Assembly (NCBI GenBank): GCA_021800365.1
Contig: JAJYZA010000004.1
Span: forward strand, 1-50,809
Direction: 5' to 3'
DNA from: Nanobdellota archaeon
GTDB lineage: Archaea > Nanobdellota > Nanobdellia > Parvarchaeales > Parvarchaeaceae
Length of the DNA: 50,809 nt
The notes under the pieces were generated by a model, which saw only the letters and a program-made list of their open reading frames with translations, did no database searches and was not told the DNA's origin. The first letter of the stretch is position 1; each line of letters starts with the position of its first letter. Positions 1 to 50,809 of this stretch are shown here, piece by piece. Position numbers and translations under genes: made by a program.

Positions 1-1
1 A

Positions 2-166
2 AGGATATTGTTCAGCGAAGGTGGCACAAACGAGACTCCTAAGGAGTTCATGGAGTACCTCGGGCATCTCGGGTTGGAGAAGGGAAAGATAAAGATGAAA
101 CTGGACACCAAAGGATATCTCGAAGCCGATGAAGCCGGAGCTTCTGGATACGTCTTAGGGATATAA
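2..166 (+). CDS. 3' end of a truncated CDS (…FMEYLGHLGLEKGKIKMKLDTKGYLEADEAGASGYVLGI*), possibly thioredoxin-reductase-like
   Basis: Open frame 2 from the window edge to TAA at 164-166; weak resemblance to the TrxR 'GYIxVDE' region. Confidence 0.35.
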   Translation, partial: RILFSEGGTNETPKEFMEYLGHLGLEKGKIKMKLDTKGYLEADEAGASGYVLGI

Positions 167-232
167 TTGCTAGATTTCGTAGTTGGAATCAAAATCCTCT
201 TCTATATCAGGGATTCCTGCCATATCAATGTG

Positions 233-352
233 TTACTGAGTGAAATCGCTCTTTTGCCGCACTCCGAGTTTTTTAAATTTTTCAATCCTCTCTGTGTGCA
301 GTGACTGAGGACTTGCTAATTTAACGGGTCTGCCGGAAAATTTCCATTTCAT
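233..352 (-). CDS. possible 39-aa small ORF (MKWKFSGRPVKLASPQSLHTERIEKFKKLGVRQKSDFTQ)
   Basis: ATG-to-TAA frame read by eye in the intergenic space; no family recognised. Confidence 0.2.
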   Translation of the reverse strand: MKWKFSGRPVKLASPQSLHTERIEKFKKLGVRQKSDFTQ

Positions 353-394
353 AAGGCGGGGGTTGAAAGGCGAAAAAGTAAAAATACGTAAAAA

Positions 395-1156
395 TCAAAA
401 AAGACTATTTATCTCAGTGTATTTTATGTAAGCTCTGCCTTTATCAACGGTGGGGAGGATCACCTCAAAGAGATAATCTTTTCCGCCGTATACGAATCTT
501 AATCGATTATCTAGTCCAACTATGATTAATTGTTTCCCACATTTTCTGATAGAGGCAATTGTATCGCGCACGAACGCATCCGCTTTTGCAGACTTTGCTT
601 TTTTATCTTTGTTATAAAAAGAATTCATATTTAGAATTATTATGTTTTCCTTGTCTATTTTTGCCTTGCATTTTTTCACGCTACATTCCTTAGAGTTTAT
701 GAAATCGTTGTATGAAAAGTAAGTTTCGTCACCACAGTGGCACACATAATAAATCTCTGGTAAACTCCCTCCAAGTGATTGATAAACTGTCGACCAGACC
801 TTATTATGACTGATATCTGTAACTTTATATTCGTCGCGTGCATCAAGAATTCTTTCTATTGCGTGCGCTTCCTCATGCTTAATCGTATCTATGATTTCTG
901 GGTTAGGGTCTTTTTTAAGATGCGTTTCATCTATCACTATCGTACCTTGGCGATATTGACCAACTGTTGCGGCATAAAGTTTCTTTAATTTTTTAATGGC
1001 ATAATTTTGGGGATTAAAAGAAGCGTATGGAAGAAACGAGTCGGCGGATGGGACGGATTCACATTCTTTATTTGCTTGTGATAACAAATCCTCTAATTTT
1101 TGTCTTAAACATTTTCTTTCTAAGTGGCTGGTCCAGAATTTAGACAGCATCCCCAT
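395..1156 (-). CDS. SprT-like zinc metallopeptidase
   Basis: HEEAH (HExxH) followed by a downstream H and a Cys zinc-ribbon (CHCG…CSVKKC). Confidence 0.65.
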   Translation of the reverse strand: MGMLSKFWTSHLERKCLRQKLEDLLSQANKECESVPSADSFLPYASFNPQNYAIKKLKKLYAATVGQYRQGTIVIDETHLKKDPNPEIIDTIKHEEAHAIERILDARDEYKVTDISHNKVWSTVYQSLGGSLPEIYYVCHCGDETYFSYNDFINSKECSVKKCKAKIDKENIIILNMNSFYNKDKKAKSAKADAFVRDTIASIRKCGKQLIIVGLDNRLRFVYGGKDYLFEVILPTVDKGRAYIKYTEINSLF

Positions 1157-1296
1157 ATTTATCTTATTAGAAGCATTTACTATTTAAACAGTTTGAATAA
1201 AAAATAATAAAATTGATTATTGCGTGTTGCACTAATTATCTTATAAATAAAGTCCACCAGGGATAATTTAAATGGTAGAATGTGTATTAGTATCTT

Positions 1297-2574
1297 ATGA
1301 TTACGGAGGAAGAAAAGCACTGTATTTTAAATGGCTGGGTAGAAAGTGTAAGGAATCTAGGTGGTTTGGCGTTTTTAACTGTTAGGGATATAAACGGCTT
1401 GTATCAAGTAACGCTAGTAAAAGATAAGAACCCTACGCTGTTTGAACTCGCTAAAACATTAAGAAATGAATCGGTAATTAAAGTAACTGGCGAAAAGAAA
1501 ACGAACGCAAAAGCGATAAACGGCTATGAGATAATCCCAGATAACATAAATGTATATACTGAAGCGGAGCAGCCCGTTCCGCTAAATTTAAACAAAAACG
1601 TCGAGTCATCACTGGACAAAGATCTGGATTATAGATTTCTTAGTCTCAGAAAAGAAAAGAATGTGACTACCTTTAAGATACAAAGCACAGTAAGCAACAG
1701 CATAGTAAAATTCTTCGAAAGCCGTGGATTCTACCAGATACATTCTTCAAAGATTATAGCGCAGGCTACGGAAGGCGGCGCAAACGTTTTCCCAGTTGTT
1801 TATTTTGATAAGACTGCATATCTAGCGCAGTCTCCGCAGTTTTACAAACAGATGATGATGGCAGCCGGTTTTGAGAAAGTTTTTGAAATTGGTCCAGTAT
1901 TTAGAGCCGAACCGCATCACACTACGCGACATGTGTGCGAGTATACGAGTATAGACTTAGAAATGAGCTTCATAAACTCATACGAGGATGTAATGGCAGT
2001 AATGGAAGGTATGATAACAACAATCTATAAAGATGTAGAAAAAACCAATGCAAAAGAACTAAAGAGTTTGGGAATAGAACTAGTTCAGCCAAAACCCCCC
2101 TTTCCGCGCATAACAATGAAAGAAGCTGCCGAAATTTTAAAGAATTACGGGAAAAACGTCGAAGATGACATAGACCCTGAAGGTGAAAGAATCCTTGGGA
2201 AGTACATTAAAGATAAATATGGAAGCGAATTTTTCTTTCTGACGGAATTTCCTTGGAGCATAGCGCAGTTTTACCACATGAGAAAACCAGATGATCCTAA
2301 AGTTACGTATCGTGCTGACTTAATCTATAAAGGACTGGAGATAACGACACTAGCACAACGAGAACATAGGTATGACATTCTGGTAAAACAAACCAAAGAG
2401 AAGGGATTGGACCCAGAAAAGTTTGCATTCTATCTTGATTTCTTCCGTTACGGCGTTCCTCCGCATGGCGGTTCTGGAACTGGCTTAGAGCGGATAGTAA
2501 AACAGATGCTAAATCTCGAAAATGTATCGGAAGCTACATTACTTCCGAGAACGCCAGATAGGTTAACGCCCTAA
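1297..2574 (+). CDS. aspS: aspartyl-tRNA synthetase (archaeal type)
   Basis: N-terminal OB fold (GWVESVRNLGGLAFLTVRD), class II motifs (FRAEPHHTTRHVCEYTSIDLEM; GGSGTGLERIV). Confidence 0.95.
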   Translation: MITEEEKHCILNGWVESVRNLGGLAFLTVRDINGLYQVTLVKDKNPTLFELAKTLRNESVIKVTGEKKTNAKAINGYEIIPDNINVYTEAEQPVPLNLNKNVESSLDKDLDYRFLSLRKEKNVTTFKIQSTVSNSIVKFFESRGFYQIHSSKIIAQATEGGANVFPVVYFDKTAYLAQSPQFYKQMMMAAGFEKVFEIGPVFRAEPHHTTRHVCEYTSIDLEMSFINSYEDVMAVMEGMITTIYKDVEKTNAKELKSLGIELVQPKPPFPRITMKEAAEILKNYGKNVEDDIDPEGERILGKYIKDKYGSEFFFLTEFPWSIAQFYHMRKPDDPKVTYRADLIYKGLEITTLAQREHRYDILVKQTKEKGLDPEKFAFYLDFFRYGVPPHGGSGTGLERIVKQMLNLENVSEATLLPRTPDRLTP

Positions 2575-2589
2575 GATGTACGCGCATTT

Positions 2590-2973
2590 CTAGGAGTATC
2601 CCTCGTATACTTTTGGACCAAACGCCTTCTTTGCCAAAGCATATGGCAATGTCCATCGAGTATCATCGCCCTTTTCGATTCTTGCATGACTGATCTTAAA
2701 TATAGTTCTTGTGTTTAGATTAACAACATAAAGATTTCCTTTAAGAGCAGATACTAATTCTGAAGCGGTTTCTGCAGATATTGCAGTAATATCTCCACTC
2801 ATTTGACTTTTTATTAGATTATCCACAGTAATTAGATAATCCCCGGAAGTATCTTCTGTATCTTCCTCGTCATCGGCGTCCATCCCGCCGGGTAATACAA
2901 TTGAAGTCGCTTTTATTTTTTCGATAGCCTCCTCCAGTTTTGTTTTTGGTTTCTGATGCTTACAAATATCCAT
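2590..2973 (-). CDS. hypothetical protein, 127 aa
   Basis: ORF with no competing frame; family not recognised. Confidence 0.6.
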   Translation of the reverse strand: MDICKHQKPKTKLEEAIEKIKATSIVLPGGMDADDEEDTEDTSGDYLITVDNLIKSQMSGDITAISAETASELVSALKGNLYVVNLNTRTIFKISHARIEKGDDTRWTLPYALAKKAFGPKVYEGYS

Positions 2974-3094
2974 ATTTCCACCCCTCCTTTATTCTTAGAA
3001 AATACTTAAATTTATACGTTATGTATTGGAAATATTACAAATAATACTGTAAATTTATGGTGATTATTTTAGTAAATATTTAAAGAAATCAACC

Positions 3095-3775
3095 TTATGC
3101 TTTCGTTTTTTTAAGGTCATCTATAAGGTCTCTTAATTCTTTTATACTATCGCTAATTGTAGGTATTAATCTGTCAATAACCTTCTCAAATGCCTGAAGT
3201 TCTATGTTGACATCGGAAAGGGTCTTATTATATTCCTCTGTTTTACCGAGGATAGCATTCTGTATGCTGTCTATTCTCTGGTTCAGTTTATTTAGTCTGT
3301 CATCAATGGCATCCACACTTGTATCTGTTGCCTTTAACCCATTTTTAACCGAGTTCAAATCCGCAGAAGATGCTTGCCATTTTTCCTCGATTATCTGCTC
3401 TAAAACTTGCTGTATCGTATCTAGTGCTTGTCCGCTTAATCCGCTGCTTTTTTGTGGATCGCTACGTTGTGTAACCGAAGAATTCTGAACTTGCGGTGGA
3501 GTAAACTGGACTGGACCTTGATTAATTGAAAAGTTACTTGATTGTGCCGTAGACTCCTGTGCACTACTTTGCGTTACCGGCGCTGGAGGATTATTTATTT
3601 GGTTACCAGCCGCTATTGTCGCGTTTACAAGCGCATTTTTTATTGCAGTGCTATCGTAGCCCTGTTGCCGCAGGTTATCTATTATATCCTGTTCGCTCAT
3701 CCCCTGTCTTAGCATATCACTAACATCCGGAACTTCGCCTTCTTCTCTTTTCTTAAATGCATCGAATAAACTCAT
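3095..3775 (-). CDS. uncharacterised coiled-coil protein with an N-terminal UBA/shuffled-helix-like segment (MSEQDIIDNLRQQGYDSTAIKNAL)
   Basis: Helical N-terminal motif, P/Q-rich linker, long C-terminal coiled coil. Confidence 0.75.
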   Translation of the reverse strand: MSLFDAFKKREEGEVPDVSDMLRQGMSEQDIIDNLRQQGYDSTAIKNALVNATIAAGNQINNPPAPVTQSSAQESTAQSSNFSINQGPVQFTPPQVQNSSVTQRSDPQKSSGLSGQALDTIQQVLEQIIEEKWQASSADLNSVKNGLKATDTSVDAIDDRLNKLNQRIDSIQNAILGKTEEYNKTLSDVNIELQAFEKVIDRLIPTISDSIKELRDLIDDLKKTKA

Positions 3776-3779
3776 AAGA

Positions 3780-4148
3780 TTAATTCCATTTTTTACTACT
3801 CATATACTCATCTACAATTTTAATAACGTCTTCTTTGCTTAAAAACCTTGAGGGGTCGATAAATTCTAAATATTTCTCTATAACTTTTATATCCTGCTGC
3901 TTTGCGAATTTCTCCAATTGCTTGCTTAGCCTATCCATTGCATCCTCTAATTCGAGCAGCTGCGTCTTATTGGAAGAGACGCTGGAAGATAGACCTTGAA
4001 GCAGTTCCTTTGTCTCTTTGTATTTGTCTATATTATTTTGATCGACCATTCGTATGGTGTCTTTTAGCTGAGAAAGCCGCTGATCGAATATTTTAAGCGA
4101 CTCCCTTAGCTCTACAACATTTTTAACGACATCGCCACCAGCATCCAT
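3780..4148 (-). CDS. coiled-coil protein, partner of the downstream ORF
   Basis: Heptad-rich 122-aa ORF separated by 4 nt from the next same-strand ORF. Confidence 0.65.
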   Translation of the reverse strand: MDAGGDVVKNVVELRESLKIFDQRLSQLKDTIRMVDQNNIDKYKETKELLQGLSSSVSSNKTQLLELEDAMDRLSKQLEKFAKQQDIKVIEKYLEFIDPSRFLSKEDVIKIVDEYMSSKKWN

Positions 4149-4206
4149 GCAATAATTAATAGATACCGGCTTTTATGCCTTTCGGCACTCTTGAAGTAAT
4201 TTGTGT

Positions 4207-4233
4207 ATTAGCGCGAAGTCGTGTTTCGCTAAT
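4207..4233. other. 7-bp inverted repeat ATTAGCG…CGCTAAT
   Basis: Direct reading: ATTAGCG (4207-4213) and CGCTAAT (4227-4233). Confidence 0.5.
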
Positions 4234-4430
4234 TCTTTTTAAGGTAACGCGTGGACTAATCCGAATTATTAAATTTTATAACTATAAATGGGCTTCATAA
4301 AGAGACGCGGTCACGCTAACGATACCTTATAGAAAACTTTACTTTCTGTGAGATAAACGATATAAATAGAGCTTTCTTCGCATTACGTTGTAAATAAACA
4401 TATAAATAATACTTGGAACGTAAATAGTGC

Positions 4431-4763
4431 ATGAGCAAGAATGTCAGAAGGGGAAGAACGGGGAATGTCAGGTGCGCCTCGTGCGGCCAGCTGACGCGCA
4501 GGGATCGTTCCGTCTACCTTTTTAGAGATGGAATAAAATCATACTACTGCCCAGACTGTGCAAAGAAGATTCATGGACCCCGGCTTTATAAGGGGATGCC
4601 AAGATTTGTAAGGAGACCTTCTGTTCCAAAGACAAAGCGCAAATTCACCGTCTATTCGAGCGTTGAGGACGCACAACAGGAATCTGTGCAAGAGATAACG
4701 CCGGCGATTCCGCCGTCGAATCCGCAGGAAACGGAAGTCAAACAAGACGACAATCAAACTTAA
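4431..4763 (+). CDS. zinc-binding protein, probably eS26-like ribosomal protein
   Basis: RRGRTGNVRCASCGQLTRRDRSV…YYCPDCAKK (CxxC…CxxC), basic. Confidence 0.5.
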   Translation: MSKNVRRGRTGNVRCASCGQLTRRDRSVYLFRDGIKSYYCPDCAKKIHGPRLYKGMPRFVRRPSVPKTKRKFTVYSSVEDAQQESVQEITPAIPPSNPQETEVKQDDNQT

Positions 4764-4779
4764 AACAATCGTGATTTGA

Positions 4780-5589
4780 ATGATAATCAGACTGAATGTT
4801 GGGTGGCTTTCTTGGATTGCATTGGCCGTAGTAGTAATTTTAATAGCGTTATACTTCTTATTTTATTATGGACAATCGAGCCAGCCGACTGTAACTGAAC
4901 TGCCGGCAGACGTCGCGCATGCTCTTGAGTATTTCAACGCATTAAATTCGAACAAAACAATATTAGTGCCTTCGGAGTATTATTCTTTAGCTACAGCATA
5001 TTCAATAAACGGCAATAAAGTAATCTCTAATGAAACCGAATATGCCGACATATTGTTAAAAAATGAAAATTTTAGCAACGTAAATTTTGTTCTTATAGAC
5101 ATCGGGCAATTGAATTTCCTGCAATCATTGTATTATTATGCGGGTATTTCCCTTAATTACAGTATCATCCCCTTTCCTATTAGTTATACCATTACGAATC
5201 TGTCTACAAATGCAAAGAACTGTTATGATTACAAAAATGCAACTGCCGGATTCGCATTTTGCCAGTTCTTTGTGCTTGGAAGAAGGTTCGGGAATATCAC
5301 CATCGCAAATTTCCCCGCGAGCAGCACATTATATTCTATAAATGCATCCCCAATAAACGCATCCGTTTATTACAACGGCAAGAATATGTTTTATCTCCCA
5401 TCTGATGTGACATCAAACAGTACCGGTTTAAAACACGGGGTGATATTTGTCTACGAAGGATTGGTTAATTTATATCTGCCGTCGCAATTGATGTCAACTT
5501 TTTATGGAGAGCATATGTTCCTCCCAAACTCTACAACAAATAACGTATTTGATAGTTTCGGAGAAGCGAGAGTTGTAGCTCTTCATTAG
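4780..5589 (+). CDS. membrane-anchored extracytoplasmic protein
   Basis: One N-terminal TM helix followed by a polar, N-x-S/T-rich domain. Confidence 0.65.
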   Translation: MIIRLNVGWLSWIALAVVVILIALYFLFYYGQSSQPTVTELPADVAHALEYFNALNSNKTILVPSEYYSLATAYSINGNKVISNETEYADILLKNENFSNVNFVLIDIGQLNFLQSLYYYAGISLNYSIIPFPISYTITNLSTNAKNCYDYKNATAGFAFCQFFVLGRRFGNITIANFPASSTLYSINASPINASVYYNGKNMFYLPSDVTSNSTGLKHGVIFVYEGLVNLYLPSQLMSTFYGEHMFLPNSTTNNVFDSFGEARVVALH

Positions 5590-5740
5590 AATGTACTGCT
5601 TATAGTATGGATCTTAGAATTAAACTTGATTTAGGATTACTACAAATAAAAACGAAATCTTTACTTTGAGCCGGACGACTAAAAAGTGCATTGTTATTCA
5701 AACGCATTACCGTTTAATGATATAAAAGCTGCATAGATAT

Positions 5741-6352
5741 TCAATTTTGCCGCCAAAACCAGGATGTAGGCTCTTCTTCTTGTTCGTTACTATCTTCAGG
5801 CTCTGGAGACATTAAAGCTTTGACTTTTTCATAAGCTTCTGGCCGGTCATAAATAAACTTTACCTCACCGGAAGCAAGCAGATTACAATCAGAATCATAC
5901 ATAAGCAGTCTTATCTTATCCAGCTTCTCTGACAGCAATACAAAATCTATTCTTGTTTTTGTGCTGCCTAAGTCTTTGGTAGTACCCTCGTGATCGAGCA
6001 TGACAACGTAGATATTTTCATCCAAGTTCTTGATGTGCTGTTTGTTATGCTCATATACGTAACGCGGATCGTGTATTAGGAGAGTAGATTCAATGCTTTT
6101 AAGCGCTGATTTTGTCTGTTCGGTGATATTTTGATAGTAATCTCCAACCGTTGCACCGACTTCATGGAGGTTATAGTCCGCATCAAAGGTTATTTCTTGC
6201 TTGCCACCAAGAATATTCTCTTCTATAAAAAGTTGTGGCGCATAAAGTGTCCTAAACTTTTTTAAGGGCCTACCTTCTTTATCGTCTATTTCTCCTACCC
6301 CGAATAGTATGCTTCCCTCAAAATCACCTATTATCTTTTCGAGCGTATCCAT
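5741..6352 (-). CDS. hypothetical protein, 203 aa
   Basis: Long ORF, no overlap. Confidence 0.6.
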   Translation of the reverse strand: MDTLEKIIGDFEGSILFGVGEIDDKEGRPLKKFRTLYAPQLFIEENILGGKQEITFDADYNLHEVGATVGDYYQNITEQTKSALKSIESTLLIHDPRYVYEHNKQHIKNLDENIYVVMLDHEGTTKDLGSTKTRIDFVLLSEKLDKIRLLMYDSDCNLLASGEVKFIYDRPEAYEKVKALMSPEPEDSNEQEEEPTSWFWRQN

Positions 6353-6469
6353 TATCGAATATAGAAACGTACCGCTATAAATAACCGTAAGCGCACGCTA
6401 AACTAAATCTTAATGCAAATAATCAACAAAAAATAAATGTTTGTATCTTTATATTAAAGACCAAGCTTA

Positions 6470-7624
6470 TTATTTTCTTTTGTCTATCGGCACATATTCT
6501 AAATCGAGTGGTCCTGTGTAAATTTCTAGAGGCCTAAATAATTTGTTGTGTTCCCAGTATTCCAATATATGCGCACACCATCCGACGGTTCTGGCAGCCC
6601 CGAAAATCGGTGTGAACAGCTCTGGCGGTATGCCTGCCCAAGTATAAAGTGGCCCAGCAAAAAAGTCTATGTTCGGCCATATGCCATGTGATTGTCCGAG
6701 CTTATCTATCATCAATTTTTCCGCGATGAGTGTAATCTGCGTAAGCCGTTTTTGGTCTCCCGCTGCTATATTGTCGATATCCGTGAGCCAAGCCTTCAAT
6801 ATTTTTGCGCGCGGGTCGTAAGTCTTGTAGACTCTGTGGCCGAATCCCATTATCTTTTGTTTCCCGGCCAAAGCGTCATTTATATAAGTTTCAGTGTTGC
6901 TTGGATCCCCTATCGACCGCATCATTTTAAGTGCCGCCTCATCTGCGCCACCGTGCAGTGGCCCTTTCAAAGTCGCGATTCCAGTCGTAACCGATGCATA
7001 TATGTCGGCAAGGGTAGATGCGGTTACCATGCTGGCGAATGTCGAAGCATTGGTGCTATGCTCCGCATGCAGGATGAACATCAGATCTATGAGTTTTACT
7101 GCCTTTTTATCCTGCCGTGAGCCGCTAAGCATGTACAAAAAATTATCGGCGTGGCTTAGATTGTTATCCGGTTTTACGTAGTCCTTGCCGCTCTGCATCC
7201 TTCCTATCGCAGCGACGATAGTCGTAGTCTTTGCTATAAGCTTTATAGTTTTTCGCATATTTGCCTCTGGAGAACTATCGGTCAATTCTTTGTCCTCTGC
7301 CGATAAAGCTGAAACGGCTGTCCTCAATATATCTATAGGTGGTGCTTTCCCTACCGACGTTTTTATTATACTTTTTACGTTATCTGGTATGTCGCGATTG
7401 GATTTTAATTGTCCGGTGAATGCGTCTAATTCTGGGCGCTTAGGAAGTTTACCGTACAACAACAGATAAGCGGTTTCCTCAAAATTAGAATTTGCAGCTA
7501 GTGCCTCTATCGGATATCCTCTGTACCATAGTTTTCCTGCAGTGCCGTCTACCTTACATATTTTACTTTCTGCGGCGTATACCCCTTCTAATCCTAAATA
7601 AATCGGCGGCGTAGTGTCTGTCAT
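6470..7624 (-). CDS. gltA: citrate synthase
   Basis: GLEGVYAAESKICKVDG…LWYRGYPIEALA, LHAEHSTNASTFA, GPLHGGADEAALKM, MGFGHRVYKTYDPRA. Confidence 0.95.
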   Translation of the reverse strand: MTDTTPPIYLGLEGVYAAESKICKVDGTAGKLWYRGYPIEALAANSNFEETAYLLLYGKLPKRPELDAFTGQLKSNRDIPDNVKSIIKTSVGKAPPIDILRTAVSALSAEDKELTDSSPEANMRKTIKLIAKTTTIVAAIGRMQSGKDYVKPDNNLSHADNFLYMLSGSRQDKKAVKLIDLMFILHAEHSTNASTFASMVTASTLADIYASVTTGIATLKGPLHGGADEAALKMMRSIGDPSNTETYINDALAGKQKIMGFGHRVYKTYDPRAKILKAWLTDIDNIAAGDQKRLTQITLIAEKLMIDKLGQSHGIWPNIDFFAGPLYTWAGIPPELFTPIFGAARTVGWCAHILEYWEHNKLFRPLEIYTGPLDLEYVPIDKRK

Positions 7625-7696
7625 CTTATTTCAAATCAGCGAGTAAATATAAGTTTTATTTATCTTGGAATGAAAAGGCATGGACTAAGCTCTTGT

Positions 7697-8845
7697 TTAA
7701 GTATAGAAAAATGACTGGTACAATGCGCTTACTTCGCGCTGTGTTAATGACACGTTCCAGATCATCGGATTGTCCATCGAACCGTTAAAGTCAGCTGGAG
7801 AAATACCAGCATAATCACCGAATTGAAAGCCGGTGTTGAGTGAATCGGGCGTACCGGAATAAGGGCACGCTGTCTGTTGCCCGTCCACATATGTGATTTG
7901 GTACGTACCGTTAAAAGAATAAACGACAAAATACCATGTATCTGGCACAAAAGAAAACGATGAAACGCAAGAAACATAAGAATCGAGAGTATTCACACGC
8001 GTTTGGAAAAAATTATCCCCAGTGCTCGCTCCAACATAAAACCCGTCTGCTGAGGGGGAGGTAATCCCGGCAAGGTAATAATCTGAGCTAACTGGGTCTT
8101 TCTGTACATACACCCATGACGCTAAAGTATATCCGGTATTCGGCATTTGAAAGGTGTTCGGTATCGCGACCCAACGACTTGATCTCGTATTGGAGAAGTT
8201 CAAACAATCATTAAATTTGCAGTTAGAGGATTGCCACGTGACAGTCGAAGTCAAGGACCCGGCGTTATGGAGCAATGAAATGTCGTGAGTAGTGCTTCCT
8301 GAACCTTCATCAAAAGGCCAATCGCCTATGAGGTCAGCGCCATATAGGTTATATTGATTTGTCGATTGCCCAGTTATAATGCCATTAGCATTATACGGCC
8401 CGGACAGCGGTTGACCTGGCTCGGTATAATTTATATATACCTGTGCTGAAAATCTGGATGTAGAATTCGGACAAACGTTTAGAATGATAAACTTAGAGCT
8501 GCCTTGTGGAGAGATAAGATAATTACTCGGTAATGAGGATTGAGCTGGGAAAATTTTTGTTGATATTTGACCAGACTGGACTGCTTTTATTTCTGTTATG
8601 TTTATTGTTACCCCCAAAGAATTGCCTAAGATTATTTCTAAGCCATAGGCTGAACATTCAGCCTGTACGCTGCCTAAGCCATTGAAACCTGTGACTGTTG
8701 GTGATGCAGATAACGAGGGAGTGAAGATACCTAAGCTGTACAGCACGCCGGCTACAATTACTATGATCAATATGGCCCAGCCATAGGTCATCATGTACTC
8801 CAATGCCGACTGGGACTTTCTATTCGGCTTTGCTTTCTGAGGCAT
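7697..8845 (-). CDS. class III signal peptide (pilin-like) protein with LamG/ConA-like domain
   Basis: KSQSALEYMMTYGWAILIIVIVAGVLYSLG N-terminus; LamG-like region (IGDWPFDEGSGSTTHDIS…YTLASWVYVQKD…YVDGQQ). Confidence 0.85.
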   Translation of the reverse strand: MPQKAKPNRKSQSALEYMMTYGWAILIIVIVAGVLYSLGIFTPSLSASPTVTGFNGLGSVQAECSAYGLEIILGNSLGVTINITEIKAVQSGQISTKIFPAQSSLPSNYLISPQGSSKFIILNVCPNSTSRFSAQVYINYTEPGQPLSGPYNANGIITGQSTNQYNLYGADLIGDWPFDEGSGSTTHDISLLHNAGSLTSTVTWQSSNCKFNDCLNFSNTRSSRWVAIPNTFQMPNTGYTLASWVYVQKDPVSSDYYLAGITSPSADGFYVGASTGDNFFQTRVNTLDSYVSCVSSFSFVPDTWYFVVYSFNGTYQITYVDGQQTACPYSGTPDSLNTGFQFGDYAGISPADFNGSMDNPMIWNVSLTQREVSALYQSFFYT

Positions 8846-8869
8846 AAGGATTTATGCTGACTGGAAGAT

Positions 8870-8950
8870 TTAAAGATTAAGAAGCCATTTCCACAGAGGA
8901 ATGAACTTTATCTTCTTGCCCTTGACTTTCTCCTCGGCTTCGTAGTCCAT
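8870..8950 (-). pseudogene. 26-codon mini-ORF/3' gene fragment (MDYEAEEKVKGKKIKFIPLWKWLLNL*) upstream of the LamG pilin
   Basis: Translated directly; homologous copy at 10264-10338. Confidence 0.5.
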
Positions 8951-9096
8951 GCTTAATCGCTAATGCCCCTAGAACTTCGCGAAGCGCATCGTAGGCTAAC
9001 GAAAGTTTTGAATCTTCAACAGGATAATTTTATATTATTATTTGTTTTGATACATGAATTTTAAAAGAACAATTAGGCGTACAATTTTAATTGATT

Positions 9097-10239
9097 CTAA
9101 GGAGAAACCCAGCTCACGTTCGTCGCCACACCATTATTATTGTTTCCGCTGTAATCGTTAGCATTACCATCCAAAGGCCACCAGCCTACCAGACCCGAGT
9201 TGAGGAGTGGTGCACCACCAATACCCTCCTCATAAAGTTGTTTTATTTCGGTCGCCGACAAAGCGGTATTATACACTTGGACATTTGAAGTAGGCCCTGA
9301 CAAAGCATTGCAGCCATTTGCGGATAATGGCTGCGATCCACTAATAATCACTTTGCCTCCGTTAGACTGTATAGGACCGACGGTGGAGACATTAGTACCT
9401 ACGAGATTCCCATTAAGGTAGACCGCTATATGATTACCGTTCCAAATGCCAACAAGCTGCTGAAATACGCCCGGCGTCAATGAAACGCCTGGAAACTCTC
9501 TAAACTGAGACGCTGTAGAATTCAGTATTGACCAGGATTCCACCGGTGGGTTACTACCGGCTTCTATGAAAAAGAAAAAACTGCCCCCACAGTAGTTATT
9601 ACTAACCGCATTTTCCCAGTGATTACTGACTCCCCAATATCCGTTGTTAACTGGGTCTAACCAGAAGGACACAGTTACTCCATTCACAAAATTAGCTGAA
9701 TCTGAAGCCTGGATATAGGAAGCCTGTAATGTGCTTTGCTGGAAGCTTGCTGTTTGAGCCGGTGTCGACACGGACACAATTCCAGATATCCTGCCATTTG
9801 AAATGTAAGGTCCGGATAAAGTCTGTCCGGGTTCCTTGTATGTAAACGTGACGGGATTCGAATAAGAAGAGCCTGCGGAAGCAGGACATGCGCCAGGAAT
9901 AAAGACTAGCTGTGACTGGCTGGATAAAATTAAGACTGAGGTGTTTATCGTAACCGACTGTCCGTTTGAACCGGTGGTGTTTATGCGGGTTACGTTAATA
10001 GGGTATCCTATGCCGTTTGTTATCTGCAGCTGCAATGCTCCTCCCTGGATACATTGGCCGTTTACGCCAAAATCCGAGAAACCTGTTATCGTCGTGCCTG
10101 TGGACGATGAGGGGGTGAAGATACCTAAGCTGTACAGCACGCCGGCTACAATTACTATGATCAATATGGCCCAGCCATAGGTCATCATGTACTCCAATGC
10201 CGACTGGGATTTCCTGTTCAGCTTTGCTTTCTGAGGCAT
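9097..10239 (-). CDS. class III signal peptide (pilin-like) protein with LamG/ConA-like domain, paralog of 7697-8845
   Basis: Near-identical first ~43 residues; LamG-like domain (VSFWLDPVNNGYW…IAVYLNGNLVGTN) and C-terminal GWWPLDGNANDYSGNNNNGVATNVSW. Confidence 0.85.
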   Translation of the reverse strand: MPQKAKLNRKSQSALEYMMTYGWAILIIVIVAGVLYSLGIFTPSSSTGTTITGFSDFGVNGQCIQGGALQLQITNGIGYPINVTRINTTGSNGQSVTINTSVLILSSQSQLVFIPGACPASAGSSYSNPVTFTYKEPGQTLSGPYISNGRISGIVSVSTPAQTASFQQSTLQASYIQASDSANFVNGVTVSFWLDPVNNGYWGVSNHWENAVSNNYCGGSFFFFIEAGSNPPVESWSILNSTASQFREFPGVSLTPGVFQQLVGIWNGNHIAVYLNGNLVGTNVSTVGPIQSNGGKVIISGSQPLSANGCNALSGPTSNVQVYNTALSATEIKQLYEEGIGGAPLLNSGLVGWWPLDGNANDYSGNNNNGVATNVSWVSP

Positions 10240-10263
10240 AAGGATTTATACTGGCTGAAGGAT

Positions 10264-10338
10264 TTAAAGATTAAGGAGCCATTTCCATAATGGGACGAAC
10301 ATTACCTTCTTGCCCTTGACTTTCTCCTCGGCTTCGTA
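10264..10338 (-). pseudogene. start-less 3' gene fragment (YEAEEKVKGKKVMFVPLWKWLLNL*)
   Basis: Homologous to 8870-8944; in-frame TAG directly upstream, so not an intact ORF. Confidence 0.5.
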
Positions 10339-10570
10339 CTAATAAGTTACAATATAATTAATACCTGTTGATAAAATCTATGGCGGCAAGAAAAGCGCTT
10401 ACTTCTCTTATTTTGCGACATTATAAGTACATTGTATCGGCTATCTACCATTCACACTAATTACGGCAAAAAGAAAACATACATAAGATTGACCTTTTTT
10501 AGCGATTTATCTATAACTGCGATACAATTGTCTTTCTTGTGCACCCCAAACCGCACATGAAAAGAATTTT

Positions 10571-11851
10571 TTACAGCTTATTTATTATCTCATCTATTCT
10601 AGACGAAACAGCCCTTGGTTGTATTTCATATCTTTTGGCTATCATCCCAATTATGAAATTTGCCACATTTTTGTTATGTTTATACTTTTTAATTATGTCT
10701 TTCTCTGAAAGCAGCATCTCTTTTATAGCATTGTCTATTTCTTCTTGCGAGTGCAGTTTTATTTCTATTTTTTCCCTTTTTTTTAACTTTTCTATAAATG
10801 CTTTAGTCACGTCAATATTATCTTTGACGAGTTTTGCAATGCCTTCAAATATCCGACTGTCCCTTTGTTCATCGAAGCGTTTTATCACTTCGAGTGTAGC
10901 TATTATCGTCTTAAAATCGTACTTGCCTTCATATTCTTGGATTAGCGAAAGCGCGCCTCTATCAAATGCAATCAATTCTAAAATCGTTTTATAATTAGAA
11001 TCGTACTTTTTTGCAAATAACCTCGCGGCATCTGTCGATATTGTCGCCGGCGTCTCTTTTAAATCCGTCGTGTCATACACTCCAAGATCAGGTTCAAAGA
11101 TAAATCCGTACTCTTCCTCACTTTCTTTTTTCCTTGAAGATTTGGTTGTACTAGATTGCTCATCGAATAAACGTGTTTCCTTTTCTGGTTTACCGCCCTT
11201 TTTTATTATCTCATTCTGTCTGTGGATTTCATACTCCATTGCGGTAATCAAATTTTTTATACCAGTTACATTTTTGACTTCTATGCGCTCTTCACCCAAT
11301 GAGATGTTTAGATCTGCCTTTATTTCCTGATTTATATCGACACCGAGGTAATAAAGAATGGTCCTAAGCGTGAAAAGCGTTTCCCGAAGTTCTTCCTCGG
11401 TTTCTATATCTGGTTCAGTCACTATTTCCACTAATGGAATACCCGAACGATTAAAATCTATAAACGAATAGCCGTCAGCCCTTATTATTTTCGCTGGATC
11501 TTCTTCTATCTGAATTCTTCTTAGCCTTATCTGCTTCTTCTCTAGTATTATTAAACCGCCTTGGCCTATTGATTCAGCTAACTGTGTTATTTGAAATGAC
11601 TTTGGCAGGTCGGGATAAAAATAAACCTTCCTTATGAAGGAGATTAGTTTATTTACTTTGCAATTAAAAGCGATAGAAATCGACTTTGCAAATCTTACCG
11701 CTTCTTTATTTAGAACCGGCCTGGATCCAGGAAACCCCATACATGTCGGACAAATATTGGTATTTGGCTCGGCTGTCTCACTTGTAGGGTCAGAACAGAA
11801 CAGCTTTGTTTTCGTTGGCAACGCTACATGAACTTCCAAGCCGATTTTCAT
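10571..11851 (-). CDS. gatB: Asp-tRNA(Asn)/Glu-tRNA(Gln) amidotransferase subunit B
   Basis: KIGLEVHVALPTKTKLFC…NTNICPTCMGFPGSRPVLN; DFNRSGIPLVEIVTEPD. Confidence 0.95.
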   Translation of the reverse strand: MKIGLEVHVALPTKTKLFCSDPTSETAEPNTNICPTCMGFPGSRPVLNKEAVRFAKSISIAFNCKVNKLISFIRKVYFYPDLPKSFQITQLAESIGQGGLIILEKKQIRLRRIQIEEDPAKIIRADGYSFIDFNRSGIPLVEIVTEPDIETEEELRETLFTLRTILYYLGVDINQEIKADLNISLGEERIEVKNVTGIKNLITAMEYEIHRQNEIIKKGGKPEKETRLFDEQSSTTKSSRKKESEEEYGFIFEPDLGVYDTTDLKETPATISTDAARLFAKKYDSNYKTILELIAFDRGALSLIQEYEGKYDFKTIIATLEVIKRFDEQRDSRIFEGIAKLVKDNIDVTKAFIEKLKKREKIEIKLHSQEEIDNAIKEMLLSEKDIIKKYKHNKNVANFIIGMIAKRYEIQPRAVSSRIDEIINKL

Positions 11852-13197
11852 AGCGCACCTATGTTATATTTAAACTTATAATCGAATGACTTCTCCCATT
11901 GTTCAACAAAAGAAAGTACTGCGTGATCATTGAAATGACTTGTAACCAATTGCGCCCCGAGCGGCATCTCACCGAAATAATCATAAGGAAAAGAGACGTG
12001 AGGAAAACCGCACAGGTTTGGTGGCACAGTCAATATATCCATCGCATAATTTTCTACGGGAGATAGTTTTTGTATCGCGTCAATCTTTGGTGTTTTTATT
12101 GGCATAGTGGGGGATATTATAAAACCGCCCTTCAGGAGCAGATTTAATTTATTTATTAGAAGCTGACGCACTTTCAAAGCTTTCATGTAGTATCTGTTTT
12201 TTACGCTCGCACTGCGTACGAACGTCCCGAGGACTATCCTCCTTTTCGCCTCTGTACCAAACTGTTCCCTCGCTTCTGTAAAAAAATCATTATACCTTTT
12301 GGAAAAGTCTTTTACTTTAAATCCGTATTTAAATCCTGTATATCTCGCAAGGTTTGTGGAGGCCTCAGCCATAGATATCACGTAGTAAGCGGGAAGCGCA
12401 TAATCTATCTCGGGCATAGAAAGGTAATTTATTGTATAACCAAAATCCTCTAATTTTGAGATGAACTTATCAAATGAAGAAATTATTTTGGGCTCAACTC
12501 TTTGCATCAGTTCTTTTATAACTGTAAGTTGCATCTTTTGGTCGCCACCGATGTGCCTACTTGAAGAAGTTGGGTCCTTTTTGTCTTTTCCTGCCGTAAT
12601 ATCCAAAATCCGTCTTATGTCTGTTACGGATCTTGCCATAAAGCCTATTTTGTCTAGAGAATTCGCATAATCTATAAGACCGTACCTTGAAATTGCACCA
12701 TAAGTCGGTGTAAAACCGACTACTCCGCAGAATGCTGCCGGCGCTGATATGGAGCCACCTGTAGACTCTGCCACAGCGATATGATATTTTAGTAATGCGG
12801 TGGCTATCGCCGCACCGGAGCTTGATCCTCCTGCAACATAGTCTGGTGCGATTGGATTTCTTGCGATTCTTTCGGAATTTATACCGAATGAGCCGAATCC
12901 GAATTCGTCCATATTCGTCTTGCCCAAGAAACCAAAGCCACTTTTTTGGAGTCTATCGACCACCTCGGCGTTGAATGGGGGCAGATACGTTCTTAGTATT
13001 TTTGAAGATGCGGTACTCTCAACATTTTTTACACAGATATTGTCTTTTACACTAAAAGGGAAACCATTTTTTAGATCATCATTAAAATTATTGAAAGCTC
13101 CTAAATCAACGTTCTTGCATTTTAATTCGTCTATCACCTTCTTGTAATAGTCCTCCGGTTTGTGCTTGGTCTCAAATTCTGTGATATAACTTGTCAT
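11848..13197 (-). CDS. gatA: Asp-tRNA(Asn)/Glu-tRNA(Gln) amidotransferase subunit A
   Basis: Amidase signature FPFSVKDNICV…GKTNMDEFGFGS…GGSSSGAAIATA…ESTGGSISAPAAFCGVVG. Confidence 0.95.
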   Translation of the reverse strand: MTSYITEFETKHKPEDYYKKVIDELKCKNVDLGAFNNFNDDLKNGFPFSVKDNICVKNVESTASSKILRTYLPPFNAEVVDRLQKSGFGFLGKTNMDEFGFGSFGINSERIARNPIAPDYVAGGSSSGAAIATALLKYHIAVAESTGGSISAPAAFCGVVGFTPTYGAISRYGLIDYANSLDKIGFMARSVTDIRRILDITAGKDKKDPTSSSRHIGGDQKMQLTVIKELMQRVEPKIISSFDKFISKLEDFGYTINYLSMPEIDYALPAYYVISMAEASTNLARYTGFKYGFKVKDFSKRYNDFFTEAREQFGTEAKRRIVLGTFVRSASVKNRYYMKALKVRQLLINKLNLLLKGGFIISPTMPIKTPKIDAIQKLSPVENYAMDILTVPPNLCGFPHVSFPYDYFGEMPLGAQLVTSHFNDHAVLSFVEQWEKSFDYKFKYNIGAL

Positions 13198-13466
13198 ATT
13201 TCCGGCCCTATTACATAAAATCTATGTGTCTTTGTATTTTCAAGAAGCTCTTTCTTATCTGAGAAATTCTCCGGTATATCTTCTCGTAAATCTGAATCTG
13301 GTTCTATCGGATGATATGCTGGATTAACGTCTTCACAGTTTAGCTCGTCCAATTTATTAAAATATTTGATTGTTTCCTCAATATCTTTTTTTATTTTTAG
13401 TTCCGTCTTTTCATCTAACTTTAACCTGCAAGTATACAGCAAGGCCTTGAATTCTAAATCTTCCAT
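13194..13466 (-). CDS. gatC: Asp-tRNA(Asn)/Glu-tRNA(Gln) amidotransferase subunit C
   Basis: 90-aa ORF overlapping gatA start; FNKLDELNCEDVNPAYHP…LREDIPE. Confidence 0.85.
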   Translation of the reverse strand: MEDLEFKALLYTCRLKLDEKTELKIKKDIEETIKYFNKLDELNCEDVNPAYHPIEPDSDLREDIPENFSDKKELLENTKTHRFYVIGPEI

Positions 13467-13683
13467 AGGCTATGAAAAACTCTAATAATTTATAACTCTT
13501 GATTTATTATCAAGGTTATAATAAGATACAGTAGCCTTTTGCAGTCTTCCATTTAGCTTTATAATTTTTCTCATCGTTATATCGAATTTTTAAGCGCTTG
13601 AAGATTGCCCCGTATTAAGATTGCGTGTGCAAAGCATGATTGGAGTAATTTACTTTGATAATTTGCAATGGAATACGTCAACA

Positions 13684-14286
13684 TTACTCAAGTAATTTTC
13701 GCGTGTTAAATAATTCCTGCCGTTCTGCATTTTCCAAGAACTCCGATATCAGTCTTTCTTGTAGGTTTAGAGACGGTAGGAGTTTTTTGTTTAAGGCGTT
13801 GTAACGTCCTTTCGTTCTTGAGATTGCAGCGGATAATTTTCTTATGCGGATGTAAAGATTTACGTCAATTATAAGCTCTCTGAAAAGCTGCTCAAATTTG
13901 CTGCTTGCTTCTTCTAGACGGATAGACGTTGAAAGTTCACCGTAATCCCTTTTTACGACCATGTCCTTAAGTAGAAGGGAAGGAATAAAAGTCCCTATTA
14001 AGTTTTCTGTTTTAAAATTTAGTGACAGGTTATTAATTATTAGATTAGATGCTGATAAGACACTTTGCACCCCATCAAAGGCGATGGCAAATTTTATACG
14101 TTTCATCGCAATCGAGATAATCGCGTTCTCATTGTCTATATCCCTCTCATAGTTGAGAAAAGTTGATAGGAGCGTTGCCGTTAAGAGCACTGTCTTCTTT
14201 CTTAAGACAGACTTCCCATACTCCACAAGTCGTTTTACTCTAACTAGCTTTAGAAGATCATTCCGTGTTCTTTTGTATTCCATCAT
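13684..14286 (-). CDS. atpD: A-type ATP synthase subunit D
   Basis: Position in operon; RTRNDLLKLVRVKRLVEYGKSVLRKKTVLL…RTKGRYNALNKKLLPSL. Confidence 0.85.
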   Translation of the reverse strand: MMEYKRTRNDLLKLVRVKRLVEYGKSVLRKKTVLLTATLLSTFLNYERDIDNENAIISIAMKRIKFAIAFDGVQSVLSASNLIINNLSLNFKTENLIGTFIPSLLLKDMVVKRDYGELSTSIRLEEASSKFEQLFRELIIDVNLYIRIRKLSAAISRTKGRYNALNKKLLPSLNLQERLISEFLENAERQELFNTRKLLE

Positions 14287-15632
14287 TTCTTACCGTATTT
14301 TTCTATAATATTTTTCTCTATCCTCGGCAATGATTGTAAATCCTTCATTATTGTCCAAGCTAAATCAAGCGTTTCCTCTATGCTTCGGGGCTCGCCTGGC
14401 TGCTGACGTATAAACTTATTCTCAAAATCATCGAGAAATTTCAAATATATTTTGTCGTCGTCTGATAGTCCGTTTTCTCCTATAAGAGCAGAAAGATTAC
14501 GCGCATCCATCCCTTTCGAAAATGCAAAATAAAGTTGGTTCGCTACCTGTCGATGGTCCTCGCGTGTAAAGTTTTTGCCTATCCCATTATCCATAAGTCT
14601 TGAAAGCGAGCCGAGTACATCTATCGGCGGAAATATCTTTCTATTAAACAGGTCTCTGCTCAAGAGTATCTGGCCTTCTGTTATGTACCCGGTAAGGTCT
14701 GGAACCGGATGTGTTATGTCGTCGGATGGCATTGTAACTATCGGGATAAGTGTTATGCTTCCTTTTAAATCCTTTATCTTCCCGCATCTTTCGTATATCG
14801 TAGCTAAATCGGTATATAAAGATGATGAATAGCCCCTCCTCCCAGGCACCTGCTTTCGCTCGGAAGAGAGCTGCCTAAGCGCATCCGCATAACTAAGCAT
14901 GTCTGTAAGCACCACGAGTACATCATATCCTCTTTCGAATGCAAGATATTCTGCATGTGTCATTATTATTTTGGGAAGAGTAATCCTCTCTATAATTGAA
15001 TCGCTTGCGCGATTTATGAAAACCGCGGTCCTGTCGCCATTCTTGCCGTCTAAAAGATCCGTGAATTTATTAGCTTCACTGTCCTTTACGCCCATAGCGC
15101 CAAAAAGAACGGCAAATTTAGTGTCCTTGCGGGTCTTTGCGTTCTTGACTATTTCTATAGCTATATCGCTACCAGGGAGTCCACTGCCTGAGAAAATAGG
15201 CAGTTTTTGACCCATTACTAAAGAGTTTAGACAGTCTATACCCGAAATTCCTGTTTCTATGAAGTCTTTTGGTTTATCCCGGACATACGGGTTTATCGGA
15301 CTGCCATAAACTATGGTTTTCTTTTCAGGCACCAACTTTCCACCGTCTGTTACCCTGCCCAAACCATCGAATGCTCGACCCAAAATGTGTTCTGTAACGC
15401 CGATCGAGAATATTTCGCCTGTACATGTGACCTGTAATTTACTTCTGCTTAAACCCCGCAGCGGCCTAAATGCCTCAACGACTGCATCTTGTCCATATGC
15501 AGTTATTATTTCCCCGAGCATTTCTGTACCGCCGGAATTTATTATGCACATATCTCCGTTCATTGCATTTTCTACACCGGTTACGGTTATGAGCGGGTCC
15601 TTTATTTTTGTTATTGTCTTATAAGTTTCCAT
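14283..15632 (-). CDS. atpB: A-type ATP synthase subunit B
   Basis: LPIFSGSGLPGSDIA…FAVLFGAMGVKDSEA…VLTDMLSYADALRQLSSERKQVPGRRGYSSSLYTDLATIYERCG. Confidence 0.95.
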   Translation of the reverse strand: METYKTITKIKDPLITVTGVENAMNGDMCIINSGGTEMLGEIITAYGQDAVVEAFRPLRGLSRSKLQVTCTGEIFSIGVTEHILGRAFDGLGRVTDGGKLVPEKKTIVYGSPINPYVRDKPKDFIETGISGIDCLNSLVMGQKLPIFSGSGLPGSDIAIEIVKNAKTRKDTKFAVLFGAMGVKDSEANKFTDLLDGKNGDRTAVFINRASDSIIERITLPKIIMTHAEYLAFERGYDVLVVLTDMLSYADALRQLSSERKQVPGRRGYSSSLYTDLATIYERCGKIKDLKGSITLIPIVTMPSDDITHPVPDLTGYITEGQILLSRDLFNRKIFPPIDVLGSLSRLMDNGIGKNFTREDHRQVANQLYFAFSKGMDARNLSALIGENGLSDDDKIYLKFLDDFENKFIRQQPGEPRSIEETLDLAWTIMKDLQSLPRIEKNIIEKYGKK

Positions 15633-17360
15633 TCATTTAGTTTTCCCCATGCCAAGTGCATTCACGTCCTTTTCGAGTTTATCCAGAGCAGTGGCATGTT
15701 TTAAATCGGACATTCTTTCCCAGATTGGATTTGATTTTATATCGGAATATTTCGCACCGGAATCTATCATCGATGTAATTTTATCAATAAACGAAGTCAA
15801 TATGTTCATCATTTTATATGTTATTTCTATAGGGGTATATGCATCTTCTTCGTCAAAGGCATTTTGTTGCAGAAAGAACAATTTCGCTATGTCTGAAAGC
15901 CTAAGTATGGCTGCTTGTTTGTCGGGAAGAGCTTCTCGGCCGACGATAGAGGCTATCTCGTTTATTTTATCGGATTCGTGCAATAAGTCTAATAACCTTT
16001 TAACATAAGTGAAAAAATCGGGACCGATGTTTTTTTTATAAAATTGTTGTATTTCGCCTGATAGGGGCGAATAACTGTTTGTCCAGTTAACCGGCGGATA
16101 ATGCCGTTCGCCCGCTAGTTTACTATCTAGTTCTATGTAAGAGTCTGCCAATCGGGCAGTTGTCTGTGTAACTGGTTCAGAAAAGTCTCCTCCGGGTGGT
16201 GAAATAGCCCCGATTATCGTTACGGAGCCGCTTTTTTTATCAGTTCCTAGCGTATCTACTACGCCGGCTCTGCTGTAAAACGCCGCCAAACTACTGAAAA
16301 GTGAGGATGGAAAACCCTCTTCAACTGGCATCTCTCCCATTTCACTACCAAGTTCACGCAGGGCCTCGGCCCATCTTGACGTGCTATCCGCTGTCAATAG
16401 AACCGAATAGCCCATATCTCTGTAAAATTCAGCTATTGTTATGCCAGTAAAGATACTAGCTTCTCTAGCTATTATTGGCATATTCGATGTATTTGCGATA
16501 AGAACCATTTTGTTCATTATCGACTTGCCAGAATGCGGATCTAATACTGAAGGAAAGCTATTTAGCACCTCTGCCATCTCATTCCCCCTTTCCCCGCAGC
16601 CGACGTAAATAGAAATGTCTGTATTCGAAAATTTGGCAAAAGCATGCTCTAAGAAGGTTTTTCCTACGCCAAAGCCGCCTGGTAGTGCGACCGTCCCGCC
16701 CTTTGCGATTGGGAAAAGCGTATCAAAAACACGCTGTCCGGTAAGTAGGGGGTCATGGAGATTTAATTTTGATCTAAATGGCCTTGGCATCCTAACTGGC
16801 CATTTTTGAATCATGTTTAATTTAAAGGAGTTGCCTTCCGGATCTTTGAGTTCAGCTATATTTTGGTTTACTGTAAACTCACCTGAGGAGATATCTATGA
16901 TCTTTCCACGAATCCCTGGCGGAACTAAAATCTTAGTCGTTATCAAAGCTGTTTCTTTTACTTCTCCAAGCACATCTCCAGATTCGACGGTATCGTCTTT
17001 CTTTTTTAGCGCTTTGAATGACCATTTTTTTTGTCTGTCTAAACTAATAAGCGTTGCGCCTCGGGCTATAAAGTTGGAATTTAGTGCACTTAGCCTTCGG
17101 CCAAGTCCATCAAATATGTTAGTTAGCAAACCGGGCCCGAGTTCTATGCTTAATGGCTCGTTGAGGTCTTCCATTTCATCATTTATTCTTATGCCGTTCG
17201 TATCCTCATATGCTTGTATGCTGGTTTCTTTTCCAGAAACTGACACTATCTCCCCAAATATCTTGTCCTTGCCAATCCTTACTAAGTTACCTACGTGGCT
17301 GTTCTCAAGCCCGGCGGCTATGATTGTGTTCTCATTTATCGCAAGAACTTTAGCTACCAC
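15633..17360 (-). CDS. atpA: A-type ATP synthase catalytic subunit A
   Basis: [50 protein letters not shown]. Confidence 0.95.
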
Positions 17361-17664
17361 CGATGTATACCCCCGCTTGCTTTACAAAGTTTTCTAATTC
17401 CTCTCTATATGGTCGCGCCGACTTTGCATTTATATCGAAGAAGAATGGTGATTCGGACAGGAGAAGCTCGTTTTTCTCGTCTTTTGTAAGCAGGTCCATA
17501 AGTTCCTTTTCAATTATTACAAGTGAGATATCCTGATTATTTTTGACTGCACTGAGTGCTCTTCGTGTGCTTACGGCATCGATGCAAAGGAAACAATGTG
17601 TAAAACCGACAAGCCTAAAACCATAATAGGCTTCTTCAGATAGAATAAATGCTACGTTTCCCAT
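17350..17664 (-). CDS. atpF: A-type ATP synthase subunit F
   Basis: ~100 aa, F-subunit position, GFRLVGFTHCFLCIDAVS…SLVIIEKELMDLL. Confidence 0.85.
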   Translation of the reverse strand: MGNVAFILSEEAYYGFRLVGFTHCFLCIDAVSTRRALSAVKNNQDISLVIIEKELMDLLTKDEKNELLLSESPFFFDINAKSARPYREELENFVKQAGVYIGGS

Positions 17665-18458
17665 GCTTCCTCAAAATCTAATTTTATGTTCTCTTTTATG
17701 CTAAAATAAAGGGCTTTTGCGAATTTATATGTTAAATCCATATAATAAGTATAGTATAGAGGCACTAATTCGCCGAGTGGATCTTCTATAGACGCCTTTT
17801 TTGCCGTATTATACAGATAAAATATCGCTTTTATGTCCCAAAAACTGCTGTTTCCGTTGAAAAACCTATAAAACCAGTCGTTTTTATGCTCCGAAAGAAA
17901 ATGCAGATAATCCGCTCTATGCGGGAGATTCAGCAAAAAACGCTCTTTGTTTATGAGTGACCTTGAGCTATGGCCGGACATCTGTGCCAGTCTAGCTAGA
18001 TATTGTCTTAACAGTTCATCGCGTGCATCGCCCGCCTTATAATTTGGGTTTATATTAAACCTATACAGCCTGTTTATTTCGTTAATCAAGGAATTTAAAT
18101 CTGTTACGCGTTCGAAATTTATCGGAGACAACCTGCTTACTAGTTTAACCGCAACACGAGATTCGGTAAAGTTTGTTATAAAGTCTATTAGCTGAAGAAT
18201 ATCGAACCTTTTTGTAAGCATAAAGAGAAACGGGGTGCCCCGTAACCTATTTGAGAGGCTGCCTAGCCTTAACCGAAAGAAGTTGCCTAAGGTCAAATTT
18301 GCTTCGGACAGCGACATATCACTATTTTGTATGCCGAAGCGACTTAGAGCCTCGAGAATCTCACTTCTAGAACCGCTAGTAGATAAGCTTTTTAGTCGAG
18401 TTATGGGTAAATCGACGCTGCGGCGCTTTATTATCGTATTTACAAAAGGATATCCCAT
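17652..18458 (-). CDS. atpC: A-type ATP synthase subunit C
   Basis: Operon position between E and F; helical C-subunit-like protein. Confidence 0.8.
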   Translation of the reverse strand: MGYPFVNTIIKRRSVDLPITRLKSLSTSGSRSEILEALSRFGIQNSDMSLSEANLTLGNFFRLRLGSLSNRLRGTPFLFMLTKRFDILQLIDFITNFTESRVAVKLVSRLSPINFERVTDLNSLINEINRLYRFNINPNYKAGDARDELLRQYLARLAQMSGHSSRSLINKERFLLNLPHRADYLHFLSEHKNDWFYRFFNGNSSFWDIKAIFYLYNTAKKASIEDPLGELVPLYYTYYMDLTYKFAKALYFSIKENIKLDFEEAWET

Positions 18459-18976
18459 TAAACCTCCAATGGATGCCGTTGAAGAAAATCTTCAACAAAC
18501 GCAGCTAAATCAAACCTATAGATCTTTGGCCCAAAATCGATCAAAATCCCGTGTCCAATCGATTTGTCTCTTATAGGGGTTTGTGCCTTGTCAATTAATC
18601 CGAAATCTAAATCCGCGTATATTTTATATTCTTTTACTCCTTTTGTTTTTTCTGCTATAAGACGACTTATTAACCGGGAATAATCTGGCTCTGCAGCAAT
18701 ACTGTCTAATAATGCAGTCTTTAATTCGTAGCGTTTTTTCTCCAGTTCCTCCTGGATTTCCTTATCCTTTTTTATCTTAAACTTAGAGTATTCGGATAAT
18801 GCTTCGGTTTCCAGTTTATGAATAAGCTTTTCTTTTTCCGCAGAAAGCATTTCAGAAACAATGCGTTTATTATCGGTTCTTATGCGCAGAACACGTTCAT
18901 TCGCTTCTGCCAGAATGGCCTTCACTTGTGATTCTGTTTCCTCTAATATCCGCTCTGCTGGCTCATACGCGGACAT
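18458..18976 (-). CDS. atpE: A-type ATP synthase subunit E
   Basis: Coiled-coil N-terminus, operon position. Confidence 0.8.
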   Translation of the reverse strand: MSAYEPAERILEETESQVKAILAEANERVLRIRTDNKRIVSEMLSAEKEKLIHKLETEALSEYSKFKIKKDKEIQEELEKKRYELKTALLDSIAAEPDYSRLISRLIAEKTKGVKEYKIYADLDFGLIDKAQTPIRDKSIGHGILIDFGPKIYRFDLAAFVEDFLQRHPLEV

Positions 18977-18980
18977 ATAT

Positions 18981-19196
18981 CTAAATGAAAAGAAGGTATA
19001 TTGCTAATGCAAAACCTAGTATTAGAATCGTTTCTGGGATTACAGTAAAGAGAAGCGCCAATCCTAGTTTCTTTGGGTCTTCTGCGACCATACCTACGCC
19101 GGCCGCACCTATCTGCGCCTCGGCAATGCCGGTACCGACTGCCGCTAACCCGAGGGCTATTGCTGCTGCGATGGCGACTAAGTCAGAAACTACCAT
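18981..19196 (-). CDS. atpK: A-type ATP synthase rotor subunit K (c)
   Basis: Two-TM hairpin with conserved Glu in VIPETILILGFALAI. Confidence 0.9.
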   Translation of the reverse strand: MVVSDLVAIAAAIALGLAAVGTGIAEAQIGAAGVGMVAEDPKKLGLALLFTVIPETILILGFALAIYLLFI

Positions 19197-19267
19197 AGTA
19201 ATAAGAATAATTCATCGTATATAAACTTTTACATAAGGTTTTTGGTTTAAAATAAACCTTAATTTCT

Positions 19268-20998
19268 TTATTTCGTGTGTGCGTGTTCTAACGGTTCGTA
19301 ATCCACACCTCCACCATTAAAGAATTTGGATAAAAATTCAACGTACTCCAGTCTTAAGGATTGCAAAAATGCAATAAGAGAGTCCAGTAGGATATTTGCT
19401 AGGTGAAATACCGCAAGTACCAAAATGGCGAAAATCACACTATACCCCACCAGAAAGGCTCCCAGTTCATTTATAAGCATAGCTAACATTATGGAAGATA
19501 GGCCGACCGCGGCTATACGCAAATAAGATACGACATTGGTAAATAGATTAAGCACCTGGCTTATTTCATACTTGTTGCCGACACCTATAAAGGCTGCGGC
19601 TATTGGTATAAGAACCGCTGCATAAACGTTTAGACTGGCATAGAAGTAAATCTGGACTATTTCATAAAGGATAAATGCATCTAGCAATAGCCAGCCGGCG
19701 CCGCCGATTAGTCGCTTATTATTGTTTTCCAAGAAAGCGTCTATTTCATTAAATATGAAGCTAAACGTAAGTATTACGGAACCAGCAAAAACTGACCCAA
19801 AAAGCAAGGAACCGAGATTTTGCAGCCTATAAAACAACAATGGATGTATCGGGATCAGATTACCAAAGAACTCCCCAAATAGCATACCGAATGCCATCGA
19901 AGAAAGCGCAGAAACTACGAAAATCCAAAAAAGACTCTTTTTGAAAGTGGTGTTATAAAAATATAGAAAAATTGAACCTACTAATAGAACTAAGCCATAC
20001 CCCAAATCTCCTACTATCGCACCGAACAGCAGAGGAAATGTTATGGATATTGCGACTGAGGGGTCTATCTCATTGTATTTCGGTGTACCATACAGCCAAG
20101 TTAGCAAGGAAAATCCCCCGATTACCCTACCACTTGGCTTTATAGTAGGGGCCTCCGAAGGCGAAAAATCCGTCCGTATTTTCTTAATGGCACCGATATC
20201 TATACCGTTTAAATTTAAGTCAGCTGGAAGGAAACAACTTATAACAAAAACCCGCCCCTCGTCGGCTATTTTTCGGATGCTTCGTTTCCTTATTAATCCA
20301 TCGGATATCTCGGCGATGAGGCTTTTTAATGGAAATGCATAATTTTCGAATAAAAACTTATATCTTTTCCTTAATTCCATATATCTCCTCTTTGCGATGG
20401 AGTCCTTATGATTTACCGTCGAAATGGCATCGCTCGTCTTTTCATAACCGTACTGAAATAGCGGTTCTAAGTTCATCTCTTCTACATGAAAGTTCGTTTT
20501 AAGGACTTTTGGCTCTACAAGATAAAACCAATATCCTCCCAAAGTTACCTTGCGTATGGCCTCTATTTTTTCGTGATGCTTTGATCTTAAAAGGCTTATT
20601 TTCTGCCGGTAACGCAACAAATTTAGGTCTGTAACGCCAAGTGCCCAAAGCACGTTTAATTTTTCGCGTTCTTCGGCGTAGCGTTTAAGCTCTTTCTCCG
20701 CGGTTTTTATTTCGCTTGCGACGGCGATTATCCTCCCGAGCGCTTTTTTGTCCAGCTTTAAAGAGTGTTTGCTATCGAATGCGAACTTGTCATTTAAATC
20801 CAAAAATGCTGTAAGCTTGTTTTTAAGCACTACGTCGGCAACTATATCGGATTTAAACGTGCCGAGTTTCAGGCTTGAATCAACGTAATTTATGTGAAAT
20901 GCGCCGATGTCCTGTAGGCGCTTGAGCACTTGATCTAACTGATCCTTTTGTCCAATTAAATAATACTTATTCAGTCTTTTTGGGAGTAGTGCTTCCAT
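19268..20998 (-). CDS. atpI: A-type ATP synthase subunit I (a)
   Basis: Long N-terminal soluble part plus C-terminal multi-TM region (FPLLFGAIVGDLGYGL…LSYLRIAAVGLSS-like). Confidence 0.9.
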   Translation of the reverse strand: MEALLPKRLNKYYLIGQKDQLDQVLKRLQDIGAFHINYVDSSLKLGTFKSDIVADVVLKNKLTAFLDLNDKFAFDSKHSLKLDKKALGRIIAVASEIKTAEKELKRYAEEREKLNVLWALGVTDLNLLRYRQKISLLRSKHHEKIEAIRKVTLGGYWFYLVEPKVLKTNFHVEEMNLEPLFQYGYEKTSDAISTVNHKDSIAKRRYMELRKRYKFLFENYAFPLKSLIAEISDGLIRKRSIRKIADEGRVFVISCFLPADLNLNGIDIGAIKKIRTDFSPSEAPTIKPSGRVIGGFSLLTWLYGTPKYNEIDPSVAISITFPLLFGAIVGDLGYGLVLLVGSIFLYFYNTTFKKSLFWIFVVSALSSMAFGMLFGEFFGNLIPIHPLLFYRLQNLGSLLFGSVFAGSVILTFSFIFNEIDAFLENNNKRLIGGAGWLLLDAFILYEIVQIYFYASLNVYAAVLIPIAAAFIGVGNKYEISQVLNLFTNVVSYLRIAAVGLSSIMLAMLINELGAFLVGYSVIFAILVLAVFHLANILLDSLIAFLQSLRLEYVEFLSKFFNGGGVDYEPLEHAHTK

Positions 20999-21317
20999 AG
21001 ATTTTTAGAGCTTGCGTTATTTCCTGTTTATAATTAACCATTAATTTTTGTATATCTATATTCTTTATTGCGCTTAATTTTATTTTATAATCCTTATCCA
21101 GTTTTGTAAGCATCAATGCCGTGGTTCTTTTGTAGTTTTCCTCGAGGTCTTTTTTAATCTTCGCAAACTCCTGCTCGGAAGCGCCCGTCATCGCGGACAG
21201 GTCGGATTTTGCATCTTGTACGGCCTTTTCTCCTCTCTTTTTGGCTTCTGCTATCCGCTTCTCACCAGTACGTTCTGCATCTTTTATCTTAGCCAACTCA
21301 TCTAAAATGTCACTCAT
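20967..21317 (-). CDS. atpH: A-type ATP synthase subunit H
   Basis: Charged coiled coil (IKDAERTGEKRIAEAKKRGEKAVQDAK), first gene of operon. Confidence 0.8.
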   Translation of the reverse strand: MSDILDELAKIKDAERTGEKRIAEAKKRGEKAVQDAKSDLSAMTGASEQEFAKIKKDLEENYKRTTALMLTKLDKDYKIKLSAIKNIDIQKLMVNYKQEITQALKIYGSTTPKKTE

Positions 21318-21406
21318 ACCACTAGTAAATCGGTTATAGATTTAAAGATTTTTCCCGTTTGGTGTGCGTATTTCGTATGATAATTGATATGATTACTTGC
21401 ACAAAG

Positions 21407-21461
21407 TTGTAATTTTTACAAAGATTAATATATTTAAAATACAAAAATTACAATATTACAA
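21407..21461. promoter_or_regulatory. candidate operator: palindrome TTGTAA-TTT-TTACAA plus two TTACAA repeats flanking a TATA-like AT tract
   Basis: Perfect 15-nt inverted repeat 21407-21421; TTACAA at 21448 and 21456; ATG at 21471. Confidence 0.5.
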
Positions 21462-21470
21462 AAGACACCT

Positions 21471-21902
21471 ATGCGCATGAAAGAAAAGGACTCCGAAATA
21501 CTTGAGGCGTTAAGGCGCGGCGATAGCATAGCAAATATCTCCAAGACGGTCGGCTTTCCAAAATCGACAATTTATTACCACATAAATAAGTTGAAGCGAG
21601 CGGGTTTTATCAAAGGGTTAAGGGTCGCTCTTACTTACGATCAAGCGGGTTCTGAGGGTGCGGCAATAATGTTGGTTTCATTAATAAAATCTAACCTAAA
21701 AGATGTCATAGCATTTGAAGATAAGCTACAGGAAAATTCACTGGTCACAGATATCTACAGTGTAACCGGGGATTGGGACTTCGTTCTTATCTTACAAGGT
21801 AACAAGGACGAGATTACAAAATTCCTAAGGGAGTCTATTTTATCGATGCCGAACGTAAATAGAACGCACTCCTTATTTATAATAAAACACCTAGAAGTAT
21901 AA
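21471..21902 (+). CDS. Lrp/AsnC-like HTH transcriptional regulator
   Basis: N-terminal HTH (SIANISKTVGFPKSTIYYHINKLKRAGFI) and RAM-like C-terminal domain (VTDIYSVTGDWDFVLILQG). Confidence 0.8.
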   Translation: MRMKEKDSEILEALRRGDSIANISKTVGFPKSTIYYHINKLKRAGFIKGLRVALTYDQAGSEGAAIMLVSLIKSNLKDVIAFEDKLQENSLVTDIYSVTGDWDFVLILQGNKDEITKFLRESILSMPNVNRTHSLFIIKHLEV

Positions 21903-22243
21903 TGGGGCTGGCAGATAGATATAAAGAAGTCCTTAAAAACCAGGGCATAAAGGTTAATTTAACCACGTATAAACCAAGACCAAATCATGCGCGTCTTATT
22001 TTGACTCTAATCACACTGGCACTGATAATTCCCTCATACCTATTCGTTTATCAAAATTACAATACCTGTTCTTTGTCCGCGGGAACATCAAGCATCGCGG
22101 TCGGAAATTCGGCTATCGCGACAAATCCACTTAAACTGAATTGCGGCATCGATACTACACTTTATTCGGCTACGATAGCCTTAATAATAACGATAGTCGT
22201 GTTGCTTATGCTAAAAGCGGCACGTTCGATGAAAAAGATATAA
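21902..22243 (+). CDS. two-TM membrane protein
   Basis: Two hydrophobic segments; start overlaps regulator stop. Confidence 0.65.
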   Translation: MGLADRYKEVLKNQGIKVNLTTYKPRPNHARLILTLITLALIIPSYLFVYQNYNTCSLSAGTSSIAVGNSAIATNPLKLNCGIDTTLYSATIALIITIVVLLMLKAARSMKKI

Positions 22244-22301
22244 TACGACAATGAAGAAGTAGTTTTCGTAGTTTGGTACCATTCTCGACGTAAGGAAAAT
22301 T

Positions 22302-22496
22302 ATGATTTATAAGTTTGAAAGACCATTAATCGGTGATAATATGGAAGGCTATAGTCAAAAATTATATCAATGTCCTATATGTAAGTTATATTACAAAAAT
22401 GAAGAGATGGCTAAAAAGTGTCGCGCGTGGTGTTCAAAGCACTCGAGTTGTAATCTTGCGATAACTAAATATTCTATAGAGCGGATGAAGAACTAA
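22302..22496 (+). CDS. small Cys-rich protein (YQCPICKLYYKNEEMAKKCRAWCSKHSSCNLAI)
   Basis: CxxC…CxxxC…C zinc-knuckle-like pattern; true start may be the internal ATG at 22341. Confidence 0.65.
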   Translation: MIYKFERPLIGDNMEGYSQKLYQCPICKLYYKNEEMAKKCRAWCSKHSSCNLAITKYSIERMKN

Positions 22497-22555
22497 GTCC
22501 TTACTCAAAAATAGGATTAAGGGACATTGTCAAGGCATTCCCGCTAAGTTATTTG

Positions 22556-22594
22556 CGTTTTGTTGAGTTGAGTTCCCAAAATTTACCTTCGGAA
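22556..22594. repeat. 39-nt element copy 1, 3' of tRNA-Val
   Basis: CGTTTTGTTGAGTTGAGTTCCCAAAATTTACCTTCGGAA; one mismatch to 33566-33604. Confidence 0.85.
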
Positions 22595-22608
22595 GGACCG
22601 CTGAAAAT

Positions 22609-22680
22609 GGGCCCGGAGGGGTTCGAACCCTCGGCCTCCACAATGTGAATGTGGCGTCATAACCACTAGACCACGGACCC
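22609..22680 (-). tRNA. tRNA-Val (CAC)
   Basis: Cloverleaf: acceptor GGGUCCG/CGGGCCC, anticodon arm CCACA-UUCACAU-UGUGG, T-arm GAGGG-UUCGAAC-CCCUC. Confidence 0.95.
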
Positions 22681-23714
22681 TATATGCCCCCGATTGAACC
22701 GGCCGATGAACTACTGAAAAATGACGATACGCCGAACCTAACTGCAAAGAATATGCCAATACCAATCAAAATATAGATTGGCACTGATTTCAAGCCGTCC
22801 TTCGCCCGGCCACTATTCAATATACCCCCAAGCAACGCGCTCGAGGTAGTTGTTATTACCACATTTAAAACAGAAACTATCAATATCAGGTTGGTTGAAA
22901 TCTGAGGTAACGAAAAAGATGAAAACGTCCCCCCCAGCCCGGCTCCATATGATGGGACTTGCGTAGATGAAGATGAAATACTGCCTATGCTATCGAGTAT
23001 TCCTATAAGAAACGACGCCACCCCGTACAAAAGTGGTGCTGCAATCGTAGAGGCCAAAAATATAAACAAAGAGTAGCTTCTTACTTGCGCACGCATGTCG
23101 TTTCTTATGCTTTCGTTCTGCAGTATATTTGTAGCTAGATTTTCTAGGATCAAGTGGAGCTCAGCGCCGGACCGCAGACCTTCTCCGATTATCCTCATAG
23201 TATCTCGGAAAAACCGCGACGTTGTTCTGGATGCCATCTCAATTAACGCATCACTGAAATTTTCCCCGCCCTGCACTTCTATGGCCGCGTGACTTAACAA
23301 GATGTTCAATTTACCAAATTCCGGCTTTATAGACGCCAAAAAAGAATTCTCGGGAATCATACCGGCACGCAAGTTGGCTGCCATGAGCATCAGCATGTCT
23401 GGCAATACTTTTTCTATCTGTGACGAAATTTTGTCTGCGATCATGTCGTATAAAATTTTTATAAAGAAGAAGAGACCGAAAAACGATATAAACGCGGTTA
23501 TTAAAGTAAGAAGTGGCGAAGAGGTAAATTTAAAAATAAAGAGTGCGGCCACTGCCGAGACAATAAACATAAAGACCATCAATGAGCCGATTAAACTGGA
23601 AAAATCATCCGCTTGCACCTGTGCGTATACCATACTCTGTTCCAGCACCATTCTAAGTTGCTTTGGAAGTATCCTGGAAAGTTTCGCTGCGGGATTTGCA
23701 GACTCGCGTGCCAT
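22680..23714 (-). CDS. type II/IV pilus assembly membrane protein (TadC/T2SF-like)
   Basis: T2SF pattern LMLMAANLRAGMIPENSFLAS…GGENFSDALIEMASRT; multiple TM helices. Confidence 0.8.
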   Translation of the reverse strand: MARESANPAAKLSRILPKQLRMVLEQSMVYAQVQADDFSSLIGSLMVFMFIVSAVAALFIFKFTSSPLLTLITAFISFFGLFFFIKILYDMIADKISSQIEKVLPDMLMLMAANLRAGMIPENSFLASIKPEFGKLNILLSHAAIEVQGGENFSDALIEMASRTTSRFFRDTMRIIGEGLRSGAELHLILENLATNILQNESIRNDMRAQVRSYSLFIFLASTIAAPLLYGVASFLIGILDSIGSISSSSTQVPSYGAGLGGTFSSFSLPQISTNLILIVSVLNVVITTTSSALLGGILNSGRAKDGLKSVPIYILIGIGIFFAVRFGVSSFFSSSSAGSIGGI

Positions 23715-24626
23715 TTAAACACCTACCGCCGGACGCCTGTTTCCAACCATTCCCATGAAGAATATTTCGAATATCAAAAGGAAAGGAGGTATAAGATAAA
23801 CTATGTAAAGTGTATTAAATGTTTTCGCCAATGAACCGAGTATAAGGAACACTGACATACCAAGGCTTGGTAAAACCACCGACACGAGCATATATGCCAT
23901 AGAAAGTGGCGTTAATTCGGCGGAATAAGCACGCATGTCAGATTGTTGTTTTTTTATCAACATGTCGTTTATAAGTTCAAGAGTGCCGTGGACGTCGCTA
24001 CCTGATTTTATTGCATTAACCAATATATCAACGGACCGCCTAAGAGATTGGGATGGCACGCGCGCGGAGAGCCTTAGCAATGCCTGTTCTTGAGAGATGC
24101 CAGATTCTATTTCCTCAACAGTCTCCTTAAATTCAGCAGAAACTATCCCATAATCTCCATTCGCAACATCAAGAATCGCGTTGAATACGGGAACACCGGA
24201 ACCTACCTTTATCATTACTTCCCTGATAGCAAAAACAACTTTTTCGTCTATAAGCGCCTTTCTTTTCTCAGCTACCAGCTTAGGGTAATTTATAAAATAA
24301 AGAAAATACACAAAAGGGACGACAAAAATCAGGACCAACAAAATCCCTAAGAACTGAGTAGTAAGAGCGCCCACTTGCTTCATGGCTACCAAAGCAAGCA
24401 TCATTGATACGCCAAAAAGCATCGCCATCATCAACAAAGTAACGAATATGCCTGCCGAGATGTAATCTATCGCGGGGATGTTAATGCCTGCTTCTAAAAG
24501 TGAGTGCTCTACATTTAAGGAAAAGTTCTTTATTCCGGCCGCTATCTTTCGGAATCTCCTTCCAAAGAATAATGCCTTCTCGGGAGAAACGAGAACGGTC
24601 GGTAGAAATATCTTTTCCGTCTTCAT
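23715..24626 (-). CDS. type II/IV pilus assembly membrane protein (TadB/T2SF-like)
   Basis: VREVMIKVGSGVPVFNAILDVANG…QALLRLSARVPSQSLRRSVDILVNAIKSGSDVHGTLE. Confidence 0.8.
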   Translation of the reverse strand: MKTEKIFLPTVLVSPEKALFFGRRFRKIAAGIKNFSLNVEHSLLEAGINIPAIDYISAGIFVTLLMMAMLFGVSMMLALVAMKQVGALTTQFLGILLVLIFVVPFVYFLYFINYPKLVAEKRKALIDEKVVFAIREVMIKVGSGVPVFNAILDVANGDYGIVSAEFKETVEEIESGISQEQALLRLSARVPSQSLRRSVDILVNAIKSGSDVHGTLELINDMLIKKQQSDMRAYSAELTPLSMAYMLVSVVLPSLGMSVFLILGSLAKTFNTLYIVYLIPPFLLIFEIFFMGMVGNRRPAVGV

Positions 24627-26143
24627 ATAGATTCTAGTTTTGCCGGGTCTGCATTTGTATTGACTAGTTCAATGAGCGCATCTTTTCTTGTGTAATATAT
24701 GCTGGCCATACGCCCTATCAGATTTAGATTATTGACATTTTTATCTATCATCCAATTCAATACTTTTTCTTTTTCTTCTAAATCCGCCGTTATCTCTTCG
24801 TGCGTCAGTCCGGAGTACAGCTGAAGTTTTGCTTCCAGTTTCTGCGATACGTTTATCGTTCTTTCTATCTTATCAGTTCTTGCCTTCCACTCGAAAAGAT
24901 TATTCGTTTTTAGTTCAACCTTGCCAGAAACGTAATGCTCTATGACTTCAGACAGTTCAAATACCCGCCGTATACCGGTACGTCTCTGTCTAAAAGCGGT
25001 TAGTATCAGATCCATTGCCGAGACCTCTATATCTGGCAGGTCTATCGGTTCTGAAAGTAGGCGTTTTATAACTTGCTGCGCCGTTTCGGCGTGAAGGGTG
25101 GCATAAACGGAGTGTCCCGTCATAAGAGCTTCAAATAGGGTTTGTGCGTCTTCCTTCTTTCTTATTTCACCAACGACTATTCTATCCGGTCTCATTCTAA
25201 GAGAGTTTACCAAAAGATCAAGCATTGTAACTTCTCCCTTTCCTTCCGAATTTGGTTGCCTCGTAAGAAGCGGCACCCAATGAAGGAAGCTAGGCAAAAG
25301 CAGCTCGCTTGTATCTTCTATTGTTATTATTCTTTGGTTTGGAGGGATAAATGGCATAAAAACGTTGAGAAGGCTCGTTTTACCCGATGCTGTGCCGCCA
25401 GTAACGATTATAGAAAGTTCGTACTGAATCGCCTGCCATACGAATGAGACTAGCTGCGGGGAAAGCGTCTTTAATTTTAGAAAATCTGTTACGGTCCATG
25501 GGTCTGCACGAAACTTTCTTAAGTCTAAAGTGTTCCCATGCACAGAAATCGGATACAGAGTCGCATTGACGCGGTCTCCGCTGACTAACTGAGCATCGAG
25601 TATCGGAGATAAAGTCGTTATCTGCCTGCCGACTTTCCTCGCAACCTGTTCAGATAAGCTCGCGATCTTGTTCTCGCTATCGATTCTTATGTTACTCTCG
25701 AGCCATGCGTATTTTCTATGGTACACCATTACCATAGTTTTTGAATCGTTAACGACTATCTCTTCTAGGTTTGGATCGTTATCAAGTATCTCTAATACGC
25801 CCAAGCCAAACATCTCATGAAGTAAGGTTGCGGAAAGCTCGACATACTGTACATCCTGCAAAGCTGGCAAGATCTCCCTTAATTTTTTATCTACGGTGCC
25901 TAGAAATTCCACTCTGAGGGCAGGGCTCGTATTTGCGGAAAGATCCTGTATTTTTTGCGGAAATTCTCTTATCAAATCAGTTCTTAACTCTGTAAGAATC
26001 GCTCTCATCCCCGCGTCTATTACAGGTACGTGCGCCCGGTAAACCAATGTGAATTTCTTCTGTATGCGCAGTATATCTATTTTAGCCACTATGCCGTCAG
26101 ATACCACATTATATGTATCTATTAACTCTTCTTCGGCTCCCAT
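24623..26143 (-). CDS. type II/IV secretion system ATPase (archaeal TadA/PilT-family)
   Basis: Walker A IIVTGGTASGKTSLLN; RIITIEDTSELLLP; RMRPDRIVVGEIRKKED; TGHSVYATLHAETA. Confidence 0.95.
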   Translation of the reverse strand: MGAEEELIDTYNVVSDGIVAKIDILRIQKKFTLVYRAHVPVIDAGMRAILTELRTDLIREFPQKIQDLSANTSPALRVEFLGTVDKKLREILPALQDVQYVELSATLLHEMFGLGVLEILDNDPNLEEIVVNDSKTMVMVYHRKYAWLESNIRIDSENKIASLSEQVARKVGRQITTLSPILDAQLVSGDRVNATLYPISVHGNTLDLRKFRADPWTVTDFLKLKTLSPQLVSFVWQAIQYELSIIVTGGTASGKTSLLNVFMPFIPPNQRIITIEDTSELLLPSFLHWVPLLTRQPNSEGKGEVTMLDLLVNSLRMRPDRIVVGEIRKKEDAQTLFEALMTGHSVYATLHAETAQQVIKRLLSEPIDLPDIEVSAMDLILTAFRQRRTGIRRVFELSEVIEHYVSGKVELKTNNLFEWKARTDKIERTINVSQKLEAKLQLYSGLTHEEITADLEEKEKVLNWMIDKNVNNLNLIGRMASIYYTRKDALIELVNTNADPAKLESI

Positions 26144-26305
26144 AGAAATAATGTATAATCATATCATTATATACTTTTTACTAGCTGCCACGGAAGTGGT
26201 GATGTTTTGTGTATCCGACTGACAAATAATTGACGATTTCGAAATGCAGCTACTGCCTGCAAAATGCCATTTCACCGTTTTATACTGAGATTTGCTTTAG
26301 ATAAA

Positions 26306-26946
26306 ATGGATATCTGCGTCTTTGGCGCAAGCAATGCTTATGGCGCGTTCGACAGAGAAGAGAGCGGCTGGGTCGGCTGATTAAGAAAATATGCCGAGGG
26401 TACTGTTGCGCAAATAACGGATACGGCCCTGGTATACAATTGCGGCGTCTCTGGGGACACTACAAAAGACCTATTAAAAAGATTTGAAGTAGAATACACG
26501 GCAAGGATTAAAGACTTAAACCGCCGGGGCCAGAAATGCGCTATCATATTTGAAATAGGGAAAAACGATTGCGCTGTCGACAAAAGGAAGGAAGTTGGTG
26601 TGCCGTTGAAAACTTTTGGAAGCAATTTAAAGAAATTAATGAAATCGGCGCGTCGATTCACGTCAAAAATTGTCTTCATGACCATACTCCCGTAGATGAA
26701 AGGTACAGCGCGCCGTGGATAGGAGACCGAAATTTATCTTATAAAAATGAAAACGTTAAACGTTATAACCTGGTTCTCAGAACATTGTGCTCGGGGCTTG
26801 GCGTGCCGCTGGCCGATACCTTTGGGGCGTTTTCAGAATTAGACTACAAGCCGCTTCTCGAAGATGGCGTACATTTGAATTCACGTGGACACCAAAAATT
26901 ATTTGAAATAATAAAACCGATACTTATAAAAAATAAGATTCTGTAG
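26306..26946 (+). pseudogene. SGNH/GDSL-type hydrolase pseudogene
   Basis: MDICVFGASNAYGAFDREESGWVG*LRKYAEG…YNCGVSGDTTKDL…FEIGKNDCAV…ILP/VDERY…DGVHLNSRGHQKL; in-frame TGA 26378-26380 and frameshift near 26688-26693. Confidence 0.8.
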
Positions 26947-26958
26947 GGATGGCAAACT

Positions 26959-27444
26959 TTATTTATTTTCAGCATTTGCTGTCTTTCTTATTTCATTCGC
27001 CAACTGTTCGAGTTCTTTGTCATCCGCCCTCTCGCCCATTAGAGTAGTAACATAGCCCGTATACTTATCAAAATGCGCCTTCTGCTCAGCAATCAAGATC
27101 TCGTCTTTTGATTCCATCCCTATCGCGGGGTACAACTTTGCATGCAGGTGATTTATACCGGTCCCCTCTAAGACTAAATGTACTCTCTTGACTTTCAGCC
27201 CCTTCTCCAACAGCCTTACAACTGTCCTCACTGAGTGCATAAATTCATCGTAGTCGGAATCGCTTAAGTCAAAAGCATAACTTTCCAGATGCTTCTTTGG
27301 GATTACGAGGGTTTGCCCTTTTATGTTTGGAAAGATATCTAGTATGGCGAAATATGCTTTGTTCTCCCAAATCTTGAATGCCGGGATAGTACCACTAGAA
27401 ATCTTACAAAATATGCACCCCTCACTTTTTTCCATAACCATCAA
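26959..27444 (-). CDS. HIT-family (histidine triad-like) protein
   Basis: CIFCKISSGTIPAFKIWENKAYFAILDIFPNIKGQTLVIPKKH…GTGINHLHAKLYP. Confidence 0.85.
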   Translation of the reverse strand: MMVMEKSEGCIFCKISSGTIPAFKIWENKAYFAILDIFPNIKGQTLVIPKKHLESYAFDLSDSDYDEFMHSVRTVVRLLEKGLKVKRVHLVLEGTGINHLHAKLYPAIGMESKDEILIAEQKAHFDKYTGYVTTLMGERADDKELEQLANEIRKTANAENK

Positions 27445-27462
27445 GCTTCAAATCTCTTTATA

Positions 27463-28263
27463 TTATCCAAATTCCGTCCTGTACAACGGATTCGCATTTG
27501 GTGCGGGCGTTTCAGGCACTGCACAGCATATGGATTGTTTTACAATATTACTCAAGCTTGTGTATCCGTTCAAAAGTGCGCCTTTGAACGATGCCCAGCC
27601 TCTGCTAAGCGAGTTGTAAATATTAGCTGCGCCATTTTTAACGTATGTCGTAATTTTAGACCAATTTCTGTAAGCCAAGCAACAAAGCCTAAATATACCG
27701 TATGCCGCAAGGAAACCGAGGCCGAATGCATAACCCGCCAAAAACCCAAAGAATTTCGCATTTACTGCCTTTACAAGCCCAGAGTAGGCTGTGTGATTAA
27801 ACGCGTTATACCTCCACTCATAATCGGCTTTGGGAAGGCTAAACAGCGGTTTTTTGGCCGTTATAGAGGCAGATGAGTAATCCATTCCGACTGCATTTGC
27901 TGGACCGGTAAGCATATTGCCTAAATTTTCCTTTTTTGATCTTTTTGGATCATGAAGAGCTACTGCACTTGCCCCGAAGTCTGCTGACATTAGGCCTGCC
28001 TGGTATAATTGAGTAGGGAGCGGCAAAAAGAACTGTAAGCCTTTTGACATGTATTTCCCAAGCCATTTCCCGGCTTTGACCGCGGCCGAGTCTACGCTTT
28101 TCGGATGAAGCGCATCGAAGGCGCCAAGTCCTATAAATGAAAGTACAAATTTAGCCGCTTTTTTCGCGCCGCTTTTCAAAGTCTGGTAAAGTGAACGCGT
28201 AGTGGCTGCCGGATTGCCTGCGCTATCCTTAAGTATGGATTCGATATTATGCCCAGTTTCCAT
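27463..28263 (-). CDS. hypothetical membrane-associated protein
   Basis: Long ORF with hydrophobic segments (FGFLAGYAFGLGFLAAYGIF). Confidence 0.65.
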   Translation of the reverse strand: METGHNIESILKDSAGNPAATTRSLYQTLKSGAKKAAKFVLSFIGLGAFDALHPKSVDSAAVKAGKWLGKYMSKGLQFFLPLPTQLYQAGLMSADFGASAVALHDPKRSKKENLGNMLTGPANAVGMDYSSASITAKKPLFSLPKADYEWRYNAFNHTAYSGLVKAVNAKFFGFLAGYAFGLGFLAAYGIFRLCCLAYRNWSKITTYVKNGAANIYNSLSRGWASFKGALLNGYTSLSNIVKQSICCAVPETPAPNANPLYRTEFG

Positions 28264-28363
28264 AACTTAATAGGAAATGAGCAAGTATAAAAGACTTTGC
28301 CGACCATGTGCGTAATTTCCGTGAGTTATCCAACGAAAGGTATTTAAATATAGAATCGCTCGT

Positions 28364-28897
28364 TTGATTATGGCTTCCAACCAGAGCAAATTGGGCAAAC
28401 TTATAGTTATTTTGGTGTTTTTGGTTCTTTTTTTGATACTTCTTTATGCGGGTTTCGCAGAATGGATAAGTGTTAATCCAGCAATACTGTCATTTTTAGG
28501 TCCATTGGTAGGGATACCCACGTTCTCATTATATTGGGTTTTATCAAATCCTTCGAATGCGTCATATCCACTTGGTTCATCTTATCTTGTATTCCTTGCG
28601 GCTGCAGTGTTTTACTTCATCGCACTTATATCCGCATTGTTGCTATTGAGATCGCGAAGGCTCCTTTTACCATCCGGAATACTTTCTATAATCTCCGCCA
28701 TAATCGGATTTGTAGCTGTTGGTGCCATATCGAGCAATTCATATAATGGTATCCCGATTTTACTCGCCGGCAGTGGCACATACTTGGTTTTATCGGTCGG
28801 AATAATTTACATAATATTATATGCTCTTGCGCGTTTTGGTCTAAGTTTAGACGAAATTGTAAAAAGACTATTGCTGGCATTCGGAATAAAGAAATAG
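28364..28897 (+). CDS. four-TM membrane protein
   Basis: Hydrophobicity. Confidence 0.65.
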   Translation: MIMASNQSKLGKLIVILVFLVLFLILLYAGFAEWISVNPAILSFLGPLVGIPTFSLYWVLSNPSNASYPLGSSYLVFLAAAVFYFIALISALLLLRSRRLLLPSGILSIISAIIGFVAVGAISSNSYNGIPILLAGSGTYLVLSVGIIYIILYALARFGLSLDEIVKRLLLAFGIKK

Positions 28898-28923
28898 CAA
28901 GCTATAGTTATAAAAACGTTGAT

Positions 28924-30087
28924 TCAATCTTGAATCTTTTTAAGCCCTGATGCAATGTCGGCTATTAGATCCTCCACCCTCTCTATCCCGACGGAAAGGC
29001 GCAAAAGAGATTCGCTTATATCATTATTTCCTATATTTTTTCCCTGCGCAACGCCGTGTGTCATAGAAGAAGGGTGTTCTATCAGTGATTCGATCCCGCC
29101 TAAGCTTACTGCAAGAGAGATAATTTTCAACCCGGAAAGGAATCTCCTTACCTCTGTCAAACCACCGTATAATTCAAACGACAGCATGCCGCCGAATCCA
29201 GACATCTGTTTCTTCGCCAATTCGTATTGGGGGTGGCTCTTTAAACCAGGATAAATAACACGTTTAACTTTTTTCTGTTTTTCCAAATACTCTGCGATCT
29301 TCATCGCATTTTCCTCATGCTGCCGCATTCTGATAGCTAAAGTTTTGACGCCGCGTGCAACTAGAAAGCTATCAAAAGGAGAAAGTATGGCCCCATCTAT
29401 TTTTCTTACGAAGTTCATTTTCTCGTATAATTCTTTATCTGAAGTTATTACGGCTCCGCCAATAGAATCGCTATGCCCGTTTAGGTATTTTGTCGTGCTG
29501 TGAACCACTGCATCTGCACCCAAAAGAAGGGGTTTCTGCAGAAAGGGGCTGGCAAAGGTATTGTCTACTATCAGTTTTACTCTATACTTTTTCGATATAA
29601 CAGATATGCTTTTTATATCGCAAAGTTTCATTAGCGGATTGCTTGGCGTCTCCAACCATATTAATTTCGTATTTTTTGTGATCGCTTTTTCTATGTCCCT
29701 TGTCGAAGTGGCATCAACATATGTTACTTTAACCCCAAAACTCTCCGCAAATAGCATGCTTAGGAGCTCTTTTGTACCGCCGTAAAGATCATCTGACGCA
29801 ATAATGTGGTCCCCAGTCTTTACAAGAGACATTATCAGTACAGTTTCCGCCGCCATTCCGGAAGAAAAGCATAGACAAAATCGTCCGCCCTCCAAATCCG
29901 CTAGCTTTTTTTCTAGGATTGTTCTAGTCGGATTAGAAAGACGAGAATACGCATAACCGTCAAGAAGGCTCCCGATGTCCTTTCTTAAGAATGTCGAAGT
30001 CAAATGTATCGGCGGCGTTATCGCATTGATCCCATCATCTGACGTCCTTTCCTCGCCCGAGTGGATGGCTTTGGTTTCAAATTCCAT
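28924..30087 (-). CDS. cystathionine gamma-synthase/lyase-family PLP enzyme
   Basis: ETKAIHSGEE…PPIHLTSTF…GYAYSRLSNPTR…HSTTKYLNGHSDSIGGAV (PLP Lys). Confidence 0.9.
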   Translation of the reverse strand: MEFETKAIHSGEERTSDDGINAITPPIHLTSTFLRKDIGSLLDGYAYSRLSNPTRTILEKKLADLEGGRFCLCFSSGMAAETVLIMSLVKTGDHIIASDDLYGGTKELLSMLFAESFGVKVTYVDATSTRDIEKAITKNTKLIWLETPSNPLMKLCDIKSISVISKKYRVKLIVDNTFASPFLQKPLLLGADAVVHSTTKYLNGHSDSIGGAVITSDKELYEKMNFVRKIDGAILSPFDSFLVARGVKTLAIRMRQHEENAMKIAEYLEKQKKVKRVIYPGLKSHPQYELAKKQMSGFGGMLSFELYGGLTEVRRFLSGLKIISLAVSLGGIESLIEHPSSMTHGVAQGKNIGNNDISESLLRLSVGIERVEDLIADIASGLKKIQD

Positions 30088-30291
30088 TCATTAGCTAAGC
30101 TAATAAATTATATAAACCTTACAAAAAATTGGTGATGCTGATATTCGGTTATTTTGATTCTAATAACAGAAAAGATAGATCATAAGATATAATTAGCTAA
30201 GAAATAAAAAGATTAAATATTTAAAAGGTAGTCTTAAAATAAGCAAATAAAAAACTCTGCTTTGATATACAAAGATTAATAGGGATAAATA

Positions 30292-30306
30292 GTATATTTA
30301 ATATAC
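30292..30306. promoter_or_regulatory. 15-nt palindrome GTATATT-T-AATATAC ending 4 nt before the PRTase start
   Basis: Direct reading. Confidence 0.4.
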
Positions 30307-30310
30307 CAAT

Positions 30311-30805
30311 ATGGACCTAGAACCTAAAAAATTTATAATTGACTGGGATAAATTTGGGCGATTAGTAGACAAACTTTCTACTGAAATACTAAATGCGTAT
30401 AAGGGACAAATTGATACAGTAATTGGAATCGCTAGAGGCGGTATTCCAATGTCAATGGTTGTAGCCGATCGTCTTGGCGCCGAATTAGATTTTATACGCG
30501 TAAAATCTTATAAAGGAATCGGAATAAAAATTGAACCGAAAGTTGTATCAGATATTTGTATCGACTTACAAAATAAAAAGGTACTCATTATTGATGATTT
30601 ATCCGATCAAGGTGATACCTTTAACTTTACTATTAATTATATAAATAAAAAATATAAACCAAAAAAAATAAATACGGCCGCTCTGTTTATTAAGCCGTGG
30701 AGCAAATTTAAGCCGGATGTATATTTGGAATCCATTGACAAATGGGTTGTTTTTCCGTGGGAATTAAAAGAGTTCAATATCTTAGAAAATGCCGGCATTG
30801 TCTAG
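30311..30805 (+). CDS. purine/xanthine-type phosphoribosyltransferase
   Basis: VIGIARGGIPMSMVVADRLG; PRPP loop VLIIDDLSDQGDT. Confidence 0.9.
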   Translation: MDLEPKKFIIDWDKFGRLVDKLSTEILNAYKGQIDTVIGIARGGIPMSMVVADRLGAELDFIRVKSYKGIGIKIEPKVVSDICIDLQNKKVLIIDDLSDQGDTFNFTINYINKKYKPKKINTAALFIKPWSKFKPDVYLESIDKWVVFPWELKEFNILENAGIV

Positions 30806-32130
30806 TTTTTTGAATAGATCTTCTTCCCTCTAACATACGTGGCAGAAATGACTCTATCATCCGCTCTATAAATTAACTGAGACAAAACTTCTTTGCCGGT
30901 TTTGTTGTTAATAGTTTTTTGTGGATTCACTAATGAAGCATCTACAACAATAAAATCTGCTTCCTTTCCCGGGAATAAGTTTCCTATAATTTTATCTAAA
31001 CTTAATACCTTGGCCCCGCCCATTGTAGCCAAATAAAACGCGTTTACGGCATCGATGCTGTTAGCACCACCATTTTCTTGTATGTATCTAGTTTTAGACA
31101 TATTACACGCATTTGCCATCTCTCTAAACATAGACAAATTCGGTCCGCCACCTACATCAGAACCCAGCCCAACGTCTAACTTTGCGTCTAGAGTACGATT
31201 TAAATCGAAGATGCCACTTTTCAAAAAGAAGTTTGAACTAGCGCAATGTGCGACTTTCGTAGAAGTTTTTGATAATAGTTTTAATTCGGAATCGCTTAAG
31301 TATATACAATGTGCCATTATAGTCTTTGATGTGAGCATGCCTGCTTTCCCGTAAACGGAAGTATAATCTTTGCATCGCGGGAATAATTCTTTAACCCACG
31401 CAAGTTCACCACGATTTTCGGCTAAATGTGTTTGGATATAAGCGCCATACCTTTTAGCTAAATCGGCGGCTCCTTGCATTAATTTCTCGCTACATGTAGG
31501 TGCGAATCTGGGGGTAAAAACGTAATTTATCCTCCCGTTGTCCTTTCCATGCCATTTTTTACATAATTCTTCACTTTGCGATAAAGACTCTTCAGTTTTT
31601 TCTTGTAAAAACTCCGGTGAATTCTGATCCATCATGACCTTGCCCATAAATATCCTTAAACCCGATTTTTCTGCTTCTTTAAACGCTAAATCCGTAGCTT
31701 CCTTGTGTATTGTATTGTAAACGGCTGCAGAGGTTGTACCATTTGATTTAAGCGCATAGAAAAATCGCTTGGCCGCGTCCCTAGCTAACTTTGATGACTC
31801 GACTCGTCTTTCTGCAGGAAAGGTATAGGTATTTAGCCAATCTAAAAGTTCGTACCCATCCATCGCGACTATGTCATATTGCGGCAGGTGCACGTGACAA
31901 TCGATTAAGCCGGGCATTATTATTTTTCCGCTATAATCAATCGTTTTTGCGGACTTCTTCTTAAAATCGCTAAATTTACCTATTTTTAGAATTTTGCCGC
32001 TCTCACTGACTTCGATTGCACCGTCCTCGATATCTTCAAATTTAGAATATGAGATTGGATTAAATATGCGCCCTCTGTATATAGTCGTTCTCGCCATTTT
32101 TAGTCGTGGGCGGGGATAAGTTATTTGCAT
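30802..32130 (-). CDS. guaD: guanine deaminase (amidohydrolase family)
   Basis: MPGLIDCHVHLPQYDIV…TQTHLAENRGE…MAHCIYLSDSE…GLGSDVGGG. Confidence 0.85.
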   Translation of the reverse strand: MQITYPRPRLKMARTTIYRGRIFNPISYSKFEDIEDGAIEVSESGKILKIGKFSDFKKKSAKTIDYSGKIIMPGLIDCHVHLPQYDIVAMDGYELLDWLNTYTFPAERRVESSKLARDAAKRFFYALKSNGTTSAAVYNTIHKEATDLAFKEAEKSGLRIFMGKVMMDQNSPEFLQEKTEESLSQSEELCKKWHGKDNGRINYVFTPRFAPTCSEKLMQGAADLAKRYGAYIQTHLAENRGELAWVKELFPRCKDYTSVYGKAGMLTSKTIMAHCIYLSDSELKLLSKTSTKVAHCASSNFFLKSGIFDLNRTLDAKLDVGLGSDVGGGPNLSMFREMANACNMSKTRYIQENGGANSIDAVNAFYLATMGGAKVLSLDKIIGNLFPGKEADFIVVDASLVNPQKTINNKTGKEVLSQLIYRADDRVISATYVRGKKIYSKN

Positions 32131-32297
32131 ATCAAATAATGATGTTAAGTATTATATATAGGCTAATATCGAGCGGGTTGCACATTAATTAAAGAAAGTC
32201 AAATCTTGCATACAAAGGCGGTTTTTGCGCATAAATTTGCACTTAGCAGTAATGGACCAGAAACTAACTTTAAAAAGTTACATCGAGATTTAGACCT

Positions 32298-33218
32298 ATG
32301 ATATTAGAATGGAAGGAAAGGCGCGCGGCTATACTGAGAGATTATAATGCGATTATAAAGAAGATATTAGCACTTAATGACCTTAAAGGGGCGAGAATCA
32401 AATCTTTGAGGGGAGGATACATAAATATAGTACTTCTGGCGACGAAGGGAGAAATTAAGCGCATTATAAAAATATCGATTGACGACACATTACAAAATGA
32501 GGTTTACTGGTATAAAGAAGCAAAAAAGGCAAAAGTGGACTTGCCAAGATTAATTTCTTATGATCTATCAAAAAAATACATACCATATAAATATTGCATC
32601 ATGACTTACATAGATGGCAAGCTCCCAAACTCTAAAGCACTTTTGTATAGTGCGGGAGTTTTTGTTGGGAACGCACTAAGGAGATTGCATAAGTTACACG
32701 TTAATGGTTTCGGAAGTTTGGACTCCAATAATAATTGGACGAATAATACTTGGTTAGAAACTCTTCGAGATAAGCGTCGCTTTACGATAAACGACAAAGC
32801 GGCATTAAAGGTTCTCAAACCAAAACAAATAGCACTAATCGATAGCCTTACGATATTTAATAAAGAGCTAGCGTTCAAAAGTGCAAGGATTCTACACGGT
32901 GATCTTTATGAAGAGAACGTTCTATATTCAAAAAGATTAAACAGATTTTTCATAATTGATCCATCGCCATATGTGATTGCGGGAGACCCGATGTATGATG
33001 TTTCATACTCCATGGTGGAAAGGAGCGAAGGCTTTGACGCAGGCGTAAAAGACGGTTATGGATTAGATAGGTTAACTGAAAAGGAACTATGGCGCCTTAA
33101 GATGCTCAGTATATTTAATACCTTCTATGAAATGACGTGGTATCTTGAAAATACCGATTCCAGAAGGGAAATTGAAAAACTGCATAAAAGTCTTATCAAC
33201 AAACTGTCTTCAGTTTAA
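32298..33218 (+). CDS. APH/fructosamine-kinase-like phosphotransferase
   Basis: ILHGDLYEENVLYSKRLNRFFIIDPSPYVIAGDPMYDVSY (HGD…N and DP motifs). Confidence 0.8.
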   Translation: MILEWKERRAAILRDYNAIIKKILALNDLKGARIKSLRGGYINIVLLATKGEIKRIIKISIDDTLQNEVYWYKEAKKAKVDLPRLISYDLSKKYIPYKYCIMTYIDGKLPNSKALLYSAGVFVGNALRRLHKLHVNGFGSLDSNNNWTNNTWLETLRDKRRFTINDKAALKVLKPKQIALIDSLTIFNKELAFKSARILHGDLYEENVLYSKRLNRFFIIDPSPYVIAGDPMYDVSYSMVERSEGFDAGVKDGYGLDRLTEKELWRLKMLSIFNTFYEMTWYLENTDSRREIEKLHKSLINKLSSV

Positions 33219-33259
33219 TGCTTTTGGTGACATACGGTTTTGCACATTAATATGGGAAG

Positions 33260-33445
33260 CTAATGCCGAAGCTTCCGCGCTTTCTCCTTTAACTCATCTG
33301 GATGTCTTATAATAGGATAATAACCCCTTACCCATGCTTTTATAGTGTTGTACGGGATGCCCAAACTATCGGAGATGTATGGCGTGGACTTTCCGTCCCT
33401 AGCCATCTGTATCGCCGTTTCAATATCTTTTTGCTTATGCTCCAT
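33260..33445 (-). CDS. small helix-turn-helix protein
   Basis: AIQMARDGKSTPYISDSLGIPYNTIKAWVRGYYP resembles a homeodomain-like/transposase-type HTH. Confidence 0.6.
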   Translation of the reverse strand: MEHKQKDIETAIQMARDGKSTPYISDSLGIPYNTIKAWVRGYYPIIRHPDELKEKARKLRH

Positions 33446-33565
33446 ACCTACATTAGAAAAGACCTTATTAAAGCCCGTTTCTATTGGTTCCCAAAACGCC
33501 TAAATCTTAGGCAGGTATCTGCAGAAGGCACCCTTCGTAAACAAGCAGTAGGGGTCCGCAAGCAT

Positions 33566-33604
33566 CGTTTTGTGGAGTTGAGTTCCCAAAATTTACCTTC
33601 GGAA
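33566..33604. repeat. 39-nt element copy 2, 3' of tRNA-Lys
   Basis: CGTTTTGTGGAGTTGAGTTCCCAAAATTTACCTTCGGAA; one mismatch to 22556-22594. Confidence 0.85.
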
Positions 33605-33619
33605 CTACTGACTGCTTTT

Positions 33620-33692
33620 GGGACCGACGGGATTTGAACCCGCAACCTGCCGGTTAAAAGCCGGAAGCTCTTCCGTGTTGAGCTACGATCCC
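33620..33692 (-). tRNA. tRNA-Lys (UUU)
   Basis: Acceptor GGGAUCG/CGGUCCC, loop CUUUUAA, T-arm GCGGG-UUCAAAU-CCCGU. Confidence 0.95.
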
Positions 33693-33880
33693 GCAGAGTA
33701 AGATAGTATTATTTAACTTTAGACGTTTAAATTTATTACTTGTAAGCAAAAGCCGCTATTAACTAAACGCGGCAATAGGTTAGAAAGCCCTACAGATAAT
33801 ATTCTGTCAACAATAATTTGCTCCTAAAAGCTTTTATACTGTGAGAACCCTATTTATTAAATAATGTTCTGGTAAATGCT

Positions 33881-34369
33881 ATGGAAGCTACGGCTACGAG
33901 TGTTGGAAATGAGAGTGTATCCCATTTTTTCATAATAAGAGTCACCATGGGTCGTGAGATGCAGGTAATGGAGAGACTGGAATCACAAACTACTAGAGTT
34001 CCCGGCGTCTACTCTTTGATAAAACCTTACTCATTAAAAGGTTATCTTATTGTCGAGAGCGATAGCTATGAAAGCGTATCACAGCTAATCTATAACATAA
34101 AACATGTTAGGGGCATAATTAAGAAAGAACTCACAAAGGAAGAAGCATTAAAGACTATTGAAAGCAAGAAACAGGTTATAGAGATAAATGCAGGCGATAT
34201 AGTCAAGGTTCTTGCTGGCCCATTCAAAGGAGAGACGGCTACGGTTAAGAGCGTAAACAAAGAGAAGGGCGAGATAACTGTTATGTTCCTTGAGTCTGCG
34301 GTCCCTATAAGCGTGAACATAAAGATATCTGACGTCTCAACAATAAAAAGCGAGGGAGAAAACAAATGA
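33881..34369 (+). CDS. spt5: transcription elongation factor Spt5 (NusG NGN+KOW)
   Basis: FFIIRVTMGREMQVMERLE…GIYSLIKPYSLKGYLIVES; KOW IVKVLAGPFKGETATVKSVNKEKGEITV. Confidence 0.95.
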   Translation: MEATATSVGNESVSHFFIIRVTMGREMQVMERLESQTTRVPGVYSLIKPYSLKGYLIVESDSYESVSQLIYNIKHVRGIIKKELTKEEALKTIESKKQVIEINAGDIVKVLAGPFKGETATVKSVNKEKGEITVMFLESAVPISVNIKISDVSTIKSEGENK

Positions 34370-34803
34370 AAAGTACGGTTCGTGTTGTAGTAGACGGCGG
34401 AAAAGCGACGCCAGCACCGCCGCTCGGTCCACAGATAACGATGCTTGGGCTTAAAGCGCCAGAAGTGATAAAAAAGATAAATGACCAAACAAAGCAGTTT
34501 GAAGGCATGAAGGTACCAGTAGAGATAGAAGTCGACAAAAGCACGAAGGCGTATAATTTGAATGTCCTTATGCCCCCGATCTCGCAACTTCTTATAAAAG
34601 CCGCGAAAATCGAAAAGGGATTTGGCGATAGAAAGGAATCGGCATCGGTATCCTTTGAAGACGTAAAGAAGATTGCAAAAGACCACTCCAAATATTCGTT
34701 GGCTAAAGGGGATGATAAGTTAATAAACGAGGTTCTCGGAAGTTGCATAAGCATGGGTTTGAAAGTTGACGGAAAAGATCCGCGCGAATTTATAAAAAAG
34801 TAA
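34366..34803 (+). CDS. rpl11: 50S ribosomal protein L11
   Basis: VRVVVDGGKATPAPPLGPQITMLGL…NDQTKQFEGMKVPVEI. Confidence 0.97.
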   Translation: MKSTVRVVVDGGKATPAPPLGPQITMLGLKAPEVIKKINDQTKQFEGMKVPVEIEVDKSTKAYNLNVLMPPISQLLIKAAKIEKGFGDRKESASVSFEDVKKIAKDHSKYSLAKGDDKLINEVLGSCISMGLKVDGKDPREFIKK

Positions 34804-34804
34804 T

Positions 34805-35449
34805 ATGAGCTTCTTTGGGGTGGACCAAATCATTGCGTTCATGTCCCAGAACGGTTATCTTGCTTATCTGGCGATATTCGTATTGATGCTTTCCGAATCT
34901 ACAATCATCCCGATACCGAGCGAGGTAGTTCTACCATTCGCGGGAGTCTTAATCGCGGCCGGCGTTATCAATCCGATTTTGGGATTTTTGGACGCCGTTA
35001 TTGCCTCTTTGATTGGAAACCTAGTGGCATTTTTATTGGGTTATGTCTTTGGGATAGATGTTGTATACAAGTATGGCCAAAAGTTCGGCTTCAAAATGGA
35101 CGCTTATCTCCAGGGAGAACGCTGGATCAAAAAATATGGCAATGCATTTGCGTTCATCTGCAAACTACTTCCTGTCGTAAGGTCCTTTTCTTCTGTCATT
35201 TGCGGCGCTTTTAAGATGGACCTCAAAAAGTTTATAATTTATACGACGGCCGGAGTAGCGATATGGTCTGCTACGCTGATGTATGTAGGTTTTGTATTTA
35301 CAAATAATTGGCAGTCTATATCCAATGTTATTATAATTTCTAGTCCGTATATAGGAATAGTTGCAGTAATCATACTGCTTTTCTTAACAAGACGCTGGAT
35401 CTTGCGCTGGACGCGGATGCTATACAAAGCGCCAATAAAGGGCAAATAA
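34805..35449 (+). CDS. DedA/SNARE-associated-family membrane protein
   Basis: ESTIIPIPSEVVLPFAG…GNLVAFLLGYVFG…KYGNAFAFICKLLPVVRSF. Confidence 0.9.
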   Translation: MSFFGVDQIIAFMSQNGYLAYLAIFVLMLSESTIIPIPSEVVLPFAGVLIAAGVINPILGFLDAVIASLIGNLVAFLLGYVFGIDVVYKYGQKFGFKMDAYLQGERWIKKYGNAFAFICKLLPVVRSFSSVICGAFKMDLKKFIIYTTAGVAIWSATLMYVGFVFTNNWQSISNVIIISSPYIGIVAVIILLFLTRRWILRWTRMLYKAPIKGK

Positions 35450-35530
35450 TGGGTAAACTATAAGTTGTGATTATATCGAGAAATAAAATTAATTTAAAAA
35501 GAATTTAAGTACATGCATATTTAGGGTCTA

Positions 35531-36223
35531 ATGGTTAGCATAGCCAAAAGCAATCTAGAAACACTTTTGAATAAAAAGCAGCGGGAAGCTTATACAAAAA
35601 TATTAGATCTGTTGCCGCCCAGTAATTGTTTTAACTATCCGTTGAATGAACTGGAGTTATATCTGGTCCTGAATGGGCTTAAACCGGCAGCATGGTTTGC
35701 GCTTACCGGCATATACTGCCATGATAAAGTTGCCTTGAGAGGTGCCGCACTCTCTAGGAAAGAATATGAGAAGACATTATCGTGTGAATTGGATAAACTC
35801 CATTTGCCATATGCCGTAACCCGAGAGATATCGAGAGAAAGTACCGGGTCTTATGTCTACAATACCTACATAAGCATCGCTACTAACGAGAAAACCCTTA
35901 AAAGTCTTCTCAAAGCATCGAAAAGACAGGATAATGAAGAGATTGGCAAGGCCCTTGGTTACCCTCTGGATGCATCAAAAGCATTTGATAAAACAATAAA
36001 TGGTGATGACTTTTCTAAATCCATAAAAAACGCAAAAAACGCCGGAATCCAGATTCCCAGTTGGCTTGCATACATAAGTTTTATCCCGGAACAATCAGAT
36101 TTAGTTAATAAAAGCGTATCAAAAAGCAGCGAAGTTCTCGGCAAAAAATATCGGGAGTTCGTAAGAGATAAAAATCCCGGGCTTGCAAAGCGAGTCGAAG
36201 ACTTTTTCTATAAGAAGGCGTAA
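35531..36223 (+). CDS. hypothetical protein, 230 aa
   Basis: Long ORF; family not confidently recognised. Confidence 0.65.
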   Translation: MVSIAKSNLETLLNKKQREAYTKILDLLPPSNCFNYPLNELELYLVLNGLKPAAWFALTGIYCHDKVALRGAALSRKEYEKTLSCELDKLHLPYAVTREISRESTGSYVYNTYISIATNEKTLKSLLKASKRQDNEEIGKALGYPLDASKAFDKTINGDDFSKSIKNAKNAGIQIPSWLAYISFIPEQSDLVNKSVSKSSEVLGKKYREFVRDKNPGLAKRVEDFFYKKA

Positions 36224-36566
36224 AATAAACGATACGAAACTCCAGATATGCAACTGGTCTTATTCCCTCTCTTAAAGGTTTTAAATTTGACGGTTTCTAT
36301 ATCCTTCATAGGGGGCTTCGTTGGATCTGCAGATGGGATTGGCAGGTTGACAGAACCTTGATATGCTTTTGTATGGCGCTTTCAGAGGTACTGTCATAGG
36401 AACTTGCTTATTAAGTCTAAAGACCTGGGTCTTAAATAGGATATATCTCTTAGCTGGCTACTCCCAGAATCGTCCTATTGACCGGGTCTATAAAAACTCC
36501 GATAGTTACTATTGTCATCTTATTATGCACTGAATTCCTTTTTGATATATTTAAATCTTATTGACA

Positions 36567-37559
36567 TTAAGTTACAAATCTCACTATCGCCCCGCCAAAC
36601 CCATTTAAAAGATCTAGTGATTCATCCTTTTCATCAAAAAATGTTATTTCCGTACCATTTTTGTCAAGTTCTTCAATTAAATCCTTGTTATTAACCACGA
36701 AATCCCTACTAAGTAAGGCTGCGATGGGCGTAGCGGTTTTAATTGTAGATTTTATTTTATCTGTACCATAAACATAACCTTTTTCTCCATCAGATATCTC
36801 TTTTATGTATTCATTTATCAAAGACCTCTGAAGTGATATCTTTGTGTTTTTTAGCAATGAATTCACAGTATCTTTTGTTAGAATCTCCTTTAATCCAGTA
36901 TCTGCATATGAAACGGTTTCATAACTAATGTTTAGATCTTTAAGATAATCCTTCCTTAACTCTTCATTGTCTATCGCTTTTCCGCCGACTAAGACGAGAT
37001 TCCATTGTGTTTTTTCATAATTTGCTCGTATTTCCGTAGCCAATTTTTTAAAAAAGACTTCTCTATTATCGTTTTTAAAGCGCTTTCCTGCCACCGCACT
37101 CTTTAATTCGTATAGTCTCTTTGTTGAATAATTCGTTATTCTGTAGAATAAAGCGTAACCATCCTCATAAACACAAATTAATATTTTTGGAGACCTCTCT
37201 CGGGACTTTATTACCATATTTACCTGAAACGCCAGAAATTTATTTTTTGCTAGTGCGAAACCTACATGCGGTCTAAGTGCAATAGTGTGATATTTGTGAA
37301 GAGGAACGTTCTCATCCGAAGATGCTGTTATTTTCCCACTTACTTCTAGAGCCGAGTCGGTAAGTTTTATGTTCTCCGCTTCTAAACTCAGCTTGACCGG
37401 CCTTATCTCCTTGGAATCGCCGACAGATATCTTCCTCTGCGAATAGGCGGTTAATTTATCGCCTACCTCTATTACGTAACTTAGAGTTATCAGGTCGTCA
37501 AAAGATCTTATTAGTGCTTTAAGCTCGCCCTTCCGCGGCTCAAATTTTACTATTTTCAT
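36567..37559 (-). CDS. pelA: mRNA surveillance protein pelota (Dom34)
   Basis: N-terminal MKIVKFEPRKGELKALIRSFDDLITLSYVIEVGDKLTAYSQRKISVGDSKEIRPVKLSLEAENI…HKYHTIAL; C-terminal eRF1-like domain. Confidence 0.85.
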   Translation of the reverse strand: MKIVKFEPRKGELKALIRSFDDLITLSYVIEVGDKLTAYSQRKISVGDSKEIRPVKLSLEAENIKLTDSALEVSGKITASSDENVPLHKYHTIALRPHVGFALAKNKFLAFQVNMVIKSRERSPKILICVYEDGYALFYRITNYSTKRLYELKSAVAGKRFKNDNREVFFKKLATEIRANYEKTQWNLVLVGGKAIDNEELRKDYLKDLNISYETVSYADTGLKEILTKDTVNSLLKNTKISLQRSLINEYIKEISDGEKGYVYGTDKIKSTIKTATPIAALLSRDFVVNNKDLIEELDKNGTEITFFDEKDESLDLLNGFGGAIVRFVT

Positions 37560-38668
37560 AAAACTACGTAGACAAGGGTATAGATAAAGCCTGCAAGCAT
37601 CACTATCGAAGTGAATATGAGCGTCGCGATACCGCCTGGGACTCGGTAAACCTTATTTACCCTAAATCTTTTTCGTTCATAGTAAACCGCTATAAGGATC
37701 ATTAATGACAAAATCGGGAGAAGAATTCCTCCAACAACCCCCAATACGCTTGCAAAGTTCGCACCGACGAGCGCGAGAATAAACGGTACTAGCACTGCGA
37801 GCCAAAAGCTCTTGGTTCTGTCCAATCCAAAATCGAAGTTAAAGGCATCCACAACCACTAGGCTTAATGCTATATAAGGAGTTACCACTAAAAAGATCGT
37901 AAGGATATAAAATAATATATTGTAAGCACCCGAGTTTACGGAATTTGTCGCTATGGATGAAACGCCCTGTCCAAATGCGCCTATGAAAGCCGCCGCAAAT
38001 AATATGTATACCGCCATTGAAATTACAGTCCCTATGATGACTACTTTATTAAAATGCTCTGGTTTATTGCCAAGTTCTTCTCGCACTTCTGGCACAACTG
38101 TGAATGACATCAAAGCGAATAAGATTACGCCAAATGGTTCCAAAAAATTGAGTGGTTGTAGCGTTCCTAGGTTGGCCGCCTTTGCAGAAAATATAATAAC
38201 TATCGATACGACTAGCAGAAGAAGTATCTTTATTATCGAAAGCGGTGTTTCTGCAGCTTCGACTGCCTTATATCCCTTGTATATTATTGGTGCAGCTAAA
38301 GCGAACACCAGAAAAACTGAGATATCATATGGTACGCCCAATACGTATTGCAGCGAAACGCCCATCGCTATAAGGTAAGCGAATATCGCGCCATATATCA
38401 CAAAAATCTGCAGGGACATCACCGTTGACCTTAATTTTGCACTAGTGTATTTACTTATCAAAATCGGCAGCTGGTGTATCTTTTTTAGCTTGAAAGAAAG
38501 CTCGCCGGTGTATAAGGTTATAAAAATCGAGGACACTCCGACGACAATGATTAATGCTAAGCCTATAAGGAAACCGGATTTTGAAATCGCGTATGGAAGA
38601 GCCAGTATCCCGGCACCGACGATTGTACCTACTATCGTGCCTACCGCTTCTAAATATTTACCGTCCAT
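37556..38668 (-). CDS. amino acid permease (aromatic amino acid/HAAAP-like)
   Basis: AVGTIVGTIVGAGILALPYAISKSGF and ~11 TM helices. Confidence 0.85.
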   Translation of the reverse strand: MDGKYLEAVGTIVGTIVGAGILALPYAISKSGFLIGLALIIVVGVSSIFITLYTGELSFKLKKIHQLPILISKYTSAKLRSTVMSLQIFVIYGAIFAYLIAMGVSLQYVLGVPYDISVFLVFALAAPIIYKGYKAVEAAETPLSIIKILLLLVVSIVIIFSAKAANLGTLQPLNFLEPFGVILFALMSFTVVPEVREELGNKPEHFNKVVIIGTVISMAVYILFAAAFIGAFGQGVSSIATNSVNSGAYNILFYILTIFLVVTPYIALSLVVVDAFNFDFGLDRTKSFWLAVLVPFILALVGANFASVLGVVGGILLPILSLMILIAVYYERKRFRVNKVYRVPGGIATLIFTSIVMLAGFIYTLVYVVL

Positions 38669-38753
38669 TTATTATTACGCCGACGTGTGCTAATATAGCT
38701 ATTTTTATAGCAAATTAATTTATTTATTAGGTTGCCATGACAGTTAATTAAAT

Positions 38754-38826
38754 GCTCCTGTAGTCTAGCGGCCAAGGACGTCGGCCTCTCGAGTCGACGA
38801 CCCGGGTTCAAATCCCGGCAGGAGCA
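38754..38826 (+). tRNA. tRNA-Glu (CUC)
   Basis: GCUCCUG/CAGGAGC acceptor, anticodon loop CUCUCGA, T-loop UUCAAAU. Confidence 0.95.
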
Positions 38827-38898
38827 AATTTTGATTGGGATAATGATACTTACTAAAAAGTACGGTCAGTCACCTAGACCTCTGCAATAAAATATTAC

Positions 38899-39051
38899 TT
38901 ATAAAAATTTACATGTATTACTTGACAAAGATGGACTTATATCTAGCCTTCCATTCTTAGCATTTAAAACAATCGTCTTGTCTATTAATCTATTTCTGTT
39001 TTTAACTGCCTTGGCATCTACTATTCTAACCTCGGTTATTTCTCCATAGAA
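38899..39051 (-). pseudogene. start-less coding-like fragment (FYGEITEVRIVDAKAVKNRNRLIDKTIVLNAKNGRLDISPSLSSNTCKFL*)
   Basis: 50 open codons with protein-like composition, bounded upstream by stop; no ATG. Confidence 0.35.
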
Positions 39052-39170
39052 CTATCATGTATTCCGTTGTAAATTGGCCCCTTCTTTCGATTTGCATAAT
39101 ATCACTAATAACCGTTCAGAGTTAACCTTATCTTAACATATTAATACTATCTGCTGCTAGAAGAGTCTTT

Positions 39171-39881
39171 ATGGCATCTGAAATTGTGCCGATACACATA
39201 CAGCTTAAAAAAGGGGCAGTTTCCAAGAGAGTTATCGTCGCAGGAGACCCAAGCAGGATAGAAGCCATCTCAAAATTTCTTGATAATCCAAAAATACTGA
39301 ACAAATATAGGTATCTAGTTTATACCGGGCAATACAAAGGCAAGGAGATTACTTTAGCTTCGCATGGGATAGGTGCCCCATCAATTGCGATTGCAATCGA
39401 AGAGCTGTATGCACTCGGTGGCGAAATGTTTATACGCCTGGGTACATGTGGGGGTGTTCAGAAAGACCAGAAATATGGGAGCTTGATAATACCGTCTTCA
39501 GCATTTTCTAGCGGCGGGGGGACTATCGGTGCATACGTAAAAGATTCTAAGGAAGCATTTGAACCAGACCATGACATTTCGAATAAGTTGATAGAAACTG
39601 CTAAGAAAAATGGTAAGAACTACTTTGTTGGCCCAGTATTTTCAAGTGATGCCTTCTATAAAGAAAATGAGGAAGTATCTAAAAAGCGCGATAAAATAGT
39701 CGGTGTAGAAATGGAATGCGCTACGTTGTTTATGCTCGGCAAATTAAAGAAATTCAAAACCGCATCATTGTTGATGGTAGTAGATAATCAATTGGAGAAC
39801 GTGCCGTTTCTTTCAATAGATGAGATGCACAGGCTAGCTGAGGAGGCCGCAATAATAGTTTTGGACACATTAGTAGCCTAA
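39171..39881 (+). CDS. purine-nucleoside/uridine phosphorylase
   Basis: VIVAGDPSRIEAIS…SHGIGAPSIAIAIEELYALGGEMFIRLGTCGG…VGVEMECATLFML. Confidence 0.9.
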   Translation: MASEIVPIHIQLKKGAVSKRVIVAGDPSRIEAISKFLDNPKILNKYRYLVYTGQYKGKEITLASHGIGAPSIAIAIEELYALGGEMFIRLGTCGGVQKDQKYGSLIIPSSAFSSGGGTIGAYVKDSKEAFEPDHDISNKLIETAKKNGKNYFVGPVFSSDAFYKENEEVSKKRDKIVGVEMECATLFMLGKLKKFKTASLLMVVDNQLENVPFLSIDEMHRLAEEAAIIVLDTLVA

Positions 39882-39899
39882 ATCTATGGACGCTAGGAT

Positions 39900-40922
39900 A
39901 TGAAAGTAAAAACATTTGCAGGCAACCCATTTGAAATAGGCAGAATGCAAGGGGAAATATATCGTAGAAATGGCCTCGATTTTAAAAATCTAAATATAGA
40001 TAATGAGCTTTTTGATGGGCAGCGTTATATTTATAATAAGTATTACCCGGAATTTTTGGAGAGATTAAGGGGAGTCGCCGAGGGTGGCAAATTTGAGGAA
40101 GATAAACTCATATATTCCTTCATAACTGGTGAACTTAGGTTCTTTAGAAAGGTTTTCTCCCCGAAACAGCAGTGCACCATATTCGGTGTAAAAAATGACA
40201 ATGGCGCCTTTGTCGGTAGAAATTATGACTGGTATCCTGTGGCGGAGAAATTTTTTGAAGTTTATCGGTTAAGGGATCCTGAAAAAAACGCTTTCATAGG
40301 CATAACCGACATGCTTGTTGCGAGTTCTCGCGATACTAAGCCGTTCGCTTATGCGCCGGAGGACACTTTGAATGATAGGGGGTTGTATATAGGCCTTACA
40401 TTTGCGCATAGAAATGCCCACGGCTTTGGCTTGTCAAACCTTCATATTCTAGAGCTAATAGCGCAAAATTGTGACACTGTAGAGGAAGCCCTGAGAATAT
40501 TTGAGGAGATGCCCGTATGTACGCCGAAAAATTTCTTTATTGCGGATAAAACGGGGGACATGGCAGTGGTCGAACACGCATTCGACAAATTTAGGATTTT
40601 GCGACCTGAGAATGGCGTGCTTATACAAACTAATCATTATACTGATCCAGAGCTTAAAAGATATGATGAAGTTTTTTTACGTTACCCAAAACATAATACG
40701 TTACTCAGATACGACGAGGTAAAAAATAAAATTATGGCTAACAAGGAAAAATTAGATAGAGCAGACATAATAAAAATACTTGGAAAAGTGGGGTCTTGTG
40801 TGTGCCAAAATAACAAGTATACAAGGACTATCTGGTCTATTTCGATTGATACTAAAAGACAGGATTATACGTTGTACTGGGACTTATTAGGAAAACGTAA
40901 GAAACTGCAACTAGAAGTGTAG
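39900..40922 (+). CDS. C45-family Ntn hydrolase (acyl-CoA:6-APA acyltransferase-like)
   Basis: KQQCTIFGVKNDNGAFVGRNYDWYP; NDRGLYIGLTFAHR. Confidence 0.8.
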   Translation: MKVKTFAGNPFEIGRMQGEIYRRNGLDFKNLNIDNELFDGQRYIYNKYYPEFLERLRGVAEGGKFEEDKLIYSFITGELRFFRKVFSPKQQCTIFGVKNDNGAFVGRNYDWYPVAEKFFEVYRLRDPEKNAFIGITDMLVASSRDTKPFAYAPEDTLNDRGLYIGLTFAHRNAHGFGLSNLHILELIAQNCDTVEEALRIFEEMPVCTPKNFFIADKTGDMAVVEHAFDKFRILRPENGVLIQTNHYTDPELKRYDEVFLRYPKHNTLLRYDEVKNKIMANKEKLDRADIIKILGKVGSCVCQNNKYTRTIWSISIDTKRQDYTLYWDLLGKRKKLQLEV

Positions 40923-41249
40923 GTTTTTAAGCCCAGCTTTTCATAATTCATTTGTGCTTAGACTGGCGTATTATGTAATAGCCGTAGTAATGGTTGGTCT
41001 TATTCTGTCCCTAAATCCGTTTAAATTTTTCTCTTTGGATGATGGAACTTTTTTGGCAGATTGAGGAAGGAGCTAGAAACTTCAGCTCGGCGTGACAGAT
41101 ACGGTCTCTTATATTGCAATCTCGAGTAACAGCTGTCTCCCCGCGAAACGATTTTCTTTTTGAGCCGGGCGCCACAGAACATAGAATAGGCCGGTTGCTA
41201 TGGTTGGGTACTGTGGGAAGATAAGCGTCATTGAGAAGAGGTACCTTTT

Positions 41250-42050
41250 TTACCTAATCTTTAGATTTTTCTTGCAATGTCTATAAAATTTTAAAATGTC
41301 TTTCTTATCGGATACTAGATACTTCTTCCAGTAAGGCAGTATCTGTTTTTTAAGTTTAGAATAATCTGGGTTTCCTATAAAGGGAGGATAATAACCCCCA
41401 TTTAAGCTGATTCTAAGTTCTTCATCTGCTACAAGATCAATTATTGCATGTCCTATACTAGCATATCCGTCAAACGGAATTTTTGAATGAAGTATTTCGT
41501 GCCACAAATAAACCGTCGAATAGTTTCTCCAATCTTCAGTGTTTCCAAATGCTATTTTATTCCCACCAAGACTCACACCGTTTCTTAAAGAAGGGTGTGT
41601 AACGTATATTATGAATCGTTCGTTTTTAAATTTAAATCCCGTTAAGTCCTTGATTATTTTGCTAGTTCTTTGAAAATTGTTTTCCCACTGCGTTTTACAA
41701 AACTTAAGATAATTTTGGGTTTGCAATAAAATTTTACCGTATTCCTTGCTCTTTTTTATGATCTCCAGGTATTTTTGCAGTCCTTTTGCTAGAGTACTAA
41801 GATTTTTATTATTTAAATCTCCGGGTATGGGCCTGCCTGCCAGAAAATCATAAAATACTTTTGATTTTGACCATGCGTAATTCTGAAAAGATTCTATGTC
41901 ATTATTAAACTTTTTAGATGAAAAGTCATGTCTTCCAGCGTAAACTAGAGTATGAGTTATAAGATAATTTAAGTCTATCACGAATTCAACTTTTGGATTG
42001 CTACAGTTTAGCATAGAGTTTAATCTTCTTCCTATGTTTATAACTTTCAT
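41250..42050 (-). CDS. putative zinc metallopeptidase (HEILH)
   Basis: VYLWHEILHSKIPF…IIDLVADEELR. Confidence 0.6.
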   Translation of the reverse strand: MKVINIGRRLNSMLNCSNPKVEFVIDLNYLITHTLVYAGRHDFSSKKFNNDIESFQNYAWSKSKVFYDFLAGRPIPGDLNNKNLSTLAKGLQKYLEIIKKSKEYGKILLQTQNYLKFCKTQWENNFQRTSKIIKDLTGFKFKNERFIIYVTHPSLRNGVSLGGNKIAFGNTEDWRNYSTVYLWHEILHSKIPFDGYASIGHAIIDLVADEELRISLNGGYYPPFIGNPDYSKLKKQILPYWKKYLVSDKKDILKFYRHCKKNLKIR

Positions 42051-42180
42051 CCCTGCCTTACTTCCATTGGACTTCGGTATAATCCCCAGACAACTTCAAC
42101 TCAATCCCCACCAAAAATCAGTAATTACTTACTTTGGAATCCGCCTAAAATTTTGAGAGTTCGAGAAACGTATCAAGCGC

Positions 42181-42372
42181 TTAAAATTTCATTGCGTATG
42201 CGTATACGCTTCTCTTAAACCCAAGATGCTCATATAGCCCAATTGCCGGCTTGTTTTTATCGTTTGTTAGTACTATTACCGTTCTCGCGCCTAGTGCCTT
42301 TAATCTTTTAACTACTGCAGTCATTAGATGAGAAGCAACGCCCTTTCTCCTAAACGCGGATAAAACGTAAAG
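42181..42372 (-). pseudogene. C-terminal half of a GNAT acetyltransferase
   Basis: LYVLSAFRRKGVASHLMTAVVKRLKALGARTVIVLTNDKNKPAIGLYEHLGFKRSVYAYAMKF*. Confidence 0.75.
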
Positions 42373-42546
42373 TTATTCGACGGCATCGGCTTCGCACTGA
42401 TGCAGACTGCTGAAAAATATCTTAAAACAAAAGGCTGCAAATTGGTCTTTATAGACGTTTTTGTGCCAAATATCGGTGCTTATGGCTTCTACAAAAAATT
42501 AGGATACACGGAATGCGATCGGGACCTGATTAAGAAAACCAAGTAA
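42373..42546 (+). pseudogene. C-terminal half of a second GNAT acetyltransferase
   Basis: LFDGIGFALMQTAEKYLKTKGCKLVFIDVFVPNIGAYGFYKKLGYTECDRDLIKKTK*. Confidence 0.75.
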
Positions 42547-42648
42547 CGACTCGGGAGTGCTCAGCTCGTCACCAAATAAGAATATTTTTCAATTACACGC
42601 GATTGTGAATAGGCTAGCGCGTTTACGATAACGAATATCGTATAATTA

Positions 42649-43500
42649 TTATGTATAAGCTGGATCGACCGGCTGCGTGTGCCAGCGCCTCATATCTTTC
42701 AAAAGCTCTAAAAATGAGATGGGTTTTCCATCGAAATAGGCAGCTACAGAAGTTATGCGTGAATTCCTTTTTGCGAATTCTAGGGCCGACTTTTGCGCGG
42801 GTAAGAAATCTACGGGTCCATACGGCCTTTCATCGAGTTTTCCATTTAATATAGCATAAACGCGCGGCTTTGATGCCACAGATACCTTTAACCCCGTGGC
42901 TTCTGCTTGAAAATCCTGTGACAAATCATACTCAAAAAGTATCCCTCTAGCACCCTCTTCGTCTAATATCCATCGATAACTTTCCAAACGTTTTGGTTCT
43001 TTTTCATCCACGTCCCAATACGTACTTTCTATGATTTTTTTTATTGCGCCGTCGGCTGAAATATCCGACATCAATAGGCCGCTTTCCTTCATATTTATAT
43101 CAGTTTCGCTGGGCGTTTCTAAATCGACTGTGGCGCGCATCTCTAACAACGAATAACCCACACTTGCGGAGGGGCCTTTTGCAGCATCCTTTATACGAAG
43201 AGGCACCGCCCCCGATTCAGTAAATTTTGACTCTAAATTCTCACCTTGCTCGGGAACGGCACGAAGCTCGCATTTTGGTTTGTATTGAAAAACCATGGAG
43301 AAGTAATACTCCGCATGGCGTTTTTGCAGGTCATATATTACTAGTGTAGAAAGTTTTTCTGGAGGCGGCAATATGGAAGCAAACGCGTTTGCATTTATTT
43401 CGGTGCCTTCCGCTATATCACTGATGAGTTCCTCGAGGTTTTTTACGATATCATTGTTTGAGGGCTTTTTTTCTTCCATATCAACAATATACAATATCAT
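42649..43500 (-). CDS. hypothetical protein, 283 aa
   Basis: Long ORF; family not recognised. Confidence 0.65.
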   Translation of the reverse strand: MILYIVDMEEKKPSNNDIVKNLEELISDIAEGTEINANAFASILPPPEKLSTLVIYDLQKRHAEYYFSMVFQYKPKCELRAVPEQGENLESKFTESGAVPLRIKDAAKGPSASVGYSLLEMRATVDLETPSETDINMKESGLLMSDISADGAIKKIIESTYWDVDEKEPKRLESYRWILDEEGARGILFEYDLSQDFQAEATGLKVSVASKPRVYAILNGKLDERPYGPVDFLPAQKSALEFAKRNSRITSVAAYFDGKPISFLELLKDMRRWHTQPVDPAYT

Positions 43501-43539
43501 AGAAAGTAAGTTGTATATAAAGTAGATATTTGGCTAAAC

Positions 43540-44184
43540 TTGGATAATCAAGACAGAATCCTATGCAGAGGAAGACTAATCAAGAAATTAACTCCCTTAT
43601 ACAATGATTATCTTTATATCCCAGGGGATCCAATAAAAGACATGCACAAGCCGCTACATAAGGTTGTCGACAACTGGTTTGTTAGGAATTCTTATAAACT
43701 CAGCAGGGCATTCGCGATAGTCTTTGGCATTATCTGGGGAATCGACGGTTATTTAAAGTTTTTACCCGGTTTGGCCGGTTCCTTAGGTAGCATGATAAAT
43801 TCTGCGGCAATCGGTCAACCATCCTGGTTACAGCCATGGTTTTCGTTTTGGTCATCTCAAGTGGCATCAAATGCGCAATTATGGGTGTATCTTGTGGGCG
43901 TATTAGAGCTTTGTCTTGCATTCTCATTGATAACCGGGTTTTTAAGAAAGACTGCATATACCGGTGGGTTCTTGCTTAGTTTCTTTATATGGGCTGTGCC
44001 GGAAGGTTTCGGAGGGGCGATAGGACCCGGATCTACAGACATCGGTACAGGCATAGTTTATGCAATGGTTTTTCTGTTTCTCCTTATGCTTAATGCAACG
44101 CATGGCACTAACCCATACACTTTGGATGCAAAGATAGAGAAAAAGATAAAGTGGTGGAAAGCCCTTGCAGAGCTTAGAAGTTAA
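43540..44184 (+). CDS. DoxX/DoxD-like membrane protein
   Basis: Four TM helices, FGIIWGIDGYLKF…LVGVLELCLAFSLITGFLRKTAYTGG. Confidence 0.75.
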   Translation: MDNQDRILCRGRLIKKLTPLYNDYLYIPGDPIKDMHKPLHKVVDNWFVRNSYKLSRAFAIVFGIIWGIDGYLKFLPGLAGSLGSMINSAAIGQPSWLQPWFSFWSSQVASNAQLWVYLVGVLELCLAFSLITGFLRKTAYTGGFLLSFFIWAVPEGFGGAIGPGSTDIGTGIVYAMVFLFLLMLNATHGTNPYTLDAKIEKKIKWWKALAELRS

Positions 44185-44426
44185 ACATTTAGACGAATAG
44201 GTCTTTGATTAATCCTAGGAATTTTGCCTCACCCTAATTTGGATTAAATGCACCATACCGATTATCGGTTTAGATGCACCGAAATTTAGTTTAACCCCGT
44301 CTAACATGGAAAAAGACTACAACTCTTATAAATGGGTTGTGCATTGCATGGCGTTGTTTATAAAGTTCATTTTGTTTACAAAGTAGCCCTTTTTACCCAC
44401 TTAATAAACAAAGTCGTATTGTATAC

Positions 44427-44975
44427 ATGTGTGATATAGCTATGAGACTTGGTAAGTTTGTAATAACCGGCGCACCGTGCACGGGAAAAACGACTGTTAT
44501 TAATGAACTCTCAAAGCGAGGATACTACACGGTGGCCGAACCATCGAGATTAATCCTGGAAAACCATCCTGAATTTCGAGCATCTGTTGCGTCTAACGAA
44601 GACGTCGATAAGTTACAAAGGATGATACTTAAGCTGCAACTCGAAACCGAGCTTATGCTCCCTAGAGATAGGGTAGTTTTTATGGACGGTGGAATACCCA
44701 GCGATATAGCATTTTATAAAGTCCGTGGAATGGCACCCGCCAAAGAACTTATCGAAGCGAGTAAAAAAACAAAGTACGACGCGATTTTTATCTTAGACCA
44801 TATAAAAACTTATGAAATAGATTCGCTGAGACAGCAAACAGAGAGGGAGTCTAAGAGGATACATAGATTATTGTACGAAGCTTATTCTGATTTGGGATAT
44901 GACTTGATAAGAGTACCTCTTTTGGCTCCTACAGAAAGGGCTGGATTCATAGAGAAGGTTATAGACAGTTTATAG
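44427..44975 (+). CDS. P-loop ATPase/kinase-like protein (AAA_28-like)
   Basis: FVITGAPCTGKTTVINELSKRGYYTVAEPSR…VVFMDGGIPSDIAFYK. Confidence 0.8.
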   Translation: MCDIAMRLGKFVITGAPCTGKTTVINELSKRGYYTVAEPSRLILENHPEFRASVASNEDVDKLQRMILKLQLETELMLPRDRVVFMDGGIPSDIAFYKVRGMAPAKELIEASKKTKYDAIFILDHIKTYEIDSLRQQTERESKRIHRLLYEAYSDLGYDLIRVPLLAPTERAGFIEKVIDSL

Positions 44976-44987
44976 GTTTTGTGTTTT

Positions 44988-45452
44988 CTACATCCCGAGT
45001 TTCTTTACTAAATTATCGAGGTCCTGCCATTCTTTAGACTGACGCGTCCTTTTTATTAGATTTGGTTCGTAGTGTTTGTCTAGGCTCAAAAGAACATTTG
45101 AATAACTCTTGCCTTGGGTAGGTTTTATCCGGCTCTTGTTAACTACATAGATCGGTTTTCTTGTTATAAACGCTTCCCCAAAATCGTGATAGCTACCTTT
45201 GCTATTCTCGTCCCAATACACATGCACTTCGTCAGCTTTTAGTATGGCTTCCATATTCTGATGAAGTATATTTATTCCGCCAATGACGTCTATTTGGTTT
45301 GTATCTCTTGGTGGGTAATGTACCCTATAACCGATCCCTTCGAGTGCATCTACATACCTGTCCATCTCCACTTTTTGTGGATCGGACGCCGACCTTACTG
45401 GACAGATAAGGAATATCCTCTTTGCTTTTTTCATTTGACTCTCACTAGTCAT
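44988..45452 (-). CDS. nucleoside 2-deoxyribosyltransferase-like protein
   Basis: IFLICPVRSA…YPPRDTNQID…ADEVHVYWDENSKGSYHDFGEAF. Confidence 0.6.
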   Translation of the reverse strand: MTSESQMKKAKRIFLICPVRSASDPQKVEMDRYVDALEGIGYRVHYPPRDTNQIDVIGGINILHQNMEAILKADEVHVYWDENSKGSYHDFGEAFITRKPIYVVNKSRIKPTQGKSYSNVLLSLDKHYEPNLIKRTRQSKEWQDLDNLVKKLGM

Positions 45453-45510
45453 ATCGGGTATTAGAATAGTTTCTCTATTTAAACTTTTAGAGACACGTGA
45501 GAATTTTGCA

Positions 45511-47925
45511 TCAAACTACCGGAAAATCCCTGTCGTTATTCCCATTTGTTTTCTCATTTAAGGATTTTTCTAGCTCTATCCGCTTTTCGACAGATGCAAC
45601 AAGCTCTCTAACGTGTTCAACTGTATCTGGATTTACTGAGATATCGTCTATATCAGATCTTATCAAGAAATCCACTACTTCATCATATTCTGACGGTGCC
45701 TGTCCGCAGATTGAAACGGTCTTTCCATCTCTATGTGCAATCTTTATCAGATAGCGTATCATTCTAAAAACTGCAAGATTACGTTCGTCATAAACATGGC
45801 TTATTAATTCGTTGTTTCTATCAGCACCCATTACAAGCATAGTCAAGTCATTTGAGCCGATTGAATAACCGTCTATATATTCGTTGAATTTATCCGCCAG
45901 GATTATATCGCTAGGTATCTCTGCCATTAAAAACACTTTAAAGTCTTCGCCTCTTTCCAGACCATTTTCTTTCATTATCTCTATTACCTTCTGCAGTTCC
46001 TCTACGGTCCGTGTGAATGGAAACATAACAAATAGATTTTTCAAGCCATATTCTTCTCTTACTTTCTTTACGGCCTGCACTTCTAAAATGAATGCGTCTT
46101 TATATTTTGGGTCATAATATCTGGATGCCCCTCTCCAGCCAAGAAGCGGGCTGCTCTCCTTAGGCTCATAATTCTCCCCGCCTTTTAGGTGAGCGTATTC
46201 ATCAGTCTTAAAGTCGCTAAATCGTAGAATCACTGGCCTTGGATTGAATGCTGCGCAGACCTTTCTTATCCCATCGGATAGCTTACTTATAATGACGTTG
46301 CTCCTGCCGTCTTTTATCATGTAAAGCGGGTGTTCGCCTATCTCCGCCCATATAAATTCTTCACGCATTAAGCCGACGCCGTCCGCAGGTAACTTTGCTA
46401 CTTTCTCAGCTAATTCAGGCTCCCCTAAATTAACGAGTATCTTTGTACCAGTTATTATCATCCCAACGTTGGTTCCAAATGACTGCTGAGGTGCTTTAGC
46501 AGTTGTCCCGCTCTGTCCTTCTATCTGCGTTACTTCTCCAGCGTATACCACGCCATTCTTTGAATCTACGGTGATAATTTCTCCGGTTTTTATGTATTCT
46601 GTTGCTAACTTACCTTTTCCACCAGTCCCGACGATGCAAGGGACACCTAGTTCTCTAGAAACTATTGCGGCGTGGGAAGTTATCCCTCCTTCATCAGTAA
46701 CTATCGCAATTGCTTTTTTCATTGCCGGTACCCAATCCGGTGCTGTCATTTTAGTTATTAGTATTTCTCCAGATCTGAACTTATCTATATTTTTTATATC
46801 CAATATTACGTGTGCTACCCCGGAAACAAAGCCGGGTGAAGCTGACATCCCGCTTACAACTACTTCCTTGTCTTTAACTGCGTCAACATTTAGCGCCTTA
46901 GACCACACAGTTTCTAGTCTAGCCTGAACTATGTATATTTTACCATCCTCATTTTTAGCCCATTCGATGTCCATTGGTTTTCCGTAATGTTTCTCGATCC
47001 GCATCCCGTATTCCGCAAGTTCTAAAACATCTGAATCGGATATAGAAGATTTCTCTGCCCGATCTTGAGGAACTGTAACCTGTTTTGAACCGCCTTTTTT
47101 TAGTCTCATAAGAGCAAGCTCCTTCTTCGCTATTGTTCTCTTCTTAATCTCTTTAGATGATTTATCGACGTAAAAAAGATCTGGTGTCACTATCCCGCCG
47201 ACGACATATTCTCCTAACCCATAACTTGATTCTATTACGATAACGGACCTGTCTCCATTCGCAACATCTAATGTAAACATTACACCTGCCGAAGAGGAGA
47301 AAACCTGTTTCTGTATAACGGCAGATAAAGAAACTTTTGTTGTGTCTACGTTATTTTTAGCTCTATAGTAGATAGCTCGTTCGGTGAACAGACTCGCAAA
47401 GCACTGCCTTACCTTGTCGAGAAGTTCTTTCTCACCGACATTTAAATATGTCTCCTGTTGACCAGCAAAACTAGCATCTGGAAGATCTTCTGCCGTTGCT
47501 GAGGACCTAACTGCAACAAACTGTGCATTCTCTTTCTTTTGAAGTTCCTTATAATTTACCGTTATTGCGGCAGAAAGCTCTTTCGGGAATTTTGCTTTTA
47601 ATATAAGATCCTTTATGGCTTTACTTGCTTTTACCAAGTCGCTCTCTTTTTCTACGTCTATGCCTTTTAGGGCAGCGTACATTTTTGTTCTTATTTTATT
47701 ACTATCTATAAAAAGATTAAATGCCGCCGTTGTTGTTGCAAACCCGGGTGGAATCGGTACATCGACAGAAACAGACATTTCACCGAGATTTGCCGCCTTG
47801 CCGCCGACAATATTTGTATCCTCTTTAGTTATGTCTTTAAACCATAGAATCAACCGTTCATTTTTTTCCATATTAGAATAGATATGCTCCAGATATTTAT
47901 CCTTTGTAGAATTTGGCCGCTTCAA
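45511..47925 (-). CDS. ppsA: phosphoenolpyruvate synthase
   Basis: VGGKAANLGEM…AVRSSATAEDLPDASFAGQQETYLNV…GGITSHAAIVSRELGVPCIVGTG…YSIGSNDLTMLVMGADRN…ICGQAPSEYDEV. Confidence 0.97.
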   Translation of the reverse strand: MKRPNSTKDKYLEHIYSNMEKNERLILWFKDITKEDTNIVGGKAANLGEMSVSVDVPIPPGFATTTAAFNLFIDSNKIRTKMYAALKGIDVEKESDLVKASKAIKDLILKAKFPKELSAAITVNYKELQKKENAQFVAVRSSATAEDLPDASFAGQQETYLNVGEKELLDKVRQCFASLFTERAIYYRAKNNVDTTKVSLSAVIQKQVFSSSAGVMFTLDVANGDRSVIVIESSYGLGEYVVGGIVTPDLFYVDKSSKEIKKRTIAKKELALMRLKKGGSKQVTVPQDRAEKSSISDSDVLELAEYGMRIEKHYGKPMDIEWAKNEDGKIYIVQARLETVWSKALNVDAVKDKEVVVSGMSASPGFVSGVAHVILDIKNIDKFRSGEILITKMTAPDWVPAMKKAIAIVTDEGGITSHAAIVSRELGVPCIVGTGGKGKLATEYIKTGEIITVDSKNGVVYAGEVTQIEGQSGTTAKAPQQSFGTNVGMIITGTKILVNLGEPELAEKVAKLPADGVGLMREEFIWAEIGEHPLYMIKDGRSNVIISKLSDGIRKVCAAFNPRPVILRFSDFKTDEYAHLKGGENYEPKESSPLLGWRGASRYYDPKYKDAFILEVQAVKKVREEYGLKNLFVMFPFTRTVEELQKVIEIMKENGLERGEDFKVFLMAEIPSDIILADKFNEYIDGYSIGSNDLTMLVMGADRNNELISHVYDERNLAVFRMIRYLIKIAHRDGKTVSICGQAPSEYDEVVDFLIRSDIDDISVNPDTVEHVRELVASVEKRIELEKSLNEKTNGNNDRDFPVV

Positions 47926-47955
47926 GCTTAAATTCTAAAACTATCAAATAAGGAT

Positions 47956-48306
47956 ATGGAAGAACTGCTGTTCCTGATCTATGGAAACCATCCCAAAAGC
48001 AAGAGGCTACATTCAGAGGCCGCTAAGATAATAAATTTTATACGCGATAAGGACGATGTGAGCCGGGAGGATCTTGCAACTTTTCTTAGCATAGATTTAA
48101 ACTCGCAAAAAGGAAAAAAACACTTCTATAATTTGATATCTCCCATGTTTGGAAAGATATTGGTATCGGAACGGAAAGGAAAAGTCGTTTTTTATCATTT
48201 ATCTTATGATATGTTTAGGATATATCTCGACGGGATAAGGAGAAAGGCGAAATATTACTTATTGAAGAATGCGGAAGCAGATAAAGATGAAACCGAGGGA
48301 CAATGA
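47956..48306 (+). CDS. small winged-helix-like hypothetical protein
   Basis: Helical; overlaps start of next CDS. Confidence 0.6.
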   Translation: MEELLFLIYGNHPKSKRLHSEAAKIINFIRDKDDVSREDLATFLSIDLNSQKGKKHFYNLISPMFGKILVSERKGKVVFYHLSYDMFRIYLDGIRRKAKYYLLKNAEADKDETEGQ

Positions 48307-48833
48307 AATATTATTCGGGAACCGGTGATTCGGGCCATACTTCTATAGCTGGCGGCCGCGTGTCTAAAAATAATCCGATAATAAATGCACTTGGAGACCT
48401 TGATGAGTTATCAGCATTTATTGGAAACGCTAATTCTCAAATAAAAGATGAAAATATAAACGACTTAATTAAAAAAATCGAAGCTGCATTGTACCGTATA
48501 AGCGCTGAACTGTCCGGTTACCTAAAAGCTATAAAACCTAATAGTGATATAAAACCGATTAGCGATGCTGATGTAACCTTTCTAGAGGAAGCAATCGAAT
48601 TATATACTAAAAAATTGAATGACTTGACTAAGTTTGTAAGACCAAGCGGTTCGTATGCAGCCACATTAATAAACATTTGCAGAGCAGTAACTAGACGAAC
48701 GGAAAGAAGCATAGTAGAAAGCGGCGTAGCCAGCGAACCCATGCTAAGATATATAAACAGACTCTCCTCGCTTTTATTCGTACTATTTAGATACATCAAT
48801 ATTGCTGAGGGCTTTGAAGAAGAATATTTCTAA
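48303..48833 (+). CDS. PduO-type cob(I)alamin adenosyltransferase
   Basis: YYSGTGDSGHTSIAGGRVSKNNPIINALGDLDELSAFIG…NICRAVTRRTERSIV…YINRLSSLLFVLFRYIN. Confidence 0.9.
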   Translation: MKYYSGTGDSGHTSIAGGRVSKNNPIINALGDLDELSAFIGNANSQIKDENINDLIKKIEAALYRISAELSGYLKAIKPNSDIKPISDADVTFLEEAIELYTKKLNDLTKFVRPSGSYAATLINICRAVTRRTERSIVESGVASEPMLRYINRLSSLLFVLFRYINIAEGFEEEYF

Positions 48834-48839
48834 AAGACT

Positions 48840-49358
48840 TTAAAGAGCGACAGATTTGGTTCTTATACCGAGTTTCTTACCTATCTTTTGTGCGGCTATT
48901 TTTGCCTCATTCAAGTGTTCATTCATTACGTGAATTTCAAATATCCGACCACCCGCGCTTATTCTTGCAGCTAGACCGGTCGGTTTACCGAAGGACTTCT
49001 GCATCCCGGAAGAAAAACGATCTGCACCCGCGCCCGTAGCAAGCTTGTGTTCTCTAAGGACTTGATGGGGGTATGCTATTACGACAAGACGAAAGTTCTG
49101 GTCTCCGATAGTATCAGTAAGATGTTTGTTTGCGACTACGCGCGCGGCCTCTATCGCGTTGTCCCTAAGCTGCAGTCCTCTTTCGGAAAGAATCAGTATC
49201 TTACGTTCAAAATTACTAGAAAGATTTCCTGAGTTAAACTGTGTTATTTTCGTGTCCTGAGACATTTTTACATAGTTTCTTGATTTATATTTCGATTTAC
49301 GCGTATACGGCATTTCGAGGTGCCTGTATGACCTGCCTGGCCTTAATCTTCCTGCCAT
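48840..49358 (-). CDS. rpl10e: 50S ribosomal protein L10e (uL16)
   Basis: RLRPGRSYRHLEMPYTRKSKYKSRNYV…VIAYPHQVLREHKLATGAGADRFSSGMQKSFGKPTGLAAR. Confidence 0.97.
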   Translation of the reverse strand: MAGRLRPGRSYRHLEMPYTRKSKYKSRNYVKMSQDTKITQFNSGNLSSNFERKILILSERGLQLRDNAIEAARVVANKHLTDTIGDQNFRLVVIAYPHQVLREHKLATGAGADRFSSGMQKSFGKPTGLAARISAGGRIFEIHVMNEHLNEAKIAAQKIGKKLGIRTKSVAL

Positions 49359-49364
49359 AAAAAT

Positions 49365-49553
49365 TTATTTCTTTCCTTTCTTACTTGTGGAAAAGTCTAT
49401 TGTAAGCTTTCCGGATAGCGTCAATGGCTCATTCGCCCAAGGCAACTTAAGTTTAACTTCGTCTAAGTTAAATGTCAAACTTTGTTTGTTATTGGCGAGC
49501 ATAGTCGACACTACCGTAGTAGCTAATTTTTCCAACCAGCTATTATCTGCCAT
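49365..49553 (-). CDS. small hypothetical protein, 62 aa
   Basis: ORF immediately upstream of L10e on the same strand. Confidence 0.5.
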   Translation of the reverse strand: MADNSWLEKLATTVVSTMLANNKQSLTFNLDEVKLKLPWANEPLTLSGKLTIDFSTSKKGKK

Positions 49554-49578
49554 AGGATAGTATTATCCAATGCCCTAT

Positions 49579-50061
49579 TTATATACCTTTCACAGGCGCG
49601 TTTAGCTTTGAAAGATATTCTGTTTCGAAGTCGCTTCTGCTCTTATAAATCCGTCCGCCGTAAGTATTAGTTAAGTATCTTAACCAAGAATGTCCCCTAA
49701 GTTCATCAGGTTCTATAATTATATGCGTAGGCCTCTTTAGTACGTGTGAATTATAAAATATCTCCATGTTTGTGCCTACTGATACATTATCTGTTAGTAT
49801 CGCTATGACGCCATCTGAATCTCTAATCAGGCCGAGATCTCCCTCGACTATCTCTGCACTGTCAAATGCTGCGTCGTACACACCTTTATCACCTCTATCG
49901 ATGGCCGCCATATTGCCTATTTCCACTGCGTCATAAAACGGATTTACAAGCTCGATAGAGAATCGCTTTTCTACCTCTTTTTCCCACTTTCGTATTTCAT
50001 GTCTATCTTTTATCGGATGCGCCAAGTAAAATTTAGGGATTCTTAGTCGTTTACCTTTCAT
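49579..50061 (-). CDS. nucleoside 2-deoxyribosyltransferase-like protein
   Basis: KFYLAHPIKDRHEIRKWEKEVE…SDGVIAILTDNVSVGTNMEIFYNSHVLKRPTHII. Confidence 0.6.
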   Translation of the reverse strand: MKGKRLRIPKFYLAHPIKDRHEIRKWEKEVEKRFSIELVNPFYDAVEIGNMAAIDRGDKGVYDAAFDSAEIVEGDLGLIRDSDGVIAILTDNVSVGTNMEIFYNSHVLKRPTHIIIEPDELRGHSWLRYLTNTYGGRIYKSRSDFETEYLSKLNAPVKGI

Positions 50062-50189
50062 ATTGATTTTATATTAAGAGCATACTCGATATTTATGTTT
50101 TTTAATCGCTCAGTTTTATGTTTATGGCTCGCTTTTTTAGCACTAAACACGTTATTCTAGCTTATTTATAGCTATTTGCAATGTAAGCA

Positions 50190-50801
50190 TCATGGCGCTG
50201 GATAATTGCTCGTATAAACCACATTCGAAGCCACGCCATTATTGCCGTTGCCACTGTAATCTTTTGCGGTGCCGTTCAACGGCCACCAACCGAAAATCCC
50301 AGACGTAATTGGGCCTGAAAGCGGACCTTGTTTGTATAGGTTTAATATCTGTGAAGAGGTCAATGCAACTGTATAAACTTGGACATTAAATAGCATAACG
50401 GGCGTCACGTACGAATTTAAAAAGCTGCCTATAAACACATTGTCTGTACCAATTAAGCCGGATCCAGCGTTCCCGCCGCCCCCAAAAATCCCATTTTCAA
50501 AAATGCTTGTTGCATTGCCAGAATAATTATATATTCCAACCGCTTGATACCAAACGCCGTTTATAAATGGGTTGAGGTTTGCGCTTTGAGCGGAGCCACG
50601 CACCATCTGCAATCCATAGGGAGCAAACCTAAGTGCTCCCCCAACATAATCCAAGGACGAGGAATTTCCAAGCCCAACTGGCTCAAATTGCGCATTTGCG
50701 CCACCCGGCAATTCATTTTCTACGTTTATCCACGCGACTAAAGTAATACTAGTAGTTTTAGGAAAATTTAGGACGCTGCTTGTTGTTTTTAACGAGGGCA
50801 A
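50190..50801 (-). CDS. LamG-like surface protein, 5' part outside the window
   Basis: SVLNFPKTTSITLVAWINVENE…FGWWPLNGTAKDYSGNGNNGVASNV; C-terminal block shared with 9097-10239; frame continues to the window edge. Confidence 0.8.
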   Translation of the reverse strand: MPSLKTTSSVLNFPKTTSITLVAWINVENELPGGANAQFEPVGLGNSSSLDYVGGALRFAPYGLQMVRGSAQSANLNPFINGVWYQAVGIYNYSGNATSIFENGIFGGGGNAGSGLIGTDNVFIGSFLNSYVTPVMLFNVQVYTVALTSSQILNLYKQGPLSGPITSGIFGWWPLNGTAKDYSGNGNNGVASNVVYTSNYPAP

Positions 50802-50809
50802 GGACGCTA

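Follow-up and report, generated by a model that had tools for sequence, protein, structure and literature searches.

Lectin-type pilin genes with a near-identical 5' block and variable bodies in a parvarchaeal genome

The Neisseria pilE/pilS system combines a constant N-terminal part of the pilin with a variable C-terminal part, and a silent promoterless store feeds one expression site. A different arrangement is found in Streptococcus sanguinis, where the type IV pilin PilC is modular and includes a ConA-like lectin domain; glycan binding was shown for PilC (PMC9934059; PDB 7oa7, 7oa8). In archaea, class III signal-peptide proteins with DUF2341 were proposed as tip adhesins (PMC4858521); furthermore, the report on 'ARMAN' archaeon Mia14, an ARMAN-2 relative (Micrarchaeota), describes an expansion of LamG genes, some of them linked to type IV pilus loci and located in genomic islands (PMC5498576). 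Full-text searches of the open-licence literature yielded no case in which antigenic variation, gene conversion, or concerted evolution was described for archaeal pilins.

We analyzed a window comprising the whole stretch of 50,809 nucleotides (50.8 kb) from an 898-kb MAG of 30 contigs that is 98% complete and belongs to a small, probably host-dependent Parvarchaeota archaeon. Two adjacent minus-strand genes, gene A (7697-8845, 382 aa) and gene B (9097-10239, 380 aa), open with the same class III-type leader, which a preliminary description of this DNA had quoted correctly. Their 5' ends lie in a direct repeat of 261 nt with 89% identity (8684-8944 and 10078-10338, both on the minus strand), the sole direct repeat of ≥40 nt in the window. 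The core of this block comprises 230 nt (8715-8944 and 10109-10338) with about 93% identity; hence, the length of 229 bp given previously was correct within one base, and the repeat extends slightly further at lower identity. A near-identical 5' end followed by a divergent 3' body, as described before, applies to the pair of genes A and B but not as a general rule: gene B and three other genomic copies have a longer 5' stretch of about 500-550 nt in common (89-95% identity), and the same four genes also have a conserved 3' tail. The length of the constant part varies with the pair compared.

Both genes are predicted to encode a type IV pilin-like anchor followed by a LamG/ConA lectin-type domain. 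The leader and hydrophobic helix are encoded at 8714-8845 in gene A (cleavage motif RKS|QSALEY, in which Q is residue +1 and E residue +5; helix 15-37 in the model) and at 10108-10239 in gene B (helix 14-37), and a beta-rich pilin domain follows at 8366-8698 (C64, C125) and 9778-10092 (C63, C118), respectively, all on the minus strand. The two pilin-domain cysteines are invariant in an alignment of 48 sequences. LamG/ConA-type domains were assigned to 7727-8179 in gene A and 9241-9723 in gene B, both on the minus strand and both with PF13385 matches above cut-off (E 7.6e-18 and 1e-17). Gene B additionally has a conserved C-terminal tail, GLVGWWPLDGNANDYSGNNNNGVATNVSWVSP (9100-9195, minus strand), which resembles the first strand of LamG and is common to several paralogues. 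The motif of this strand (GLVGWWPLDGNANDYSGN) lies C-terminal in gene B and in its usual position on the N-side in gene A. When searched for with a loose pattern, it was C-terminal in 35 of 55 genes of LamG size; a circular permutation of gene B-type LamG domains is possible.

Structure models (AF2) reached a mean pLDDT of 72 and a pTM of 0.64 for gene A, and 77 and 0.68 for gene B, with a pLDDT of about 90 up to residue 370. A transmembrane helix is present in both; confidence was high for most of the beta pilin domain and mixed for the LamG part. With Foldseek, gene A gave a best E of 2.8e-10 and matched S. sanguinis PilC (7oa7, E 2.2e-7; also 7oa8) as well as sialidase lectin domains and AbnA domain 4. 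For gene B, pentraxins and the LamG domains of laminin and PAPP-A were matched, and, separately, the archaeal type IV pilus structure 8fk7. The earlier assignment of the distal bodies as LamG-like is confirmed by the PF13385 matches in both genes and the ConA-like folds found with Foldseek. A short charged leader, a cleavage motif with E at +5, and a hydrophobic helix, traits of the class III type, were recognized by eye and in the models; the Pfam class III signal-peptide model gave no match to the leaders, nor did any curated model of this class. An identity as TafC was rejected, the NCBIfam matches being far below cut-off. Judged by the models, PilC is the nearest solved modular pilin. Like PilC, gene A is predicted to combine a prepilin leader, a pilin moiety, and a ConA/LamG lectin module on the C-terminal side. 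PilC, however, is one member of a bacterial five-pilin set, whereas here about 20 archaeal paralogues, putative lectins, appear to have exchanged bodies.

Type IV pilus assembly genes are located in the same window at 22680-26143 on the minus strand. They comprise a T2SSE ATPase (24623-26143; PF00437, E 2.9e-37), a T2SSF platform protein (23715-24626; PF00482, E 4.8e-14), and a third membrane protein assigned by position and length only (22680-23714). A prepilin peptidase (PF01478) is encoded on contig C4; the genome thus holds the peptidase as well as the assembly ATPase and platform expected for type IV pilins. A second pilus ATPase locus is found on contig C26 upstream of a pilin copy.

The block had 18 DNA matches in the genome, 13 of them with ≥88% identity over 177-261 nt. 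One further near-identical copy is cut by a contig end, resulting in 14 canonical copies, and the leader gave 22 matches, with about 21 related leaders in the genome. E-values of 1e-134 to 1e-62 for the 13 best copies exclude chance. Contig C3 carries five copies within a single array spanning roughly 11 kb. Contigs C3, C7, C11, and C23 end at or beside pilin copies; thus, the repeat family apparently fragments the assembly, the true copy number may be higher, and the joins between anchor and body at these sites could be mis-assembled. Block matches were obtained in all 27 congeners searched, and between 4 and 30 leaders per genome were counted in eight congener genomes. In two genes with the canonical anchor, a DUF2341 body takes the place of LamG, and a beta-propeller body stands on one related leader. 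In their DUF2341 bodies these two copies resemble the archaeal tip-adhesin candidates; unlike there, LamG and DUF2341 bodies occur here behind one near-identical promoter-leader block. The repertoire that had been proposed for this DNA, i.e., pilus proteins in which lectin-type bodies vary behind a constant anchor, agrees with the number of DNA and leader matches, the LamG folds, and the pilus machinery, and the genome-wide count extends far beyond the two copies in the window.

The upstream DNA in the block had been noted in the preliminary description, but its nature was missed: the upstream half of the block is the 3' end of an AAA_14/DUF4143 gene. The sequence 5' of the pilin ATG can be read as a protein C-terminus, ...AEEKVKGKKIKFIPLWKWLLNL-stop, and in each of the 14 canonical copies this stop is located 24 nt ahead of the ATG. 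In the window, the same in-frame tail (YEAEEKVKGKKIKFIPLWKWLLNL-stop) is present without a gene body at 8870-8944 and 10264-10338 on the minus strand. Complete AAA_14 + DUF4143 ATPases own this tail frame on contigs C23 (once) and C11 (twice); everywhere else, both window copies included, the tail is a relic only. PADLOC lists these ATPases as PDC-S01, i.e., candidate defence genes. In congeners, the DUF4143 ATPases mirror the pilins in that their bodies diverge while the last 28 or so codons are constant (90% at the amino acid level and 66% identical codons vs. 40% expected, e.g., L167-L171 in genome G015). The 78-nt upstream piece was also considered as a stand-alone att-like site and rejected, because it is the DUF4143 ATPase 3' end and conserved in the protein too; its distance to the pilin, furthermore, is not fixed in other species.

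A TATA-like TTTAAA box is located about 25 nt before the ATG (8869-8874 and 10263-10268, minus strand), a position that suggests a leaderless promoter. Across 13 copies, the region from -50 to -1 including TTTAAA and the greater part of the leader are 85-100% identical, and identity drops to background near +170. These observations bear on the cassette switching considered in the preliminary description, by which silent cassettes would be copied into one expressed locus during growth as in pilE/pilS or Borrelia vlsE. Active switching of this kind would fit the constant 5' end, the variability of the 3' part, the mosaic genes, and the few body pieces that have no promoter. However, each of the 14 canonical copies has its own promoter-like block at identical spacing, and the promoterless pieces resemble truncated leftovers rather than a store. 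Since the block is present in every canonical copy and promoterless fragments are few, one expression site fed from silent copies is not apparent; switching in the pilE/pilS sense is therefore unlikely. The genes share with Neisseria pilE/pilS the constant N-terminal and variable C-terminal part and mosaics consistent with gene conversion; apart from the promoter block in every copy, they differ from it in that whole domains change instead of short segments.

Anchors and bodies were compared in trees of 54 LamG-size genes from eight genomes, with an anchor of 105 nt. The anchor tree contained 12 genome-label changes as compared to 35 after shuffling, the body tree 34 as compared to 34.9. By these trees, leaders cluster by genome, but bodies do not. 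The anchors of the source genome form one side of a branch in the 105-nt tree, in which few branches are strongly supported, and the leaders of genomes G006, G016, and G021 are not cleanly separated. In 20 of 23 reciprocal interspecies body pairs, both anchors were nearer to the best paralogue of their own genome than to the partner. The leader protein is nearly invariant across the genus; its codons differ between species and are nearly the same within the source genome. Among codon pairs for the same amino acid in the anchor, 81% were identical as compared to 34% expected at saturation. Recent copying from a founder without ongoing conversion would likewise yield similar anchors.

Within the source genome, the genes at C3:33904 and C13:1343 have an identity of only about 50% in their first ~480 nt, which cover leader and pilin domain, but are 93-100% identical for most of the roughly 600 nt of LamG. 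Apparently, a LamG body was swapped between loci. Plain duplication, tandem or dispersed, after which the bodies diverged fast under selection and no recombination took place between copies, would account for genes A and B being adjacent in the same orientation and for the five copies in the C3 array. Such a history is contradicted by the breakpoints, i.e., the abrupt jumps in identity inside genes, and it does not fit anchors that cluster by genome next to bodies that do not, or unrelated body folds on one anchor. Furthermore, the synonymous codons of the anchor are unsaturated, while the bodies often cannot be aligned as DNA. We regard duplication alone as quite improbable.

Comparison with the congener G021 revealed 89.5% identity for the pilin at C3:30734, 89.7% for the ATPase on C23, and 87.1% for the AbiE pair on C7. 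The baseline for transfer consisted of two housekeeping regions, of which only alaS was found in G021; alaS was 68% identical to that of G021, and gatAB 64-73% to those of other congeners. Values of 87-90% for pilin, ATPase, and AbiE against 68% for alaS indicate that these genes move horizontally. Homology of the transferred pilin extends from the SQS codon to the stop, and that of the ATPase stops at its stop codon.

The 5' ends of shared tracts in the source genome mostly lie at about -120 to -50, and the 3' ends at about 90-190 or 420-475 nt. Such varying ends are as expected of conversion tracts and not of one fixed site. Mosaic genes of the pilE/pilS type are present, and from this pattern we infer gene conversion. 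The conversion or body exchange that had been thought possible earlier is thus in agreement with the tract ends, the swap between C3:33904 and C13:1343, and the anchor and body trees. Compared with Mia14, the expansion of LamG proteins in a DPANN archaeon is a common feature; the constant 5' block, concerted anchors, body swaps, and the link to a DUF4143 ATPase tail set the present genes apart from the Mia14 account in its accessible part.

In the C3 array, pilins are interleaved with AbiE pairs, MNT/HEPN pairs, and an ATPase, and truncated pilin pieces occur as well. The preliminary description had not mentioned these interleaved pairs, and part of them move between species as well. AbiEi/AbiEii and MNT/HEPN pairs were located at L041:4639-5878 and 10781-11786 and at L042:10348-11275 and 13579-15217. 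Promoterless 3' pieces of pilin genes were found at L041:10222-10674, at C7:15214-15366, and downstream of C3:25206; they look like leftovers of earlier replacements. A tRNA-linked insertion was considered, and one tRNA only was found beside a pilin. Viral contigs gave no match to the block and one weak LamG match, and virus-borne spread was rejected. A diversity-generating retroelement was rejected too, since a search of this 98%-complete genome for reverse transcriptase (PF00078) gave no match at E up to 0.1.

The block might also be the target of a dedicated site-specific recombinase or of a mobile element, so that bodies, ATPases, and toxin-antitoxin pairs would be inserted there like integron cassettes. 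Transferred units indeed have sharp gene-sized edges, at the leader and stop for the pilin and at the stop for the ATPase; congener ATPases have a constant 3' end and divergent bodies, and AbiE and MNT/HEPN pairs are interleaved. On the other hand, the tract ends vary in the source genome, the viral contigs have no block match, and other species do not have the same junction, the ATPase tail being near only 8 of their 77 pilins and at different spacings. A dedicated recombinase target appears improbable. Conservation of the anchor solely through functional constraint on promoter and leader, which the near-invariant leader protein of the genus would allow, is most improbable, because the same leader peptide is encoded by codons that differ between species and are nearly the same within the source genome, which would demand strong species-specific codon selection, and because the relic of the ATPase tail is also conserved where no ATPase gene is attached.

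A modular repertoire of lectin-type pilins, the 5' ends of which would be homogenized by conversion and the bodies diversified by recombination and transfer, is the probable explanation, as judged from the sequences. It would comprise about 20 type IV pilin-like adhesins in which leader and transmembrane helix serve pilus assembly. The bodies behind the beta pilin domain would be exchangeable; they are mostly LamG/ConA, but also DUF2341 and, on a related leader, a beta-propeller. The block of ATPase tail, promoter, and leader probably has a single origin in this lineage, at a junction of an ATPase and a pilin gene. Gene conversion or homologous recombination may then have copied it over the 5' ends of 14 or more pilin genes. 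Such copying would keep the promoter and the anchor uniform in genes with different bodies. New bodies may be acquired by recombination at the leader, at the boundary between pilin domain and LamG, and near the conserved 3' tail; in addition, whole genes may be received from other species of the Parvarchaeota. The proteins would presumably be displayed on pili and bind sugars; they may serve in adhesion to a host archaeon, and contact with a host is suggested by the general biology of the group (PMC5498576, PMC10134863).

A further-reaching idea, which we consider doubtful, is that the junction of ATPase tail, promoter, and leader acts as a shared homology platform in Parvarchaeota, by means of which lectin-pilin bodies, DUF4143 ATPases, AbiE pairs, and MNT/HEPN pairs pass from one locus to another, both inside a species and across species. 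If this were true, the platform would be an archaeal counterpart of surface-antigen and defence diversification, and it could set host range. The lectin-pilin repertoire itself, recombining throughout the genus and with junctions of exchange that can be recognized, provides candidate recognition molecules by which ultrasmall DPANN archaea may recognize their hosts. It also leads to a testable rule: the anchor would be characteristic of the species and the body of the ligand.
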